Part shown: in pieces, positions 1 through 64,000 of the stretch
Layout: each line of letters starts with the position of its first letter
How positions within the stretch are numbered: position 1 is the stretch's first letter
NCBI GenBank assembly: GCA_903825945.1
Contig: CAIKCJ010000014.1
Coordinates: 62,001-126,000 of the forward strand
Length of the DNA stretch: 64,000 bases
Origin: an uncultured Actinomycetes bacterium
Lineage (GTDB): Bacteria > Actinomycetota > Actinomycetes > Nanopelagicales > Nanopelagicaceae
Reading direction: 5' to 3'
The notes under the pieces: generated by a model
Told to the model about the DNA's origin: nothing
The model's input: only the letters and a program-made list of their open reading frames with translations
The model's database searches: none
Made by a program: the position numbers and the translations under genes

Positions 1-665
1 ACGCAGTAGCCCGCGACGTAACTGAGAAATACATTTCCGGGAGCCAACTTTTTCATGACAGGCAGAAACGTAATGAGACTTGCGATAAGGATGCACCACA
101 TCGCCTCGTATGCAAATGTCGGCTGAAACGTTGCGTAACTCTGATAACCCATAGGTCGCTCTCGCAACGGAATTGATAAAGCCCAAGGCAGCGTTGTTGG
201 GCGGCCAAATAGCTCCCCATTAAACCAATTGCCAAAGCGACCAATCGCCTGAGCACACAAAATTCCCGGAGCAATTGAATCCGCGAAGATGGCAAAGGAG
301 CGTGATCGTCTGGCTTTTTTGAAGTAAAGATAAGTTGCAAGAGTTCCAAGAAGTACCGCACCCCAGATGCCCATCCCGCCATTCCATAATCGAAACGCAT
401 TCGCGAAATTACCATCGGCACCAAAATAAAGTTCTGGAGTAGTCACGACGTGATAGATCCGACCGCCGATGATGCCTGCTGGAATTGCATAGATAGCGAC
501 GTCATAAATCTCAGTAGGAATTCCACCTCGACTCACATACCGCTTTTTACCTATGTACATCGCAACAACTATCCCGAGCAGAATGCAGAGCGCATAAAAA
601 TGAATGGATAAAGGACCCAACCCCACCGAAGATTTCGATGGGGTTGGGATAAAACGCGAAAACAC
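1..665 (-). CDS. lgt: Prolipoprotein diacylglyceryl transferase, 3' end cut by window
   Basis: Membrane enzyme that moves diacylglycerol from phosphatidylglycerol to the lipobox cysteine of prolipoproteins. I translated the minus strand by hand. From a GTG at 665 it reads MFSRFIPTPSKSSVG, then a GLGPLSIHFYALCILLG membrane segment, and further on the Lgt signature GRFGNWFNGELFGRPT encoded near 190-245. The frame is open to base 1, so about 221 residues are present and the C-terminus lies outside the window. The start lies 8 bases after the DsbA-like stop, so it should be the distal gene of the his-trp unit. No strong ribosome site precedes the GTG, so the exact start is less sure than the identity. 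lspA, the next enzyme of lipoprotein maturation, is at 16,496. Confidence 0.9.
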   Translation of the reverse strand, partial: MFSRFIPTPSKSSVGLGPLSIHFYALCILLGIVVAMYIGKKRYVSRGGIPTEIYDVAIYAIPAGIIGGRIYHVVTTPELYFGADGNFANAFRLWNGGMGIWGAVLLGTLATYLYFKKARRSRSFAIFADSIAPGILCAQAIGRFGNWFNGELFGRPTTLPWALSIPLRERPMGYQSYATFQPTFAYEAMWCILIASLITFLPVMKKLAPGNVFLSYVAGYC

Positions 666-673
666 GTGTGGAG

Positions 674-1375
674 TTACTTCACACGTGAAGCTTTAAGGGC
701 AGCATTAAAGGCAGCTTGGAATGCAACTGGATCAAGGTAATCACCCTGAGGCAGCGTCTTTCCATTGATCAATACGGTTGGTGTGGAGTTGATGTTCTGG
801 GAACCGGCGTAGTTTTCAACGTTGTTGACCCAATTAATGTATTGCCCTTTATTGACGCAGTTGTCGTAAGCAGAAGATGTGATTCCAAGGCTCTGGCCTA
901 ATTGCACCAACTTTGCGTTGGTCCAGGTGCCGTCATTTTCAGTAGCTGGCTGGTTTTGATACAGAGCCTTGTGCATCTCCAAGAACTTACCTTGATCAGA
1001 TGCGCAAGCAGAAGCGGCAGCAGTCAAGATTGACTCAGGGCCGATAAATGACATTGGGTGGTAGACGGCATGGATCTTGCCAGCTGTCACAAGGCCATTG
1101 ATGTAGGTGTTATTCACTACCTCAAAATCACGGCAGTGAGGGCACTGGAAGTCTTCATAGAAATCAACTTTTACAGGAGCACTCTTGTTAAATTCGATGC
1201 CGTAACCATCGCTTGTAGCGACAGCTGATGGCGCTGTCGCATGAGAATTAGTGCGGCTCTTTGTAATGGCAGTGATAGCACCAACAACAATGACGAGAAT
1301 GATCATGCCGATCACGATGTTGCGAGTGCCATTGTCCTTCGCGTCCAACTTGCTCTTTTTCTCTTTCTTAGCCAT
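674..1375 (-). CDS. Membrane-anchored DsbA-family thioredoxin-fold oxidoreductase
   Basis: Thiol-disulfide oxidoreductase with its catalytic domain outside the membrane. The 233-residue protein has a short basic N-terminus, one membrane helix at about residues 19-38, then a thioredoxin fold with the CPHC active site at 78-81 and a cis-proline Thr-Pro at 198-199. I chose the ATG at 1375 because GAGGAGAT sits just upstream; an ATG 10 codons earlier is possible. It lies downstream of a MauE/DoxX membrane protein, a common actinobacterial pairing in which the partner is thought to recycle the DsbA-like protein. Which proteins it oxidises cannot be told from sequence. Confidence 0.85.
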   Translation of the reverse strand: MAKKEKKSKLDAKDNGTRNIVIGMIILVIVVGAITAITKSRTNSHATAPSAVATSDGYGIEFNKSAPVKVDFYEDFQCPHCRDFEVVNNTYINGLVTAGKIHAVYHPMSFIGPESILTAAASACASDQGKFLEMHKALYQNQPATENDGTWTNAKLVQLGQSLGITSSAYDNCVNKGQYINWVNNVENYAGSQNINSTPTVLINGKTLPQGDYLDPVAFQAAFNAALKASRVK

Positions 1376-1420
1376 TACATCTCCTCGTTCACTATTTTCT
1401 GTCATCCTGAAAAAAATTTG

Positions 1421-1460
1421 TTCATTAATCGGTTAAGCAATTAAACGGTTCAGCGGTTAA
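1421..1460. repeat. Five degenerate 8-bp tandem units
   Basis: On the plus strand the units read TTCATTAA, TCGGTTAA, GCAATTAA, ACGGTTCA and GCGGTTAA, back to back. They fill the gap between the MauE/DoxX-like gene and the DsbA-like gene and include the MauE/DoxX stop codon. They could be slippage-derived or serve as a binding array; the sequence does not decide. Confidence 0.5.
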
Positions 1461-1939
1461 GAGCCTTTACGATCATCTAGCCCAAACTTACCGCCTGGAA
1501 AGCGCATCAGGAATGCGGCACACAGGACTAGCCCGGTGTCACGCATAATTTCGGTTGCATAGACCCATGGGTGAACTTTTCCATCAGCGGTTATGCCGCC
1601 ATTTCCAAAGCAGCCACAGTTAATTGGCAGCTTACGTGCCCACGCTTGAGAGATCGCAACGATAAAGAGGAGCATAAGAGCGCCGCCTGCAAAGCCGGAC
1701 CATTTCACCCAGATGCCGATAACAAGCAAGAGCGCGATACCAATCTCAAGCCAGGGCAGGATTAATCCGAATGAGTTAGCTACTCCGGTTGGCAATATTT
1801 GGTAGACCCGAACTGAGGATTGCGCTTCAGTTGGAGTCATTGCTTTAATCCAGCCGGCGGCCAAAAGGACGCCTCCGAGAATCAACCGCGCTAAGAGCGT
1901 GATCCATGGTTGGGCTTGTGTGGTGAAAAATTTCTTCAT
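1457..1939 (-). CDS. MauE/DoxX-family membrane protein
   Basis: A 160-residue protein with about four membrane segments and the cysteine motif NCGCFGNGG (Cys108 and Cys110), as in MauE-type redox partners that pass electrons to or from DsbA-like proteins. The start overlaps the trpA stop as ATGA, so it is translationally coupled to the trp genes although its role is in the envelope. The DsbA-like gene follows after 81 bases. Family membership is well supported by the topology, the cysteine pair and the neighbour; the direct electron partner is inferred. Confidence 0.75.
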   Translation of the reverse strand: MKKFFTTQAQPWITLLARLILGGVLLAAGWIKAMTPTEAQSSVRVYQILPTGVANSFGLILPWLEIGIALLLVIGIWVKWSGFAGGALMLLFIVAISQAWARKLPINCGCFGNGGITADGKVHPWVYATEIMRDTGLVLCAAFLMRFPGGKFGLDDRKGS

Positions 1940-2745
1940 GAACGCACCACCTCTTCAGCAATTGCTGCAGAGAGTGCTTGCGCAAGCTCTCTCACTCGAG
2001 CAACCGCAATATCTAACGTTGGGGCCTCTTGAACTAATTTAATAAATGCAGAACCAACGATGACACCGTCGGCGTACTGTGCGACTTCCCTCGCCTGATC
2101 CGGTGTCGAAACTCCCAGTCCGACTGCAATCGGTTTATCTGTCACTCTTCGCAAACGCGCCACAAGATCTTTGGCGCCGGAAGTCACGGAATCCCGGACT
2201 CCTGTCACACCCATAAGTGATGCCGCATAAATAAATCCAGAGCTATTGGTAGAAACCTTTTTCAGTCTTTCATCACTCGTGCTGAGCGCGACAACAAAAA
2301 CTCGATTGGCGCCATGCTCAACAGTTGCCTGCATCCATGGGTCGGATTCTTCAACTGTCAGATCAGGGGTGATCACTCCGCTGCCACCATTGGCAACTAA
2401 ATCGCGAGCAAAGTTTTCTACGCCATAACGTTCAATGGGATTCCAATACGTCATGATCAGAGTTGGGGCGAGTTCAGAGACTGCGGCAACCGTCGCCATC
2501 ACTTCTCGCGCTGTTGTTCCCTGTCGAAGAGATTGCTCAGATGCGACCTGAATAACAGGTCCATCCATAACAGGATCGCTATATGGGAACCCAATTTCGA
2601 TAGCGTCGACTCCCCCGGCAATCATCGCTTTGATAATCTCAATGCAGCCGTCTTGAGTCGGGAATCCCGCAGGCATGTATCCAATCAACGCAGCGCGTTG
2701 CGAGCTTCGGGTCTTAACAAATAGATCTTCTAGGGGCGTCGTCAT
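1936..2745 (-). CDS. trpA: Tryptophan synthase alpha subunit
   Basis: Cleaves indole-3-glycerol phosphate to indole, which is channelled to TrpB, plus glyceraldehyde 3-phosphate. The 269-residue TIM barrel is of normal length. The segment AIEIGFPYSDPVMDGP supplies the catalytic Glu50 and Asp61, equivalent to Glu49 and Asp60 of the Salmonella enzyme. Its ATG directly abuts the trpB TAA, and its TGA overlaps the start of the next gene as ATGA. This spacing favours balanced translation of the two synthase subunits. Confidence 0.97.
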   Translation of the reverse strand: MTTPLEDLFVKTRSSQRAALIGYMPAGFPTQDGCIEIIKAMIAGGVDAIEIGFPYSDPVMDGPVIQVASEQSLRQGTTAREVMATVAAVSELAPTLIMTYWNPIERYGVENFARDLVANGGSGVITPDLTVEESDPWMQATVEHGANRVFVVALSTSDERLKKVSTNSSGFIYAASLMGVTGVRDSVTSGAKDLVARLRRVTDKPIAVGLGVSTPDQAREVAQYADGVIVGSAFIKLVQEAPTLDIAVARVRELAQALSAAIAEEVVRS

Positions 2746-3945
2746 TTACAGTGGAATCCCAAAGTAGTTGGCTGCGGTTTGGACATCTTTGTCACCGCGA
2801 CCAGAGAGATTGATAAGCAAGACTGCATCTGGGCCAAGCTCGCGCCCAACTTTCATTGCACCGGCCAGAGCATGAGCGGTCTCGATAGCGGGAATGATTC
2901 CCTCTGTTTTCGAGAGTAAAGAGAATGCCTCCATTGCTTCATCATCTGTTATGGCGCGATATTCTGCGCGACCAATGTCGTTCAGATAAGCATGCTCTGG
3001 TCCCACTCCTGGATAGTCCAGCCCAGCCGAGATCGAGTGCGACTCAATCGTTTGACCGCTCTCATCTTGTAAGACGTATGTGCGAGTGCCGTGGAGTACA
3101 CCTGGTGTGCCACCAGTGATCGTGGCTGCATGAAGTCCGGTCAAGACTCCGCTACCTCCAGCTTCAAGACCAATCAGACGAACATCGACATCATCGAGAA
3201 ATGGGTGGAAAATTCCGATTGCATTGGAACCGCCACCAACGCACGCAAGTACGGCATCTGGAAGTCGGCCGATGAGTGCTTGCACTTGTTCACGCGCTTC
3301 TACACCAATGATGCGGTGAAAATCTCTGACCATCGTAGGGAATGGATGCGGACCGGCGACAGTTCCTAATAGGTAATGCGTGGTCTCAACATTCGTTACC
3401 CAATCACGCATCGCTTCATTGATGGCATCTTTAAGGGTCTTGCTACCTTGGGTAACCGGCACTACATCAGCACCCAATAATTTCATTCGGGCTACATTCA
3501 GTGACTGACGTTTTGTATCTTCTTCACCCATGTAGACAACACACTCAAGCCCCAAAAGAGCCGCAGCAGTTGCAGATGCAACACCATGCTGTCCTGCACC
3601 TGTCTCAGCGATGATCCGCTTCTTGCCCATTTTCTTAACAAGCAGTGCTTGACCTAGGACGTTGTTGATTTTGTGTGAGCCAGTGTGATTGAGATCTTCC
3701 CGCTTGAGCAAGATACGTGCGCCACCCGCATGCTCTGAGAATCGCTTTGCTTCCGTAATGATGCTTGGGCGACCGGTGTATGTTCGATGGAGTTCGCTTA
3801 ATTCACGCTGGAACTCTGGGTCCGCAAGCGCGCTCTCGTAGGCCACTGTCAGTTCATCTAGGGCAGAGATAAGCGCCTCTGGCACAAATCGACCGCCATA
3901 AGGGCCGAAATGCCCCAATATTTCAGAAGTAACAGGTGCACTCAT
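2746..3945 (-). CDS. trpB: Tryptophan synthase beta subunit
   Basis: PLP enzyme that condenses indole with serine to make tryptophan. The 399 residues include HTGSHKINN with the PLP lysine at about 92 and the phosphate-binding GGGSNA loop. It is a normal-length TrpB1-type protein, as expected for one encoded beside trpA. It follows trpC by 20 bases and is followed directly by trpA. Confidence 0.97.
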
Positions 3946-3965
3946 AAGCCAAACCTACCAGCCAA

Positions 3966-4739
3966 CTATCTAGCTAGCAGTGTGCGAATCATCTCCTTCG
4001 GATCGCCCGACTTCACGAGAGTTTCCCCGACCAGTACCGCTTTTGCGCCAGCTTCTTCCGCGACGCCAACCTGTTCTCGTGATGTAATCCCAGATTCGGC
4101 CACCTTGAGGAGTTCACTTGGAATCATTGGTATCAGGCGAGCGAATGCCTCTGGGTTAATTTCCAGGGTCTTGAGATTTCGAGCGTTTACGCCGATGATA
4201 GAAGCGCCGCTATCAACTGCCCGCTCTAACTCAGCCTCGTCGTGGACCTCGACCAAGACATCCATCCCAAGTTCGCTAGCCATCTGAGAAAAATCGTTGA
4301 GCTGAGAATCAGAGAGCGCCGCAACAATCAAAAGCATCAAGTCTGCGCCTAATACTCGCGTCTCCAGAACTTGAAATTCGGTGACAATAAAATCTTTGCG
4401 CAAGATCGGAATGGATAGTTCGCGGCGGACTGCTATCAAGTCATTCGAGCTGCCGCCAAAGCGACGCTGCTCAGTCAAAACGCTGACTACCGCAGCATCG
4501 GCATCCTGGTATTGCATCGCCAATTTCACTGGATCAGCAATGGTGGCTAGGGCACCTTTACTAGGTGAGGAGCGCTTAACTTCGGCGATTATTTGAGTAC
4601 CAGGGCGAATGAGCGAGTCGTAGGCGCTGCGAATGGCTGGTGCATTTTCCAGAGCCTCGCGCAATTGATTGAGCGGAACTATTCTCTGCTGAAGGTCTTC
4701 TAAAACTCCTTCAACAATTGTTTCAAGTGCAGTGCTCAT
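3966..4739 (-). CDS. trpC: Indole-3-glycerol phosphate synthase
   Basis: Closes the indole ring from carboxyphenylamino-deoxyribulose phosphate. The 257-residue TIM barrel carries the family motif EVKRSSPSKG near residue 53. I placed the start at the ATG whose ATGA overlaps the stop of the upstream small gene; a longer reading upstream is less likely. It is a single-domain TrpC with no fused TrpF. This fits the PriA protein encoded upstream, which can supply phosphoribosylanthranilate isomerase activity. Confidence 0.95.
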   Translation of the reverse strand: MSTALETIVEGVLEDLQQRIVPLNQLREALENAPAIRSAYDSLIRPGTQIIAEVKRSSPSKGALATIADPVKLAMQYQDADAAVVSVLTEQRRFGGSSNDLIAVRRELSIPILRKDFIVTEFQVLETRVLGADLMLLIVAALSDSQLNDFSQMASELGMDVLVEVHDEAELERAVDSGASIIGVNARNLKTLEINPEAFARLIPMIPSELLKVAESGITSREQVGVAEEAGAKAVLVGETLVKSGDPKEMIRTLLAR

Positions 4740-4891
4740 AAGGTTGGGTCTTCTCCATCGCTCAAGGTGTTCCATGGGGTGCGAGCCTTTGGCTCATAAC
4801 GTTTGGACATGCCTCGCTTAATGAGTCGAAGCGAGAAGTAAATAACTAACAGCAAAATGGCGAGAACGATCACAAGTTTGAGAATTATCAT
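4736..4891 (-). CDS. Small trp-operon membrane protein, 51 residues
   Basis: Tiny protein between trpE and trpC. It starts at an ATG overlapping the trpE stop (TAATG) and ends with ATGA overlapping trpC, so it is almost certainly translated. It has one membrane helix (residues about 1-22), a basic stretch, and the C-terminal tail PWNTLSDGEDPTL. From memory, a W-x2-L-x2-G-x-DPT tail also closes the larger Trp-operon-associated membrane protein family found between trpE and trpC in other actinobacteria, so this could be a minimal form. No biochemical function can be assigned. Confidence 0.75.
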   Translation of the reverse strand: MIILKLVIVLAILLLVIYFSLRLIKRGMSKRYEPKARTPWNTLSDGEDPTL

Positions 4892-6390
4892 TAAATCTTC
4901 CTCAATTGATTTGCACTCGCAATAGCTCCGAGAACAGCTGCCGCTTTGTTCTGGCATTCCATATCTTCACTGGCTGGATCTGAATCAGCAACGATTCCCG
5001 CACCAGCTTGAATATAAGCAACGCCATCTTTAAGGACAGCCGTACGAATCGCAATACATGTATCGATATTGCCGCGAAAATCTAGATATCCAATCGTCCC
5101 ACCATAGATGCCACGACGAGTTGGTTCGTTCTCTTCGATGATCTGCATTGCACGTGGTTTTGGAGCGCCGGAAAGTGTGCCCGCGGGAAAGACTGCCAAG
5201 AGTGCATCCACCGGGGTTGAGGTTGGAGCAAGAGTGCCGGTGACGGTCGAGACTATGTGCATCACATGCGAGTAGCGCTCGATGTTCATAAATTCAACAA
5301 CTTCTACTGTGCCAGGTGCACACACGCGTCCCAAGTCATTGCGGCCTAAGTCCACGAGCATGAGATGTTCTGCGCGCTCCTTTGGATCTGCAAGAAGCTC
5401 TTCTGCGTTTCTGGCGTCGATTTCTGGGTCACTTGATCGTGGACGTGTGCCCGCAATCGGATGAATCATTACATCGCTGCCGTGAATTTTAACGAGCGCC
5501 TCAGGGCTAGAACCAACGATCTCAAGGCCATCATCGAATCTAAAGAGATACATGTACGGGCTTGGATTAGATAGGCGCAACGCTCTATAGATATCTAGCG
5601 CACTGGCTTGATTCTCCATCTCGAATCGCTGCGAAAGCACAACCTGAAAAGCTTCACCACTTCTAATCTCTTCTTTAATTTTTTCAATCTTTAGGCAGAA
5701 TTCTTCGCTCGTTGTATTGCGTGTGTACTGCGGCGTAGTCCGCGCGAAGGGAGTATTGATTCTCGCTTCAAGAGGCTCTTTCATCGTAGCTTCCATCGAA
5801 TCTAAACGAACCAAAGCATCCGCATATGCTTCATCGACGCGATGTGCGCTCCCATCCCAATTCACTGCATTAGCAATAAGAGTGAGAGAGCCTTCTAGAT
5901 GATCAAAAACTGCCAGATCAGATGTCAACATAAAGGCAATCTCTGGCAGTTCAATATCTTCGTGTGCAAGTGATGAAATTTTCTCGAGGCGTCTCACGAT
6001 CTCATACCCGGCGTAGCCCACGAGTCCCCCCGTGAGTGGTGGCAACTCCGACATCTCAGGTGCTTGTAAGTGAGATGCTGCAATCTTAAGTGCCTCGAGC
6101 GGATCTATTCCTTCTGGTGCACCAGATGGTGTTGCTCCCAGCCAGATCGCCTTTCCATCTTTTGAGGTCAGCGTTGATTCAGAACGAACACCGATAAAGG
6201 AATAACGCGACCATGTTCCACCATTCTCGGCGGATTCAAGGAGAAAAGTTCGAGAGCGAGTTCCTACAAGCTTTTGATAAATTGCTAGTGGTGTATAGGA
6301 GTCAGCAAGATACTTTCGCGCTACAGGAATGACGTTGTAGTCGCGCGCATAGTTGCGGAATTCTTCAAGTGAAATATGAGCCTTACTCAT
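4891..6390 (-). CDS. trpE: Anthranilate synthase component I
   Basis: Makes anthranilate from chorismate, using ammonia delivered by a TrpG glutaminase that is not encoded in this window. The 499 residues have the N-terminal tryptophan-binding segment with the LLES feedback motif at 50-53 and the chorismate-binding C-terminal half ending in AGAGIVADSDPASED and CQNKAAAVL. The start overlaps the hisI stop as ATGA, linking tryptophan synthesis translationally to the histidine genes. Control is probably by feedback inhibition; I saw no attenuator, because no leader is present. Confidence 0.95.
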   Translation of the reverse strand: MSKAHISLEEFRNYARDYNVIPVARKYLADSYTPLAIYQKLVGTRSRTFLLESAENGGTWSRYSFIGVRSESTLTSKDGKAIWLGATPSGAPEGIDPLEALKIAASHLQAPEMSELPPLTGGLVGYAGYEIVRRLEKISSLAHEDIELPEIAFMLTSDLAVFDHLEGSLTLIANAVNWDGSAHRVDEAYADALVRLDSMEATMKEPLEARINTPFARTTPQYTRNTTSEEFCLKIEKIKEEIRSGEAFQVVLSQRFEMENQASALDIYRALRLSNPSPYMYLFRFDDGLEIVGSSPEALVKIHGSDVMIHPIAGTRPRSSDPEIDARNAEELLADPKERAEHLMLVDLGRNDLGRVCAPGTVEVVEFMNIERYSHVMHIVSTVTGTLAPTSTPVDALLAVFPAGTLSGAPKPRAMQIIEENEPTRRGIYGGTIGYLDFRGNIDTCIAIRTAVLKDGVAYIQAGAGIVADSDPASEDMECQNKAAAVLGAIASANQLRKI

Positions 6391-6731
6391 AGTGCGCCAG
6401 ATTCAGATGGGAGTTCGCTAAAGAAGCAGCTCTGCTCACCGGTGTGGCATGCCGCTCCGACCTGATTAACTTTCAGAACTATGGCATCACCATCACAGTC
6501 GTAATGCGCACTCACCAGCCTTTGGGTATGTCCAGAGGTGAGACCTTTGACCCAGAGTTCATTTCGACTTCTGCTCCAATAGGTAACATCGCCACTTGTG
6601 AGAGTTGCCTCGAGGGCTTCGCGATTCATCCACGCCATCATCAACACTTCATTATTGACCGCATCTTGAGCGATTGCAGCGACTAACTCATTTTTATCGA
6701 AATGAGCCGAGATCGCCGATGGGATGTTCAT
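6387..6731 (-). CDS. hisI: Phosphoribosyl-AMP cyclohydrolase
   Basis: Opens the purine ring of phosphoribosyl-AMP in histidine synthesis. It is 114 residues and monofunctional, with no HisE domain. Family motifs are YWSRSRNELWVKG, TSGHTQ, the DCDGDA metal site, and ACHTG with a further cysteine in QSCFF for zinc. It follows hisF after 24 bases and overlaps trpE by ATGA. Confidence 0.95.
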   Translation of the reverse strand: MNIPSAISAHFDKNELVAAIAQDAVNNEVLMMAWMNREALEATLTSGDVTYWSRSRNELWVKGLTSGHTQRLVSAHYDCDGDAIVLKVNQVGAACHTGEQSCFFSELPSESGAL

Positions 6732-6755
6732 TTGAGTATTCTGCCTTAATCACAC

Positions 6756-7532
6756 TTAACGGCGAACCGAATATCCGTGTCCGCCAAGGTATTCCTTCAC
6801 CTGGGCGATCGTGAAGGTTCCGAAATGGAAGACGCTTGCGGCCAGCAAGGCATCAGCTCCTGCATCCAGCGCCGCGCCAAAATCTTCGATTTTGCCCGCT
6901 CCCCCACTTGCAATGAGAGGCACATGAGTGAGTGACCTTACGGTGGATAGCATCTCGATGTCATAGCCAGCACGCGTGCCATCCGCATCCATCGAATTAA
7001 GAAGAATCTCTCCGGCACCACGCTCGGTGGCATCAGCAATCCAGGCGAGTGCATCAAGGCCAGTCCCCTGGCGTCCTCCGTGAGTTGTCACTTCGAAGCC
7101 TGATGGAGTTTGCCCACGTCTGGCATCTACAGAGAGGACCAAAACCTGATTTCCAAATCTATCTGCAATTTCGTTGATTAGTTTTGGATTATTAATGGCC
7201 GCTGTATTGATACTCACTTTATCGGCACCAGCACGTAGCAAGCGATCGACATCTGCGATCTCACGAATTCCACCGCCCACTGTTAGCGGAATAAAAACTT
7301 GTTCAGCAGTTCTGGAGACAACGTCTAACGTTGTTGATCGATCCTCAACAGATGCTGAGATATCCAGAAATGTCAGCTCGTCTGCTCCTGCGATGCCATA
7401 GGCGCGTGCAAGCTCAACAGGATCACCCGCATCAACGAGATTCTTAAAATTTACGCCCTTGACTACGCGCCCGGCAGCAACATCCAGACAAGGAATAATT
7501 CTTTTGGATAGATGTGATTCAACGCTCGCCAT
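6756..7532 (-). CDS. hisF: Imidazole glycerol phosphate synthase, cyclase subunit
   Basis: Uses ammonia from HisH to form imidazole glycerol phosphate and AICAR from PRFAR. The 258-residue half-barrel pair has IIPCLDV with Asp17 and SVDARRG with Asp136 as catalytic acids, plus GGGIR and SGGAG phosphate-binding loops. A six- to seven-residue N-terminal extension compared with typical HisF is supported by the ATG at 7532. It starts 4 bases after the priA stop. Confidence 0.96.
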
Positions 7533-7536
7533 GGCC

Positions 7537-8271
7537 TTACTTGCTGCTTACTTCTAGCGCCTGTTGAAGTGTGAATGAGCCAGCATAAAGCGCTTTACCT
7601 ACAATAGATCCTTCAACGCCGATTGCGGTGAGCGCGCGAATAGCAATGAGATCATCCAGAGTCGAGACTCCACCACTTGCAACTACCGGCTTATTTGTTG
7701 CTGCACACACTTCGCGTAAGAGTTCAAGATTGGGCCCAGTCAGTGTTCCATCTTTAGCAACATCGGTCACGATATATCGTGCACAACCATCACGGTCTAG
7801 GCGTTCAATGGTCTCAAAGAGATCGCCACCTTCTTTTGTCCAACCACGAGCTGCCAGTGTGTGGCCGCGCACATCAAGTCCTACCGCGATCCGATCTGCG
7901 AACTCCGAGATTACTTTTGCTGTCCACTCAGGATTTTCGAGCGCTGCTGTGCCCAAATTAACGCGCTTACATCCAGTTGCCAACGCTCGTCGCAGCGATT
8001 CATCATCACGAATTCCACCAGATAGTTCGACTTTAATATCTACACTTTTAATAACTTCCTCAAGCAAAGTCGCGTTAGATCCAATACCAAATGCAGCATC
8101 AAGATCGACCAGATGGATCCACTCTGCACCTGCTGCGACGAACTCCTGCGCTACTTCGATCGGTAACCCATATTGGCTCTCGGCGGCTAGTTCGCCTTGC
8201 ACGAGTCGAACCGCGCGACCACCCTTGACATCAATTGCTGGAAGTAGTTCAAGTGACTTAGTCGTACTCAT
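7537..8271 (-). CDS. priA: Bifunctional isomerase PriA (HisA/TrpF)
   Basis: Isomerises ProFAR in histidine synthesis and, in actinobacteria, phosphoribosylanthranilate in tryptophan synthesis. The 244 residues start at the ATG overlapping hisH (ATGA). Asp14 in [13 protein letters not shown] and Asp170 in IVTDV fit the catalytic pair. [16 protein letters not shown], carrying the Arg and Trp used for dual substrates, and [16 protein letters not shown] are typical of PriA rather than plain HisA. No trpF is present in the window. Dual activity is inferred from these residues and from its position between his and trp genes. Confidence 0.92.
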
Positions 8272-8864
8272 AGGGTTGCCGCCCAATTCTTGATTAATCG
8301 TGCACCGTTCGCACTACTTTTTTCTGGATGAAATTGAGTTGCGCTTACTGGACCGCGCTCGATGGCTGCAATAAATGGCTCTCCATATTCGCACCATGAG
8401 GTGGTCGAATCAGAAATATCGCTCTTTGCTGCGTATGAATGGACAAAGTAAAACGAGGCGCCATCGAGCCCCTCAAGTAGCAAAGAACCAGTTCCGGCTT
8501 TAACAGTGTTCCAACCCATGTGCGGAAGAATTGGAGCGTTTATAAGGGAGACATCCCCCTCAAAAATTCCAACGCCTTGCGTTGAACCCTTCTCGCTTCC
8601 CGATGAGAAAAGAATCTGGGCGCCCACACAAATTCCGAGCATCGGTTTGTTCGCAGCAACTCGGTTGCGAATAATCTCATCGCCACCAACGTTGTTCAAC
8701 TGTTCCATACAAGCACCAAATGCGCCTACACCCGGAACAACTAATCCATCTGCGCTGAGGCAGAGCGCAGGGTCTGAAGTCAGAACGACTTCTTGATCAG
8801 TAAGCTCGAAGGCGCGTTGGGCAGACCTGAGGTTTCCTGAGCCGTAATCCAAAATTGCTATCAA
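8268..8864 (-). CDS. hisH: Imidazole glycerol phosphate synthase, glutamine amidotransferase subunit
   Basis: Class I glutaminase that supplies ammonia to HisF. The 198 residues contain the nucleophile Cys79 in MLGICVGAQ and the His-Glu pair in QFHPEKS. The usual Met after the GICxG elbow is Ala here, a mild variant. Both ends overlap neighbours by ATGA (hisB upstream, priA downstream). Confidence 0.95.
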
Positions 8865-9454
8865 AGAACACCCTTAGTTGATGGAATGCCGCTGGTGCGA
8901 CCATCAATAGCAACAGCATCACGAAGTGCGCGGGCAACTGCCTTGAATTGTGCTTCAAAGACGTGGTGTGCATTGCGTCCTTCGAGCACGCGAACGTGAA
9001 GAGCGATTCGCGCCTCGGCAACAATTGACTCCCAAATATGGCGACCAAGAGTTGTATCAAATGTCCCGATGAGTTCAACAATCTCTGGTTGGCGATGCAC
9101 CAAATAAGGGCGACCAGATAGATCCACTGCAGCTTGAACAAGAACCTCATCGAGAGGAACCATTGCATCGCCAAATCGGCGAATGCCTGCCTTATCGCCA
9201 AGTGCTTCGCGGAGAGCTTGGCCGAAGGCCAAAGAAGTATCTTCAACCGTGTGGTGAGAATCCACATCGACATCACCAGTGGTTTTAATGGTGAGATCAA
9301 AACCAGCATGCTTTCCCAGCTGAGACATCATGTGTTCATAAAAAGGCACGCCTGTCTGAATGTCGATCAGGCCACATCCATCGAGATTAATCTGCACGAA
9401 TACAGAAGATTCCTTGGTGGTGCGCTCTACTGTTGCAATACGTGGTGTGGTCAT
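8861..9454 (-). CDS. hisB: Imidazoleglycerol-phosphate dehydratase
   Basis: Manganese enzyme that dehydrates imidazole glycerol phosphate. It is 197 residues and monofunctional, without a HisN phosphatase domain. The two metal-binding repeats are visible as HHTVEDTSLAFGQAL and HHVFEAQFKAVARAL. It lies 30 bases after hisC and overlaps hisH. Confidence 0.96.
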   Translation of the reverse strand: MTTPRIATVERTTKESSVFVQINLDGCGLIDIQTGVPFYEHMMSQLGKHAGFDLTIKTTGDVDVDSHHTVEDTSLAFGQALREALGDKAGIRRFGDAMVPLDEVLVQAAVDLSGRPYLVHRQPEIVELIGTFDTTLGRHIWESIVAEARIALHVRVLEGRNAHHVFEAQFKAVARALRDAVAIDGRTSGIPSTKGVL

Positions 9455-9484
9455 GGTCTCTCTTCTTGCCTCAGGGTGACTTTA

Positions 9485-10606
9485 TTATTCCGCAAGTTCT
9501 CGCAACGTTGCGATGAACTGATCATTTTCTGCTGGTGTTCCTACTGTGACACGCAAAAATCCTCGCAAGCCGTTATCTCGAATCAAAATTCCACGATCTA
9601 AGAAGAACTGCCATGCAGTATTGCTATCCCCTGCAAATCCCTTAAATAGGATGAAATTAGCTGATGATTCCTCGGCGGTGAATCCAACCTCAGTGATAGC
9701 CGCGCGGATGCGCTCTCTCTCGCTCACCAGTGTTGGAATCTCGCCAATCAAGAGCGCATGATGATCAAGTGCAACTTCTGCAGCAGCTTGTGTCAATGAG
9801 CTCAAGTGATATGGAAGTCTTGCTATGAGTGCTGCATTTACCATCGCAGGATGCGCAATGAAATAACCTACTCGCGCGCCTGCAAAGGCGAATGCCTTAC
9901 TCATTGTTCGCACGACAACCACATGTGGAAATTCCTCTATGAGAGTAAGAGCTGAAGCCTCGTTCGAAAATTCTGCATACGCCTCATCGACAACTAAAAG
10001 TGCATCAACTTTGCCTGCCGCATGGGCCAACTCTTTGATATCTTCGATAGACGTAAGAGTTCCTGAAGGATTATTAGGTGTTGTAACGATAACGATCTTG
10101 GGAGATTTCTCTTTGATCAGCGTTTTCGCTGCAGCGATATCAATCCCAAATTTCTCATCGCGCGTACCAGCAAACCAAGGTGTGCGGGTAAGTTGAGCGA
10201 TGAGCGGGTGGACAGAATAAGAAGGGGTAAAACCTAAAGCCAAACTTGTGGCGCCTCCACATGCAAGAAAAATAGTCTGCAGAATTTCGTTAGAGCCATT
10301 TGCTGCCCAAATATTCTCGGCAGTTACTTCCACGCCAGTCGAAGCGCTGATGTATTTTGCCAACTTCTCTCTTAGTACAGTGGCATCACGATCTGGATAT
10401 CGATTGAGATTCTTTGCAACTTCAGAGATGCGCTCTGTGATCGCCTCAACGACCTCAGTTGGGAGCGAGTAGGGATTCTCATTTGTGTTGAGACTGATCG
10501 CTTCCTCAATTTGAGGCGCACCATAAGGCGAGATGCTGCGTAGATCACTTCGCAGTGGCAGCCAATATGGCCATGCAAAACCTGAACCAGAACCTCGAAC
10601 TGACAT
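9485..10606 (-). CDS. hisC: Histidinol-phosphate aminotransferase
   Basis: PLP-dependent transamination of imidazole acetol phosphate to histidinol phosphate. The 373 residues show the class I/II aminotransferase plan: LNTNENPY near the N-terminus, TTPNNPSG, VVDEAYAEF, and the PLP lysine in RTMSKAFAFAGARVGY. It begins 2 bases after the hisD stop. Broad aromatic aminotransferase activity cannot be excluded, but the operon position argues for HisC. Confidence 0.93.
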   Translation of the reverse strand: MSVRGSGSGFAWPYWLPLRSDLRSISPYGAPQIEEAISLNTNENPYSLPTEVVEAITERISEVAKNLNRYPDRDATVLREKLAKYISASTGVEVTAENIWAANGSNEILQTIFLACGGATSLALGFTPSYSVHPLIAQLTRTPWFAGTRDEKFGIDIAAAKTLIKEKSPKIVIVTTPNNPSGTLTSIEDIKELAHAAGKVDALLVVDEAYAEFSNEASALTLIEEFPHVVVVRTMSKAFAFAGARVGYFIAHPAMVNAALIARLPYHLSSLTQAAAEVALDHHALLIGEIPTLVSERERIRAAITEVGFTAEESSANFILFKGFAGDSNTAWQFFLDRGILIRDNGLRGFLRVTVGTPAENDQFIATLRELAE

Positions 10607-10608
10607 TT

Positions 10609-11946
10609 CTACTCCCCTGAATTCTTTCTCTCTGAAAATCTTGCAGAGATTGCTTCTCCATGTGCGGGAAGATCTTCTGCCTGAGCTAGCGTGATGACTG
10701 TCTCTGCAATGTCCATGAACGATTGCTTGTCATAAGAAATGAAATTTACGCCCTTAAGGAAGGTGTGAACTGATAACCCGCTGGAATGACAGGCGCAGCC
10801 GCCGGTCGGTAGAACGTGGTTAGAGCCTGCTGCGTAATCTCCAAGTGATACTGGTGTGTAGCGCCCCAAAAATACAGCTCCAGCATTCCGAATCTTTTCA
10901 GCAGCACTTTGAGGATCTTTCAGTTGAATCTCTAAATGCTCAGCGGCATAGGCATTTACGACATCTACACCTTGATCTACGTTATCAACAAGAACAATTG
11001 CGGATTGAATTCCGTTAAGGGCTTGAATTATTCGTGCGCTGTGTTTTGTGTTCGCAGCCCGCACTGCAAGAGCAGAGACCACGCTGTCGGCCAGATTTTC
11101 ACTCGTTGTTACAAGAATTGCCGCTGCGTGAATGTCGTGTTCTGCTTGGCTTATTAAGTCCGATGCGACTTCATCAGCATCTGCGCTCTCATCGGCAAGA
11201 ATAGCAATCTCAGTTGGACCTGCTTCGGAATCAATGGCGATTAATCCACGTAAAGCTCGTTTTGCTGCAGCCACATAAATATTTCCAGGACCTGTTACGA
11301 GATCTGCAGGTTCGCAAAGCCCCTCCATGCCATACGCAAACATTGCAATCGCTTGAGCACCCCCGACGGCATAGACCTCACTCACGCCTAGTAGCGCGCA
11401 TGCAGCCAAGATCGTAGGGTGTGGAAGTCCACCGAAATCACTTTGCGCAGGTGATGCCACTGCAATGCTTTTTACCGATGCGATCAGCGCTGGCACAACA
11501 TTCATGATCACAGAGCTTGGATAGACCGCGTTTCCACCGGGCACATAAAGCCCGACACGATCAACCGGAATTTGACGGTGAGTCACCGTCGCGCCAGAAA
11601 CGACTTCTTCTGTAACGCTTGTAAGCAATTGAGTCTCATGCACTTTGCGCACTCGTGCAATCGAAACCTCTAAGGCTGCGCGGACTGCAGGATCGAGTTG
11701 GCGTAGCGCCTTATCGATATCGCTCTGCGGTACCCGAATAGTGGTTGGGCGGACGCCATCAAAACGCTCCGCTAAATCTTTCAACGTATCTTCCGTGCCG
11801 GCTTTGACCGAAGCAAGAATGGGTTCAATCGCGACGAGCGCCTGTGAGATATCCATCTTCGCCCGAGGAAGAAGGTGCTGATAGCCCCGCTTGGAGAGCC
11901 GCTTGCCTCGAAGGTCGAGAGATCGAATATTTAGCTGCTCACTCAC
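10609..11946 (-). CDS. hisD: Histidinol dehydrogenase
   Basis: Zinc enzyme that oxidises histidinol to histidine in two NAD-dependent steps. The 445 residues contain [22 protein letters not shown] and AEHLE motifs of the family. Translation begins at GTG, six bases downstream of a TAGACT -10 box, with no leader. It is the first gene of the inferred his-trp transcription unit that runs to lgt. Confidence 0.95.
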
Positions 11947-11952
11947 GCACCT

Positions 11953-11958
11953 AGTCTA
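11953..11958 (-). promoter_or_regulatory. -10 element of the hisD operon, leaderless
   Basis: TAGACT lies exactly six bases before the hisD GTG, so transcription would start at the first codon. A dyad CCTAGTCT (11950-11957) / AGACTAGG (11995-12002) overlaps this box and the dnaE stop and could be an operator or a weak hairpin. Confidence 0.6.
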
Positions 11959-11989
11959 AAGCGTCCGAGAGCTCGCGCGTTCCTCATTA

Positions 11990-14900
11990 TTAGGAGACTA
12001 GGCAATCTGGTCCAAGAACTGATTTGAGGTCTGCGCTCAAGCTCGGTGAAGCCGTGACCCTCAGGTCATCGTCAATTTTCATGATGGTCGCTTTGGCCCC
12101 ATCTTGGATCTTGAGGTGTACTTCACGCGCACCTGGATGCGACCTCAGGATCTCCTTCATTCGCTCGACCATTGGGGCGTTGACCCGAGTTGCATCGATA
12201 GTGATGACAAGTGGGCCAGCTGGTGCTTGGTTTACATCCGGCATGTGCATTTCCAGGGCCGTGAAGCGAGGCAACTCCTCGCGCTTGTCCAACCTACCGC
12301 GGATAACAACAACTCGATCTTCAACCAAGTTCATTGCGTGAGCGGCATAAGTGCCGGCGAAGAAGAGAGCATCGACCGCACCTTCAAGATCTTCAATCGA
12401 AACGATTGCCCATGAGTTTCCATTTTTCGATACTTTTCTTTGGACCTGGGTAATCAAACCGCCAACGGTAATCACCTGGTCATGAGCAACTGAATCATCA
12501 GTGAGTTGCGAGAGAGGCACATCAACAGCCGAGCGCAGAATATGTTCGACGCCTAAGAGCGGATGATCTGAGACATAGAGTCCAAGCATCTCTCGTTCGT
12601 AACTGAGCAATAATGATTTGTCCCACTCGCCAGTTGGAATGCTAATTTCGGTTGGAGCACCGATTCCAGGCTCGCCTATTTCAGATGAACCAAAAAGATC
12701 AAATTGACCAATTGCTTCAGCTCGCTTGGTTTCGCTGACAGAGTCAATTGCCTCCAAATAAATCATCATTAATCCGCGACGCGTAGCTCCAAGGGAATCG
12801 AATGCTCCACCCTTGATCAGGGATTCGATCGTCTTCTTATTGCAAACATTTTGATCGACTTTAGCCAAGAAATCACCGAAGCTGGAGTACTTGCCCTTAG
12901 CTTTGCGATTAGCAACGATCGATGCAACCACATTCTCACCGACATTACGAATTGCGGTCAGACCAAATCTAATATCGCTATCGAGTGGTGTGTAATCCGA
13001 CGAAGACTCGTTGACATCCGGTGGCAGGACTTTAATTCCCATGCGTCGACATTCATTGAGATAGAGCGCACTCTTATCTTTATCGTCGCGAACAGACGTG
13101 AGCAGAGCGGCCATATATTCTGTCGGGAAGTTAGCTTTGAGATAAGCCGTCCAATACGAGACGAGCCCATACCCGGCTGAGTGAGCACGGTTAAACGCGT
13201 AATCAGAGAATGGAATCAAAGTATCCCAAAGCTTTTTAATGGGAGCAGTGCTAAAGCCATTGGCAATCATGCCCGCTTCAAAGTTTACGTATTCTTTATC
13301 CAGAATATCTTTATTCTTCTTACCCATCGCCTTACGTAAAAGATCTGCACGGCCAAGTGAGAAGCCAGCGACTTTCTGGGCGATCGCCATTACTTGTTCC
13401 TGATAAACAATGAGTCCGTAGGTGTCACCAAGAATCTCCGATAATGGCTCAGAGAGTTCGGGGTGAATAGGCTCTACTGGTTTACGTTTATTCTTGCGAT
13501 CCGCATAATCGGTATGCGCGTTCACGCCCATTGGTCCAGGTCGGTACAGCGCAATCACAGCAGAAATATCTTCAAATGAGTCTGGAGCCATTTGGCGAAG
13601 GAGTGCACGCATCGGCCCACCGTCAAGCTGGAAAACACCTAGTGTGTCGCCACGGCCGAGCAGCTCGTACGTCTTTGGATCTTCCAACGCAAGCGTCGCT
13701 AAATCAACATCAATGCCTTGGTTTGCTTTGATGTTGAGCAAGCAATCATCCAGGACAGAGAGATTACGCAATCCCAAGAAATCCATCTTAAGCAGACCGA
13801 TTGCTTCGCAGGCACCCATATCAAATTGTGTGATGATCGCACCATCAGCTTCACGACGATGAATAGGAATGACATCGAGCAAAGGCTCTCTACTGAGAAT
13901 AACGCCAGCAGCATGCACTCCCCACTGTCGCTTGAGCCCTTCCAGGCCGCGCGCGGTATCAACAATTTTCTTGGCGTCGCTATCTGATTCATAGACTGAT
14001 CGAAATTCTCCGGCCTCACCATAGCGATCATTTTTAGGATCAAAAATTCCCGAGAGAGTAATGTCTTTGCCCATAATCGTTGGCGGCAAAGTTTTTGTAA
14101 TCTTGTCACCAATCGCATATGGGTAACCAAGTACTCGAGTGGAGTCCTTAAGCGCTTGCTTAGATTTGATATTGCTATAGGTAATGATTTGGGCCACTCG
14201 ATCTTCACCATACTTATTGGTGGCGTAGGCAATCATTTCTGAGCGACGACGTTCATCGAAGTCCAGATCAATATCTGGCATCGAGATACGTTCTGGATTC
14301 AAAAAGCGCTCAAACAAAAGACCATGCTTGATGGGATCAAGTTGCGTAATTCCAAGTACGTAAGAGACCAGAGAGCCTGCCGCAGAACCACGACCCGGAC
14401 CTACTCGGATTCCTACTTCACGTGCGTGCGAGCAGAGGTCGGAGACCACCAAAAAGTAACCCGGGAAGCCCATCTTGATCATGACGCTTAGCTCGTAATC
14501 CAAACGCTCCTGATAAGCAGGCGGGATTACTCCCCCAAGTCGATCAGCCAACCCGTTATTCGCGAGTGTGCTTAGCCATGAAGCTTCGGTCTCGCCGCTT
14601 GGAACAGCGAATTGCGGCATGAGGTTCTCACCTTCACGCATAGTGATGTTGCAACGCTCTGCGATCCAGAGAGTGTTATCGCATGCTCCAGGGAGATCGG
14701 AGAAAAGCTCGCGCATTTGGGTTGCGCTCTTGAGATAGAACTCGTCATTATCGAATTTAAATCTCTTGGGGTCTGCGATAGTCGAACCTGATTGGACGCA
14801 CAGAAGGGCTTCATGAGCACCTGCATCCTCATGCTTTGTGTAGTGCAGATCGTTTGTTGCCAAGAATGGAAGTTTGAGATCTTTACCTAATTTGAGAAGA

Positions 14901-15508
14901 TCTTCTTTTACGCGGTTCTCGATCTCAATTCCGTGATCCATTACCTCTAAGAAGAAATTTTCTGCACCAAAGATATCTCGAAGTTCACTCGCAGCCTTGA
15001 GCGCCTCTTTATATGCGCCCATGCGGATTTTAGTTTGGATCTCGCCACCAGGACATCCTGTGGTCGCAATCAAACCTTTGGAGTATGTGGCGAGAAGCTC
15101 GCGGTCCATTCGTGGCTTGTAATAAAAACCCTCGAGAGATGCGAGTGAAGAAAGCTTAAAAAGATTAGACAGTCCGGTGTTGTCTTCGGCGAGCAGCGTC
15201 ATGTGTGTGTAGGCGCCACCGCCCGAGACATCATCTTCGCCGCCATCAGACCATTTCACTCGCTCTTTTTTGAAACGACTCTCTGGGGCTACGTATGCCT
15301 CAATGCCGACTATTGGTTTAATGCCGACTTTCTTGGCTTGCTTATGAAATTCAAAAGCACCAAAAACATTGCCATGGTCTGTAATTGCAATAGCAGGCAT
15401 TCCCTGCGCTGCGACTTCTTTGACTAGCTCTTCTACGCGCGCAGCGCCATCGAGCATTGAATACTCCGTGTGCACATGGAGGTGAACGAAGCTGGAAGAG
15501 TCAGACAC
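11990..15508 (-). CDS. dnaE: DNA polymerase III alpha subunit (replicative, DnaE1)
   Basis: Main chromosomal replicase, 1172 residues. The N-terminal PHP domain keeps its metal ligands (HLHVH at 9-13, TDHGN at 43-47, and NDLHYTK), as expected where PHP gives proofreading in actinobacteria. The palm has the catalytic PDIDLDF and LLKMDFLGLR acids, followed by HhH, OB-fold and C-terminal regions. The start is GTG with TAATCT eight bases upstream, suggesting its own near-leaderless promoter at 15,517-15,522. A second, divergent alpha subunit (DnaE2) lies at 40,378. Confidence 0.96.
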   Translation of the reverse strand: MSDSSSFVHLHVHTEYSMLDGAARVEELVKEVAAQGMPAIAITDHGNVFGAFEFHKQAKKVGIKPIVGIEAYVAPESRFKKERVKWSDGGEDDVSGGGAYTHMTLLAEDNTGLSNLFKLSSLASLEGFYYKPRMDRELLATYSKGLIATTGCPGGEIQTKIRMGAYKEALKAASELRDIFGAENFFLEVMDHGIEIENRVKEDLLKLGKDLKLPFLATNDLHYTKHEDAGAHEALLCVQSGSTIADPKRFKFDNDEFYLKSATQMRELFSDLPGACDNTLWIAERCNITMREGENLMPQFAVPSGETEASWLSTLANNGLADRLGGVIPPAYQERLDYELSVMIKMGFPGYFLVVSDLCSHAREVGIRVGPGRGSAAGSLVSYVLGITQLDPIKHGLLFERFLNPERISMPDIDLDFDERRRSEMIAYATNKYGEDRVAQIITYSNIKSKQALKDSTRVLGYPYAIGDKITKTLPPTIMGKDITLSGIFDPKNDRYGEAGEFRSVYESDSDAKKIVDTARGLEGLKRQWGVHAAGVILSREPLLDVIPIHRREADGAIITQFDMGACEAIGLLKMDFLGLRNLSVLDDCLLNIKANQGIDVDLATLALEDPKTYELLGRGDTLGVFQLDGGPMRALLRQMAPDSFEDISAVIALYRPGPMGVNAHTDYADRKNKRKPVEPIHPELSEPLSEILGDTYGLIVYQEQVMAIAQKVAGFSLGRADLLRKAMGKKNKDILDKEYVNFEAGMIANGFSTAPIKKLWDTLIPFSDYAFNRAHSAGYGLVSYWTAYLKANFPTEYMAALLTSVRDDKDKSALYLNECRRMGIKVLPPDVNESSSDYTPLDSDIRFGLTAIRNVGENVVASIVANRKAKGKYSSFGDFLAKVDQNVCNKKTIESLIKGGAFDSLGATRRGLMMIYLEAIDSVSETKRAEAIGQFDLFGSSEIGEPGIGAPTEISIPTGEWDKSLLLSYEREMLGLYVSDHPLLGVEHILRSAVDVPLSQLTDDSVAHDQVITVGGLITQVQRKVSKNGNSWAIVSIEDLEGAVDALFFAGTYAAHAMNLVEDRVVVIRGRLDKREELPRFTALEMHMPDVNQAPAGPLVITIDATRVNAPMVERMKEILRSHPGAREVHLKIQDGAKATIMKIDDDLRVTASPSLSADLKSVLGPDCLVS

Positions 15509-15531
15509 GATTGGTGAGATTACTACCGAGA

Positions 15532-16506
15532 TTAATTCTGCTGTTGGTTTTCAAGGATTACTAGGCTGCGTGTCAGATCAGCTGGGTACTCCGAGAAGAA
15601 TTCGAGCGCGGCACCTGTAATTGGGTGAGTAAACGCGAGTTGGCGAGCGTGCAGCCACGGGCGATGAATTTCTAGACGGTCAGCGATTGTGTGATCTGCT
15701 CCATAGGTGAGATCACCGACGAGTGGATGGTGGAGAGCCGAGAAATGAACTCGAATTTGGTGAGTGCGACCTGTCTCAAGTTCGATCTCAAGAAGTGAGA
15801 CTGCTGGGAATAGTTCTAAGGCTGTGTAATGCGTGATGCTGGGCTTTCCATCGGCGACTACAGCAAAGCGATAATCCTCGCGCGGATGACGATCGATAGG
15901 CGCATCAATTGTTCCTGATGATGGATCCATATGACCCTGGACCATCGCGTGATAAACCTTGTGCACTGTTCGGTTTCTAAACTGATCTTTGAGATTGCTG
16001 TAAGACTTCTCATCTTTAGCCACCACCATCAAACCTGATGTACCAACATCCAAGCGATGCACAATTCCTTGACGCTCTGCAGCACCACTGGTGGAGACGT
16101 TATATCCAGCTGCGACAATCGCGCCGATGACTGTTGCACCTTGCCATCCGGGGCTTGGGTGCGCTGCAACTCCAACTGGTTTATTGATAACAATAATGTG
16201 AACATCGTTGTAGACCACATCGAGACCATCTATGGGTGTGGCGACAAGCGATGGTGCGCCTTTTGCTGCAGGCATTAAAATTTCAACCAGATCAGCCGTG
16301 GCAACTTTTTCGGATTTAGCAATAACTTTGCCGTTGCGCGTAACTTCGCCTGCCTCGATCAGGTCAACAACGGTGGAACGCGATAGCCCTAAAAGTCTGG
16401 CGATCGCCGCATCGATTCGTTCTTGATCGAGACCTTCTGGAATTGACAGGACGCGACTTTCGCGAGCAACTGCTTGACTATCTTGTGCAGATGTATCAGT
16501 TGTCAT
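15532..16506 (-). CDS. rluD: 23S rRNA pseudouridine synthase, RluD family
   Basis: Converts specific uridines of large-subunit rRNA to pseudouridine. The 324 residues have an N-terminal S4 RNA-binding domain (GLDQERIDAAIARLL to about residue 80) and a RluA-type catalytic domain with HRLDVGTSGLMVVAK containing the catalytic Asp. I chose the ATG at 16,506 because GAGGA precedes it; it overlaps lspA by 11 bases. The exact rRNA positions modified cannot be read from sequence. Confidence 0.9.
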   Translation of the reverse strand: MTTDTSAQDSQAVARESRVLSIPEGLDQERIDAAIARLLGLSRSTVVDLIEAGEVTRNGKVIAKSEKVATADLVEILMPAAKGAPSLVATPIDGLDVVYNDVHIIVINKPVGVAAHPSPGWQGATVIGAIVAAGYNVSTSGAAERQGIVHRLDVGTSGLMVVAKDEKSYSNLKDQFRNRTVHKVYHAMVQGHMDPSSGTIDAPIDRHPREDYRFAVVADGKPSITHYTALELFPAVSLLEIELETGRTHQIRVHFSALHHPLVGDLTYGADHTIADRLEIHRPWLHARQLAFTHPITGAALEFFSEYPADLTRSLVILENQQQN

Positions 16507-16954
16507 CAAACGTCCTCGGTTTCACATTTTTTGCCACCAACAGCGCGATTGCAACTGCTGAGAGAACAATAGAGGAATCTGCCAGATTAAATACCGGCCA
16601 ATGAGGCAGTTTGATCCAATCGACCACAGATCCACGAAGCCAATACGGCGCGCGAAAGAGTCGATCGCTGAGATTTCCGAGAACTCCGCCAAGAAGCAGT
16701 CCTAACGCGCACGCCCAGAGGCGTGAAGTGATTGAGCGACTAAAGAGAAAGATTCCGGCTACAGCGCCGATTGAAAGCGCCCCGAGGAAAATTCCCGAAT
16801 TCGTGGCAACGCTAAATGCTGCTCCGGAGTTATTAACGAGCTCAAGCTGAAGCAAGCTTCCCAAAACTGGGTGTGCTCCGCCCCTCAAGAGCTGTACAGC
16901 AAGTGTTTTGCTCGCATAATCAAGGAGAAAAATTACAGATGCCACATAGGTCAT
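16496..16954 (-). CDS. lspA: Lipoprotein signal peptidase (signal peptidase II)
   Basis: Aspartic membrane protease that cuts signal peptides after Lgt has lipidated the cysteine. The 152 residues form four membrane helices with NNSGAAF at 41-47 and catalytic Asp97 (GNLSD) and Asp126 (FNLAD). It lies between the DksA-type gene and rluD, a neighbourhood conserved in actinobacteria. No strong ribosome site precedes the ATG, so a slightly different start is possible. Confidence 0.92.
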   Translation of the reverse strand: MTYVASVIFLLDYASKTLAVQLLRGGAHPVLGSLLQLELVNNSGAAFSVATNSGIFLGALSIGAVAGIFLFSRSITSRLWACALGLLLGGVLGNLSDRLFRAPYWLRGSVVDWIKLPHWPVFNLADSSIVLSAVAIALLVAKNVKPRTFDDN

Positions 16955-16989
16955 CTCTCGAACTGCGCGTGTATGAGGTGCTGATTTAC

Positions 16990-18057
16990 TCAGCGTCGTT
17001 CCTCTTTCTGCTTACAGACCATGCACAAAGTAGCGCGAGGGAAAACTTGGAGACGAGCTTTTCCGATTGAATTTCCGCATTCTTCGCAGCGACCATAAGT
17101 CTTCGTGTCAATGCGTTCGATTGCTCGCTCTGTCTGCAGGACCATATCGCGCGCGTTGTAGACCAATGACATTTCATGTTCGCGTTCGAAAGTCTTTGCT
17201 CCAGCATCAGCTTGGTCATCGCCGGCGCCAACGCCTGCAGATGAAATCAGATCATCCATCTCGCCTTCTGCATCTTTGAGTTCGGCTTTGAGGCGAACAA
17301 GTTCTTTGCCCAATTCGCTACGCATTGCCTTGAGCTCCGCGGCAGTCCAAGCAGCCTCAACGTCAGTTGCGATATGAGGAGCAGGTGCGCTCTTAATTGG
17401 CTTGAGGCCTGCAGCTTTCTTAGAACTCTTTACTGGACGAGGAGGTGGTGGCATGACTAGGCGTCGCTCTTCAATGACAACCTCTGGACCTGCATTTACT
17501 TCGCGCGGAGTAACGGTGATAGTGGTCGAATCCCCCGTTGTAGTGCTTTGAAGTTTTGCCGGGAAAGGTTTTGCAGGTGTGCGCTTAGCAAGGCTTGGTT
17601 TAACAATATTTGGCGAGCGCACTGTTGGAGTTTTCACAGCTGGCTTCTCGGCTACTTTACTTGCAGGTTTGGCTGCGACCTTCTTAGCTGGCGCTGCATT
17701 CTTAGCTGGCGCTGCATTCTTAGCTGGCGCTGCCTTCTTGGCAGCGGCTGGTGCCTTCTTGGCAGCGACTGGTGCCTTCTTGGCAGCGACTGGTGCCTTC
17801 TTGGCAGCGACTGGGGTTGCAGCTTTTTTCGCGGCAGCGGATGACGATTGTGTTGGCACTGATTTAGCAACTTTCTTTACAGCTGTTGACTTACTTGGCG
17901 CAACTGTCTTCTTGGCGACAGGTGCCTTCTTCACACTCTTTTTGGCTGCGCCCACAGGGGTAGTTTTGGGGGCAGGCTTGGCTGCAGCCTTGCCTACGAC
18001 CTTACTGACCGCCTTCTTAAATACTGAAGTTGCGGTCTTCTTAGCATTAGGTGCCAT
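16990..18057 (-). CDS. TraR/DksA-type zinc-finger protein with histone-H1-like N-terminal tail
   Basis: The 355-residue protein has two parts. Residues 1 to about 200 are rich in Lys, Ala and Pro, with VAAKKAP-type and APAKN-type tandem repeats resembling the tails of histone H1 and mycobacterial HU. Residues about 230-355 are a coiled-coil plus zinc finger of the TraR/DksA family, with cysteines at 324, 327, 345 and 348 (CEEC and CMVC). DksA-like proteins bind the RNA polymerase secondary channel; the basic tail would add DNA or RNA binding, which is inference. It is divergent from ileS and upstream of lspA. The tail is encoded partly by perfect DNA repeats, so its length may vary between strains. 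Confidence 0.85.
   Translation of the reverse strand: MAPNAKKTATSVFKKAVSKVVGKAAAKPAPKTTPVGAAKKSVKKAPVAKKTVAPSKSTAVKKVAKSVPTQSSSAAAKKAATPVAAKKAPVAAKKAPVAAKKAPAAAKKAAPAKNAAPAKNAAPAKKVAAKPASKVAEKPAVKTPTVRSPNIVKPSLAKRTPAKPFPAKLQSTTTGDSTTITVTPREVNAGPEVVIEERRLVMPPPPRPVKSSKKAAGLKPIKSAPAPHIATDVEAAWTAAELKAMRSELGKELVRLKAELKDAEGEMDDLISSAGVGAGDDQADAGAKTFEREHEMSLVYNARDMVLQTERAIERIDTKTYGRCEECGNSIGKARLQVFPRATLCMVCKQKEERR
17681..17815 (-). repeat. Coding tandem repeats: three 18-bp and four 21-bp units
   Basis: Three copies of TTCTTAGCTGGCGCTGCA (plus-strand reading) at 17,681-17,734 adjoin four copies of a 21-bp unit beginning GCCTTCTTGGCAGCG at 17,732-17,815, with one or two base differences. All units are multiples of three and encode the Lys/Ala/Pro tail of the DksA-type protein, so copy-number change would keep the frame. 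Confidence 0.9.
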
Positions 18058-18097
18058 GTCAACTATCGCTTCTCTAGCTTTATTAAGCCGCTTAGGT

Positions 18098-18117
18098 CCG
18101 TGCTCGGAATAGCACGG
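18098..18117. other. Perfect inverted repeat between dksA-type gene and ileS
   Basis: CCGTGCT at 18,098-18,104 pairs with AGCACGG at 18,111-18,117 around a six-base loop. It lies in the 206-base divergent gap, about 40 bases upstream of the DksA-type start. There is no T-tract, so it is more likely an operator or 5' hairpin than a terminator. Confidence 0.5.
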
Positions 18118-18197
18118 CCACCGGCTGAGAAGGCTAGGCGTAAGGAGCCCGAATTACCAACTTCGCCGCGCTAGACTCACGACCTTAAATACCCTAA

Positions 18198-18240
18198 ATG
18201 CTCTAGGTATACCCAGATGAGGTATCCCCAGATGCTCTAG
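18198..18240 (+). repeat. Direct repeats in the ileS leader
   Basis: GGTATACCCAGATG (18,206-18,219) and GGTATCCCCAGATG (18,221-18,234) form a 15-bp tandem repeat with one mismatch. The pair is bracketed by ATGCTCTAG at 18,198 and 18,232. It ends 13 bases before the GGAGG ribosome site of ileS, where binding or pairing could affect initiation. Confidence 0.6.
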
Positions 18241-18263
18241 AAAGCCAGCAATGGAGGCAGAAC

Positions 18264-21200
18264 GTGGCACATGAGGCAGACTCCCCCGCACAAAGCGTAG
18301 CTGCGGGCTTCACTACCCTTGCCCCAGCCATTGACCTGCCTGCAACCGAGCACAGCATCCTGGCCTTCTGGGATGAAGCCAATATTTTTGCCAAAACGCT
18401 TGCAGCTCGCGCCGATGCCCCTCGCTGGACCTTCTTTGAAGGCCCGCCAACCGCAAACGGCTCACCTGGAACCCACCACATTGAAGCTCGCGTATTTAAG
18501 GATCTCTTCCCTCGCTACCAGACCATGAAGGGAAAGCTCGTTACCCGTAAAGCTGGTTGGGATTGCCACGGCCTACCTGTTGAAATCGCCGTAGAGAAAG
18601 AACTTGGTTTTAGCGGCAAGGGCGATATCGAGAAATATGGCATCGCTGCCTTCAACGCTAAGTGTCGAGAGTCGGTCCAACGTCACGTAGATGAGTTCAC
18701 TTCTATGACTCGGCGTATGGGCTTTTGGGTTGATTTTGATGAGGCGTACTGGACTATGTCGCCGCAGTATGTCGAGAGCGTCTGGTGGTCTCTGCAACAG
18801 ATCTGGAACAAGGGCCTTCTCGTTCAAGATCACCGCGTTGCTCCGTACTGCCCTCGTTGCGGGACCGGGCTTTCTGATCACGAACTGGCTCAAGGATATG
18901 AAACTGTAAAAGATCCCTCGGTGTATGTTCGCTTTCCTGCAACCTCTGGAACGATCGCGGAGCTGGGAGCATCATTTCTCGTCTGGACCACAACCCCATG
19001 GACGCTGATCTCAAATACCGCAGTAGCCGTGAATCCAACTGTCGACTATCAGGTCATAGAAATTACGCACGATGAAAAAGTTGAACGTGTAGTTATCGCA
19101 GCCCCATTGGCACATATTCTTGGCGAGGACCAGAAAGTTCTCGCAACTTTCAAGGGTAGCGAGCTTGAACACATCACTTACAAGCGCCCGTTTGATCTTG
19201 TTGAGATTCCAGATTCTCATTTCATCGTTTTGGCTGATTACGTAACAACCGAAGACGGAACAGGTCTCGTTCATCAATCTCCAGCATTTGGCGCCGATGA
19301 CTTACAAGTATGTCGCCGCTACAACCTTCCAGTCGTCAACCCAATGGCGCCGGATGGAACTTTTAACGCTGATATCCCACTCGTTGGCGGTATTTTCTTT
19401 AAGGATGCCGACAAGGTCATCATCAGGGATATGAAGGCGCAAGGAATTTTATTTAAGCAACTTCAGTTTGAGCACTCGTACCCACATTGCTGGCGATGCC
19501 ACACACCACTGATGTACTACGCACAACCTTCTTGGTATATCCGCACAACAGCCATTAAGGACGCCCTGCTCGCTCAAAATGCGAAGACAGATTGGCATCC
19601 AGAGACAATTAAAACTGGTCGATTTGGTGATTGGCTCGAAAATAATATCGATTGGGCCGTCTCCCGAAATCGTTACTGGGGTACCCCTCTTCCGCTCTGG
19701 CGCTGCCCAGATGACCACATGCATTGCATTGGATCACTCGCCGAGCTCTCCGCGCTTTCAGGTCAAGAACTTTCTAATACCGATCCTCACCGACCATTTG
19801 TCGATGAGATAACCTTCCCTTGTCCGCAGTGCGCACAGACCATGGTTCGCGTCAGCGAAGTGATCGACTGTTGGTATGACTCGGGCGCGATGCCTTTTGC
19901 ACAGTGGGGCTACCCGCATAAAGAAGGATCTATTGACGAGTTTAAGGCTGCCTATCCGGCAGATTTCATTGCCGAAGCGATTGATCAGACTCGTGGTTGG
20001 TTCTACACCCTCATGACAATCGGAACCCTGGTATTCGATCAATCTTCTTACAAGACCGTGCTCTGCCTTGGCCACATTTTAGATAAAGATGGTCGCAAGA
20101 TGAGCAAGCACTTAGGAAATGTTTTGCAACCAATTCCACTCATGGACCAGCACGGTGCCGACGCGGTTCGTTGGTATATGTTGGCAGCCGGTTCCCCATG
20201 GAGTGCGCGACGCGTTGGTCATGATGCGCTCTCAGATGTGGTTCGCAAAACTCTCTTAACGTATTGGAACACCGTTTCATTTTTCACACTTTACGCAAAT
20301 GCAGCGGGCTTCTCGCTTTCTGCGTCGGATCACACTCCATCGACCAACACCATGGATACATGGATCATCTCAGAGCTCAACTCGCTGATCGCTAGCGTTG
20401 ATGATGCGTATGCAGCATTCGATTCGCAGGAAGCTGGACGCTTGCTTGCTGCATTTATCGATGATCTCTCAAACTGGTACGTGCGTCGCTCTCGCCGTCG
20501 TTTCTGGGATGGAGAGCCAAGCGCGCTCAACACTTTGTATCACTGCCTCAAAGTACTCACCCAACTAATGTCACCAATGGTGCCATTTATTACAGAGCAT
20601 GTCTGGCAAGTACTCATCCGTGCTGGCGAGGCGCAAGCTCCTGAGTCAGTGCACCTTTCGAACTTTCCGGTGAGCAATCCTGATCTCATCAATCACTCAT
20701 TAGGTGAACAAGTCGCACTCTCACGTCGACTCGTCGAACTTGGACGCGCAGCACGCGCTGAGTCCAAAATTAAAATTCGCCAACCACTTGGACGAGCGCT
20801 TGTCTCTGCTCCTGGCTTTGCCACAATGGATCAAGAGATTCGTGAGCAGATCACCGACGAGCTCAATGTGCTCACCCTTGATGACCTATCAACTCAGGGC
20901 GAAGATTTAGTGAACGTCTCCATCAAAGCCAATTTCAGAAATATTGGTGCTCGCTACGGCAGCGATGTCCAAGCGATTGCTGCGGCGATTGCATCCATTT
21001 CAGGCAGTGCCGCAACAGAATTTGTGAAAAGCGTTCGCACCGCAGGTACTGCTGGCCATGAGCTTGGCTATGAAATTGGCCATGACAACAAAGTTGCGAC
21101 CATCACCGTGGATGATCTTGTTATCACCGAAACCCCGAAAGAGGGTTGGTCTGTCGCTAGCCACAATGGTGAGAGCCTTGCACTTGACCTAGCGCTCACT

Positions 21201-21452
21201 CCAGATCTGCTTCAGGCAGGTCTCATGCGCGAAGTAATCAGAACCATTCAGGAAGAGCGCAAAAATGCCAACTTCGACATTAGCGACCGCGTTCATGTTC
21301 GTTGGTCTGCGGGCGCGGATGTAAGCGCGGCAATTGCACGCTACCAAAGCGAGATTGCTGCCGAAGTCCTAGCTCTCAGTATTACGCAGAGCAATGATCT
21401 GACTTCTGCGACAAGCGAGATTGGTTTGTCACTCTTGCTGACAAAGGCGTAA
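18264..21452 (+). CDS. ileS: Isoleucyl-tRNA synthetase
   Basis: Charges tRNA-Ile. The 1062-residue class I synthetase carries the HIGH-equivalent GSPGTHHIE (HHIE at 71-74) and the KMSKS-type motif DGRKMSKHLGN, with a CP1 editing domain between them and a long C-terminal extension. Length and motifs match the actinobacterial, eukaryote-like IleRS group, which is known for low mupirocin sensitivity; that trait is inferred. Translation starts at GTG with GGAGG upstream. It is transcribed away from the DksA-type gene and converges on yggT with only 13 bases between stops. I looked for a T-box leader and did not find one. Confidence 0.96.
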   Translation: MAHEADSPAQSVAAGFTTLAPAIDLPATEHSILAFWDEANIFAKTLAARADAPRWTFFEGPPTANGSPGTHHIEARVFKDLFPRYQTMKGKLVTRKAGWDCHGLPVEIAVEKELGFSGKGDIEKYGIAAFNAKCRESVQRHVDEFTSMTRRMGFWVDFDEAYWTMSPQYVESVWWSLQQIWNKGLLVQDHRVAPYCPRCGTGLSDHELAQGYETVKDPSVYVRFPATSGTIAELGASFLVWTTTPWTLISNTAVAVNPTVDYQVIEITHDEKVERVVIAAPLAHILGEDQKVLATFKGSELEHITYKRPFDLVEIPDSHFIVLADYVTTEDGTGLVHQSPAFGADDLQVCRRYNLPVVNPMAPDGTFNADIPLVGGIFFKDADKVIIRDMKAQGILFKQLQFEHSYPHCWRCHTPLMYYAQPSWYIRTTAIKDALLAQNAKTDWHPETIKTGRFGDWLENNIDWAVSRNRYWGTPLPLWRCPDDHMHCIGSLAELSALSGQELSNTDPHRPFVDEITFPCPQCAQTMVRVSEVIDCWYDSGAMPFAQWGYPHKEGSIDEFKAAYPADFIAEAIDQTRGWFYTLMTIGTLVFDQSSYKTVLCLGHILDKDGRKMSKHLGNVLQPIPLMDQHGADAVRWYMLAAGSPWSARRVGHDALSDVVRKTLLTYWNTVSFFTLYANAAGFSLSASDHTPSTNTMDTWIISELNSLIASVDDAYAAFDSQEAGRLLAAFIDDLSNWYVRRSRRRFWDGEPSALNTLYHCLKVLTQLMSPMVPFITEHVWQVLIRAGEAQAPESVHLSNFPVSNPDLINHSLGEQVALSRRLVELGRAARAESKIKIRQPLGRALVSAPGFATMDQEIREQITDELNVLTLDDLSTQGEDLVNVSIKANFRNIGARYGSDVQAIAAAIASISGSAATEFVKSVRTAGTAGHELGYEIGHDNKVATITVDDLVITETPKEGWSVASHNGESLALDLALTPDLLQAGLMREVIRTIQEERKNANFDISDRVHVRWSAGADVSAAIARYQSEIAAEVLALSITQSNDLTSATSEIGLSLLLTKA

Positions 21453-21465
21453 GAGATCTAAATAA

Positions 21466-21744
21466 CTATTGCCGTACGAGTGAGATAAGAAGCTGCACGC
21501 CAATAAAAATTAAAATAAATGAGATGTCGAGTGCGACGGGCCCAATACGAAGTGTTGGAATAAAACGTCGCACAAATTTCATCACTGGATCTGTAATTCC
21601 GTAAACTAGTTCTGCTAAGGCAAGAACTATTCCGCGAGGACGCCATTGCGGTGTAAACATACGAATGTAATCAAAAATAACTCGAGCAAATAAGGCAAGC
21701 AGGAAAATCTGCAGTACCCATACGATAAGACTTCTGATAATCAT
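21466..21744 (-). CDS. YggT-family membrane protein
   Basis: A 92-residue protein with two hydrophobic segments and the family features RVIFDYIRMF and GITDPVMKFVRRFIP between them. YggT proteins are encoded after sepF in many Gram-positive dcw clusters and are linked to division or envelope maintenance, but their biochemical role is not settled. It is the last gene of the dcw cluster here; the usual next actinobacterial gene wag31/divIVA is not present. Confidence 0.85.
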   Translation of the reverse strand: MIIRSLIVWVLQIFLLALFARVIFDYIRMFTPQWRPRGIVLALAELVYGITDPVMKFVRRFIPTLRIGPVALDISFILIFIGVQLLISLVRQ

Positions 21745-21753
21745 TGATTAGGC

Positions 21754-21788
21754 CCAGAGCTAAGAACTAGCTGGCGTCTCAGCTCTGG
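21754..21788 (-). other. Hairpin between sepF and yggT
   Basis: CCAGAGCT at 21,754-21,761 and AGCTCTGG at 21,781-21,788 form a perfect eight-base stem that covers the sepF stop codon and the gap before yggT. No U-tract follows on the minus strand, so it may affect mRNA stability or yggT initiation rather than terminate. Confidence 0.5.
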
Positions 21789-22300
21789 TTGAAGAATGAT
21801 GCTTCAGCCACTGCAGTCTTGGTGTCAGTGCTGACACGAACATTTGGTGGAGTGAGCAAAAAGACTTTGTTAGTGACGCGTTCAATGCTTCCGTGATGTC
21901 CGAAGACAAGACCAGAAGCAAAATCAACAAGACGCTTGCGCTCTGACTCATCCATGTCAGTGAGATTCATCAGCACTGGCTGACCTTCGCGATAACGCTC
22001 GCCAACGCTACGGGCCTCGTTATAAAAACGTGGATGGATTGTGAAAATCTGATCCATGATTGGTAATACTTCTTGATGAGCGGCTGGCGCAGCTACCGGT
22101 GCAGCCGAGGCGACAGGGGCAGGACGCGCAGCCACAGGAGCAGCAGCTGTGAATGTTGGGCGAACAGGAGTTGCTATCTGTGCATGTGGAACTGCGCGAA
22201 CATTGCGGCGTGGTTCTTCCACCGGCACGGCAAGTTCTAGCTCCTCGTCCTGATCAACAAGTCCGAGATAGTTTGCTGCTTTTTTAAATACGTTGGCCAT
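21779..22300 (-). CDS. sepF: Cell division protein SepF
   Basis: Membrane-associated FtsZ anchor, essential where FtsA is missing, as in actinobacteria. The 173 residues begin with the amphipathic membrane-binding helix MANVFKKAANYLGL, then an acidic segment and an Ala/Pro-rich linker (about 35-75). The conserved SepF domain follows, with VLMNLTDMDESERKRLVDFASGLVFG and an FLLTPPNV strand. It lies one gene pair away from ftsZ. A TAAACT box six bases before the ATG suggests its own leaderless transcript in addition to read-through. Confidence 0.95.
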   Translation of the reverse strand: MANVFKKAANYLGLVDQDEELELAVPVEEPRRNVRAVPHAQIATPVRPTFTAAAPVAARPAPVASAAPVAAPAAHQEVLPIMDQIFTIHPRFYNEARSVGERYREGQPVLMNLTDMDESERKRLVDFASGLVFGHHGSIERVTNKVFLLTPPNVRVSTDTKTAVAEASFFNQS

Positions 22301-22306
22301 GCGCAG

Positions 22307-22312
22307 AGTTTA
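22307..22312 (-). promoter_or_regulatory. Probable leaderless -10 element of sepF
   Basis: TAAACT lies six bases before the sepF ATG and overlaps the stop codon of the upstream yggS gene. The spacing is the same as at nine other starts in this window. Confidence 0.5.
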
Positions 22313-23008
22313 GGCGAGAGCTTTGCGAGATCCGAGGATTGAGCTACCTATTCGAATATGTGTCGCACCATGAATAATCGCACTCTCAAAATCCCCACTC
22401 ATACCGATCGAGAGTCCTGATATTGCTGGATGGTTTGCCCGCACTCGGGCACTCAACGTCGCCATAGCGCCAAAGGCCATATCCGCTTCTTGATCAATGG
22501 GTGCCACCGCCATGAGCCCCACTGCTCGCGCATAAATTTCCTCAGGGAGATCTCCAATAAACCTATCTAACTCCCCCACGCGTACACCGCCTCTATCTGG
22601 GCGCTCTTCTTCCAAATTCACCTGAATGAAGAACTCTGGGAGGCTGGATTGTTGAAGAAACTTGGCGGCATGAGAGAGCTCATCGAGCGAGTGAACGTAG
22701 CGAGCCCAGTGAGAGATTGAGGGGATTTTTCGACTCTGCACTTGGCCCTGAAAATGCCAGGTTATGTCAGCTTCCAGCTCCTGCGATTTTCTGGCACCCT
22801 CTTCGTCTCTATTCTCACCAAAGTTTCGAAGCCCTAGTTCATGCAAGATGGCTGCATCGCTAGTTGGAAATGTCTTCGTCACCGCTATTAGAGTGAGTGA
22901 GGATTCCCCTCGATTAGCTTTTGTGAGAGCTACGCCAATGCGCTCATTCACCTGCGCCAAATTTGACGATATTTCTTCAAATCGGGTTATCGCAGATTCC
23001 GGTCTCAT
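22310..23008 (-). CDS. YggS/PLPBP pyridoxal phosphate homeostasis protein
   Basis: Single-domain alanine-racemase-like barrel that binds PLP through the lysine in LIAVTKTFP and balances free PLP and amino-acid pools; it has no known catalysis. The 232 residues show GENRDEEGARK, WHFQGQVQSRK and GLSIGMSGDFESAIIHGATHIRIGSSILG. It is encoded between pgeF and sepF, with its ATG overlapping the pgeF stop. Confidence 0.93.
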   Translation of the reverse strand: MRPESAITRFEEISSNLAQVNERIGVALTKANRGESSLTLIAVTKTFPTSDAAILHELGLRNFGENRDEEGARKSQELEADITWHFQGQVQSRKIPSISHWARYVHSLDELSHAAKFLQQSSLPEFFIQVNLEEERPDRGGVRVGELDRFIGDLPEEIYARAVGLMAVAPIDQEADMAFGAMATLSARVRANHPAISGLSIGMSGDFESAIIHGATHIRIGSSILGSRKALA

Positions 23009-23613
23009 AGTGCGATCACTCCTGCCAACCGCTCGGGTGTGCGATCGCGTCGAAAGGAGAAGTAGTCATGGTTTTCCAAAGTGCAGATATCAACGTCACG
23101 TGTCACAACCCCCAACTTTTCAAGCTGGGCTCTGGCCGACCTCTTTAGATCCAGCGCATGTTTTTGCGCCGAAGTTGAAGCCTCGGGATTTTCTAAAACA
23201 AATTCCTGATACATCTGCGGACTCACTTCATAACAATCCGCACAAATGGATGGTCCAACGGTGGCACTTATGCCTCGCGCACCTAGAGATTGCATCAACG
23301 CGACCGTTCGATCGATGATTCCGTTACCTACGCCCACTCGTCCGGCGTGCACAGCTGCAACTGCCTGGGGGCTAGAAAGGAGTATGGGAAGACAGTCGGC
23401 CGCAATGACAGCAATCCCTAAACCCTTTGAGGTAGTTACCAATGCATCTGCATCGATAACCTCGGAGGCATCGCGCACCTCAACGACGGTGTTGCTATGA
23501 CTCTGATTCATGAATGCAATATCGGATAGAGATGCCAGAGCCCGAAGTTCTTCCCTGCGCTGCAGATTCTTCATATCCCCACTTGCAATAGAGGTGAAGA
23601 GTGTGCGCGCCAC
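23005..23613 (-). CDS. pgeF: PgeF/YfiH-type laccase-domain protein
   Basis: Family with purine nucleoside phosphorylase or deaminase activity, also reported to edit wrong residues in peptidoglycan precursors. The 202 residues carry NQSHSNTV, ADCLPILL, AAVHAGRVG and CADCYEV, which hold the zinc ligands. HAGWRG of many members is HAGRVG here. The start is GTG, 11 bases after ftsZ. The location fits the usual ftsZ-pgeF-yggS-sepF order of actinobacteria. Confidence 0.88.
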   Translation of the reverse strand: MARTLFTSIASGDMKNLQRREELRALASLSDIAFMNQSHSNTVVEVRDASEVIDADALVTTSKGLGIAVIAADCLPILLSSPQAVAAVHAGRVGVGNGIIDRTVALMQSLGARGISATVGPSICADCYEVSPQMYQEFVLENPEASTSAQKHALDLKRSARAQLEKLGVVTRDVDICTLENHDYFSFRRDRTPERLAGVIAL

Positions 23614-23624
23614 GACTGAACTGT

Positions 23625-24779
23625 CTACTTCATGAAATCAGGAACATCAATCTCATCCTCGTTAACGCTCTCCTCAAAGGTAATAAGGCGGCGAGGTGGG
23701 ATTGTAAATTCCTGAGTATCTTCGACGTTGCGGCGGTCCATTGCTACCGCGATCGGATCGTTAGCAGCAATTGGATCTGCTTGTCCGGAGAGCGCTGCGG
23801 CATCGATCTGTGGCATTGAAACCTTTGTTGGCTCTCCACCATCGAAGCCCGCTGCAATTACAGTGATTCGCACTTCATCACCGAGTGCATCATCGATGAC
23901 AGTTCCGAAAATAATATTCGCATCTGGGTGTGCTGACTTTGCAACTAACTCTGCCGCTTCGCTGAGTTCGAAGAGACCAAGATCTGATCCACCGGCGATT
24001 GATAGGAGCACTCCGCGAGCACCATCGATAGATGCTTCAAGAAGAGGGCTAGCGATAGCTAACTCTGCGGCGCGCGTTGCACGAGCCTCGCCACGAGCTG
24101 ATCCAATTCCCATAAGAGCAGAACCTGCTCCAGCCATAACGCTCTTCACATCTGCAAAGTCGAGGTTGATCAACCCTGGGGTCGTAATCAAATCCGTAAT
24201 GCCCTGAACTCCAGAGAGAAGAACTTGATCAGCACTTCGGAAAGCTTCTACGGCAGTGATTGAACGATCAGAGATTGCTAGGAGTCGATCGTTAGGGATA
24301 ACAATGAGAGTATCTACTTCACTGCGAAGTTTTTCGATCCCATCAACTGCTTGAGCTGTGCGATGTTTGGCTTCAAAGGAGAACGGCTTGGTGACAACAC
24401 CGACAGTGAGCGCACCAAGATCTTTTGCAATTTTTGCAACAACAGGGGCTCCACCGGTACCGGTTCCTCCGCCTTCACCTGCAGTAACAAAGACCATGTC
24501 GGCGCCACGTAGCACCTCTTCAATTTCTTCAGCATGATCAAGTGCAGCCTGACGACCCACTTCTGGTGCCGCACCTGCGCCAAGGCCACGCGTAGATTGA
24601 CGACCGATATCGAGTTTCACATCTGCATCGCTCATGATGAGTTGCTGTGCATCGGTATTAATCGCAATGAATTCAACACCTTTGAGTCCGGCTTCAATCA
24701 TGCGATTGACTGCATTAACTCCCCCGCCACCAATGCCTACTACTTTGATGACAGCCAAATAATTTTGCGGTGTTGCCAC
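23625..24779 (-). CDS. ftsZ: Cell division protein FtsZ
   Basis: Tubulin-like GTPase that forms the division ring. I placed the start at the GTG with AAGGAGAG seven bases upstream, giving 384 residues. Visible features are [15 protein letters not shown], the tubulin signature [12 protein letters not shown] and the T7-loop region. The C-terminal tail is [10 protein letters not shown], the peptide that binds SepF and other partners. A 147-base gap with a good promoter separates it from ftsQ. Confidence 0.97.
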
Positions 24780-24845
24780 GGTTTGCCTCTCCTTGGACCC
24801 TAATTCTCTACTTGAGAGTTTGGGCACGGTTAATTCTGATGCGTA

Positions 24846-24893
24846 AAAGTAGGACTACGCACGCACCCAATCAATGACCGACACGATGATTGG
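24846..24893 (-). promoter_or_regulatory. ftsZ promoter with overlapping dyad
   Basis: On the minus strand TTGATT (24,869-24,874), a 17-base spacer and TACTTT (24,846-24,851) form a sigma-70-type promoter about 65 bases before the GTG. A dyad CCAATCA (24,867-24,873) / TGATTGG (24,887-24,893) overlaps the -35 box and could be an operator. This would let ftsZ be expressed apart from the upstream mur genes. Confidence 0.6.
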
Positions 24894-24926
24894 TCGTTGC
24901 AATACCTCAAGCGAGTATCGAGAGTT

Positions 24927-25658
24927 TCACTTCACTAGTGGGGCTAGCGGTGTTGAAAGATCCACCTTCACAATTTTCTTATTTTCGGGCAGAGCCAATA
25001 GATGGCGTAGAACGTTGACTTTAAGAGTGACTTGGCTGGCGTCTCCCCAGAGAATAGTGAGGTTTGCATGGCCAGAGATGCTCGTGACCATAACCGCGCG
25101 CGCTGCATCTGACATCGACAGGGAGCTCATGCCGGAAAGGAGATCTGGTGGAAGTTGTTCCACCAATAGCGCCGCCATCTCCTCAGAAGCGCGATTGGAC
25201 TGACTAAATGTAATTGCAGGAATTCCAGATGGGGTTATGGGAAGCTGGAAATCAATTCCGTTTATATCGAGGTAGTGAGTGCTTCCATCGGCGCCAACAA
25301 AGGAAGCCACTGGTTTGCGAGATGTAATGTCAATAGAAACTTTATGAGAGAACCAGTTTCTTGAGATGTGAGCTTTCGCAATCCAAGAAAAATTCTTCAG
25401 GTCGCGATTAATGTGAGCGATATTAATGCGCGCCAATGGCTGCCCAATACTCACATCTCGCGGAATTAGCGCACTCGAGATCAGACTTTGTTGATCTCCC
25501 GCGTTGATGACAATTGATTTAACAGCAAGCAGATGCGACCAGCCAAGGGAGTATGAGGCCAGGGAAACCAGTATCAGACTCAGCGCTATTCCGGGCAGGC
25601 TGCGAAATTTTCTGAGTTTGCGGGCTTTACGAATTTTTTTCTTCAAGGGCCTGCACAA
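24927..25658 (-). CDS. ftsQ: Cell division protein FtsQ/DivIB
   Basis: Bitopic divisome protein. About 243 residues: a highly basic N-terminus (KKKIRKARKLRK), one membrane helix near 24-44, a POTRA domain starting VKSIVINAG, then the FtsQ/DivIB beta domain ending in VKVDLSTPLAPLVK. The start is uncertain: a TTG at 25,658 gives a 32-base overlap with murC, and a second TTG four codons later is also possible. The position between murC and ftsZ is the standard one. Confidence 0.88.
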   Translation of the reverse strand: MCRPLKKKIRKARKLRKFRSLPGIALSLILVSLASYSLGWSHLLAVKSIVINAGDQQSLISSALIPRDVSIGQPLARINIAHINRDLKNFSWIAKAHISRNWFSHKVSIDITSRKPVASFVGADGSTHYLDINGIDFQLPITPSGIPAITFSQSNRASEEMAALLVEQLPPDLLSGMSSLSMSDAARAVMVTSISGHANLTILWGDASQVTLKVNVLRHLLALPENKKIVKVDLSTPLAPLVK

Positions 25659-27015
25659 TCACTGGAGCCAAGGAGCTGACATCGCCGGCACCAAGGGTAA
25701 TTATTAAATCTCCTGGCCGACTCTCTGCCACTACAGCGTTCACAGCGCTAACCATAGATGGTTCATACACAACGGTGAGCGGATCCATCTGGCGTGTAAT
25801 GAGCAGCGAGCTCACCCCAGGAATTGGCGCTTCACTTGCAGGATAAATCTCAAGCACATAGGCACGATCTGCACCATCGAGAGCGCGCGCAAATTGGTCG
25901 GCAAACGCTTGAGTTCGAGAGAAGCGATGTGGCTGGAAGAGCACCAAAATTCGGCCGGTGCCTATATATCGGCGGGCCGTTTCAAGCACCACGCTAATTT
26001 CAGTTGGGTGATGGCCGTAGTCGTCAATAACTTCTACGCCATTCACAAGACCCTTGTGCTCGAAACGTCGACGCGAGCCGGTATAGCGTTCAAGTCCTGC
26101 AATCAACTCAGCAGCATCAACGCCAAGCGCCACGCCAGCTGCTAAAGCTGCAACTGCGTTCAAAATATTGTGTTTACCAGGAATCGAAAGCGTGAGTTCA
26201 GGCAGCACCTTCCCCGTCTTTGTCACGCGAGCAAAGCTCTTCCCTGGCTCCATATGTATACGCGAAATATGGAAGTCCGCCTCACCCTCGCCATATGTAT
26301 AGATCGTGATGTCACTTCTCTCAATACGAGTAAGAAGTTCTTTCACTCCAAAATCATCCGCACATGCCACCAAAAATCCACCACTTTGAATCGTTGCGAC
26401 AAATTCAACGAAGACGCGATACACCTGATCGAGTGTCGCAAAGTGGTCGACATGATCGAGTTCGATATTTGTAATAATCGCACCAAGAGGCTGATACACC
26501 GTAAATGAACCATCTGATTCATCTGCCTCAGCGACAAAGATATCTCCACTGCCTCGGTGCGCATTCACACCGGAACTATTGATCATTCCTCCGATAGAAA
26601 ATGAAGGATCCTCCCCTGCGCTTTGGAGGGCCACTGTAAGCATGGAGGTAGTTGTTGTTTTTCCGTGTGTTCCCGCGACCGCAATTGACCTGAGGTCAGA
26701 CATCAAAAGCGCTAGAGCTTCTGCTCGAACAATGACAGGAATTCCCTTTTCATGCGCAGCGATAACTTCTGGATTTTTCTCCGTAATTGCACCGGACGCT
26801 ACAACCAGATCAACCCCTTGCACATAGGAAGCCTCATGACCGATAAAGATCTTCGCACCCAAGTCAGCTAGTGAAGAAGTAGCACCACTCTCCTTGATAT
26901 CTGAACCACTCACAAGAGCGCCTTCGGCCAAGATGATGCGGGCGATTCCGCTCATGCCAGAACCACCTATGCCAACAAAGTGAATACGCTGCCCTTTAAG
27001 CTCTCTCTTATCCAC
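25627..27015 (-). CDS. murC: UDP-N-acetylmuramate--L-alanine ligase
   Basis: Adds the first amino acid of the peptidoglycan stem. I take the GTG at 27,015 as start (462 residues, VDKRELKGQRIHFVGIGGSGMSG), overlapping murG by 8 bases; an upstream in-frame start is less likely. Motifs are the Rossmann GIGGSGMSG, the ATP-binding AGTHGKTTT, and DDYGHHPTEI. Length is normal for the family. Confidence 0.95.
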   Translation of the reverse strand: MDKRELKGQRIHFVGIGGSGMSGIARIILAEGALVSGSDIKESGATSSLADLGAKIFIGHEASYVQGVDLVVASGAITEKNPEVIAAHEKGIPVIVRAEALALLMSDLRSIAVAGTHGKTTTTSMLTVALQSAGEDPSFSIGGMINSSGVNAHRGSGDIFVAEADESDGSFTVYQPLGAIITNIELDHVDHFATLDQVYRVFVEFVATIQSGGFLVACADDFGVKELLTRIERSDITIYTYGEGEADFHISRIHMEPGKSFARVTKTGKVLPELTLSIPGKHNILNAVAALAAGVALGVDAAELIAGLERYTGSRRRFEHKGLVNGVEVIDDYGHHPTEISVVLETARRYIGTGRILVLFQPHRFSRTQAFADQFARALDGADRAYVLEIYPASEAPIPGVSSLLITRQMDPLTVVYEPSMVSAVNAVVAESRPGDLIITLGAGDVSSLAPVIVQALEEKNS

Positions 27016-28150
27016 GGCGACCCCTTCGCGCCCGCGCGGCATCACGATTACGTTCAACAATCCGCAATTGTGCCAACGCTTTGACACCAATTCTCATGGC
27101 TCCATCAAGCGGAAAATTCATCGTCCTGCCACTGCGGCGATAAATATCGGATCGCTCAAACCACGTACCCACAGAATCAATTATGAGCTTAGAAGTGAAT
27201 TCGTCATTATTAACGATTTCACCTCCACCATTAGCTACGACCATCTCCGCATTGAATCTCTGCTCACCATTACCAATATTGAGCGGAACATAAATTGTAT
27301 AAAGCCCGAGCACACCGGTCTCTGTTGTTGTGACAGCGCCACTTCTTGAGATGACGCAATCTGCACATGCGTATGCGTTTGCCATGTCATCTATATAAGC
27401 CAAAGGCTGGTAGCCAGGCTTAGCTTCGGGAAGCGGGTTGTTCTTTCCAACTCCATGAATAACTTGGACTCCCATGCTCAAGAGGAGATCTAGTGCGCCG
27501 CAGATGGCATCATTAAATCGAACAGAACCAAGTGAACCACCGAAGACGAGAAGCGTTGGCTTTGCTGGATCTAGGCCACGTTGGGTAAGTGATTGCGCGC
27601 GCAAAAGTTCACGCTCATGTGGAGTGAGTCTGGCAATGTGGGTGATTGATGATCGCAATGGAATGCCAACCACCAGCGGGTCGTTAAAGCTCTTCGTATT
27701 ACTCTCAAAGGCCAGGAGTGGAACTCCCCCCAGAGCCGCACCCAACTTGTTTGCCATTCCTGGCTTTGCATTGGCTTCATGAATGAAGGTGGTTACGCCT
27801 TCTAACTTAGCCATGAGGTAGGCAGGTGCGCAGACATACCCACCAAAACCAATGAGCAGCGAGGAGCCGCGAATGATTGATCGAGTCTGAAGAAATGATC
27901 TGACAAATCGAATCGGCCAAAGTAGGGCATCCTTATTTACGCTGCGCGGGAATGATGCCTTTGTAATCAACTGCAACTCAAATCCCGCATCTGGAACAAG
28001 TTGATTTTCAACGCCAGTTGGAGTCCCGATAAAAGTCATCCCAATAGAAGGATCTTCTTTTGCGATCCAGCGAGCAACGGCTAGCGCGGGCTCTACATGG
28101 CCTGAAGTCCCGGCTCCAGCCAAAACAATCCGCCGATTAACTCTGCTCAT
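27008..28150 (-). CDS. murG: UDP-N-acetylglucosamine transferase MurG
   Basis: Membrane-associated GT28 enzyme that converts lipid I to lipid II. Motifs are VLAGAGTSGHVEPALA at the N-terminus, FIHEANAKPGMANK, LLVFGGSLGSVRFN and the SRSGAVTTTE UDP-binding loop. The gene start contains a perfect 15-bp tandem duplication that also lies in the end of ftsW, so starts at 28,150, 28,165 (both ATG) and 28,171 (GTG) each have an upstream AGGG. I list the shortest, 380 residues. Confidence 0.93.
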   Translation of the reverse strand: MSRVNRRIVLAGAGTSGHVEPALAVARWIAKEDPSIGMTFIGTPTGVENQLVPDAGFELQLITKASFPRSVNKDALLWPIRFVRSFLQTRSIIRGSSLLIGFGGYVCAPAYLMAKLEGVTTFIHEANAKPGMANKLGAALGGVPLLAFESNTKSFNDPLVVGIPLRSSITHIARLTPHERELLRAQSLTQRGLDPAKPTLLVFGGSLGSVRFNDAICGALDLLLSMGVQVIHGVGKNNPLPEAKPGYQPLAYIDDMANAYACADCVISRSGAVTTTETGVLGLYTIYVPLNIGNGEQRFNAEMVVANGGGEIVNNDEFTSKLIIDSVGTWFERSDIYRRSGRTMNFPLDGAMRIGVKALAQLRIVERNRDAARARRGRRG

Positions 28151-29366
28151 TGACACCCTGCTCATTGACACCCTGCCTCAACTTACGCTCCTTCTTTGAC
28201 GCGCGCGCTGTTCTTAGAAGGCTTTTAAGGGCTGGCTCTTTACGAGCAACATTGAGAACAAACCCCATACCCAAGAAGTTGGCAATAAGTGAGGATCCAC
28301 CATAACTAATAAATGGAAGCGTTACTCCCACCACCGGTGCAACTCCAATTGCAGATCCAATATTGATGATGACCTGCATTAAGAGCCAGGTCGCAATTCC
28401 CGCACAGGCATATCTATCGAAGAGATCTCGGGTCGACATCGCAGTGCGATAAATTCCATAAATCAAGGCCGCGTAGAGACAGATAACCGCAAGCGTTCCA
28501 AGAAGCCCCAACTCATCCCCCAGAACCGAGAAAATAAAGTCAGTATGAGCCTCGGAGAGGTTTCCCCATTTTTGACGACTCGCACCCAATCCTTCACCAA
28601 ACAACCCACCGCTAGCCAAACCCATCACTGAGTGTGCTGGTTGCCATCCGGCGAGTTTGTAAACACCAGGTGCAAATGGATTAACAAGTGCTGTAAATCG
28701 GTGCAGGCGATAAGGCTGAGCAATGACAAGAATTGCAACGGTGCCAACTGCTGTAGCGCCTATCCAGAGAAAGTGACGAATTGGCAGTCCCGAGAGAAAG
28801 AGCATTCCGCCTGTAATTCCCAAAATGATGGTTGTTGTTCCAAGATCTCCACCCCAATAAATAAGGACGATGGCGGGAATAATTCCAGCAAGAAGAAATG
28901 AGATGTGGCGCAACGGAGATTTCTCCACAATCGTCTCTTCGTATCTCTTAAGTTGCGCTGCACCCCAGATTATCAATCCAAATTTAGAGAATTCACTTGG
29001 TTGCATTGTGAAAGAACTAACGTGTATCCAGTTGGTGTTTCCATTAACCGTCAATTTAAGTCCAGGCACATGCGGCAGGCAGAGCGCTCCCAGACTGAGC
29101 GCTAAAGCCCAGCGCGTGAACTTTTCCCAGTTGGAAGCTTTCCATTGAGCTGCAACAAAAAGTACAAAGATCGAGATGAAAAAGAACATGAGCTGCCGTA
29201 AGAAGATTCCATATGTTGAACCATTTTGCTCAAGTGAGATGACCGATGAAGCGGATAGAACCATCACCAGACCAAGGCATGAAAGAGCGGCAGTCGCTCC
29301 GAGGATGATGTAATAGGCGGAGGCGGGGCGCTTAAGGTAGCCGTTGTACTGCTCACGAAGCGTCAT
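28137..29366 (-). CDS. ftsW: Septal SEDS glycosyltransferase FtsW
   Basis: Polytopic peptidoglycan glycosyltransferase that works with the PBP encoded upstream (FtsI). 409 residues with about ten membrane segments. SEDS features are GNTNWIHVSSFTMQPSEFSKFGLI, GASRQKWGNLSEAHTDFIFSVLGDELG and LPFISYGGSSL. The C-terminus reads GVNEQGVNEQS because of the tandem duplication shared with the murG start. Gene order and these motifs favour FtsW over RodA. Confidence 0.93.
   Translation of the reverse strand: MTLREQYNGYLKRPASAYYIILGATAALSCLGLVMVLSASSVISLEQNGSTYGIFLRQLMFFFISIFVLFVAAQWKASNWEKFTRWALALSLGALCLPHVPGLKLTVNGNTNWIHVSSFTMQPSEFSKFGLIIWGAAQLKRYEETIVEKSPLRHISFLLAGIIPAIVLIYWGGDLGTTTIILGITGGMLFLSGLPIRHFLWIGATAVGTVAILVIAQPYRLHRFTALVNPFAPGVYKLAGWQPAHSVMGLASGGLFGEGLGASRQKWGNLSEAHTDFIFSVLGDELGLLGTLAVICLYAALIYGIYRTAMSTRDLFDRYACAGIATWLLMQVIINIGSAIGVAPVVGVTLPFISYGGSSLIANFLGMGFVLNVARKEPALKSLLRTARASKKERKLRQGVNEQGVNEQS
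28144..28173. repeat. Perfect 15-bp tandem duplication across ftsW end and murG start
   Basis: TGCTCATTGACACCC occurs twice back to back (28,144-28,158 and 28,159-28,173). It doubles GVNEQ in FtsW and, in the overlapping frame, doubles the ribosome-site-plus-ATG of murG. Confidence 0.95.
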
Positions 29367-30730
29367 GGGAGAACCATCTCGCGAACGGCGGCGGCAAATA
29401 GATCGCCACGCTCTTTGTAATCCTTAAATTGATCCATCGATGCACAGGCAGGGGCCATAAGGACTGTATCGCCTGGCGCAGCGAGTCTTTGGGCGACAGC
29501 AACGACATCTCTCATCAGCTGTGCGCTATCGCCATGCATATCCACATATTCGATGTCGACTTTTGGCGCATACTCCTTCAGCGCTGCGGCGATGAGCTCG
29601 CGATCGTGGCCGATCAAAATTGCCGCCTTGATCCGCGGTGCACACCGGGCGACAAGCTCCTGCATATCTGCACCCTTGGCCAATCCTCCAGCAATCCAGA
29701 TGCTTGAGAGTTGAGATAGAAGTGCGGCTGCAGCTGCGTGAGGATTGGTGGCTTTGGAATCATCAATCCAAGCGACTTCGTTGATTTGCGCAACGAGTTC
29801 GAGGCGGTGGCGATCCAAGGTGAAGGCGGATAATCCACGTTGGATAGTTTCATGGCTGATTCCTATGGCGAGTGCTAAACCAGCTGCAGCCATTGCATTA
29901 GAAACATTGTGTGGAACTGCAGGCTTGATATCAGCTAACTCAGCAAATGCGGCAGCCTGGGATGGATCGCTCACAAATGCTCGATCGACAAGCAGATTTT
30001 CAACTAAACCTAACTCACCTTTTTGTGGGGTATCGAGTGAATAAAAGATCTTTTTGCCGCCCCATGCAGTAGCGCGCAGCACGCTGGCCGGATCATCAGC
30101 GTTAATAATCCCAACGTCGCTTGCTCGAAGTAATGACAATTTGGCATTGGCGTATTCATCTAACGAGCCATGCCAATCAATATGATCTGGTGCAATATTG
30201 AGAAGCGCTCCTGCTACATAGTTCGGCGCGCTACTCCAATCCAGTTGGAATGATGAAAGTTCTAGGATCAAATAATCGTATGGCGAACTATGAGAAACTG
30301 CTTCGATTACTGGATTACCAACATTTCCACATGCAACACCATTGATGTCACCATTAGTAAAGATCGACTCGACCATCTGGACAGTGGTTGTTTTACCGTT
30401 AGTACCTGTGATTGCCAACCATTCCTGGGACGGAGCAAGCTCCTGCTTTACATTCCAGGCAAAATCAATTTCACTCATCAAGGTAGTTCCCGCTGCTTTG
30501 AGCGCAAGAATTACTGGGTGACCTTTTTTCCAACCTGGTGAGACGATTGCTAAGTCGTATGTGGTCGAAACTTCTCGTAGCGCTCCAGGTGCTTTTTCAT
30601 CAAATACATCTGCGCTAGCACCGACAGATTCAAGATACTCGATTAGTGATTTACCCGTGACCCCAGCTCCTACTATAAGGATTTTCTGCGCAGGCAGAGC
30701 TTGAATAAAGGATGATTTCAATTGCGACAC
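29363..30730 (-). CDS. murD: UDP-N-acetylmuramoylalanine--D-glutamate ligase
   Basis: Adds D-glutamate to UDP-MurNAc-Ala. I place the start at the GTG one base after the mraY stop (455 residues, VSQLKSSFIQALPAQKILIVGAG); a longer frame would overlap mraY. Motifs are GAGVTGKS, the P-loop ITGTNGKTTT, NIAPDHIDWHG and DDSKATNPHAA. The stop overlaps ftsW by ATGA. Confidence 0.95.
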   Translation of the reverse strand: MSQLKSSFIQALPAQKILIVGAGVTGKSLIEYLESVGASADVFDEKAPGALREVSTTYDLAIVSPGWKKGHPVILALKAAGTTLMSEIDFAWNVKQELAPSQEWLAITGTNGKTTTVQMVESIFTNGDINGVACGNVGNPVIEAVSHSSPYDYLILELSSFQLDWSSAPNYVAGALLNIAPDHIDWHGSLDEYANAKLSLLRASDVGIINADDPASVLRATAWGGKKIFYSLDTPQKGELGLVENLLVDRAFVSDPSQAAAFAELADIKPAVPHNVSNAMAAAGLALAIGISHETIQRGLSAFTLDRHRLELVAQINEVAWIDDSKATNPHAAAAALLSQLSSIWIAGGLAKGADMQELVARCAPRIKAAILIGHDRELIAAALKEYAPKVDIEYVDMHGDSAQLMRDVVAVAQRLAAPGDTVLMAPACASMDQFKDYKERGDLFAAAVREMVLP

Positions 30731-30731
30731 T

Positions 30732-31802
30732 TTACGAGGTGACCCATTGTGCGTAGAAAAGTCCAAGCCCTGCGGCAACGCTTAAGCCAGCAATAATCCA
30801 AAAGCGAATCACAATGGTCACTTCTGCCCAGCCCATAAGTTCAAAGTGGTGTTGAAGCGGTGCCATCCTAAACACGCGTTTGCCGCCTGAAGCTTTGAAA
30901 TAGAGGCGCTGAATAATGACTGACATCGTAATAATGACGAAGAGGCCACCAAGTGCAATGAGGAGAAGCTCGGTGCGCAGAGTGATTGCAAAACCAGCAA
31001 TCGCTCCACCAAGTGAGAGCGAACCAACATCACCCATAAATATTTTCGCAGGAGAGGTGTTCCACCAAAGGAATCCTGCGCATGAACCAGCAAAGGCTGC
31101 GGCTAGTACCGCCAGATCAAGTGGATCACGAACGTCGTAACATTTTGCAATCGCAACCGTACTCTGACCTAATCCGCAACTTTGTCTAAACTCCCAGACT
31201 CCGATGAGTACAAATGCTAAAAGCGTCATGATAGACGTGCCGCTAGCTAAGCCATCTAGACCATCGGTCAAATTCACTCCGTTACTCGTTCCCAGAACAA
31301 GAAAGATTACCCAGAGCACCACTACTACAGCTCCAAGTCCAACTGAGGTATCGCGCACAGTCGAAAGATGGAGGGAGATTGGAGTCAATTTATATTTATC
31401 TTTAAAGTGAAGGCCTGCGACCGCAAACCCGGCGGCAGCAATCGCTTGGCCGGTAAGTTTCTGCCAGCCCGTTAATCCAAGAGAACGCTGCTTAACAATT
31501 TTTAGCCAATCGTCGAGAAATCCAACGGCGCCGAGTGCAACAACAAGAGCGATGACCAACAGCGCTGATGTGCTGATCTTGACTCCGTTGATGAGATGAC
31601 TGGAGAGGTATCCAGTTATTGAGGCGATGATAAGAACTACACCACCCATGGTCGGGGTGCCACGTTTGACGTGATGAGAGGTTGGTCCATCGTCGCGGAT
31701 GATCTGGCCATAACCACGTTTTGCCAGAATACGAATAAAAGCTGGCGTCAATAAGAAGGCAAGGACGGTAGAAACCGATCCAGCTAAGAGAATCTCTTTC
31801 AT
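30732..31802 (-). CDS. mraY: Phospho-N-acetylmuramoyl-pentapeptide transferase
   Basis: Ten-helix membrane enzyme that transfers phospho-MurNAc-pentapeptide to undecaprenyl phosphate, forming lipid I. The 356 residues include GTPTMGGVV, the Asp-rich LDDWLK, LTDGLDGLA and MGDVGSLSLGG. TAATG overlap with murF. Confidence 0.96.
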   Translation of the reverse strand: MKEILLAGSVSTVLAFLLTPAFIRILAKRGYGQIIRDDGPTSHHVKRGTPTMGGVVLIIASITGYLSSHLINGVKISTSALLVIALVVALGAVGFLDDWLKIVKQRSLGLTGWQKLTGQAIAAAGFAVAGLHFKDKYKLTPISLHLSTVRDTSVGLGAVVVVLWVIFLVLGTSNGVNLTDGLDGLASGTSIMTLLAFVLIGVWEFRQSCGLGQSTVAIAKCYDVRDPLDLAVLAAAFAGSCAGFLWWNTSPAKIFMGDVGSLSLGGAIAGFAITLRTELLLIALGGLFVIITMSVIIQRLYFKASGGKRVFRMAPLQHHFELMGWAEVTIVIRFWIIAGLSVAAGLGLFYAQWVTS

Positions 31803-33184
31803 TACGCCTCCACCTGCCAGTTTGCCAATAATTTCTCTGCTAACTCATCAAGATGCTCCGCACGCGAAGCTTTCACCAAAAAGAGATCGCCGTCCGAGGC
31901 CTGCGCGGCCAGCGAAAGAGCCTGTTCTTGAGTAAGCATGTAATGCACGCTCATCGAAGAATCTTTGGTGAGGTTGAGCCCGTTGAAGTAGAGATCGGTT
32001 CCAATTGAAACAAGATGATCCACTCCTAATTCATAGGCAAGTTTGCCGATATCGAGGTGAGCTTTGGCCTCTAACTCGCCGAGTTCGTGCATTTTTCCAA
32101 GGATCGCCCATGATGCTCCCCCACTTTCTTGTGCAAGAAGCACAAGAGTTCGAAGTGCAGCAGCCATACTTTCTGGGTTTGCGTTGTATGAATCATTGAT
32201 AAGAGTTAAGCCAGCTGCAGTGTGGAGCTCCATACGCCACTTGCTCGTGGATTCTGCTTCCGAGAGCGCAGCAGCGACTGCCTCCACACTCATTCCCACT
32301 TCAATACCAATCGCAGCCGCAGCGAGCGAATTAGCGATTTGATGTGCACCGAGAATACGAAGTGAAACAGGAGCGCGGCCGGATTCGGCAACGAGATCGA
32401 AATGTGCTGCTCCGCCACGAATTTCAATATCAGCTGCTCGAAGATTGCAACCTGCACTCTCGCCAAATGTGATTCGCTTGACGCCCTCCGGTACTTTCAT
32501 TTCAGGAGTGAAAGGATCGTAACTTCCGAGAATTGCACTGCCGCCGAATGGCAGACCCGAGATAATCTCGGACTTTGCCTTGGCAATCATCTCCCTGCTA
32601 CCAAATTCTCCAACGTGTGCAGATCCGATCACGAGTACTACTCCGATAGTTGGCTTAGCGATCTGCATTAACGCTGAAATATCTCCAACATGACGCGCAC
32701 CCATCTCTAAAACACAGAATCGGGTGAGGTCGCCACAGGAGAGAATTGTCAGCGGTACTCCAATTTCATTATTTAATGAGCCAACCGGAACCACGGTCGG
32801 TCCCACGTTGGATAAGACGGCACCTGCCAAATCCTTTGTGGTGGTCTTGCCTTGCGAGCCCGTAATAGCGATGAAGGTACAACGGTTCATCTTCTCGCGC
32901 ACGTAGCTTGCCAATGTGGTCAGCGCGAGAGCAACGTCCTTGACGATAATTGCTGGAACACCAACGTTCACGCCCATAAGCGCAAATTGCGCACCTGAGT
33001 TAATTGCAGCTTGGGCAAACTCATTGCCATCAACCCTTGAACCAGGGAGGGCGACAAAGAAGGTCGAACTATCGGCTTTGCGTGAATCGATCACGGGATT
33101 AGCGCTTGTCGTATTTTGTGGATCTAACCCAACAAGAGTTCCAGAAACAACATCGGCTATTTCTCTAAACGTTAAGGAGATCAT
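31802..33184 (-). CDS. murF: UDP-MurNAc-tripeptide--D-Ala-D-Ala ligase
   Basis: Last cytosolic ligation of peptidoglycan synthesis. 460 residues with ITGSQGKTTTKD (P-loop), LEMGARHVGDIS and INDSYNANPESM. It is coupled to murE by ATGA and to mraY by TAATG. Confidence 0.95.
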   Translation of the reverse strand: MISLTFREIADVVSGTLVGLDPQNTTSANPVIDSRKADSSTFFVALPGSRVDGNEFAQAAINSGAQFALMGVNVGVPAIIVKDVALALTTLASYVREKMNRCTFIAITGSQGKTTTKDLAGAVLSNVGPTVVPVGSLNNEIGVPLTILSCGDLTRFCVLEMGARHVGDISALMQIAKPTIGVVLVIGSAHVGEFGSREMIAKAKSEIISGLPFGGSAILGSYDPFTPEMKVPEGVKRITFGESAGCNLRAADIEIRGGAAHFDLVAESGRAPVSLRILGAHQIANSLAAAAIGIEVGMSVEAVAAALSEAESTSKWRMELHTAAGLTLINDSYNANPESMAAALRTLVLLAQESGGASWAILGKMHELGELEAKAHLDIGKLAYELGVDHLVSIGTDLYFNGLNLTKDSSMSVHYMLTQEQALSLAAQASDGDLFLVKASRAEHLDELAEKLLANWQVEA

Positions 33185-34677
33185 GCCAACTCCTCAATTG
33201 CTCGAGCAAGTTCGATTCGATCATCAAATGGGTATTTAACGCTTGCTATTTCCTGTCCTAATTCGTGTCCCTTGCCGAGAAGAATGACGCAATCCCCCGC
33301 GTTAGCTTCAGCGACAGCAATTGCGATAGCGCCTCGTCGATCAATCTCTGCTACAACATGGTCGCTCAGAGTGTGGATACCGATCATCTGTTCAAGAATG
33401 ATCGCAGGATTTTCACTTCGCGGGTTATCACTCGTGCAGATCGCTAGGTCGGCTCCGTTTATCAACGCCTCTCCCATAAGCGCACGCTTACTCGTATCCC
33501 TATCTCCACCACATCCCAAAATGGCAATCACACGTCCTGCAGTCAGTGAGCGCGCCGTGATCAAAGCTCGCTCTACCGCATCGGGAGTGTGGGCGTAATC
33601 AACGAGGGCAATAAATTTCTGACCAACATCAACAGGTTCAAGTCGTCCAGCAGGTGCTGTAAGTAAATGCATCTGGGAAGAAATCACCATTGGGTCAACT
33701 TCGGTGATCACCGCAATAGCAATAGCCATCAACGCATTATCCAAATTATGTTCACCGATGAGAGGCAAACGACCTTCAATCAATATTCCGCCACTTCCAC
33801 GAATAGCCACTTGATAACCCTTGCCGTGAGGTAGCGCCTCATATCGATCGTAATACCAATCAGCACCGTGGTTGTGGCGAGATACTTTTTGAATCGCAAT
33901 CCCCGCTTGCTCAGCCAGGGTCTGGCCATAAGGACCATCCACATTGATAATTCCGAGCTCGGAGTACTCTGAGGTAAATAATTTCGCTTTTGTAGCGAAG
34001 TAGTTCTCCATACTCTGGTGATAATCCAAATGGTCTTGAGTCAGGTTAGTGAAAGCGGTTATAGCGAAGCGGGTACCGCCAATACGTTTTTGATCAATCG
34101 CATGGCTACTGACCTCCATCACCATATTTTTCACATGGCGTTCTCGCATCACTGCCGCTAGCGATTGCAGAGTTGTGGCTTGCGGTGTGGTGAAATCCGA
34201 TGGAAACTGATCGCGGTCGATCGAGATACCAACTGTGCCGATAAATCCAGTGCTGCGTCGTTCAAACTGCCAGAGCTGATTGAGCAAAGTAGCTGTCGTT
34301 GTCTTCCCATTGGTGCCCGTGATTCCCACGGCTCCAAGTGATGAAAATGGTGAACCATAAAACCAGGCAGAGACATCGCCAGCAAAGAGTGATGGATTTT
34401 CGATGACAAGAGTAGGCAGCTTTCCTGCAGTAATCTCGGCACCAGCTCGATCAGTTAGTAGTGCCACTACCCCGAGAGAGATGAGTTGATCTATATAGCT
34501 CGCACCATGCTGTTTTGCGCCAGGCACGGCTATAAATAAATCTCCTGGTTGAGCGCTGCGCGAATCACTTGAGACTCCGGTAAATACAGTCTCACCAGCT
34601 TGCTCAGCAACCCCAAGGAAACGAGATAGCTCTCCAAGTGAACGCGAATAATTAGCCAAAGGACGTAGCTCGATCAT
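33181..34677 (-). CDS. murE: UDP-MurNAc-L-Ala-D-Glu--diamino acid ligase
   Basis: Adds the third stem-peptide residue. 498 residues with ITGTNGKTTTAT and the substrate-selecting motif SDNPRSE. DNPR with Arg is the signature for meso-diaminopimelate rather than lysine, so a DAP-type wall is predicted. Overlaps ftsI and murF by ATGA. Confidence 0.95.
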   Translation of the reverse strand: MIELRPLANYSRSLGELSRFLGVAEQAGETVFTGVSSDSRSAQPGDLFIAVPGAKQHGASYIDQLISLGVVALLTDRAGAEITAGKLPTLVIENPSLFAGDVSAWFYGSPFSSLGAVGITGTNGKTTTATLLNQLWQFERRSTGFIGTVGISIDRDQFPSDFTTPQATTLQSLAAVMRERHVKNMVMEVSSHAIDQKRIGGTRFAITAFTNLTQDHLDYHQSMENYFATKAKLFTSEYSELGIINVDGPYGQTLAEQAGIAIQKVSRHNHGADWYYDRYEALPHGKGYQVAIRGSGGILIEGRLPLIGEHNLDNALMAIAIAVITEVDPMVISSQMHLLTAPAGRLEPVDVGQKFIALVDYAHTPDAVERALITARSLTAGRVIAILGCGGDRDTSKRALMGEALINGADLAICTSDNPRSENPAIILEQMIGIHTLSDHVVAEIDRRGAIAIAVAEANAGDCVILLGKGHELGQEIASVKYPFDDRIELARAIEELA

Positions 34678-36506
34678 GGCTTCACAACCTTTTTTGGTAC
34701 CGCGGGAGCTGAAATTGGGACAGTTGCAAGTTTATCTAACTGAGCCTGATTGAGTGGGTAAGGGACCGTTGTTGACGGAGCCGGAGCGATTCCCTTTTCT
34801 TGCAGTACAAAACTCATCACTTTCTTAAAGACGGGAGCTGCGATAACGCCACCGAAGTGAGCTCCTTGCGGGTTTTCAATGACGACGCTCACGACGTATT
34901 GAGGAGCTGCGGCTGGCGCCATTCCGATAAACGAAGCCGTATACCCGCGATAACAATGACATGCTGGATCTGATCGCATCGCCGTTCCAGTCTTTCCGGC
35001 AATTTGATAGCCCGGAATCTCTGCTTCTGGCGCAGTACCTGCTTCAGAGACAACACCTTCGAGCATGGTTCGAATCTTGGTTGCGGTATCGGCGCTAACA
35101 ACTTGGGTTTGCGAGCCTGGTTTTGACGGTGTGTAATTTCCATTCGCGTCGTACGTACCAGCAATGACGTTAGGAGTAACGCGCACTCCGTTATTAGCAA
35201 TTGTTGAGAAGACCATCGTGGCCTGCATCGGCGTTACGGAGTAACCCTGACCAAATGACATGGTTGGTGCGGAGGAATTAGACCATTGCGCTACAGTCGG
35301 AAGCAGTCCATCCGATTCACCGCCAAGATTGGATCCTGTGTTCTGACCAATTCCAAATTTTTGTAGATAATCGTAAAAAGTCTGATTTGGCATAGAAGCA
35401 CCGATTTGAATCGCGCCAATGTTGGATGAGACCGCTAGGACTCCTGCTGTAGTGAGATGTTCGGTTGGATGATTTGTATCATCTTCAAATATACGTCCAC
35501 CAGCTTTGAGTCTGTTAGGAATTGTGTAAACCGTAGTTGGGGTTGTGGTTCCTTGTTCTAACGCAGCTGCAACAGTAACGACCTTGCCAGTAGAACCTGG
35601 GTCATACACATCCTGCACAGCAGGGTTGCGAATCGAGTTAAGGGTAATGGTCTTTGGTTTAGCAGGATCAAATGTTGGCGCGCTAGCTTGAGCCAAGATC
35701 TGGCCCGTTTTTGGATTAATAACAATAACGGTGCCAGAAAGCGCTTTGGCCGATTTCACTGCGCTAGTAATTGCATCTTGCGCAGCCCACTGAAGATCTC
35801 GATCTATTGTGAGCTTAATGTCTGTGCCAGGTTTGGCCGCAGTAGTAAATTGCTGAGAGCCTGGAATTATTGCTCCAGCTCCGTAGGCATAGTCGTACTG
35901 ACCATTGACTCCAGAGAGTTCAGAGTTAAGGCTAGCTTCGAGTCCAGAAGCGCCTGTTCCATCGGGATGAGTAAATCCAATGAGTGAAGCAACCATTGAA
36001 CCTGTTGGATATTCACGGGTATAGGTATTTTCAGCGAAGAAGCCCACAATTCGTTGGGCATATCCAGCAGCAGTTTTCTCAACCAAGTGGTTATAGGTAC
36101 TGATCGCTGCTTGAAGGTTATCCCACACTGCAGGCGCTACTGGATTGGCAATGATCTGATAGCGGCGAGTTCCCGTAAGCAGTGCTTGAAGTTTGTCTAC
36201 TGGCATACCTAAGACGCTTGCGGTCACACTCGCTGTCTTAGCTGGATCAGTGATCATAGTTTGGTCGACGACGATTATTTTTGCGGCATCGCTTCGTGCG
36301 AGCACTACCCCATTGTTATCAGTGATAGTGCCTCGCGGTGCCAGTTGCACGGATTGAGTGACCATCTCATCATTGGCTCGCATCGTGTAAGCATGCGCGT
36401 GCCACACTTGAACATAGAGAAGTCTTATGCCAAAAAGTGAAAAGAAGAAAAGCATCGCCAGCAGGAGATATCGGACTCTCTGAGCAAAATCCGATTGCTC
36501 CATCAT
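34674..36506 (-). CDS. ftsI: Septal peptidoglycan transpeptidase (class B PBP, FtsI/PBP3)
   Basis: Cross-links septal peptidoglycan. 610 residues: a cytosolic tail, one membrane helix at about 12-30, a PBP dimerisation domain, then the transpeptidase domain. The active site has STGK (nucleophile Ser and Lys), SSN and KTGTA. A short C-terminal Pro-rich tail follows and no PASTA domain is present. It lies between ftsL-like and murE genes with ATGA overlaps on both sides. Confidence 0.94.
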   Translation of the reverse strand: MMEQSDFAQRVRYLLLAMLFFFSLFGIRLLYVQVWHAHAYTMRANDEMVTQSVQLAPRGTITDNNGVVLARSDAAKIIVVDQTMITDPAKTASVTASVLGMPVDKLQALLTGTRRYQIIANPVAPAVWDNLQAAISTYNHLVEKTAAGYAQRIVGFFAENTYTREYPTGSMVASLIGFTHPDGTGASGLEASLNSELSGVNGQYDYAYGAGAIIPGSQQFTTAAKPGTDIKLTIDRDLQWAAQDAITSAVKSAKALSGTVIVINPKTGQILAQASAPTFDPAKPKTITLNSIRNPAVQDVYDPGSTGKVVTVAAALEQGTTTPTTVYTIPNRLKAGGRIFEDDTNHPTEHLTTAGVLAVSSNIGAIQIGASMPNQTFYDYLQKFGIGQNTGSNLGGESDGLLPTVAQWSNSSAPTMSFGQGYSVTPMQATMVFSTIANNGVRVTPNVIAGTYDANGNYTPSKPGSQTQVVSADTATKIRTMLEGVVSEAGTAPEAEIPGYQIAGKTGTAMRSDPACHCYRGYTASFIGMAPAAAPQYVVSVVIENPQGAHFGGVIAAPVFKKVMSFVLQEKGIAPAPSTTVPYPLNQAQLDKLATVPISAPAVPKKVVKP

Positions 36507-36928
36507 GGTTTGCTGACCGTTAGGTTTACAAAGTTATTGGTGAGTTGTGGGCCCATGCCAAGTTTTGTTGCACGTGCCGCTAGTTGATCAGGTGAAGAAA
36601 ATGCAGCGACTTGATTGAGTGTTGCATCTCGTTGATCGCTAACGCTAGCCACTTTGAGCTTCAAGTTTTCCATTGTGAATGCGCCAGATGTGAGAGATGT
36701 GTTAATTGCTAGTAGCGCTAGGAGTCCAGCAACAAAGATACTTGCGATAATTGCGATGAACTTTCCGTTGTCAACACTCGCTGCGTTATCTACTGAGAGA
36801 TCAGGCACCAACTTAAGAGCGGCTCTGGTGCGACTTGCAAGATTGAAATCACGAACTACTCGAGTACGAACTGGAGCAGTTGTGAGCGGCGTGGCTGTGG
36901 AAACCGGTGAAAATTGTGTCAGTGCCAT
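36503..36928 (-). CDS. FtsL-like septum formation protein
   Basis: A 141-residue bitopic protein with a disordered basic N-terminus (1-50), a membrane helix near 56-76 (FIAIIASIFVAGLLALLAI) and a coiled-coil-like extracellular part. That part has MENLKLKVASVSDQRDATLNQ followed by ARATKLGMGP, a signature of the FtsL/DivIC group. Position between rsmH and ftsI is that of ftsL. Sequence conservation in this family is low, so the name rests on topology and context. Confidence 0.85.
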   Translation of the reverse strand: MALTQFSPVSTATPLTTAPVRTRVVRDFNLASRTRAALKLVPDLSVDNAASVDNGKFIAIIASIFVAGLLALLAINTSLTSGAFTMENLKLKVASVSDQRDATLNQVAAFSSPDQLAARATKLGMGPQLTNNFVNLTVSKP

Positions 36929-37887
36929 TATGCGGCCAACCTTTCGATGGCACGTAGTCGCATTGAGCCCGCACGTGGATTTGCCTCAATTTCTTCTTCA
37001 GCCGCTCCCTCGCTACCGCGCATCACTAATGCGTACTTGGCGGCGCTATCTGGAAGTTCGACTGGTAAACCCCGGGGCGTCGTTGATGTTGTAATCGCGG
37101 TGAAGTCAGCTTTAACAATCTTGTCTTCTAATGATTGATACGCCATTACGACAACTCGACCTTTGATTGCGATTGCGGCGAGGGCTGCTGGAATTGCGCG
37201 CTCAAGCACGGCAAGTTCTTGATTTACTTCGATACGCAACGCCTGAAAAGTGCGCTTGGCAGGATTTCCACCGGTGCGTCGAGCTGGAGCAGGAATGGAA
37301 TCTTTTACTAGTTTGGCTAAGGCTTTAGTGGAGTGAAGCGTTCCGGCCTGACGTGCAGCAATGATGTTATCGACAATCCGTGGTGCAAACTTCTCTTCAC
37401 CATACAAGCGCAAGATGCGAATCAGCGCACCACGCTCGTAGGTATCAAGCACGATTTGAGCGGTGAGTTCCTGGCTCTGATCCATACGCATATCAAGAGG
37501 TGCGTCCTGGGAATATGCAAAGCCTCTTTCTGCCTCATCTAGTTGCATGGATGAGACGCCGAGATCGAAGAGAATTCCAGCAACTTCGCTGATGCCTTGA
37601 TCTTCTAATATTTCTGTAATCTGATCGTATGTTGTGTGCACTATGGTGAGTCGATCGCCAAACGGCGCGACATTAACTTTTGCCAATGCGATTGCGTGCT
37701 CATCGCGATCAATTCCAATGACGCCGATTGTTGGGAACTTGGCGAGCAATGCACGTGTGTGCCCGCCAAGACCCAATGTTGCATCAATGACAATCGTCTG
37801 TGGATTGTTCATTAATGAAAACTCAATTGCAGGGGTTAGGAGATCGATGCAGCGATCGAGAGCAACTGGAATATGCACTGCGTTCAT
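36928..37887 (-). CDS. rsmH: 16S rRNA (cytosine1402-N4)-methyltransferase
   Basis: SAM-dependent methyltransferase formerly called MraW. 319 residues with the SAM loop DATLGLGGHTRALL, FDLGVSSMQLDEAERGFAYSQDAPLDMRMD and RTFQALRIEVN. A ribosome site AAAGGGG precedes the ATG. The 193-base gap to mraZ holds a nested dyad (37,970-38,044). Confidence 0.96.
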   Translation of the reverse strand: MNAVHIPVALDRCIDLLTPAIEFSLMNNPQTIVIDATLGLGGHTRALLAKFPTIGVIGIDRDEHAIALAKVNVAPFGDRLTIVHTTYDQITEILEDQGISEVAGILFDLGVSSMQLDEAERGFAYSQDAPLDMRMDQSQELTAQIVLDTYERGALIRILRLYGEEKFAPRIVDNIIAARQAGTLHSTKALAKLVKDSIPAPARRTGGNPAKRTFQALRIEVNQELAVLERAIPAALAAIAIKGRVVVMAYQSLEDKIVKADFTAITTSTTPRGLPVELPDSAAKYALVMRGSEGAAEEEIEANPRAGSMRLRAIERLAA

Positions 37888-37969
37888 CTATCTTCCCCTT
37901 TCTGATTATTTATTTAACAAGCGATTCACTTTTGTACTAGCTGTTTATGACTGTGTGATTCTTTAGAGA

Positions 37970-38044
37970 GGTCACCGCCGACCGACGGATCTAGGGGGAA
38001 ACGGCGCCGGGGAAGAGGCGTCGTTTATGAAGTCGGCGGTGGCC
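37970..38044 (-). ncRNA. Nested stem-loop between mraZ and rsmH, possible mraW RNA motif
   Basis: An outer stem pairs 37,970-37,982 with 38,032-38,044 (12 of 13 pairs) and an inner stem pairs 37,999-38,008 with 38,017-38,026 (9 of 10) around an eight-base loop reading UCUUCCCC on the mRNA strand. No U-tract follows. A conserved cis-regulatory 'mraW RNA motif' is known upstream of actinobacterial mraW (rsmH), and the position fits; a match to that model is from memory only. Each stem has one A-C mismatch on the mRNA strand that would be G-U on the plus strand. Confidence 0.5.
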
Positions 38045-38080
38045 TACCTAAAGAAGCTTTTTTACAATCTCTTAAGACTC

Positions 38081-38512
38081 TTAAAAGAGCCCTGGCAACA
38101 CCTCCGTAGAAACATCGGCAAATCCCTTTTCGCGATCCTCCAGATACGCACTCCATGCCTGCGCATCCCAAATTTCTAAACGCGTATTTGCGCCAATGAC
38201 TACGCACTCTTTTTCCAGAGTTGCATATGTGCGAAGAGCGCTTGGGATAGTGACGCGACCTTGCTTATCTGGGACTTCATCGTGAGCACCGGCAAACATC
38301 ACGCGCATGTAATCGCGCGCTGCTTTTTCAGTGACTGGCGCCTGGCGAAGTCGCTCTGTAATGGTTGTGAATTCTGCGATGGGAAATACATAGAGGCAGC
38401 GCTCCTGGCCTTTAGTAATAACAAGACCCTCTGCGAGCTCTTCACGGAATCGGGCAGGCAGGATCAAGCGACCCTTCTCGTCGAGCTTTGGCTCGTGAGT
38501 GCCCAGAAACAT
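38081..38512 (-). CDS. mraZ: Transcriptional regulator MraZ
   Basis: Ring-forming DNA-binding protein with two AbrB-like repeats that controls its own dcw operon. 143 residues: [24 protein letters not shown] is the first repeat and [16 protein letters not shown] the second, both with the D-x-KGR/QGR core. A strong AAAGGGGAG ribosome site precedes the ATG. Four AAAGTGG boxes upstream are its likely operator. Confidence 0.96.
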
Positions 38513-38573
38513 GAGCTTCTCCCCTTTTTCTTCGTTCTTTCACGCTCAATTCCCCCGAACTGTGCGATAAACC

Positions 38574-38651
38574 CCACTTTACTCCCTTTTTCTCCACTTT
38601 CAACCATCTACGCCCACTTTCTTTCCCGTTTCGGGCAGCGCACACCACTTT
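38574..38651 (-). promoter_or_regulatory. dcw promoter with four helically phased MraZ-type boxes
   Basis: On the minus strand AAAGTGG occurs at 38,574-38,580, 38,594-38,600, 38,614-38,620 and 38,645-38,651, spaced 20, 20 and 31 bases. TTGAAA (38,598-38,603), a 16-base spacer and TAAAGT (38,576-38,581) form a promoter whose two boxes overlap the first two repeats, so binding should block RNA polymerase. MraZ is known to bind direct repeats containing TGGGN or AAAGTG. An 8-bp dyad TTCGGGCA/TGCCCGAA (38,630-38,662) flanks the fourth box. Confidence 0.75.
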
Positions 38652-38679
38652 CTGTGCCCGAATGGATGGTTTTGAGCAT

Positions 38680-38704
38680 AAAAAAAGACCCTCGAGGGGT
38701 CTTA
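38680..38704 (-). terminator. Rho-independent terminator after the DUF3040 gene
   Basis: AAGACCC and GGGTCTT arms (38,685-38,703) around a short loop are followed on the minus strand by seven Ts. It separates the DUF3040 transcript from the dcw promoter. Confidence 0.85.
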
Positions 38705-38747
38705 GGTGAGCGTGAGCGTCTGGCTAATAAATGCCAGTACTCGTTGG

Positions 38748-39095
38748 TTAATTAAAGTTGCGGCGGTCCCAACGTCCTTCAAGACGATCGCTCCACGATG
38801 GCTTTTTCGCCTTATTTTTCGGCGCAAGCGTTGGGAGGCTGAAGTTGGTGACCACAAGGAAAAGACCCACGAGAGCAATAACAAAGCCAAGTAGGCCAAT
38901 AGCAATGATTTTCGCTATTAATCCGCCAAAAAGAAGGACCATTCCACCAAGGATAAGTAGAAGGCCAAGGAGCATGCGGCTACCTTTACGGGTACGTGCC
39001 TTGCCGGTTAGGGTCGAAACTAAGCGGGGATCATCCTGCTCAAATGCAGCTTCCATCTCCGCAAGCATTTTGCGTTCGTGGTCTGATAGAGGCAT
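38748..39095 (-). CDS. DUF3040 small membrane protein
   Basis: A 115-residue protein of an actinobacterial family of unknown function, commonly found near dcw and dinB genes. It starts MPLSDHERKMLAEMEAAFEQDDPRLVSTL, the typical family N-terminus, then has two hydrophobic helices (about 42-85) and a basic C-terminal tail. TATCCT lies six bases before the chosen ATG, indicating a leaderless transcript and supporting this start over an upstream one. A terminator follows. Confidence 0.85.
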   Translation of the reverse strand: MPLSDHERKMLAEMEAAFEQDDPRLVSTLTGKARTRKGSRMLLGLLLILGGMVLLFGGLIAKIIAIGLLGFVIALVGLFLVVTNFSLPTLAPKNKAKKPSWSDRLEGRWDRRNFN

Positions 39096-39101
39096 ACCAA
39101 C

Positions 39102-39107
39102 AGGATA
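39102..39107 (-). promoter_or_regulatory. Probable leaderless -10 element of the DUF3040 gene
   Basis: TATCCT is placed six bases before the ATG at 39,095. No ribosome site is visible in the intervening GTTGGT. Confidence 0.5.
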
Positions 39108-39185
39108 GAGCATCTTGCTTGGACGTCGCCATCCCAATCTCCTGTGAAAACGCCGTGCTTACTTCTGAATTACCTCACGCCTACC

Positions 39186-40385
39186 CTAATCGGCCTCCTC
39201 GGTAGCAGGAGTCTGCGGGCGAGCCGACAGAAGGCGAGCAGGGCGCACGCTTCCGCTACCAAATCGGGCACTGGCCTGATCCAGAGCAGCAGTCGCCTCA
39301 CGCCAGCCCCGATCGCGCTCCCCCAAGAGCATCTGCATGGGAACGCCATCGGCATCCACTAACCCTTCGAGGCCAATTCCGATGAGGCGGATTCGAGCTC
39401 GATCCAATCTCAGCCCTTCATACAACTTCTTAGCAACCTCGTAGCAATCTTGAAGTCCATCAATAGGTAATGGAACCGTTTTGGAGCGAGAAATTGTTTT
39501 GAAATCTGCGAAGCGAACTTTGATTGAGATTGTCTGTGCAGACATTTTTCGCGCACGCAGCCTCGCAGTCGCTTTCTCGGTCAGGCTCAATAGCTCGCGC
39601 AAGATCGCCTCTTGATCTTCTAGATCAAAAGGAAATGTCTCTGCAGCGCTAATGCTCTTGTCTGGTTCATCTGGAGTAACGGCTCTGTAATCGCGCCCCC
39701 ATGCAAGTTCATAGAGATGCACTCCGACTGATTCACCGAGTGCGCGAATGAGCGTCTGGCGTGGCGTATGTGCGATATCTGCAATTGTTCGCAAACCCAA
39801 CCGCGCCAACTCTTCATTTGTTTTTGGCCCCACTCCCCATATCGCTTTGACTGGAAGAGGATGCAAGAAATCAATGACTTTATTGGGGTCAATTTCAAGC
39901 AGACCATTTGGCTTGCAATGGTCTGATGCCAATTTTGCAATAAATTTTGTCGAAGCTATTCCCACAGAGCATGTGATCTTTTCTGCCTCAAATACTTCAG
40001 ATCGAATCTTCTCTCCAATTTCGCGACCACTACCAAGTAGTCGCTTTGATCCAGTGACATCAAGAAAGGCCTCATCAAGGGAAATGGGTTCGACAAGCGG
40101 TGTGTATCGCGCGAATATCTCCATCACCACTTCTGATACTTCTCGATACCGCGAATGGTGCGGTGGAACAAAGATTGCATGTGGTGCCATGCGCTGAGCT
40201 TGACCGACTGGCATCGCTGCACGAATACCGAATTTGCGCGCTTGGTAATTAGCCGAGAGAACTACTCCTCGCGATCCGCCTCCGACCACTACTGCTTTGC
40301 CTTGCAATGTTGGATCGTCTCGCTCTTCCACGGATGCAAAGAATGCATCCATATCAATATGCAAAATAGTTGAGTTCTCAGACAT
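39186..40385 (-). CDS. dinB: DNA polymerase IV, Y family (DinB)
   Basis: Translesion polymerase, 399 residues. The catalytic acids are intact: Asp11 in ILHIDMDAFFASVE and Asp104-Glu105 in SLDEAFLDV, so it is an active Pol IV rather than the inactive ImuB type. Thumb, little-finger and a C-terminal QMLLG segment (a likely clamp-binding motif) are present. The ATG overlaps the dnaE2 stop by 8 bases and has AGGAG upstream, so it should be co-expressed from the SOS promoter at 43,957. Confidence 0.92.
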   Translation of the reverse strand: MSENSTILHIDMDAFFASVEERDDPTLQGKAVVVGGGSRGVVLSANYQARKFGIRAAMPVGQAQRMAPHAIFVPPHHSRYREVSEVVMEIFARYTPLVEPISLDEAFLDVTGSKRLLGSGREIGEKIRSEVFEAEKITCSVGIASTKFIAKLASDHCKPNGLLEIDPNKVIDFLHPLPVKAIWGVGPKTNEELARLGLRTIADIAHTPRQTLIRALGESVGVHLYELAWGRDYRAVTPDEPDKSISAAETFPFDLEDQEAILRELLSLTEKATARLRARKMSAQTISIKVRFADFKTISRSKTVPLPIDGLQDCYEVAKKLYEGLRLDRARIRLIGIGLEGLVDADGVPMQMLLGERDRGWREATAALDQASARFGSGSVRPARLLSARPQTPATEEAD

Positions 40386-43300
40386 CTGAGACTCCTGCGG
40401 CGACCCCATAAACCTGCAGATTACGCCATTTTTTATAAGAGTCAGGGAGTTCCCAGGCCTGTGTTGCTCGCAAAGAGATTCCCTTTGGGCCGGTACGCCT
40501 CACCACTCCCCTCACGAGAAGGAGGGATGAATTAAAGATTAATTGATCGTTCTGCTCCTGAGCATCTTCAAAGAATGTAATGTCATTACAACCATATCCA
40601 TCATCAAGCGTAATGAAGATGACGCGCTTGCCAGAACGAATAGGCGGCATCTGGAGTGCAACTTTAACGCCAGCTACGAGAACGCTGGCTCTCGAACGTT
40701 GGTTAATAAGATCAGATGAACGTATTGCTCCAATGTGATTGAGAAAATCACCATAGAAGCTGAGCATATGAGTCGAGATATCCATTCCCGTAATAGATAA
40801 CTCGTTCTCAACAACATCCGATAATGAGATATCGGGTAATCCGCTAGGAGTTAGCGGTACGGCAGTAAGCGCAAGTGACATCTGATCCGAGCTCTGCGCC
40901 GAGCGCTTGTGCGAGTTGAGTGAATAAATATCCTGCAGATGAAGCAAGAGATCGCGTCGATTGAGACCTGATATCTGCAGTGAGTGAAGATCATCAAATG
41001 CGCCGAGCATTACTAACGCCTCTGCTGTTGGCCTACTTACCGATGTGCGATAAATAAAATCTGCAATATCGCTATAAGGTCTTCCTGAAATGATGCTTTG
41101 TATCTGTACATCATCGATTCCCTGGATATCCGATAGCGCCATTCTGATCTGATAACGGCCATCAACCTTCTCTACGCGATAGGTACTATCGGAACGATTG
41201 ATATCGATAGGAGCAATTCCTACACCAGACTGTCTAGCGTCGTCGAGTATTAAACGCTTGGGGTACATACCGGGATCATGGGTCAGTAACCCAGCTACAA
41301 AAGCAGCGGTGTGGTGGCTCTTTAGCCATGCCGATTGATATGTAGGGAGCGCAAAAGCTGCAGCATGAGCCTTGCAAAATCCAAAGGATGCGAAGGCGTG
41401 CAAGATATCCCAGAGTTCGGAGATTAACGTAGGTGCATACCCGCGTGCGGATGCTGCAGAATAGAACCATTCGCGCATCTGCGCACTGCCTTCTGGCGTT
41501 GACATCTGTCGGCGCCTCTCATCGCCTTCGGCCAGAGTAACTCCGGTGATAATCGAGATGATGCGAATAACTTGCTCATGAAAGACAACCACACCCTCTG
41601 TCTCGCGCAAAACATCGTGGAGATCTGGATGAATCAGATTCCGCTGCGAATATCCTTGGCGCGCATTTAAAAAGGGTCGAATCATGTCGCTCTTAACTGG
41701 ACCCGGCCTAAAGAGTGAGATATCGATAATCAGATCATTAAATGTATCTGGTGCGAACTTGCCTATGAGTTCGCGTTGCCCCGGACTTTCAATTTGAAAG
41801 ACCCCAATAGTTTTTGTTGATTTAATGAGATCAAAAGTTGCCGGATCATCGAGCGCTATAGAGTCGATATCGACCTGCTGCTGATCGACTCGCTCTATCT
41901 CTCGTAGCGCATAACTCATCGCTGATTGCATGCGGACGCCGAGAATGTCTAGTTTAAGTAAGCCAATTGCCTCTACATCATCTTTATCGAAAGTGAGCAT
42001 TGGATATCCGCTGGCATTAATATCCATCGGTGCATAGTCCAAGAGTTTCGAGTTAGAGAGAACGACAGCGCACGGATGCATAGCGAGGTTGCGTGGTAGC
42101 CCATAAAGTCTTTTGGCTAACTGCATAACTGTTTTGAGAATTGGTGTATCTATCTTCTCGCGCATATGGGAACGAGATTTGGCCAACATGTCGATCTCCA
42201 TGGGCGAGACTCCGAGCGCTGCCCCAACATCACGAATTGCATGTCGCGAGCGATAGCGCTCGACCATCGCCACCGTTGCGCACGAGGTATTGGCGCCAAC
42301 GGTGTAGCCACCACTAAATCCATAACGTGCAAAGACCGCGTCATAAATTTCAAGGCGCCTATCGGACTCCACATCGATATCAATATCTGGCAACTCGGCT
42401 CGCAAGGTCGAGCAGAAACGCTCCATAAGAAGCCCATGCCCGATTGGCTCTACCCCTGATATTCCTAAGAGATAACAGATAAGCGAGCCTGCGCCGCTAC
42501 CCCGTGCTGCAACTCTGATTCCACGCATGCGCGCCATATCTGCAACATCTGCAACGGTAAGGAAATAGGGCTCAAAACCAAGTGCAGTTACGGTCGCCAA
42601 CTCTTCATCGAGGCGAGATGCCGCCGCTACAGATAGCTCACCGGTATATCGACCGAGCGCTCCTTGGGTGCGTCGAGTGAGTTCGCTGCGATCTGCAACA
42701 TGCGGAAGATGAATCCCCCCTAAGCCAATATCGCGCCTTGGCGATAAACGCACTCGCTCTGCTAGATCATAGGTATCTGCGAGTAAGCGATTTCCGTTTC
42801 TCTCGCCAGCGACTCGAGCAATCTCATCGGCAACCCATCTCATCTCTTCGAAACTTTTTAAGTAGGCCTCACTATTGCTTCTCTCAACATGCTTAGCGGC
42901 AAGTGGAACGAGCTGGCGAGACGCATCCAAAATATCTGCAACCGGCCCATCATCTCGATTAAGCATCCGCACTTGATTAGTGAGTATTGCGGGCAATCCA
43001 TAGTCTCTAGCAAAACCTAAAGCTCGTGCAGCAAAGGGGGTAGAGAGCGCTCCTGATCCTGCGCGTAGGTGAGATGTGCATTCGATGAACTGGCCGGCAA
43101 AGAGCTCTGTGGTGGAGTGAAAGATGGAGAGTGCTTGCTCATAGCGTCTGGCATTAATAGCAGAGTGAAGTTCTGAGCGCGCGCCATGTAGCGCTATGAG
43201 ACGGGATGAATATGCGGATGCCTCTTCTAAAATTTTGTATGTGAGAATCTTCTCTTCACTCATATTAATTGTGGTCACTAAACGGTAGAGCGCATCGAGT

Positions 43301-43560
43301 GATCCAGGTTGTGCTAAAAGTGTGATCTGATTTTTCTTCTGTAGAAAACCAAGAGTGATCCCAAGAATTGGATCGATGCCATGGGACTCACAACTCTTAG
43401 CAAAGACGATCGCGCCGGCAAGAGATGATCTATCGGTGAGAGCGAGCGCAGTACCTCCTTGCTGCGCAGTTCGCTCAACGAGTTCTTCTGGCAGCGCAGT
43501 TCCATATTTAAAGGAGTAGCCGCTAGATGCATGGAGATGGGTAAATGAATTCTTGGACAT
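40378..43560 (-). CDS. dnaE2: Error-prone DNA polymerase III alpha subunit (DnaE2)
   Basis: Damage-inducible C-family polymerase, 1060 residues, about 110 shorter than DnaE1 here. Palm acids are kept (PDIDIDVESDRR and GLLKLDILGVR). The N-terminal PHP domain has lost metal ligands: HLHAS and TDRSS replace the HLHVH and TDHGN of DnaE1, so no proofreading is expected. It begins one base after the DUF6504 stop and overlaps dinB. No imuA' or imuB is in the window, although they usually accompany dnaE2 in actinobacteria. Confidence 0.92.
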   Translation of the reverse strand: MSKNSFTHLHASSGYSFKYGTALPEELVERTAQQGGTALALTDRSSLAGAIVFAKSCESHGIDPILGITLGFLQKKNQITLLAQPGSLDALYRLVTTINMSEEKILTYKILEEASAYSSRLIALHGARSELHSAINARRYEQALSIFHSTTELFAGQFIECTSHLRAGSGALSTPFAARALGFARDYGLPAILTNQVRMLNRDDGPVADILDASRQLVPLAAKHVERSNSEAYLKSFEEMRWVADEIARVAGERNGNRLLADTYDLAERVRLSPRRDIGLGGIHLPHVADRSELTRRTQGALGRYTGELSVAAASRLDEELATVTALGFEPYFLTVADVADMARMRGIRVAARGSGAGSLICYLLGISGVEPIGHGLLMERFCSTLRAELPDIDIDVESDRRLEIYDAVFARYGFSGGYTVGANTSCATVAMVERYRSRHAIRDVGAALGVSPMEIDMLAKSRSHMREKIDTPILKTVMQLAKRLYGLPRNLAMHPCAVVLSNSKLLDYAPMDINASGYPMLTFDKDDVEAIGLLKLDILGVRMQSAMSYALREIERVDQQQVDIDSIALDDPATFDLIKSTKTIGVFQIESPGQRELIGKFAPDTFNDLIIDISLFRPGPVKSDMIRPFLNARQGYSQRNLIHPDLHDVLRETEGVVVFHEQVIRIISIITGVTLAEGDERRRQMSTPEGSAQMREWFYSAASARGYAPTLISELWDILHAFASFGFCKAHAAAFALPTYQSAWLKSHHTAAFVAGLLTHDPGMYPKRLILDDARQSGVGIAPIDINRSDSTYRVEKVDGRYQIRMALSDIQGIDDVQIQSIISGRPYSDIADFIYRTSVSRPTAEALVMLGAFDDLHSLQISGLNRRDLLLHLQDIYSLNSHKRSAQSSDQMSLALTAVPLTPSGLPDISLSDVVENELSITGMDISTHMLSFYGDFLNHIGAIRSSDLINQRSRASVLVAGVKVALQMPPIRSGKRVIFITLDDGYGCNDITFFEDAQEQNDQLIFNSSLLLVRGVVRRTGPKGISLRATQAWELPDSYKKWRNLQVYGVAAGVSDV

Positions 43561-43561
43561 T

Positions 43562-43948
43562 TTATGCCGAGCCGGCTCTTCTTATATTGGAGTTGCTTGT
43601 AGTGGAGTTGCTTGCATGAGATGGCCTAGAGGTGGGGCGGATCTGCCACTTTCCAGTGATCTCATCGAGCTCAATCTCAAAGGTCGCTACTGCGCCCACG
43701 GGGGCAGCCTCTACTCGCCAGATCGCCTTGCCGCCATCATCGAGAATCTGGTCTTCTGCATTCCGGCCTCTGACATGGCTGCGATTGAGACGACCATCAT
43801 CAATTCGATTCCACCATCCCCCGGACTCGCGCCAACGAGAGACGATGCCGTGGACGTGAAAACGGACCCCTTTATAGATAAATTCCATGGGTTCACCCTC
43901 CGGGGCGATGACCGCTGGAGGTACTGGATTAGTGAGTTCTTCGAACAT
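43562..43948 (-). CDS. DUF6504-family small protein, first gene of SOS cassette
   Basis: A 128-residue protein. The conserved part is PMEFIYKGVRFHVHGIVSRW, then RESGGWWNR and WRVEA; the Ser/Asn-rich tail is probably disordered. Members of this family are encoded beside dnaE2 and Y-family polymerases in actinobacteria, but the function is not known. The ATG at 43,948 lies inside the SOS palindrome and TATCTT lies eight bases upstream, so a leaderless message is likely; an internal ATG at residue 21 is the alternative. Family naming is from memory of the pattern. Confidence 0.7.
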   Translation of the reverse strand: MFEELTNPVPPAVIAPEGEPMEFIYKGVRFHVHGIVSRWRESGGWWNRIDDGRLNRSHVRGRNAEDQILDDGGKAIWRVEAAPVGAVATFEIELDEITGKWQIRPTSRPSHASNSTTSNSNIRRAGSA

Positions 43949-43962
43949 ATGTTCGAAAGATA
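43940..43962 (-). promoter_or_regulatory. LexA/SOS box and -10 element of DUF6504-dnaE2-dinB
   Basis: TTCGAACATATGTTCGAA is an 18-bp perfect palindrome containing the actinobacterial SOS consensus TCGAAC-N4-GTTCGA. It covers the ATG of the DUF6504 gene and abuts TATCTT (43,957-43,962). LexA bound here would block both initiation of transcription and the start of the message. Confidence 0.92.
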
Positions 43963-44011
43963 ACCGCCCCCGCTGACAGTGGCAAGCCCCTCAGATCACC
44001 GCCGACTGCCG

Positions 44012-44017
44012 TAACCT
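44012..44017 (+). promoter_or_regulatory. Probable leaderless -10 element of the hydrolase-carotenoid operon
   Basis: TAACCT lies six bases before the ATG at 44,024. The 75-base gap to the divergent SOS cassette contains no ribosome site on the plus strand. Confidence 0.55.
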
Positions 44018-44023
44018 CTGCCT

Positions 44024-44827
44024 ATGCGTATGTGGCACCAGCGAAGCGGAAAGGCCACCAACCCGCAGACCACCCCGCCACTGGTGCTGATCCATGGCAT
44101 GGGCTCAGCCAGCACGGCCTGGAGGCTGATCGCGCCAGCTCTCAGCGAGCACCTGGATGTAATCGCCATAGATCTGCCTGGGCATGGCAATACGCCGCTG
44201 CCCAAAGACCAGGCAATGGACCCTTATTCGCTAGCCCTTCTCCTTAAGCAAGAGCTTGATGAGCTTGGCATCACGCGCATCCATGTAGCAGGCAACTCTC
44301 TCGGAGGCTGGATAGCCCTTGAACTCGCCGCCGCCTTCCCTGAGTTGGTATTGAGTGTTGTTGGGTTGGCGCCTGCGGGACTCTGGCTAGTCCCAGCGAC
44401 TCATCGACAAAAGCGCGGCGCCTTAGCGCGATATCTGGCCACTCTCACATATCCCATCGCTCCGTACCTGATGCAATATCAATGGGCGCGGCGAATTGGT
44501 TTCGCGGTCGTCAGTCCACTGTGGCGCGACCTACCGCTAGAAACATGCATCGACGCCACCGTTGCATATGGAACATCAGCCGGTTATTACCCAGCATGGG
44601 ATGGAATGCTCGGACGACGATTCGATAAAGCTATACCAGAGTCGCTGCCAGTCGCCGTTGTTTTCGGAGATCATGACAACACCTTGCCCGCTAAGCATTC
44701 ACAAGAGCGTTCGCTCGTTCCTGCACATACCAATTGGGTGCGAGTCGCTCAATCGGGTCATGCGCCTATGTGGGATCACCCAGATCAGATTGTCACAATC
44801 CTTCTGCAAACTGTGAACGCGGCATGA
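44024..44827 (+). CDS. Alpha/beta hydrolase at head of carotenoid operon
   Basis: A 267-residue serine hydrolase with the oxyanion segment VLIHGMGSA, nucleophile elbow GNSLGG (Ser92), Asp in FGDHDN (about 216) and His246 in SGHAPMW. There is no signal peptide, so it is cytosolic, with a hydrophobic cap region (about 120-170). Its stop overlaps the CrtA-like start as ATGA, so it is translated with the carotenoid genes. Its substrate is unknown; an ester or acyl-transfer step on a carotenoid is only one possibility. Confidence 0.85.
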   Translation: MRMWHQRSGKATNPQTTPPLVLIHGMGSASTAWRLIAPALSEHLDVIAIDLPGHGNTPLPKDQAMDPYSLALLLKQELDELGITRIHVAGNSLGGWIALELAAAFPELVLSVVGLAPAGLWLVPATHRQKRGALARYLATLTYPIAPYLMQYQWARRIGFAVVSPLWRDLPLETCIDATVAYGTSAGYYPAWDGMLGRRFDKAIPESLPVAVVFGDHDNTLPAKHSQERSLVPAHTNWVRVAQSGHAPMWDHPDQIVTILLQTVNAA

Positions 44828-45525
44828 TTACCGTTATCTATATTTGGAATATCAAGAAAAGCCCCCTCGCTGCTCTGCGTGCGCTTCGCCATATGGCCGC
44901 CGATCGGCGAGAGCTAAAAAGTGATCCTGCAATTTCATTCTTCAAACTTCTTGGAACTGGCTCTGGAAAAACTTTTACACCCAAAGATGCAGATGCTTAT
45001 ACCTGGGCCTTACTTATCACCATCAAGGAAGGCGAGCTGCAGCGATTTGATCAGAGTGAGAACATCACCGCATGGCGCGCAATTGCGCAAAACGAAGTTC
45101 GACTCACAGCACTTCCGATCGCTTCACACGGCTTGTGGTCGGGCAAAAACCCCTTCGATGATCCTGGTGCGGCGCAGGCACGCCTTGAGGCAGATCAATG
45201 GGACGGCAAAATATTGGCGATTACTCGCGCCAAGATCGCCTGGAGCAAGAATCTGAAATTCTGGAAGGCGGTGCCACCAGTAACAGCGAGCCTTCGAGGC
45301 AACCCAGGTCTTGAATATGCAATCGGTATTGGTGAGGCACCTATCGGCCTTCAGGGGACTCTCTCAGTATGGAGCGATGCTAAAAGCTTGCGGCAATTTG
45401 CCTACCAAGGCCAGGCGCACGCCGATGTCATTACTGCGACAGCGCGGGAACATTGGTATGACGAAGAGCTTTTCTCGAGGTTTGCGCTGATTGAGCAGCG
45501 TGGTCACTTTTGGGTGGCAGAATAA
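44824..45525 (+). CDS. CrtA-like spheroidene monooxygenase (carotenoid ketolase)
   Basis: A 233-residue member of the CrtA family, which adds keto groups to the C-2 end of acyclic carotenoids. Recognised from YIWNIKKSPLAALRALRHMA, FFKLLGTGSGKTFTPKDADAYTW, GSHGLWSG-like SHGLWSGKNPF and the C-terminal REHWYDEELFSRFALI. I placed the start at the ATG of the ATGA overlap with the hydrolase. Family call is from recalled pattern; the substrate may not be spheroidene itself. Confidence 0.75.
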   Translation: MITVIYIWNIKKSPLAALRALRHMAADRRELKSDPAISFFKLLGTGSGKTFTPKDADAYTWALLITIKEGELQRFDQSENITAWRAIAQNEVRLTALPIASHGLWSGKNPFDDPGAAQARLEADQWDGKILAITRAKIAWSKNLKFWKAVPPVTASLRGNPGLEYAIGIGEAPIGLQGTLSVWSDAKSLRQFAYQGQAHADVITATAREHWYDEELFSRFALIEQRGHFWVAE

Positions 45526-45529
45526 ACTC

Positions 45530-46342
45530 ATGTCGATTCGTCAGTACCGCCCACGCAGAATCAATCGTCATGGCGCGACGCGAAATCAAAACTTTCTCTT
45601 AGCACTTCTTGCGATCACAACAATTGCTTGCGAAATTTCTTATCCGCTCACGCACGGTGGTGCCTTAACCAATCTGACAATTGTGACTGTTTACTGTGCA
45701 GCTGCAGCGATGCTCCTGCATTCCTATCTGGCCTTTGGCAAGAAATTTGCGGTTCTCTTTGCATCAATCACTCTCATCTATTCCTTCGGCATTGAAGTAC
45801 TTGGAGTAAAAAGTGGTTGGCCATTTGGCACGTATCACTATGACTCATCCCTCGGTGTGGCGATAGCGGGCGTACCGCTCTTGGTTCCATTTGCTTGGGT
45901 GATGATGACGTATCCGACTTTGATCGCAGCGCGCAAAGTCGCACACGGTTGGGTCTTTCTCTACGGCGGACTAGGGCTCATGGCATGGGATATTTTCCTT
46001 GACCCACAGATGGTTGCTGCCGGGCGTTGGCATTGGAAGTTGGTCGGGCCACGTTCACCATTTGCTTCAGCAATCCCACTCTCCAATACCGCAGGTTGGT
46101 TATTTGCAGGCATGGGCATCATCGCTATTCTCAATTTTGCTCTGCCCAAAGAGCGCCGCAAAGCTGGCGCAAGTTCGACCCTGCCAGATCTTTTCTTAGC
46201 CTGGACTCTCTTTGCTGGGGTTGTAAGTAATCTCTTCTTCTTCCATCGTCCTGGCCTTGCGTTATTTGGTGGCTTCCTTGATGCCGCAATTTTGGCTCCA
46301 TATCTATTTGTCCTGCGCTTTGGGCGTCCGGATTTCGAATAA
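45530..46342 (+). CDS. cruF: CruF-like carotenoid 1,2-hydratase
   Basis: A 270-residue polytopic protein (about seven membrane segments) of the DUF422/CruF family, which adds water to the terminal psi-end double bond to make a 1-hydroxy group. Motifs are EVLGVKSGWPFGTYHY, GVPLLVPFAWVMMTYP and WDIFLDPQMVAAGRWHW. The ATG at 45,530 lies 4 bases after the CrtA-like stop. It is followed closely by a CruG-like glycosyltransferase, the usual partner. Confidence 0.85.
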   Translation: MSIRQYRPRRINRHGATRNQNFLLALLAITTIACEISYPLTHGGALTNLTIVTVYCAAAAMLLHSYLAFGKKFAVLFASITLIYSFGIEVLGVKSGWPFGTYHYDSSLGVAIAGVPLLVPFAWVMMTYPTLIAARKVAHGWVFLYGGLGLMAWDIFLDPQMVAAGRWHWKLVGPRSPFASAIPLSNTAGWLFAGMGIIAILNFALPKERRKAGASSTLPDLFLAWTLFAGVVSNLFFFHRPGLALFGGFLDAAILAPYLFVLRFGRPDFE

Positions 46343-46344
46343 GC

Positions 46345-47433
46345 ATGAACTTTGCTTACGTCCTCATTGCGCTCAGCGCAATCCCCTTAGTTATAACGAT
46401 TTTCAATGCGCTGACCATGCGAGTAGTGCGACCCAATAGCGATGCACACATTAAGCAGAAAATTGCGGTTCTTGTTCCGATGCGCAATGAAGAACGCAAC
46501 GTAGATTCACTCGTTGCGAGTCTGCAGGCATCACGAAATTACAGTGCACTCTCCATCACCGTACTAGATGACAACTCAACCGATTCCACTAACGGACTAT
46601 TAAATAAATACGAATCGATCGATGTGCTGCAAGGTCGAACACCTCCCGAAGGCTGGCTAGGTAAGAATTTTGCTTGCCATCAACTAAGCCAGAGCAACAA
46701 CGCACGTGATAGCGATTACCTGGTCTTCGTTGATGCAGATGTCCGACTAGCACCGCTTGCAGTGAGCAGCGCAATTGCAAAGATGGAATCCATTGGGTGG
46801 GATTTCATATCACCCTATCCAAAACAGATCGCAACCAGCTTTATTGAGAAATTAGTGCAACCGCTACTTCAGTGGTCATTTATGAGTTCACTCCCGTTGC
46901 GGATCGCCGAACGCTTGAGTTTTGAATCTATGGTTGTAGCCAACGGACAATTTTTCGTAGTTAAGCGCTCTGCGTATCAAGCCTCTGGTGGTCACGAAAG
47001 TATCAAGACCCAAGTCCTCGACGATCTGGAACTTGCTAAATCTCTGACGCGATCGGGATATCGTGGTGGGGTCGCAGATGCGAGCCAGATTGCGCGCTGT
47101 CACATGTATACAAACAAAGCTGAGCTCTTTGAAGGCTATAGAAAATCTCTATGGAAAGCCTTTGGAAATCCCCTTGCGGGCGCCCTTGTCTCCCTCTTCT
47201 TATGTGCAACCGGCGTGCTTCCACTACTCCTTGGGCTATTTATCTCGCCGTTGTATTTCGTGGCTTATCTACTAACGCTTGCAAGTCGCTATCTCAGTGC
47301 TCTTCGTACTAAATCTGGGCAAGCAACGGTAGCTCTGCACTGCTTTTCGATCGCGATCTTTATTTACCTCTTAACTACTTCATGGCGGGGCAGAGCAAGT
47401 GGGCAATTAACATGGCGGGGTCGTAAGATCTAA
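46345..47433 (+). CDS. cruG: CruG-like carotenoid glycosyltransferase (GT2)
   Basis: A 362-residue membrane GT2 enzyme: N-terminal helix, IAVLVPMRNEERN, TVLDDNSTDST, GWLGKNFAC, VDADVRL (DXD-type), VLDDLELAKS and three C-terminal membrane helices. The end SGQLTWRGRKI is typical of carotenoid glycosyltransferases of the CruG/CruC/CrtQ group. It lies 2 bases after cruF, the enzyme that makes the hydroxyl it would glycosylate. The sugar cannot be predicted. Confidence 0.82.
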   Translation: MNFAYVLIALSAIPLVITIFNALTMRVVRPNSDAHIKQKIAVLVPMRNEERNVDSLVASLQASRNYSALSITVLDDNSTDSTNGLLNKYESIDVLQGRTPPEGWLGKNFACHQLSQSNNARDSDYLVFVDADVRLAPLAVSSAIAKMESIGWDFISPYPKQIATSFIEKLVQPLLQWSFMSSLPLRIAERLSFESMVVANGQFFVVKRSAYQASGGHESIKTQVLDDLELAKSLTRSGYRGGVADASQIARCHMYTNKAELFEGYRKSLWKAFGNPLAGALVSLFLCATGVLPLLLGLFISPLYFVAYLLTLASRYLSALRTKSGQATVALHCFSIAIFIYLLTTSWRGRASGQLTWRGRKI

Positions 47434-47436
47434 CAC

Positions 47437-48957
47437 ATGTCTAAGATCATCATTATCGGTGCCGGAATTGGTGGGCTTAGCGCTGGTGCCAGATTGGCAA
47501 AGAGCGGTCACGAAGTAGAGATTTTCGAGAGCGCACCTCGCACTGGTGGTAAGTGCCAAACCGAGTGGATCGGCGATTACGGATTTGATACTGGTCCATC
47601 GCTCTTCACTCTGCCTGCCGTCTACAAAGATCTCTTCTTGAAGACAGGCAAGCGCATCGAAAATGTTCTCACACTCGCACCTACCAATCCTTCATTTCGA
47701 TACAACTTCCCTGATGGCAAGAGCGTAGATTTCGTCAACCTCGACCTTCCCAAGACGTGCGCAGCAATAGATCAAGCACTTGGCAAGCAAGCAGGAGATG
47801 CTTGGCATCGCATTATGCAACGAGCAGAGATCATGTGGGATATCTCCCGCAATACTTTCGTTCAGTCAGAACTTCCCTCAATTCGCTCCCTGATAAAGGA
47901 AAAGAACTTCATCCGCAACCTTCGCTTCATGGCTCCCTGGAGCTCGCTACGCAGAATCGCTCAGGGCTATAGTCAAGATCCTCACATCCTCGCCATCGTT
48001 GATCGATATGCCACATATACGGGATCAGATCCTCGTCGCGCTCCGGCCGCACTACTCACAATCCCATTTATCGAAACATCCTTTGGTGCGTGGCATATTC
48101 AAGGCGGTGTTGGCCAGCTCTCCCGCGCGCTCACAGAGCGCTGCGAATCCTTAGGTGTGAAGATTCATCTCAACTCGCCTGTAGCAAAGATCCTTATCGA
48201 AAACGAGATCGCGGTGGGAATCCAGGCGGTCGATGGCGCAATTCATAAGGCCGACAAGGTTATTGCCAATGCAGACCCCAGCCTTGTTTATGAAGAAATG
48301 ATTGATCACAAGGTGAAGAGCTCCAAAAAAGAGCGTGCGAAACTTCGCGCTTCCGAGAAATCGCTAGCCGGATTTGTCTTGCTGCTTGGCCTTGATAACT
48401 CAAAGATCAGTACTCCAGCCCCAGATATGGCCCACCACAATATTTATTTCACGAGTAATTACGATGCCGAATTTGATCAAATATTTAAGCAACAGATTCC
48501 TGTTGGCGACCCAACGATTTATATCTGCAAGCCCGATGATGTCACTATGACCAAACGAGCCAACACTGAGAGCTGGTTTGTGCTTATCAACGCTCCTCGG
48601 CACGATCCAAAGCGCGGATGGGATTGGAGTCAGGGGGCAGAAAAATATGCACAGCACATTATTTCAAAGCTCGATTCACTCGGGCTACAAGTCTCGGAGC
48701 GTTTGGATCTCATGGAGATTCGTACTCCACTTGATCTTGCAAACTCGACTGGTGCACCTGGTGGATCCATCTATGGAAGCGCTTCGCATGGTGCGCGTTC
48801 GGTATTTGCGCGCGCTGCGAATAAATCTCCGATTACCAATCTTTACTTTGTAGGCGGAGGCGCTCACCCTGGTGGTGGACTACCCCTCGTCGGAATCAGC
48901 GCCGAGCTGGTCGTCGATGCTATTAACGGTACGAAGCCTGGAGAAAGTTTCCATTAA
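47437..48957 (+). CDS. CrtD/CrtI-family carotenoid desaturase
   Basis: A 506-residue FAD amine-oxidase-type desaturase: IIIIGAGIGGLSAGARLAKSG, TGGKC and GFDTGPSLFTLP near the N-terminus, and FVGGGAHPGGGLPLVGISAELV near the C-terminus. RYATYTGSDPRRAPAALLTIP with GAWHIQGGVGQL is more like C-3,4 desaturases (CrtD) than the phytoene desaturase at 51,533. With CruF and CruG this predicts a 1-hydroxy-3,4-didehydro end group. Its last 78 bases overlap an opposite-strand gene. Confidence 0.78.
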   Translation: MSKIIIIGAGIGGLSAGARLAKSGHEVEIFESAPRTGGKCQTEWIGDYGFDTGPSLFTLPAVYKDLFLKTGKRIENVLTLAPTNPSFRYNFPDGKSVDFVNLDLPKTCAAIDQALGKQAGDAWHRIMQRAEIMWDISRNTFVQSELPSIRSLIKEKNFIRNLRFMAPWSSLRRIAQGYSQDPHILAIVDRYATYTGSDPRRAPAALLTIPFIETSFGAWHIQGGVGQLSRALTERCESLGVKIHLNSPVAKILIENEIAVGIQAVDGAIHKADKVIANADPSLVYEEMIDHKVKSSKKERAKLRASEKSLAGFVLLLGLDNSKISTPAPDMAHHNIYFTSNYDAEFDQIFKQQIPVGDPTIYICKPDDVTMTKRANTESWFVLINAPRHDPKRGWDWSQGAEKYAQHIISKLDSLGLQVSERLDLMEIRTPLDLANSTGAPGGSIYGSASHGARSVFARAANKSPITNLYFVGGGAHPGGGLPLVGISAELVVDAINGTKPGESFH

Positions 48958-49545
48958 TACAGTTGCTAGTGCGACTACTTGGAATGTAAACCAGAAGATC
49001 GCAACCTTCTGCACATAATCGTGATTAAGGGCTACCGAAAGCGCTGCGACAGCGAGAAATGCCGCGCGAACTGGGCGCTCACAGATAGAGACAAACTCGA
49101 CCGCACCGGTATCTAGCGCTGCTAATCGAGCTCGAACATATTCCTGAACAAATGCGGCTAGCCATGCAATTCCGATAATCCACCAGGTGGCACCAAGCGC
49201 ATAGAACGCCAGCGCCCAGAAAAATTCACTGATTCGATCTGCAAAAGAATCTAGCACTGCGCCAAAGGAACTACTCGTTCCTCGCAAGATTGAGAGCGAT
49301 CCATCGAGTCCATCGAGTAAAAGAGATGCGGCCAAAATAACTATGGCATACGGGTGCGCTGCTGTGCGCCAGACAAAGATTGCCGCAATGACACCCAAGA
49401 GAGTTAATACATTGGCCGATACTTTGAGTTTGGCCAGAGCCATGGCAAGTGGACGTGAGATCGCAAGCCAGCCACGGACGAATCCGCTCTGCTTAACGCC
49501 GCCGTGCAGATCGCTCCACGCCTGTGCGAATTCTTCACTATTCAT
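48880..49545 (-). CDS. CDP-alcohol phosphatidyltransferase-like membrane protein
   Basis: A 221-residue protein with about five to six membrane helices. The family motif is present with exact spacing: Asp78, Asp81-Gly82, Gly95, Asp99 and Asp103, but the usual Ala-Arg after DG is Ser85-Ile86. The acidic metal site is intact, so phosphotransfer is possible, with a changed CDP contact. It is coupled to metF by ATGA and its last 78 bases are antisense to the CrtD-like gene. The phospholipid made is unknown. Confidence 0.8.
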   Translation of the reverse strand: MNSEEFAQAWSDLHGGVKQSGFVRGWLAISRPLAMALAKLKVSANVLTLLGVIAAIFVWRTAAHPYAIVILAASLLLDGLDGSLSILRGTSSSFGAVLDSFADRISEFFWALAFYALGATWWIIGIAWLAAFVQEYVRARLAALDTGAVEFVSICERPVRAAFLAVAALSVALNHDYVQKVAIFWFTFQVVALATVLMETFSRLRTVNSIDDQLGADSDEG

Positions 49546-50444
49546 CGCAGCTCCAATCGCGTGATGATCTCTTGTGTTGCCCGTGAGGTATTCATTGTAT
49601 AAAAATGTAACCCAGGTACGCCCGCATCAATCAAGTCTCGGCAGAGCTCGGTAGCAAGCTCTATTCCTAACTCAACAACTGCAGCTTCGTCGTCTGCAAC
49701 CGCCATGAAGCGTTGATGGATATCTACTGGAATTGGAGTTCCACCGAGTTCGGCCATTCGATTGAGTTGCTTCACATTTGTCACAGGCAAAATTCCGGCA
49801 ATGATTGGAAGATTCGAGCCCCGCGCTTTCAGTGAATCAACGAGTGAAATCCACGAAGTCGCCTTGAAGAAAAATTGTGTCGTAGCAAATGAAGCTCCAA
49901 GTGATTCTTTGCGCAGCAATACATCGATGTCTCGGGAGAAATCCCCGCCAGAAGCTGGATGTCCATCAGGGAATGCAGCAACGCCGATAGTAAATCCGCC
50001 ACGTTTAGCAGCAAACTCCACAAGTTGATCGGCATGATCAAACCCATTTGGCGCGGTCTCCCATGGCGCTTGTGGGCCACCCGCTGGATCGCCGCGGAGT
50101 GCCAAAATCGTTTTAATGCCGGCTTGCTCGTATTGGTCCAATATTGAGGCAATCTCTTCTGAGCTTGAACCCACACACGTCAGATGAGCGACTGTTGGAA
50201 TCTGAGTGCGTGCAGTGAGTTCAGAAGCGATTCTGATGGTGCGATCGCGTGTGCTTCCACCTGCCCCGTAAGTCACCGAGATGAAATCTGGATTGAGCTG
50301 TGCAAGGGCCAATGTGGCCTCCCACAGTCTGGCCTCTCCAGCCTCATCTTTAGGCGGGAAGAGCTCCATCGAAACGGAGGGCACACGTGGCACTTCACTC
50401 GCCTTATGCGGCCAAATTTTAGACGCTTGGGTTGGGCTGCTCAT
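49542..50444 (-). CDS. metF: 5,10-methylenetetrahydrofolate reductase
   Basis: Reduces methylene-THF to methyl-THF for methionine synthesis. The 300-residue FAD barrel has SMELFPPK, ISVTYGAGGSTRDRT, HLTCVG, LALRGDPAGG and PGLHFYTMN. It is divergent from crtE across only 24 bases; its -10 TACTCT overlaps that of crtE. Confidence 0.94.
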   Translation of the reverse strand: MSSPTQASKIWPHKASEVPRVPSVSMELFPPKDEAGEARLWEATLALAQLNPDFISVTYGAGGSTRDRTIRIASELTARTQIPTVAHLTCVGSSSEEIASILDQYEQAGIKTILALRGDPAGGPQAPWETAPNGFDHADQLVEFAAKRGGFTIGVAAFPDGHPASGGDFSRDIDVLLRKESLGASFATTQFFFKATSWISLVDSLKARGSNLPIIAGILPVTNVKQLNRMAELGGTPIPVDIHQRFMAVADDEAAVVELGIELATELCRDLIDAGVPGLHFYTMNTSRATQEIITRLELR

Positions 50445-50452
50445 AGTGAAGC

Positions 50453-50462
50453 AGAGTACCTT
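50453..50462. promoter_or_regulatory. Overlapping divergent -10 elements of metF and crtE
   Basis: Plus-strand TACCTT (50,457-50,462) lies six bases before the crtE GTG. Minus-strand TACTCT (50,453-50,458) lies eight bases before the metF ATG. They share two base pairs, so the two promoters should not be occupied at once. Confidence 0.55.
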
Positions 50463-50468
50463 TACCGC

Positions 50469-51536
50469 GTGGAATTTGATGGGATTAACGGACTTCGTAG
50501 CGCGATTGATAACTCACTCGCCTCATTTTTCGACCGCGAGTCGACTTACCTCGGACGGGTCGGTAGCGAGCTCGAGCCAGTTGCTGACGCCTTAGGACAC
50601 TTCCTTCTCGATAGCGGAAAACGCCTTCGCCCTCTCTTTGCTGCCATTGGACATATCGGAGCTGGCGGAGAGGTCACGCCAGAGAGCATTGCGGCGTTGA
50701 GCGCCTTAGAACTCGTGCATGTATGTGCTCTTATCCATGATGATGTGATGGACTGTTCTGATACTCGACGTGGTGCCCCATCGATTCACCGCCAATTTGA
50801 GAACCTACATCAGGAGCAATCTCTCCATGGCAGTGCTGAGCAATTTGGAATTGCATCTGCGATTCTCTTTGGAGATCTCGCATTGATCTGGGCTGCCAAG
50901 ATGTTGCACGAATCTGGAATGAGTCCTAAATATATTCTTCAAGCGCTACCTGTCTACGATGAGATGCGAGTAGAACTCATGGCAGGCCAATACCTTGATA
51001 TTTATGAGCAAGCTTTTGCTAGTGAGAGCGTAGAGCGCTCCCTCAAAGTTGCTCGCTACAAATCTGGCAAGTACAGCATTGAACGGCCGCTACATTTCGG
51101 CGCCGCTTTAGCACCAGCTGCGATGCCAGAGGTTTATTCGACGTATTCCAACTATGGCCTTCCGCTCGGAGAAGCATTTCAACTCCGCGATGATGTCATC
51201 GGAGTTTTTGGAGATCCCGCCCAAACCGGCAAGCCGGCTGGCGATGATCTGCGCGAGGGAAAGAGAACGGTCTTGATCGCTTCCACCCTCAATAAGGTCT
51301 CTAGCTCGCAACGTGAAGCATTCGAGAAATACTTCGGCAAAGCTGATCTAGATATCGCCGGAGTCCACACCCTCCAAGAAATCATCGTGGAGACCGGAGC
51401 GCTAGCACGTGTTGAAGCACTCATCGAGGAGATGACTTTCAACGCGCATCAGGCGCTCATTAGTGGTGGAATTGCACCTATGGCAAAGCAGATGCTCGAT
51501 CAGATGGCTATAGCTGCAACTAAGCGCACAGCATGA
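50469..51536 (+). CDS. crtE: Geranylgeranyl diphosphate synthase
   Basis: Makes the C20 precursor of carotenoids. 355 residues from the GTG at 50,469; an upstream frame would run into metF and is rejected. Aspartate-rich motifs are DDVMD at 91-95 and FQLRDDVIG with GDD downstream. TACCTT six bases upstream indicates a leaderless message. It overlaps crtI by ATGA. Chain length C20 is inferred from the operon. Confidence 0.9.
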   Translation: MEFDGINGLRSAIDNSLASFFDRESTYLGRVGSELEPVADALGHFLLDSGKRLRPLFAAIGHIGAGGEVTPESIAALSALELVHVCALIHDDVMDCSDTRRGAPSIHRQFENLHQEQSLHGSAEQFGIASAILFGDLALIWAAKMLHESGMSPKYILQALPVYDEMRVELMAGQYLDIYEQAFASESVERSLKVARYKSGKYSIERPLHFGAALAPAAMPEVYSTYSNYGLPLGEAFQLRDDVIGVFGDPAQTGKPAGDDLREGKRTVLIASTLNKVSSSQREAFEKYFGKADLDIAGVHTLQEIIVETGALARVEALIEEMTFNAHQALISGGIAPMAKQMLDQMAIAATKRTA

Positions 51537-53014
51537 AGAAAGTTTCCGGTCCAACCGATCACGTCGTCATTGTTGGCGCAGGCCTTGGTGGTCTCAGTAC
51601 CGCACTTCGACTAGCAGGCGCTGGGCGCAAAGTTACTGTCGTCGAGCGTGAATCCGTTCCTGGTGGTCGCAATGGGCTACTGGTGAAAGACGGCTACTCA
51701 TTTGATACTGGTCCAACAGTTCTCACAATGCCTGATCTCATTGAGGATGCACTCGCCTGCGTGGGTGAGACTCTTAAAGATTGGCTCGAACTCATTCCGC
51801 TCGATCCGCTCTATCGAGCTTTCTATCATGATGGCTCGACTCTTGATGTACACGCAGATACGCACGCGATGCAGGCCGAAATCGAAAAGACTATTGGCAG
51901 TAGCGAAGCAATTGGTTATGGCAAGTATGTAGATTTCGTCACCAAGCTCTACAAGTATGAGATGAAAGATTTCATCGATCGCAATATTGATTCACCACTC
52001 AATCTCATAACACCTAACCTTGCTAAGTTAGTAGCACTTGGCGGCATGCGAAAACTTGCGCCTAAGGTCAACCAATTCCTCAAAGATCCGCGGACCCAGA
52101 AGGTCTATTCATTCCAGGCGATGTATGCCGGAGTAAGCCCACAGCAAGCACTCGCAATCTATGCCGTCATTGCATACATGGATTCAGTGAATGGTGTCTT
52201 CTTCCCTAAGGGTGGAATGCATGCGGTTCCTCGCGCTCTTGCTGGTGCGGCAGAAAAACATGGAGTCGAATTTAAGTACAACTCAACAGTTACTTCCATA
52301 GAACATTCAGGTGGTCGAGCTCGCGCTGTCATCACCGATACCGGCGAGCGAATTGAGTGCGACGTTGTGGTCCTCAACCCAGATCTCCCCATTGCATGGA
52401 AAGAGCTGTTGGGCCGCGAACCTAAAAAGGTAAAGGCGCTCAACTACTCACCGTCATGCGTGACACTTCTCGTGGGAACAGAAAAGAGATACGATCGACT
52501 TGCCCATCACAACATTCACTTTGGCGAGTCTTGGGATGGTGTATTCGACGAACTTATTACCCAGAAAAAGCTGATGAGTGATCCAAGCTTCTTGGTCACA
52601 ATTCCAACTCACGATGATCCTGGTCTAGCTCCTGCAGGTAAATCCTCGTATTACATCCTCTTCCCTACCCCCAATCTTGATGCCGATATTGATTGGAAAA
52701 AGCAGGGTTCGCTCTATCGCGATCAGATGCTTCGCACTATGGAAGCACGCGGATATGCAGATTTTGCAGCATCCATCGAGGTGGAGCAGATGACTACACC
52801 GCTGGATTGGCAAGCACAGGGAATGGAACGTGGTGCTCCATTTGCCAGCGCACATACCTTCTTCCAGACTGGACCTTTCCGTCCTTCAAATATGGCTCAA
52901 GGTTTTGAGAATGTGGTCTTTGTTGGCTCTGGAACGCAACCTGGTGTTGGTGTCCCTATGGTGCTTATCTCGGGTCGCCTGGCGGCAGAGCGCATTGTTG
53001 GATCTGTGAAGTAA
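51533..53014 (+). CDS. crtI: Phytoene desaturase
   Basis: FAD enzyme that converts phytoene to lycopene (or neurosporene). 493 residues: VVIVGAGLGGLSTALRLAGAG, PGGRNG, SFDTGPTVLTMP near the N-terminus, YAVIAYMDSVNGVFFPKGGMHAVPRAL in the centre, and VFVGSGTQPGVGVPMVLISGRLAAERI at the C-terminus. It sits between crtE and crtB, the classical order of a lycopene-forming operon. Confidence 0.93.
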   Translation: MKKVSGPTDHVVIVGAGLGGLSTALRLAGAGRKVTVVERESVPGGRNGLLVKDGYSFDTGPTVLTMPDLIEDALACVGETLKDWLELIPLDPLYRAFYHDGSTLDVHADTHAMQAEIEKTIGSSEAIGYGKYVDFVTKLYKYEMKDFIDRNIDSPLNLITPNLAKLVALGGMRKLAPKVNQFLKDPRTQKVYSFQAMYAGVSPQQALAIYAVIAYMDSVNGVFFPKGGMHAVPRALAGAAEKHGVEFKYNSTVTSIEHSGGRARAVITDTGERIECDVVVLNPDLPIAWKELLGREPKKVKALNYSPSCVTLLVGTEKRYDRLAHHNIHFGESWDGVFDELITQKKLMSDPSFLVTIPTHDDPGLAPAGKSSYYILFPTPNLDADIDWKKQGSLYRDQMLRTMEARGYADFAASIEVEQMTTPLDWQAQGMERGAPFASAHTFFQTGPFRPSNMAQGFENVVFVGSGTQPGVGVPMVLISGRLAAERIVGSVK

Positions 53015-53025
53015 AGAATTTCGTC

Positions 53026-53925
53026 ATGGATGAGTTGAGCGCTGCGGGAATAACAGATCCTCTGCTTCGGGCGTCCTATGAAGAGTGCAAGCGCCTTAAT
53101 TCACTCCACGGCAAGACGTACTATCTTGCAACGCTCTTACTACCAAAGAACAAGCGTCCCTTCGTGCATGCACTCTATGGGTTTGCGCGATATGCAGATG
53201 AAATTGTCGATGATTTAGAGTCACCCCTCTCAATTGACGAGAAGACAGAACTCTTGAAGAAATGGAGCGATGGCATTCTGGCCGATATCGCTAGCGGTTC
53301 GAGCGAGGACCACATCGGACGAGCCCTGATTGACACAATCAATCGATTTAATATTCCCATCGAAACCTTTCGAGCATTTATCCATTCCATGACGATGGAT
53401 CTATCTATCAGTGAGTATCAAACATTCGATGACCTCATGGAATATGTCTATGGAAGTGCGAGCGTCATAGGCTTACAGATGGTTCCAATCCTTGGTCCGC
53501 TCTCCCCGCAAGCCTATGAATCTGCAGAAAAGCTCGGAACCGCATTCCAGTTAGCAAACTTCATTCGCGATGTTGGTGAAGATCTCGATCGCGGCCGCAT
53601 TTACCTGCCGATCCAAGAGTTAGCAGACCACGGAGTGAGCTATGAGATGCTCAATGATCGCGTAGTAACTCCTCAAATCCGCAGCGCACTTAAAGCTCAG
53701 ATTCAACGGGTGAGAGATCTTCAAGCGGAGGCAGCTCCAGGAATAATGCAATTAGAAGCCTCCAGTAGAGCATGTATCGAAGCAGCAAGTGAGCTTTACT
53801 GTGGAATAGTTGATGAAGTTGAGAAGATTAATTATCAGATTTTTACTCAGCGAGCCACTACATCCACCTGGCGCAGATTGCGAGTAGCGCTTCCTGCATA
53901 CCTTCGAGCCATTGCCGCCCGCTAA
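53026..53925 (+). CDS. crtB: Phytoene synthase
   Basis: Head-to-head condensation of two GGPP to phytoene. 299 residues with the two Asp-rich motifs: YADEIVDD (Asp58 to Asp63) and NFIRDVGEDLDRGRIYLP. It follows crtI by 11 bases. No lycopene cyclase or carotenoid oxygenase follows; the next gene is a kinase-like protein whose -10 overlaps the crtB stop. Confidence 0.93.
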   Translation: MDELSAAGITDPLLRASYEECKRLNSLHGKTYYLATLLLPKNKRPFVHALYGFARYADEIVDDLESPLSIDEKTELLKKWSDGILADIASGSSEDHIGRALIDTINRFNIPIETFRAFIHSMTMDLSISEYQTFDDLMEYVYGSASVIGLQMVPILGPLSPQAYESAEKLGTAFQLANFIRDVGEDLDRGRIYLPIQELADHGVSYEMLNDRVVTPQIRSALKAQIQRVRDLQAEAAPGIMQLEASSRACIEAASELYCGIVDEVEKINYQIFTQRATTSTWRRLRVALPAYLRAIAAR

Positions 53926-53928
53926 CCT
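53923..53928 (+). promoter_or_regulatory. Probable leaderless -10 element of the uridine-kinase-like gene
   Basis: TAACCT starts at the crtB TAA stop codon and lies six bases before the ATG at 53,935. Confidence 0.5.
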
Positions 53929-53934
53929 CGTCTC

Positions 53935-54453
53935 ATGATTACAACGATCGATGGTTGGGCAGGAGCTGGCAAGACAACACTTGCCAGCCACTTAGCTCAA
54001 ACATTTTCCGATAGAGGCTCTGTATTTATTGTTCATATGGATGATCTCTATCAGGGTTGGGACGATCCTTTGGGTGAGCCACTTACAGATGCACTGATCG
54101 CTATTGTGCAAGCGCACCTCAATAAAGCGAGTTTTACATTCAGAGCGCTCGACTGGACCACTCTGGCCCCGGGAGATGCGATCTCAATTCCAGTTGTTGA
54201 TCATCTCATCCTTGAAGGAGTGGGAGCTGGGCAGCGAGCTATTCGAGATCACGTCGATTCTAAAATTTGGGTCGAAATCGAACCAGTGGTTGGGCTGCGG
54301 CGCGTACTTGAGCGTGATCAAAAAATCGTGGTCGATCCGCACGAGTTTGAAAAGCAGATGCGACGCTTCCAGGATCTCGCTGCAGCACACTTCGCGACAG
54401 AAGGCACGCTATTTGCATCCGATTTCGAGGTGAACGGACAGGGCAGGCTCTAA
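53935..54453 (+). CDS. Uridine-kinase-like P-loop protein
   Basis: A 172-residue P-loop NTPase: Walker A GWAGAGKTT (7-15), VHMDDLYQGWDDPL as the substrate region, LILEGVGAGQ as the Walker B strand, and an Arg-containing lid (RRVLERDQK). It resembles the actinobacterial uridine-kinase-like ATP-binding family, but the true substrate is unproven. It lies between crtB and the Ser/Thr kinase and probably has its own leaderless promoter. Confidence 0.75.
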   Translation: MITTIDGWAGAGKTTLASHLAQTFSDRGSVFIVHMDDLYQGWDDPLGEPLTDALIAIVQAHLNKASFTFRALDWTTLAPGDAISIPVVDHLILEGVGAGQRAIRDHVDSKIWVEIEPVVGLRRVLERDQKIVVDPHEFEKQMRRFQDLAAAHFATEGTLFASDFEVNGQGRL

Positions 54454-54456
54454 GAT
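54451..54456 (+). promoter_or_regulatory. Probable leaderless -10 element of the PASTA kinase gene
   Basis: TAAGAT overlaps the TAA stop of the upstream gene and lies six bases before the GTG at 54,463. Confidence 0.5.
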
Positions 54457-54462
54457 TTAACC

Positions 54463-56277
54463 GTGTCAGACATGACGGGTGAGATTATTGATGGGCGTTA
54501 TCAACTTGAATCGTTGATCGCTTCTGGCGGCATGGCCAGCATCTACAAAGCCATCGACCTGCGTCTTGACCGCCCAGTGGCCGTCAAAATTATGCATCCT
54601 CATCTTGCCAATGATGAAGAATTCGTGCGGCGATTTATCCGTGAAGCCAAAGCTACTGCGGCAATCACGCACCCCAATGTTGTCGCTATCCAAGATCAAG
54701 GCTGGAATACAGGTGGGTCGCCTGCCGTATTTATTGTCATGGAATTTATTGATGGCTTTACCTTGCGAGATCTTTTGGCACAACAAGGCCAACTTAGTAC
54801 AGAAGATCTCCTCAAATATATGACTCCAGTTGCGAGCGCCCTGGCTCAGGCTCACAGGCTCGGAATCACGCATCGCGATCTTAAGCCTGAAAACATTTTG
54901 ATCTCTAAAGATGGTCGCATCAAGATCGCTGACTTCGGGCTAGCTCGTGGCGGCGGACTCGGCGCAACTATGACTGTGGAATCGAGCATCATTCTCGGCA
55001 GCGTCTCATATCTCTCCCCCGAACAAGTTCAGCGTGGAGTCTCTGATTCACGCAGCGATATTTATGCGCTTGGGATTGTCTTTTTCGAACTACTCACAGG
55101 CAAGAAGCCGCACGAAGGTGAATCACCTATCGGAATTGCTTACAAGCATGTCAACGAGAAAATCCCTGCGCCCAGCACTCTGGTGCCTTCCATCGCACCT
55201 GCCCTCGATGCGCTTGTTGTAAAAGCCACAGCAATTAATCCTGATCAACGATTTAAGGATGCGGCTGAGCTAGAAGATGCAATGCAGGTAATTGCAGCTA
55301 GCTTGGACCCATCAAAAAAGCAGCTGAGTCTGGAGTTAGATCTACCGGTGCGAGCAGTCCGTGCCGGAAACGAGAAAGCCACCGGAACAAAACGCCGAGA
55401 GCGTCCTGAGGTCCGTATTGGAAATACAGTTGTTGAACGTGTGAGAAACCCAACCGTACCGATTGAAGTAGAGGAACCAGCAATGAGTAAGACTGCGCAG
55501 CTTCGTCGAAAGAGTTCAAAGAGAGTTCGCCGCAATCGTAGCGTTGTGCTGATCATTCTTCTCGCTCTTCTGGCTGGTGCTTGGTATGAACTCAGCGGAC
55601 CTGGAGCCGGAATTTCAATACCTTCCGTTGCAGGTTTGAGTACAAGTGATGCAACGTCAACTCTTGCGGCTCTTGGATTGCGTTCTACCGTTGCTTCAAA
55701 TGTTTATGATCTATCCATCCCCGCAGGAATGGTGATCTCTTCTACGCCAGGAGGTGGTGGCCACCTTAAGAAAGGCGGGGTTGTTTCGCTTTATATTTCA
55801 CGAGGACCGCAGCCTTCCGAGACTCCAACACCCACAGCAACTCCCACAGCAAGCACGTCCACTACCCCAACGCCAAGCACTACAGCTTCCATTGCCATTC
55901 CCTCGTATGTTGGTATGAGTGGAGATCAAGCCCAGAACGAACTCACAGCCGCAGGGTTTGTCGTGAATTCGATCTTTGGTTTTAGCGACACTGTTGCAGC
56001 CGGAAATGTCATTTCCCAAACACCCGATGCTCCAGCATCCGCTACAGCCGGATCTACTATTACGATCGTTGTTTCGCAAGGATCCTCTAAAGTCTTTATT
56101 CCAAATATCACCTCGCTCACTCAAAGCGCAGCGACTATCGCCCTTGAAAATCTACAACTTCGCGTTGTGGTGAAGAGAGTTGGCAAAATTAGTAGCGCCG
56201 GCCGCGTGGTCAAGGTTTCACCTGCCATTGGAAGTGAAGTGAATCGCAATTCTGTCGTAACCATTACGCTCAAATAG
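54463..56277 (+). CDS. PASTA-domain serine/threonine protein kinase (PknB type)
   Basis: Membrane sensor kinase, 604 residues. The cytosolic kinase domain (about 8-275) has the ATP-binding SGGMAS loop, Lys42, HRDLKPEN with catalytic Asp139, and DFG at 157-159. A juxtamembrane basic linker leads to one membrane helix (361-377). Outside are a PASTA repeat (about 383-448), a Thr/Pro/Ser-rich linker (451-475), and two more PASTA repeats (478-604). PASTA domains bind muropeptides or lipid II, so it probably reports wall status. It may start at GTG 54,463 or ATG 54,472. It is not next to pknA or rodA as in many actinobacteria. Confidence 0.92.
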   Translation: MSDMTGEIIDGRYQLESLIASGGMASIYKAIDLRLDRPVAVKIMHPHLANDEEFVRRFIREAKATAAITHPNVVAIQDQGWNTGGSPAVFIVMEFIDGFTLRDLLAQQGQLSTEDLLKYMTPVASALAQAHRLGITHRDLKPENILISKDGRIKIADFGLARGGGLGATMTVESSIILGSVSYLSPEQVQRGVSDSRSDIYALGIVFFELLTGKKPHEGESPIGIAYKHVNEKIPAPSTLVPSIAPALDALVVKATAINPDQRFKDAAELEDAMQVIAASLDPSKKQLSLELDLPVRAVRAGNEKATGTKRRERPEVRIGNTVVERVRNPTVPIEVEEPAMSKTAQLRRKSSKRVRRNRSVVLIILLALLAGAWYELSGPGAGISIPSVAGLSTSDATSTLAALGLRSTVASNVYDLSIPAGMVISSTPGGGGHLKKGGVVSLYISRGPQPSETPTPTATPTASTSTTPTPSTTASIAIPSYVGMSGDQAQNELTAAGFVVNSIFGFSDTVAAGNVISQTPDAPASATAGSTITIVVSQGSSKVFIPNITSLTQSAATIALENLQLRVVVKRVGKISSAGRVVKVSPAIGSEVNRNSVVTITLK

Positions 56278-56306
56278 AGCTCGCCTTAGCCGCGAAGCAC
56301 ATCCGA

Positions 56307-56312
56307 TAGGCT
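56307..56312 (+). promoter_or_regulatory. Possible -10 element of the nfo operon
   Basis: TAGGCT lies seven bases before the ATG of nfo with no ribosome site between, consistent with a leaderless start. Confidence 0.4.
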
Positions 56313-56319
56313 TCGTTAT

Positions 56320-57192
56320 ATGAGCATGCCAGCTAATCGCCCACGTATCGGAGCCCATACCCCTACCTCTGGCGGAATGGCCAAACGTTCAATTGATTAT
56401 GCAATTACCACCGAGGCTGAAGCTATCCAAGTTTTTGCATCTAATCCTCGTGGCTGGGCGATGCCAGAGGCCAACCCAGAGGCCGACAAAGCTTTTCGCG
56501 ACAAGGCCTCCGCACACGATTTAGCGGTTTACGTCCACGCACCATTTCTCATCAATCTAGGTTCTCCAACAGTAAGTACATACGAAAACTCTGTTGCTTC
56601 GACTGCTTATTCACTCAAGCGAGCTCGTGAGATAGGAGCACTCGGCACGGTGATCCATACAGGTTCTGCGGTAGACGAATCCCATGTTGAGACAGCCTGG
56701 AAGCAGATCAACAAGGGCATGATGCCCGTTTTGAAGAAGCTCAAGGAAGACGATCCATGGTTGCTGTTGGAGCCAACTGCAGGACAAGGTCAATCGCTTG
56801 TAAAGAAACTTGATGACCTAACAAAATATTTCGACGCCCTCGAATGGCACCCAAAAGTAGGCGTCTGCTTAGATACCTGCCACGTCTTTGCCGCAGGACA
56901 CGACATTGCTAAAAAGGGTGGGATGACCCAAACCCTTGACCTTCTAGTATCCATTGTAGGAATCGAACGCATCAAACTTATTCACACCAATGACTCTATG
57001 GATGTATGTGGCGCGCTCAAAGATCGCCACCAAAATCTAGGAGACGGTGAAATCGGACTCAAAGCTTTCGAAGAACTCATTGCACATCCAGCTGTTGCCG
57101 ATGCGCCGCTCATTCTTGAAACTCCTGGACAGGAACCCGAGCATGGCGCAGAAATCGCACTTCTCAAGAAGATGAGATCCAAACGCAAATGA
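56320..57192 (+). CDS. nfo: Deoxyribonuclease IV (AP endonuclease, Nfo family)
   Basis: Zinc-dependent endonuclease that cuts 5' of abasic sites in base-excision repair. 290 residues with the ligand motifs VHAPFLINL, VIHTGS, LLEPTAGQG, CLDTCHVFAAGHD, LIHTNDS, DRHQNLGDGEIG and LETPG. Its stop overlaps the EamA gene by ATGA, placing a repair enzyme in the same transcript as a transporter and threonine aldolase. Confidence 0.95.
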   Translation: MSMPANRPRIGAHTPTSGGMAKRSIDYAITTEAEAIQVFASNPRGWAMPEANPEADKAFRDKASAHDLAVYVHAPFLINLGSPTVSTYENSVASTAYSLKRAREIGALGTVIHTGSAVDESHVETAWKQINKGMMPVLKKLKEDDPWLLLEPTAGQGQSLVKKLDDLTKYFDALEWHPKVGVCLDTCHVFAAGHDIAKKGGMTQTLDLLVSIVGIERIKLIHTNDSMDVCGALKDRHQNLGDGEIGLKAFEELIAHPAVADAPLILETPGQEPEHGAEIALLKKMRSKRK

Positions 57193-58061
57193 TATCGAGC
57201 AAGCGTCACACAGTCCCCCTGATTTTACTTGCTAGCGTGGCACTGATCTGGGGTAGCACCTTCTCGCTCATGAAGAACACATTGGTTCGCACCAATGTAA
57301 ATTCATTTCTGGCATGGCGTTTTATCGCCGCTGCCTTGCTGATGGCTCTCCTTCGCCCCAAGGCATTTAAAGAGATTAATAAGGCGTTTCTCATGCGCGG
57401 AGTTATTATCGGCACTCTGCTCGGTGGCGGTTATCTTTTTCAGACATATGGCCTAACAATGACAACCGTAGCCAAGACTGGTTTTATCACTGGGCTTTAC
57501 TCTGTATTTGTCCCGTTGGTCGCTGCCGGTATTTTCCGCGATCGCGTCACCAAATCACAATGGGTTGCAGTATCTCTCGCCGCTATCGGACTTGGATTTC
57601 TCTCTCTTAATGGCATCAGCATTGGTCTTGGAGAATTTCTCGTCTTGATGAGCGCGATCTTCTTCGCCTTTCACATTGTTGCACTCAGTCACTGGTCCCC
57701 TGGTCGCGATGCATACGCACTCACCATGATCCAGATGGCAACCTGCGGCATTATCTCCTTGGTTTTTTCTGCGAAGAATGGCGTACAACTTCCACCTGAT
57801 CGCGGGGTCTGGGTAGCAATCTTGTATTCGGCCATCTTCGCTAGCGCAATTGCATTTATGGTCCAGACCTGGACGCAATCGTTTATGAGCGCAACAACCG
57901 TTGGGGTTGTATTGACCTTGGAATACATCTTTGCCGCAATATTCGGTCTCCTCTTCTCTCATGAGCACCTCACGTGGCGGACTCTAATAGGCGGAACATT
58001 TGTCATGGCTGGTCTCTATCTGATCGTTCTCATGGAAAGCCGTGAGAAGATAGAGGCATGA
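57189..58061 (+). CDS. EamA-family drug/metabolite transporter
   Basis: A 290-residue protein with ten predicted membrane helices in two EamA repeats (IWGSTFSLMKNTL in the first; TLEYIFAAIFGLLFSHEHLTWRTLIGGTFVMAGLYLI in the second). Such proteins export amino acids or other metabolites. Coupling by ATGA to the threonine aldolase gene suggests threonine, glycine or a related compound, but this is inference. Confidence 0.88.
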   Translation: MISSKRHTVPLILLASVALIWGSTFSLMKNTLVRTNVNSFLAWRFIAAALLMALLRPKAFKEINKAFLMRGVIIGTLLGGGYLFQTYGLTMTTVAKTGFITGLYSVFVPLVAAGIFRDRVTKSQWVAVSLAAIGLGFLSLNGISIGLGEFLVLMSAIFFAFHIVALSHWSPGRDAYALTMIQMATCGIISLVFSAKNGVQLPPDRGVWVAILYSAIFASAIAFMVQTWTQSFMSATTVGVVLTLEYIFAAIFGLLFSHEHLTWRTLIGGTFVMAGLYLIVLMESREKIEA

Positions 58062-59104
58062 TTGACCTCCGCTCAGACACTCTCACCCAACCCACTGAGC
58101 AGATGCGTGAAGCCATGCTCCATGCACCCGTCGGCGATGATGTCTATGGCGATGACCCCACAGTAAATTCTCTTGAAGAACGTGTCGCTTCGATGTTTGG
58201 GCATGAAGCGGCTCTCTTTACACCATCAGGTTCTATGGCTAATCAGTTGGCAATTCGAGAGCTAGTGAAACCTGGTGAAGAGCTCATCACAGAATCGTTT
58301 GCACATATTGTCCGAGCAGAACTTGGAGCGGGAGCCGCACTAAGTGGAATTACTACTCGCACCTGGCCTGCAACAGGGGGGCTGCTACGTTGGCAAGACC
58401 CAATCGAATTGGCGCGACCAGATTCAGGTCCTTATCTTGTATCGACCACCGCGATCGCTATTGAGAACACTCATAATTTTGGTGGCGGGACTATTCAACC
58501 GATTGAAGAGATCGCACAGCTTCGAAGCGAGTCACTCAAACTTGGAATGGCGATGCACCTTGATGGCGCGCGTATTTGGAATGCTCATGTTGAAAGTGGT
58601 GTGAGTTTTATTGAGTATGGAAAACATTTTGACACCATCTCTGTCTGCCTCTCAAAAGGTTTGGGGGCTCCTGTTGGTTCTCTCATGATTGCAGATAAAG
58701 AAAAGATTGCATCGGCCAGAGTTTGGCGTAAACGCTTTGGTGGTGGAATGCGCCAGATTGGCATCCTTGCAGCAGCTGGACACTTTGCTCTCGATAACAA
58801 TATTTTGCAGCTCAAAGATGATCATGTGCGCGCACGTTCAATTGCACATGCTGCGCACCAAGCGGCATCGAGCACCGTTAATCCAAATGATGTCGATACC
58901 AATATTGTAGTTATAGATCTGGCTGGGTCACATAAGAGTGCCGCAGAAGTCAGCGCCGAGCTGAAGGCAGCTGGAATATTGGCAAGCGCGCTTGGACCCA
59001 AGTTCTTGCGACTCGTAACTCATTTAGGAATCGATGATAACGATGTAGCCAAAGTCAACGCTGTGCTACCTGAACTATTAGATAGCGCCTTCAAACTTCA
59101 GTAG
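58058..59104 (+). CDS. ltaE: Low-specificity L-threonine aldolase
   Basis: PLP enzyme that splits threonine to glycine and acetaldehyde. 348 residues with IDLRSDTLTQPT, GDDVYGDDPTVN, FTPSGSMANQLA, HLDGARIWNA and the PLP lysine in SVCLSKGLGAPVGS. ATGA coupling with the EamA gene; its 3' end overlaps ogt by 27 bases on the other strand. Confidence 0.92.
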   Translation: MIDLRSDTLTQPTEQMREAMLHAPVGDDVYGDDPTVNSLEERVASMFGHEAALFTPSGSMANQLAIRELVKPGEELITESFAHIVRAELGAGAALSGITTRTWPATGGLLRWQDPIELARPDSGPYLVSTTAIAIENTHNFGGGTIQPIEEIAQLRSESLKLGMAMHLDGARIWNAHVESGVSFIEYGKHFDTISVCLSKGLGAPVGSLMIADKEKIASARVWRKRFGGGMRQIGILAAAGHFALDNNILQLKDDHVRARSIAHAAHQAASSTVNPNDVDTNIVVIDLAGSHKSAAEVSAELKAAGILASALGPKFLRLVTHLGIDDNDVAKVNAVLPELLDSAFKLQ

Positions 59105-59569
59105 AGCGTGCTTAAGCTCAAAGCCATAGCCGTAATTACCTAAATCTCCACCAGTCTTAACAATTCGATGACAAGGAACAATCGGGGCGATGAGGTTGCG
59201 ACCGCATGCACTTCCAGCAGCTCGAACGGCAGCTGATGAACCCGCTCGTTGGGCTAACTCTGCATAGCTCATTGTTTTGCCAGCCGGAATTTTGCGCATA
59301 ACTTTCCAGATTGATTGCGAGAATTCAGCGCCAGGCTGGCGCACTTTAATTCCATTGATCGCTGTGAGGTCGCCATCAAAATAATCTTGGACCAGCTCAC
59401 TTATTACTGAAATTGTCCGCACGCTCTTAAAACCCTGTGACGCATCATCCATATCTAATCGGACCATCAATGGCTCTAACCCATCAAATCCTGCAGCAAG
59501 CAGAATTTGATCGCTGGCTATCAAAGACAGAGGACCCACGGGTGTCTTTTGGGTGGTAGTAAGAAGCAC
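59078..59569 (-). CDS. ogt: Methylated-DNA--protein-cysteine methyltransferase
   Basis: Suicide repair of O6-methylguanine. 163 residues with the acceptor Cys133 in IVPCHRIV, the RAAGSACGRN recognition helix and the GNYGYGFELKHALL tail. It is a stand-alone protein with no AdaA domain. The GTG start lies in a large dyad (59,565-59,597) and is six bases after TATTGT, so transcription is probably leaderless and directly controllable at that dyad. Confidence 0.93.
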   Translation of the reverse strand: MLLTTTQKTPVGPLSLIASDQILLAAGFDGLEPLMVRLDMDDASQGFKSVRTISVISELVQDYFDGDLTAINGIKVRQPGAEFSQSIWKVMRKIPAGKTMSYAELAQRAGSSAAVRAAGSACGRNLIAPIVPCHRIVKTGGDLGNYGYGFELKHALLKFEGAI

Positions 59570-59597
59570 ACCCTCACAATAATCGTGAAAGTGTGCT
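59565..59597. promoter_or_regulatory. Dyad operator/hairpin over the ogt start and -10
   Basis: AGCACAC-N3-CAC-N7-GTG-N3-GTGTGCT is a perfect interrupted palindrome. It covers the ogt GTG codon (59,567-59,569) and the -10 TATTGT (59,576-59,581), an ideal place for a repressor or activator. Confidence 0.6.
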
Positions 59598-59621
59598 TTT
59601 GGAAGATCCTAAATTCTCCAA

Positions 59622-59644
59622 TTAATCCGATTTGTTCGGATTAA
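59622..59644 (-). terminator. Possible terminator of DAHP synthase
   Basis: TTAATCCGA and TCGGATTAA form a perfect nine-base stem with a five-base loop that covers the DAHP synthase stop codon. The following minus-strand sequence has only scattered Ts, so termination may be weak. Confidence 0.45.
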
Positions 59645-60984
59645 CGATCCCTCAACATTTCAGCTACCAAGAATGCGAGCTCCAACGACTGGGTGTGGTT
59701 AAGGCGAGGGTCGCAGGCGGTTTCGTAGCGATTTGCAAGATCGGCTTCAGAGATCTGCTCTCCGCCGCCGACACATTCAGTGACATCATCGCCGGTTAGC
59801 TCGATATGAACTCCACCTGGATGTGTTCCGAGCTGCTTGTGAACTTCAAAAAATCCGCGGACCTCGTCCATCACATCGTCGAATCTACGAGTTTTGTAGC
59901 CAGAAGGCGCCTCGTAAGTATTGCCATGCATTGGATCGCAGACCCAGAGGACATTTGCCCCAGATTTGGTCACTGCATCAACTAAGGCAGGAAGCTTTTC
60001 GCGGATAAGACCGGCACCCATACGGGTAATGAAGGTGAGGCGGCCAGGCTCGTTCTCGGGGTTGAGCTTGGCAATCATTGCAAGAGCATCTTCCGGCGTG
60101 GTCTTAGGACCGAGCTTGATGCCGATTGGATTATGAATCTTCGCTGCAAAATCCATATGAGCGCCATCCATTTGGCGAGTTCGCTCTCCCACCCAAACGA
60201 AGTGACCTGAAACGTCATATGCCTTGCCAGTGCGAGAATCGATACGCGTCAACGCTTTCTCGTACTCAAGAATCAGTGCTTCGTGACTTGAATAGAAATC
60301 AACTTTCTTGAAACTCTCTGGATCTACGCCAGCTGATTTCATAAAATTAAGTGCGCGACCGATTTCACTGGCCATCTGCTCATAGCGTTGACTAAAGCGT
60401 GGGTCATTTGCAAAACCCTTGTTCCACTCGTGCACTTGACGAAGGTCTGCAAATCCACCTTGCGTGAAAGCGCGTACCAGATTGAGAGTTGCCGCTGAGG
60501 TGTTGTACACCTGGACCAAGCGCTGAGGATCTGGCTCGCGAGACTCTGGTGTGAACTCGATGTCATTGACTGCATCGCCGCGATAAGCAGGAAGAGTGAT
60601 ATCTCCACGAGTCTCAGTGTCTTTGCTGCGAGGCTTCGCAAATTGTCCAGCCATACGGCCGACCTTGATTACTGGCATGCTCGATGCGTATTGCAGAACT
60701 GCAGCCATCTGGAGAATCGTTTTGATGCGATTGCGAATCGAGTCAGCTGTTGCTGACGCAAAAGTTTCGGCGCAATCTCCGCCTTGAAGCCAAAAAGCAT
60801 TACCGCTTGCAGCCTCTGCGATTTTTGCTTTGAGGTCATCGCATTCACCAGCAAAGACAAGTGGTGGAAGCTTTTTGAGAGTAGCCACTGCTTTTGCTAC
60901 CTGCTCACCAGAGGCGCCTCCAGGCCATTGTGGCTGCTGCGCAGCCACAAGGCTAGAGTCGAATAACGTATCGAGATTATCCAT
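59641..60984 (-). CDS. 3-deoxy-7-phosphoheptulonate synthase, class II
   Basis: First step of the shikimate pathway, feeding trpE and the other aromatic branches. 447 residues of the plant/actinobacterial class II type: PLVFAGECDDLK, FWLQGGDCAETF, GRMAGQFAKPRS, YSSHEALILEYE, WVGERTR, NPIGIKLGP, WVCDPMHGNTYE and GVHIELTGDDVTEC. TAGACT lies six bases before the ATG. Confidence 0.94.
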   Translation of the reverse strand: MDNLDTLFDSSLVAAQQPQWPGGASGEQVAKAVATLKKLPPLVFAGECDDLKAKIAEAASGNAFWLQGGDCAETFASATADSIRNRIKTILQMAAVLQYASSMPVIKVGRMAGQFAKPRSKDTETRGDITLPAYRGDAVNDIEFTPESREPDPQRLVQVYNTSAATLNLVRAFTQGGFADLRQVHEWNKGFANDPRFSQRYEQMASEIGRALNFMKSAGVDPESFKKVDFYSSHEALILEYEKALTRIDSRTGKAYDVSGHFVWVGERTRQMDGAHMDFAAKIHNPIGIKLGPKTTPEDALAMIAKLNPENEPGRLTFITRMGAGLIREKLPALVDAVTKSGANVLWVCDPMHGNTYEAPSGYKTRRFDDVMDEVRGFFEVHKQLGTHPGGVHIELTGDDVTECVGGGEQISEADLANRYETACDPRLNHTQSLELAFLVAEMLRDR

Positions 60985-60990
60985 GTGTAA

Positions 60991-60996
60991 AGTCTA
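60991..60996 (-). promoter_or_regulatory. Probable leaderless -10 element of DAHP synthase
   Basis: TAGACT is followed by TTACAC and then the ATG at 60,984. Confidence 0.55.
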
Positions 60997-61026
60997 GGGA
61001 AGATGGAGGCCTAGGCGGCGACCAAT

Positions 61027-62052
61027 TTATCCGAAGAAGACCTCTGCCTCAGCGTACAAAGATGGATCAACGAGCTTGAGCTCCCCGGTCGCAGATGCCA
61101 AAGGCACTGTTTCAATCTTTGTGCCATGAAGGGCGACCATCTTGCCCCAATCACCGTTGTGAGCAGCTGTGATTGCTGCCAAGCCAAAGCGGGTTGAGAG
61201 GACACGATCGAATGCCGTTGGTGATCCACCACGTTGGATGTGGCCAAGAACGACGGTACGAGTCTCCTTGCCTGTCTTAGCTTCAATCTCTTGGGCAAGC
61301 CAGTCGCCAATACCCGAAAGCTTGACGTGGCCAAATGAATCGAGAGTCTGATCTTTAACCTTCATATCGCCATCTTGAGGAATAGCGCCTTCAGCGATCA
61401 CGATGATTGGAGCGAAGCCATCGGCAAAGCGTGAGTTAACCCAAGCAGCGACCTTGTCGGTTGAGAATTTAACTTCTGGGATCAAGACAACTGAAGCGCC
61501 ACCAGCAATACCTGCATGTAAGGCGATCCAACCAGCATGTCGACCCATCACTTCTACAACAAGCGCACGGTGGTGTGAATCAGCAGTGGTGTGTAGGCGA
61601 TCGATTGCCTCGACAGCGATATTTACCGAAGTATCAAAACCAAATGTGTAATCAGTGTTATTGAGATCGTTATCAATTGTCTTTGGAACGCCAATAACTT
61701 TGACGCCAAGTGCATCAAGTTTTGTAGCAACGCCAAGCGTGTCTTCGCCACCGATTGCGATAAGCGCATCAATACCGAGCTTCTTAAGGTTTTCTTGAAT
61801 CTTCTCGACTCCGCCCTCGATCTTGAAAGGGTTGGTGCGAGATGATCCCAAAATTGTTCCACCCTTTGGCAAGATGCCACGGGTTGCTGGTAGATCAAGT
61901 GGCATTGTTAGTCCTTCGAGAGGACCCTTCCAGCCATCGCGGAATCCGACGAAATCGTAGCCGTACTCTTTGATTCCTTTACGGACTACTGCGCGGATAA
62001 CTCCATTTAGACCTGGGCAATCTCCGCCACCTGTTAATACTCCAAAACGCAT
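61027..62052 (-). CDS. pfkA: Phosphofructokinase with pyrophosphate-type signature
   Basis: Phosphorylates fructose 6-phosphate. 341 residues from the ATG with CAGGAG upstream. GGGDCPGLN binds nucleotide or PPi. Asp104 in GGEDT and Lys124 in PKTIDND replace the two glycines of ATP-dependent enzymes; both changes mark PPi-dependent, reversible members such as that of Amycolatopsis. MGRHAGWIA and GHIQRGGSPTAFDR complete the active site. PPi use is inferred from residues. Confidence 0.92.
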   Translation of the reverse strand: MRFGVLTGGGDCPGLNGVIRAVVRKGIKEYGYDFVGFRDGWKGPLEGLTMPLDLPATRGILPKGGTILGSSRTNPFKIEGGVEKIQENLKKLGIDALIAIGGEDTLGVATKLDALGVKVIGVPKTIDNDLNNTDYTFGFDTSVNIAVEAIDRLHTTADSHHRALVVEVMGRHAGWIALHAGIAGGASVVLIPEVKFSTDKVAAWVNSRFADGFAPIIVIAEGAIPQDGDMKVKDQTLDSFGHVKLSGIGDWLAQEIEAKTGKETRTVVLGHIQRGGSPTAFDRVLSTRFGLAAITAAHNGDWGKMVALHGTKIETVPLASATGELKLVDPSLYAEAEVFFG

Positions 62053-62113
62053 GTGTGCTCCTGAATATCTCAAATATCAAATATGTGTGTGGTCAACGAT
62101 GACTGAGGCAGTC

Positions 62114-62119
62114 TACCCT
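62114..62119 (+). promoter_or_regulatory. Probable leaderless -10 element for leader peptide and EamA gene
   Basis: TACCCT is followed by TCTCCT and an ATG at 62,126, the same six-base spacing as other leaderless starts in the window. Confidence 0.5.
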
Positions 62120-62125
62120 TCTCCT

Positions 62126-62167
62126 ATGTGCCCTGCTAGCGACCTACGCCTCGATCCCACCTTATGA
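62126..62167 (+). CDS. Possible 13-residue leader peptide
   Basis: ATG at 62,126 opens MCPASDLRLDPTL and stops at TGA 62,165-62,167, which overlaps the ATG of the EamA gene as ATGA. A TACCCT -10 six bases upstream would put the first base of the message at this ATG. No ribosome site precedes the EamA start, so translation of this peptide could deliver ribosomes to it. It is short and unproven. Confidence 0.45.
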   Translation: MCPASDLRLDPTL

Positions 62168-63039
62168 GCCGGCGCAGCTGGTTTAACTACTGCCTCGTTG
62201 GCGTACTTTGGGGGCTTCCCTACCTCTTCATCAAAGTAGCAGTCGCGCCTCATGCGTTTACACCTGCTTTCCTGGTTTTTGCCCGAGTTGTGATCGGATC
62301 GATCATTCTGATCCCCTACTCGATTCGCAAAGGCACCCTCCGCCCAGCGCTCAAGCACTTCAAGTGGATCCTGCTTTATGCCCTGCTGGAGATATGCGGA
62401 CCCTGGCTCTTAATTAGTACTGCCGAAACAAAACTTCCCTCGGGGCTTGCAGGCTTGCTCGTGGCTACCGCGCCCTTCTGGGCAACGATCATCATGTCTT
62501 TTCTTGGCGACAAAACAGTCTGGCACTCCACTCGATTAGCTGGATTGATTGTTGGTTTTGTTGGAGTTGCATTAGTTGTTGGGCTTGAAAGTATTCGAGG
62601 TCATCAAAATATTGGCGCGATCGCGATGATTCTTATCGCAACCGTTGGATACGTTACCGCGCCGACAATCATGAGCCGTAAAGCACCCGGGCTTGATGGG
62701 GCATCAATCAATGCAATTGCTATGGTGATCACTGGGATTCTCTATCTACCAATAGCGATTAAAGATATTCCCGCTCACAGGCCGTCGAGCCATGCAATTG
62801 AAGCAGTTGTGGCGCTTGGTATTTTCCCTACTGCGCTAGCTTTTGCACTCTACTTCACAGTTATTGCCGACTTCGGCCCCGCTCGTGCTTCCCTCGTGAC
62901 TTATCCAAATACGGCGATCGCTGTCGTACTGGGAATAATCTTTTTGCACGAACCAATCACTATTGGAATCGTGGTGGGACTTCCACTTGTTCTTGTTGGC
63001 TCTTATTTCGCTAGTCGTAAAACAACGACCAAATCTTAG
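62164..63039 (+). CDS. EamA-family drug/metabolite transporter
   Basis: A 291-residue, ten-helix DMT-superfamily protein with two EamA repeats (GVLWGLPYLFIKVAV at the start; FLHEPITIGIVVGLPLVLVGSYFAS at the end). It is not closely similar to the EamA protein at 57,189. It is divergent from pfkA and convergent with era. Substrate unknown. Confidence 0.87.
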   Translation: MSRRSWFNYCLVGVLWGLPYLFIKVAVAPHAFTPAFLVFARVVIGSIILIPYSIRKGTLRPALKHFKWILLYALLEICGPWLLISTAETKLPSGLAGLLVATAPFWATIIMSFLGDKTVWHSTRLAGLIVGFVGVALVVGLESIRGHQNIGAIAMILIATVGYVTAPTIMSRKAPGLDGASINAIAMVITGILYLPIAIKDIPAHRPSSHAIEAVVALGIFPTALAFALYFTVIADFGPARASLVTYPNTAIAVVLGIIFLHEPITIGIVVGLPLVLVGSYFASRKTTTKS

Positions 63040-63056
63040 AGACTTTTGTCTAGCGC

Positions 63057-63983
63057 TTAGTTGCGCTCAGAGAAACCTAACCGCGCAAGTGCTTTAGGAT
63101 CGCGTTGCCACTCTTTAGAGACCTTGATGTGAATTCCTAGGTAGACCTTTGCGTCAAGGAATGTTTCTATTCCGGCTCGAGCGCGCATGCCGATATCTTT
63201 AAGACGAGCACCTTGCGGTCCGATCAAAATTCCCTTTTGCGAATCGCGCTCAACATGCAATGTCGCATGAATGTCGTAGAAGTTTTTACCTTCTCGTTTG
63301 CTCATCTCATCGATTGTTACAACAACTGAGTGAGGTAGCTCTTCAAAAAGATCTTGAATTGCCGCCTCGCGAATGAGTTCAGTGATATGTAGTTCAGATG
63401 CTTGATCCGTATCGATATCTTCAGGGTAGAGCGAAGGTGACCCGGGCAAGCACTTCACAAGGAGATCCATCAAGAGATCTGTCTGCTCTAGATTTTTTGC
63501 AGAAATAGGAACAATTTCATCGACTGTAATTCCTGTTCGCACCACAAAGTCAGAGACTTCGGCAAGTTTGCCGATGAGAGAATCGTTTTTAGCAGTATCG
63601 ACTTTAGTTACGGCAATATAGAGATGGCGAATATGGCCGAGTTGTTTGACGATGTACTCATCGCCCGCGCCAATTGCTTCATCGGCCGGCAGACACAAGA
63701 GCGCTGCATCGACGGATTCCAGGTTCTGGGTAACCATGGTGTTAAGGCGCGTTCCCAAGAGTGTTTTAGGTTTATGAATACCTGGGGTATCCACCAAGAT
63801 CATCTGGAAATCAGGCTTCGAGATGATTCCGCGAATTGGATTGCGAGTGGTGTTTGGGTGGTGAGACGTAATAACAATCTTCTTACCAACAAGGGCGTTG
63901 ACTAGGGTTGATTTGCCAACATTTGGGCGACCAATAACCGCCACAAATCCGGCGCGGTGCTCTTGAACGCTCGTATCACTCAT
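63057..63983 (-). CDS. era: Ribosome-assembly GTPase Era
   Basis: GTPase that binds 16S rRNA and helps 30S maturation. 308 residues: G1 GRPNVGKST (18-26), G3 DTPGIH, G4 TKVD, then a C-terminal KH domain with GILIGPQGARLKDIG. The ATG may overlap the stop of an upstream gene, because TATGAG at the start also reads CTA-TGA in another frame that is open to the window edge. Confidence 0.95.
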   Translation of the reverse strand: MSDTSVQEHRAGFVAVIGRPNVGKSTLVNALVGKKIVITSHHPNTTRNPIRGIISKPDFQMILVDTPGIHKPKTLLGTRLNTMVTQNLESVDAALLCLPADEAIGAGDEYIVKQLGHIRHLYIAVTKVDTAKNDSLIGKLAEVSDFVVRTGITVDEIVPISAKNLEQTDLLMDLLVKCLPGSPSLYPEDIDTDQASELHITELIREAAIQDLFEELPHSVVVTIDEMSKREGKNFYDIHATLHVERDSQKGILIGPQGARLKDIGMRARAGIETFLDAKVYLGIHIKVSKEWQRDPKALARLGFSERN

Positions 63984-64000
63984 AGGCTCATTCTCTCAGA

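Follow-up and report, generated by a model that had tools for sequence, protein, structure and literature searches.

A LexA box with an in-frame start codon at the promoter of a DUF6504–dnaE2–dinB operon in a small-genome actinobacterium

Can one short sequence serve at once as the operator of an SOS operon, as the start of its transcript and as the start of its first protein? The question arises on the minus strand of the 64,000-nucleotide stretch of actinobacterial DNA analysed here (the window), where TTCGAACATATGTTCGAA (43940..43957, minus strand) is a perfect 18-bp palindrome and an exact LexA (SOS) box, and where the ATG of a DUF6504 gene (43946..43948, minus strand), identified by the ORF and by a family-wide frame comparison, forms positions 10–12 of that box. 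The preliminary description had pointed to this palindrome with the ATG inside it, and to TATCTT eight bases ahead of the ATG with no ribosome site; all of this was borne out in the window sequence. We consider it highly probable that, at the promoter–operator of this SOS mutagenesis operon, the LexA operator coincides with both the predicted transcription start and the translation start.

The operator, the promoter and the operon in the window

The dyad axis of the LexA box is the −1/+1 junction of the DUF6504 ATG, and the right half of the box codes for Met-Phe-Glu, residues 1–3 of the protein. The final T of the −10 element TATCTT (43957..43962, minus strand) is also the first T of the box, a 1-bp overlap that leaves 8 nt before the ATG, and a −35-like TTGCCA (43980..43985, minus strand) lies 17 nt before TATCTT. 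The minus-strand order is TTGCCA-CTGTCAGCGGGGGCGGT-TATCTT-TCGAACAT-ATG-TTCGAA. No Shine–Dalgarno-like sequence was found ahead of the box ATG in the window sequence, and no possible start lies between the upstream stop of the ORF and this ATG, which thus has no competitor on that side. The source genome, covered here through searches and short stretches, is an actinobacterial MAG of 1.26 Mb in 51 contigs, 94.8% complete. Shuffling gave an expectation of 0.20 per window for box matches with up to three mismatches, and the 16-bp core TCGAACN4GTTCGA has only two occurrences in the genome, one at the DUF6504 promoter and one upstream of lexA; given this rarity, the box at DUF6504 is not a chance occurrence.

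DUF6504 is the first gene of a minus-strand operon, DUF6504–dnaE2–dinB. The gene (43562..43948, minus strand; 128 aa; PF20114, E=1.7e-7) encodes, according to the alignment, a variable Pro/Ala-rich N-terminal linker followed by a conserved small domain. Its stop is separated by a 1-nt gap, replaced by an ATGA overlap in relatives, from dnaE2 (40378..43560, minus strand), which encodes an error-prone C-family DNA polymerase (PF07733, PF17657, PRK05672, and a tree with relatives). The third gene, dinB (39186..40409, minus strand), encodes a DNA polymerase IV with its catalytic residues kept; its true start is perhaps at 40385, with AGGAG upstream. This DinB is the sole Y-family polymerase found in the 94.8% complete MAG. 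ImuB, a catalytically dead Y-family protein, was not found there, so that by gene content this is not a complete ImuA'-ImuB-DnaE2 mutasome. In nearly all of the family loci seen, DUF6504 immediately precedes dnaE2; its N-terminal linker changes fast, and the protein may act as an accessory to DnaE2 in the absence of ImuB. The predicted structure (mean pLDDT 65, best PDB match E=2.7) did not yield a function, neither DUF6504 nor PafB nor PafC received a name from NCBIfam, and the name DUF6504 was not found in the mostly open-access literature searched. At L044/L046 (genome G001), a frameshift near EDVIF interrupts the DUF6504 frame; this may reflect either an error in sequencing or a genuine pseudogene.

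The genome has a lexA gene, and the lexA and recA boxes share their consensus with the DUF6504 box. With a LexA gene in the genome and CGAAC-N4-GTTCG at its promoter, the operon is by sequence a predicted member of the actinobacterial LexA/SOS regulon, and the boxes at the DUF6504 operon, lexA and recA are the SOS core set. The earlier proposal that LexA sits on the +1 and the start codon themselves finds support in this gene, in these boxes and in the position of the dyad.

Among 59 long ORFs in the window, not counting the DUF6504 gene, 14 have TANNNT 6–8 nt before the first start (p=3e-12; the background rate is about 0.6% per position), with spacers of 6 nt in eight genes, 7 nt in two and 8 nt in four. 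Leaderless genes seem to be common in the source genome. At DUF6504, the −10 element stands at leaderless spacing, with no Shine–Dalgarno sequence and no alternative start upstream. Because of the 8-nt spacing, the lack of a Shine–Dalgarno sequence and the leaderless signature in the window, we infer, in agreement with the preliminary description, that the DUF6504 mRNA is leaderless, with a leader of 0–2 nt. The predicted +1 is 43948, the A of the ATG; it may instead be 43950, giving a 2-nt leader (5'-AUAUG), since a spacer of 6 is commoner than one of 8 among the leaderless-looking window genes. As for a transcription start further upstream, the sequence comparison revealed no further promoter at a conserved, fixed position. 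For translation in mycobacteria it is enough that an RTG stands at +1; at +2 to +5 it is probably less effective (PMC4633059). The divergent alpha/beta-hydrolase gene (44024–44827) is also leaderless-looking, with a −10-like TAACCT (44012..44017, plus strand) 6 nt before its ATG, and the 75-bp intergenic region is shared by these two back-to-back leaderless-looking promoters.

A conserved element upstream of the −10

Upstream of the box lies a putative PafBC/RecA-independent promoter element, TGTCAG-N10-TATCTT (43957..43978, minus strand), whose TGTCAG occupies 43973–43978. It was recognized by motif conservation in a comparison set of 148 distinct related regions from genomes of the family, 130 of which match TGTCRG-N10-TANNNT; few upstream bases are as well conserved as TGTC at its fixed spacing. 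The RecA-NDp consensus, as Gamulin reportedly gave it in 2004, is tTGTCRGtg-N8-TAnnnT. PafB and PafC (HTH_PafC, WYL, WCX) are encoded in the genome by neighbouring genes, which adjoin an FKBP gene; with these proteins and the conserved element, the promoter is by sequence a candidate for the PafBC (RecA-NDp) class. PafBC binds ssDNA and brings sigma-A polymerase to a −26 motif (PMC11804915), and mycobacterial genes with both a RecA-NDp motif and an SOS box are known (PMC8223512).

The pattern of conservation suggests that the DUF6504 promoter reads two damage signals, the removal of LexA from the start site and the action of PafBC on the upstream element. A simpler design, with the same leaderless start in the box, LexA as sole control and TGTCRG as part of a sigma-A −35 or spacer, is the best of the alternatives, and we regard it as unlikely rather than far-fetched. 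The TTG 17–18 nt upstream of the −10 is also widely conserved, and part of the TGTC/TTG conservation could reflect an ordinary −35 region; Streptomyces venezuelae has PafBC but does not have the mycobacterial PafBC motif (PMC9380542). Moreover, the PafBC-type pattern is not enriched genome-wide (7 matches versus 11 for a reversed control), which makes the two-signal step less certain, and the support for the element is its conservation at the DUF6504 promoter, not its abundance. Against LexA alone stand the fixed spacing and high conservation of TGTC, its fit to the mycobacterial RecA-independent motif, the presence of PafBC in the genome, and the same element in the promoter of a LysM-like gene divergent from lexA. 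Of the economical on/off design put forward in the preliminary description, the merger of box and start is supported, whereas control by LexA alone is probably too simple, since the conserved PafBC-type element had been overlooked.

The start codon across the genus and the family

A scan for the same geometry, which the preliminary description had proposed, was run on 296 genomes of the family; the full arrangement TANNNTTCGAACNNATGTTCGA was present in 123 of them, and the reversed control pattern in none. TANNNT abuts the LexA box at exactly the same place in 147 of the 148 related regions. In the 26 genus members that have the gene, every region keeps the box core, TATCTT and an in-frame ATG; some missing genes are attributed to MAG gaps. 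Where the box carries ATG, the frame is open into DUF6504 in 89 of 95 regions, and where it carries CTG or TTG, the frame is open in 8 and closed or shifted in 45 of 53 (Fisher p=5e-23, a nominal value since the sequences are related, and such values are inflated by kinship). A downstream ATG is present in 52 of these 53 regions, 44 of them with an SD-like sequence. In the clade that lost the in-box ATG, the LexA half-sites stayed while the ATG became CTG or TTG, which argues that the ATG is held by translation and not by LexA. The linker between the ATG and the domain varies in length, with 15 values in the genus and 27 in the family, each a multiple of three; within the genus it has no stop in frame 0, with stops present in the other frames, and its differences fall on codon positions 1/2/3 as 39/34/85 (19 disjoint pairs, nominal p=3e-7).

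These observations bear on a more conventional reading, which we consider very improbable, in which an ordinary LexA operator follows the −10, the transcript carries a leader, and translation begins further in, for example at Met21 or at a linker GTG. By sequence, the sister clade fits such a scheme: its promoter and box are the same, CTG or TTG replaces the ATG, and an ATG, mostly accompanied by an SD-like sequence, follows downstream. In addition, an SD-like sequence lies close to an alternative start in 9 of 88 in-box genes. However, 46 of the 88 have no other in-frame start before the domain, the window linker offers none before the domain motif, and the linker indels in multiples of three and the variability of third positions are those of coding sequence. 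Met21, which had been named beforehand as the start that would overturn the in-box reading, is replaced by I, L, V or T in the majority of relatives, and was rejected as a start for lack of conservation. In several of the loci with a downstream ATG (L063, L086, L092 and others), a conserved TATCCACAG directly follows the LexA box, and in L086, from the clade with the moved start codon, TTATCCACA just after the box is DnaA-box-like.

The lexA promoter served as a control. In the genus, the lexA box carries ATG, GTG or TTG, always in frame, at a constant 39 nt from the lexA ATG; that the DUF6504 ATG is likewise a by-product of a box at fixed upstream distance is the least credible alternative, since stops close the frame of the lexA box in several species and a separate TANNNT-6-ATG belongs to lexA itself, whereas the DUF6504 distance varies over its 27 lengths and is always in frame. 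A start inside the lexA box was rejected for the same constant spacing, stops and separate −10. Frame alone would thus have misled at lexA, and it is the varying linker length that makes the DUF6504 case strong. The lexA gene of the genus looks leaderless too, to judge from TANNNT-6-ATG, and the in-frame uORF-like MFD...YP ahead of it is probably a by-product of promoter spacing. In L259-L275, the lexA box sits over the likely −35. LexA had no match in G002, G018, G020, G021 and G026, fairly complete genus MAGs with perfect LexA boxes; lexA lies near contig ends in other genus members, and therefore these absences are probably assembly gaps or breaks.

The start inside the DUF6504 box is further supported by two genomes with a split operon. 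In G002 and G021, a second promoter, box and in-box ATG lie ~1.9 kb downstream of the first. The entire stretch between the promoters was read in G002, where an AbiEi/AbiEii type IV toxin-antitoxin module is visible as an insertion between DUF6504 and dnaE2 (L278:1084-2443) and the duplicated SOS promoter lies downstream of this module; a similar second promoter is present in L279. The ORF read from the second box has 28 codons in G002, where its TGA overlaps the dnaE2 ATG as ATGA, and 27 in G021, whose contig ends at the same ATGAAACT junction. Such a coupled leader peptide is sensible only with a ribosome start in the box. The claim that the start codon lies inside the box is thus upheld by family-wide frame conservation, by coding-type substitutions and by these split operons.

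On a DnaE2 tree of 77 rows built by a quick method, a single change at the base of the family clade accounts for the abutting −10/box geometry, and the distribution of the in-box ATG is consistent with one gain, one loss and one stray. The loss falls in a nested clade to which a Candidatus Planktophila record belongs. The stray, L091, is probably a coincidence, since its downstream ATG is kept as well. We lean towards the view that the operator/start, the PafBC-type element and the −10 form one heritable cassette, which would have been gained once, remained invariant in changing surroundings, been re-used after the toxin-antitoxin split and, when abandoned, had its ATG decay to CTG or TTG with the half-sites kept.

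A proposed mechanism and its relation to known systems

The best explanation brings together the box, the −10 abutment, the in-frame start, the coding selection on the linker and their conservation, all from sequence comparison, with a predicted transcription start, LexA and PafBC binding and leaderless translation in the source organism. Before damage, a LexA dimer centred on −1/+1 would cover the start site and block RNA polymerase. After damage, LexA would be cleaved, and RNA polymerase would start at the A of the ATG or two bases upstream; the TGTCRG 10 nt upstream of the −10 would probably let ssDNA-activated PafBC recruit sigma-A polymerase. Ribosomes would read the leaderless mRNA from its 5' AUG, making DUF6504 first, and would pass from DUF6504 to dnaE2 by coupling.

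The comparison of about 150 related promoters, on which the in-box start reading rests, supports the proposal that in a group of small-genome actinobacteria one 18-bp sequence may be the off-switch, the predicted RNA start and the protein start. An operator that dictates the first three residues of DUF6504, with the repressor on the +1, would be an extreme compression of control in small genomes. The in-box ATG and the downstream-ATG clade, with the same promoter, provide a natural experiment on leaderless translation in the damage response, and the combination of LexA and PafBC is a testable two-signal design for an error-prone polymerase operon.

Our search of the mostly open-access literature found no case of a LexA box containing a start codon. 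Mycobacterium tuberculosis lexA is a LexA-regulated gene whose translation start is its transcription start (PMC2897130), as predicted here; unlike in that gene, for which we found no report of an in-box start, the box dyad here is centred on the start codon. The combination of a LexA box with a PafBC-type element resembles the mycobacterial genes with RecA-NDp motif and SOS box (PMC8223512, PMC8151990), but here the −10, the LexA box and the start codon are fused within a single promoter, that of the dnaE2 operon. Streptomyces venezuelae dnaE2-dinP is likewise a LexA-controlled dnaE2-dinB(dinP) pair, as predicted for the present operon, although its box is listed at −68 and the PafBC motif is reported not to be conserved there (PMC9380542). 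Finally, acuR of Rhodobacter sphaeroides (PMC3017554) and nreAXY of Mesorhizobium (PMC12724321) are repressor-controlled leaderless operons, as we predict for DUF6504–dnaE2–dinB; they employ other repressor families, and their operators cover the promoter or its spacer rather than the start codon.
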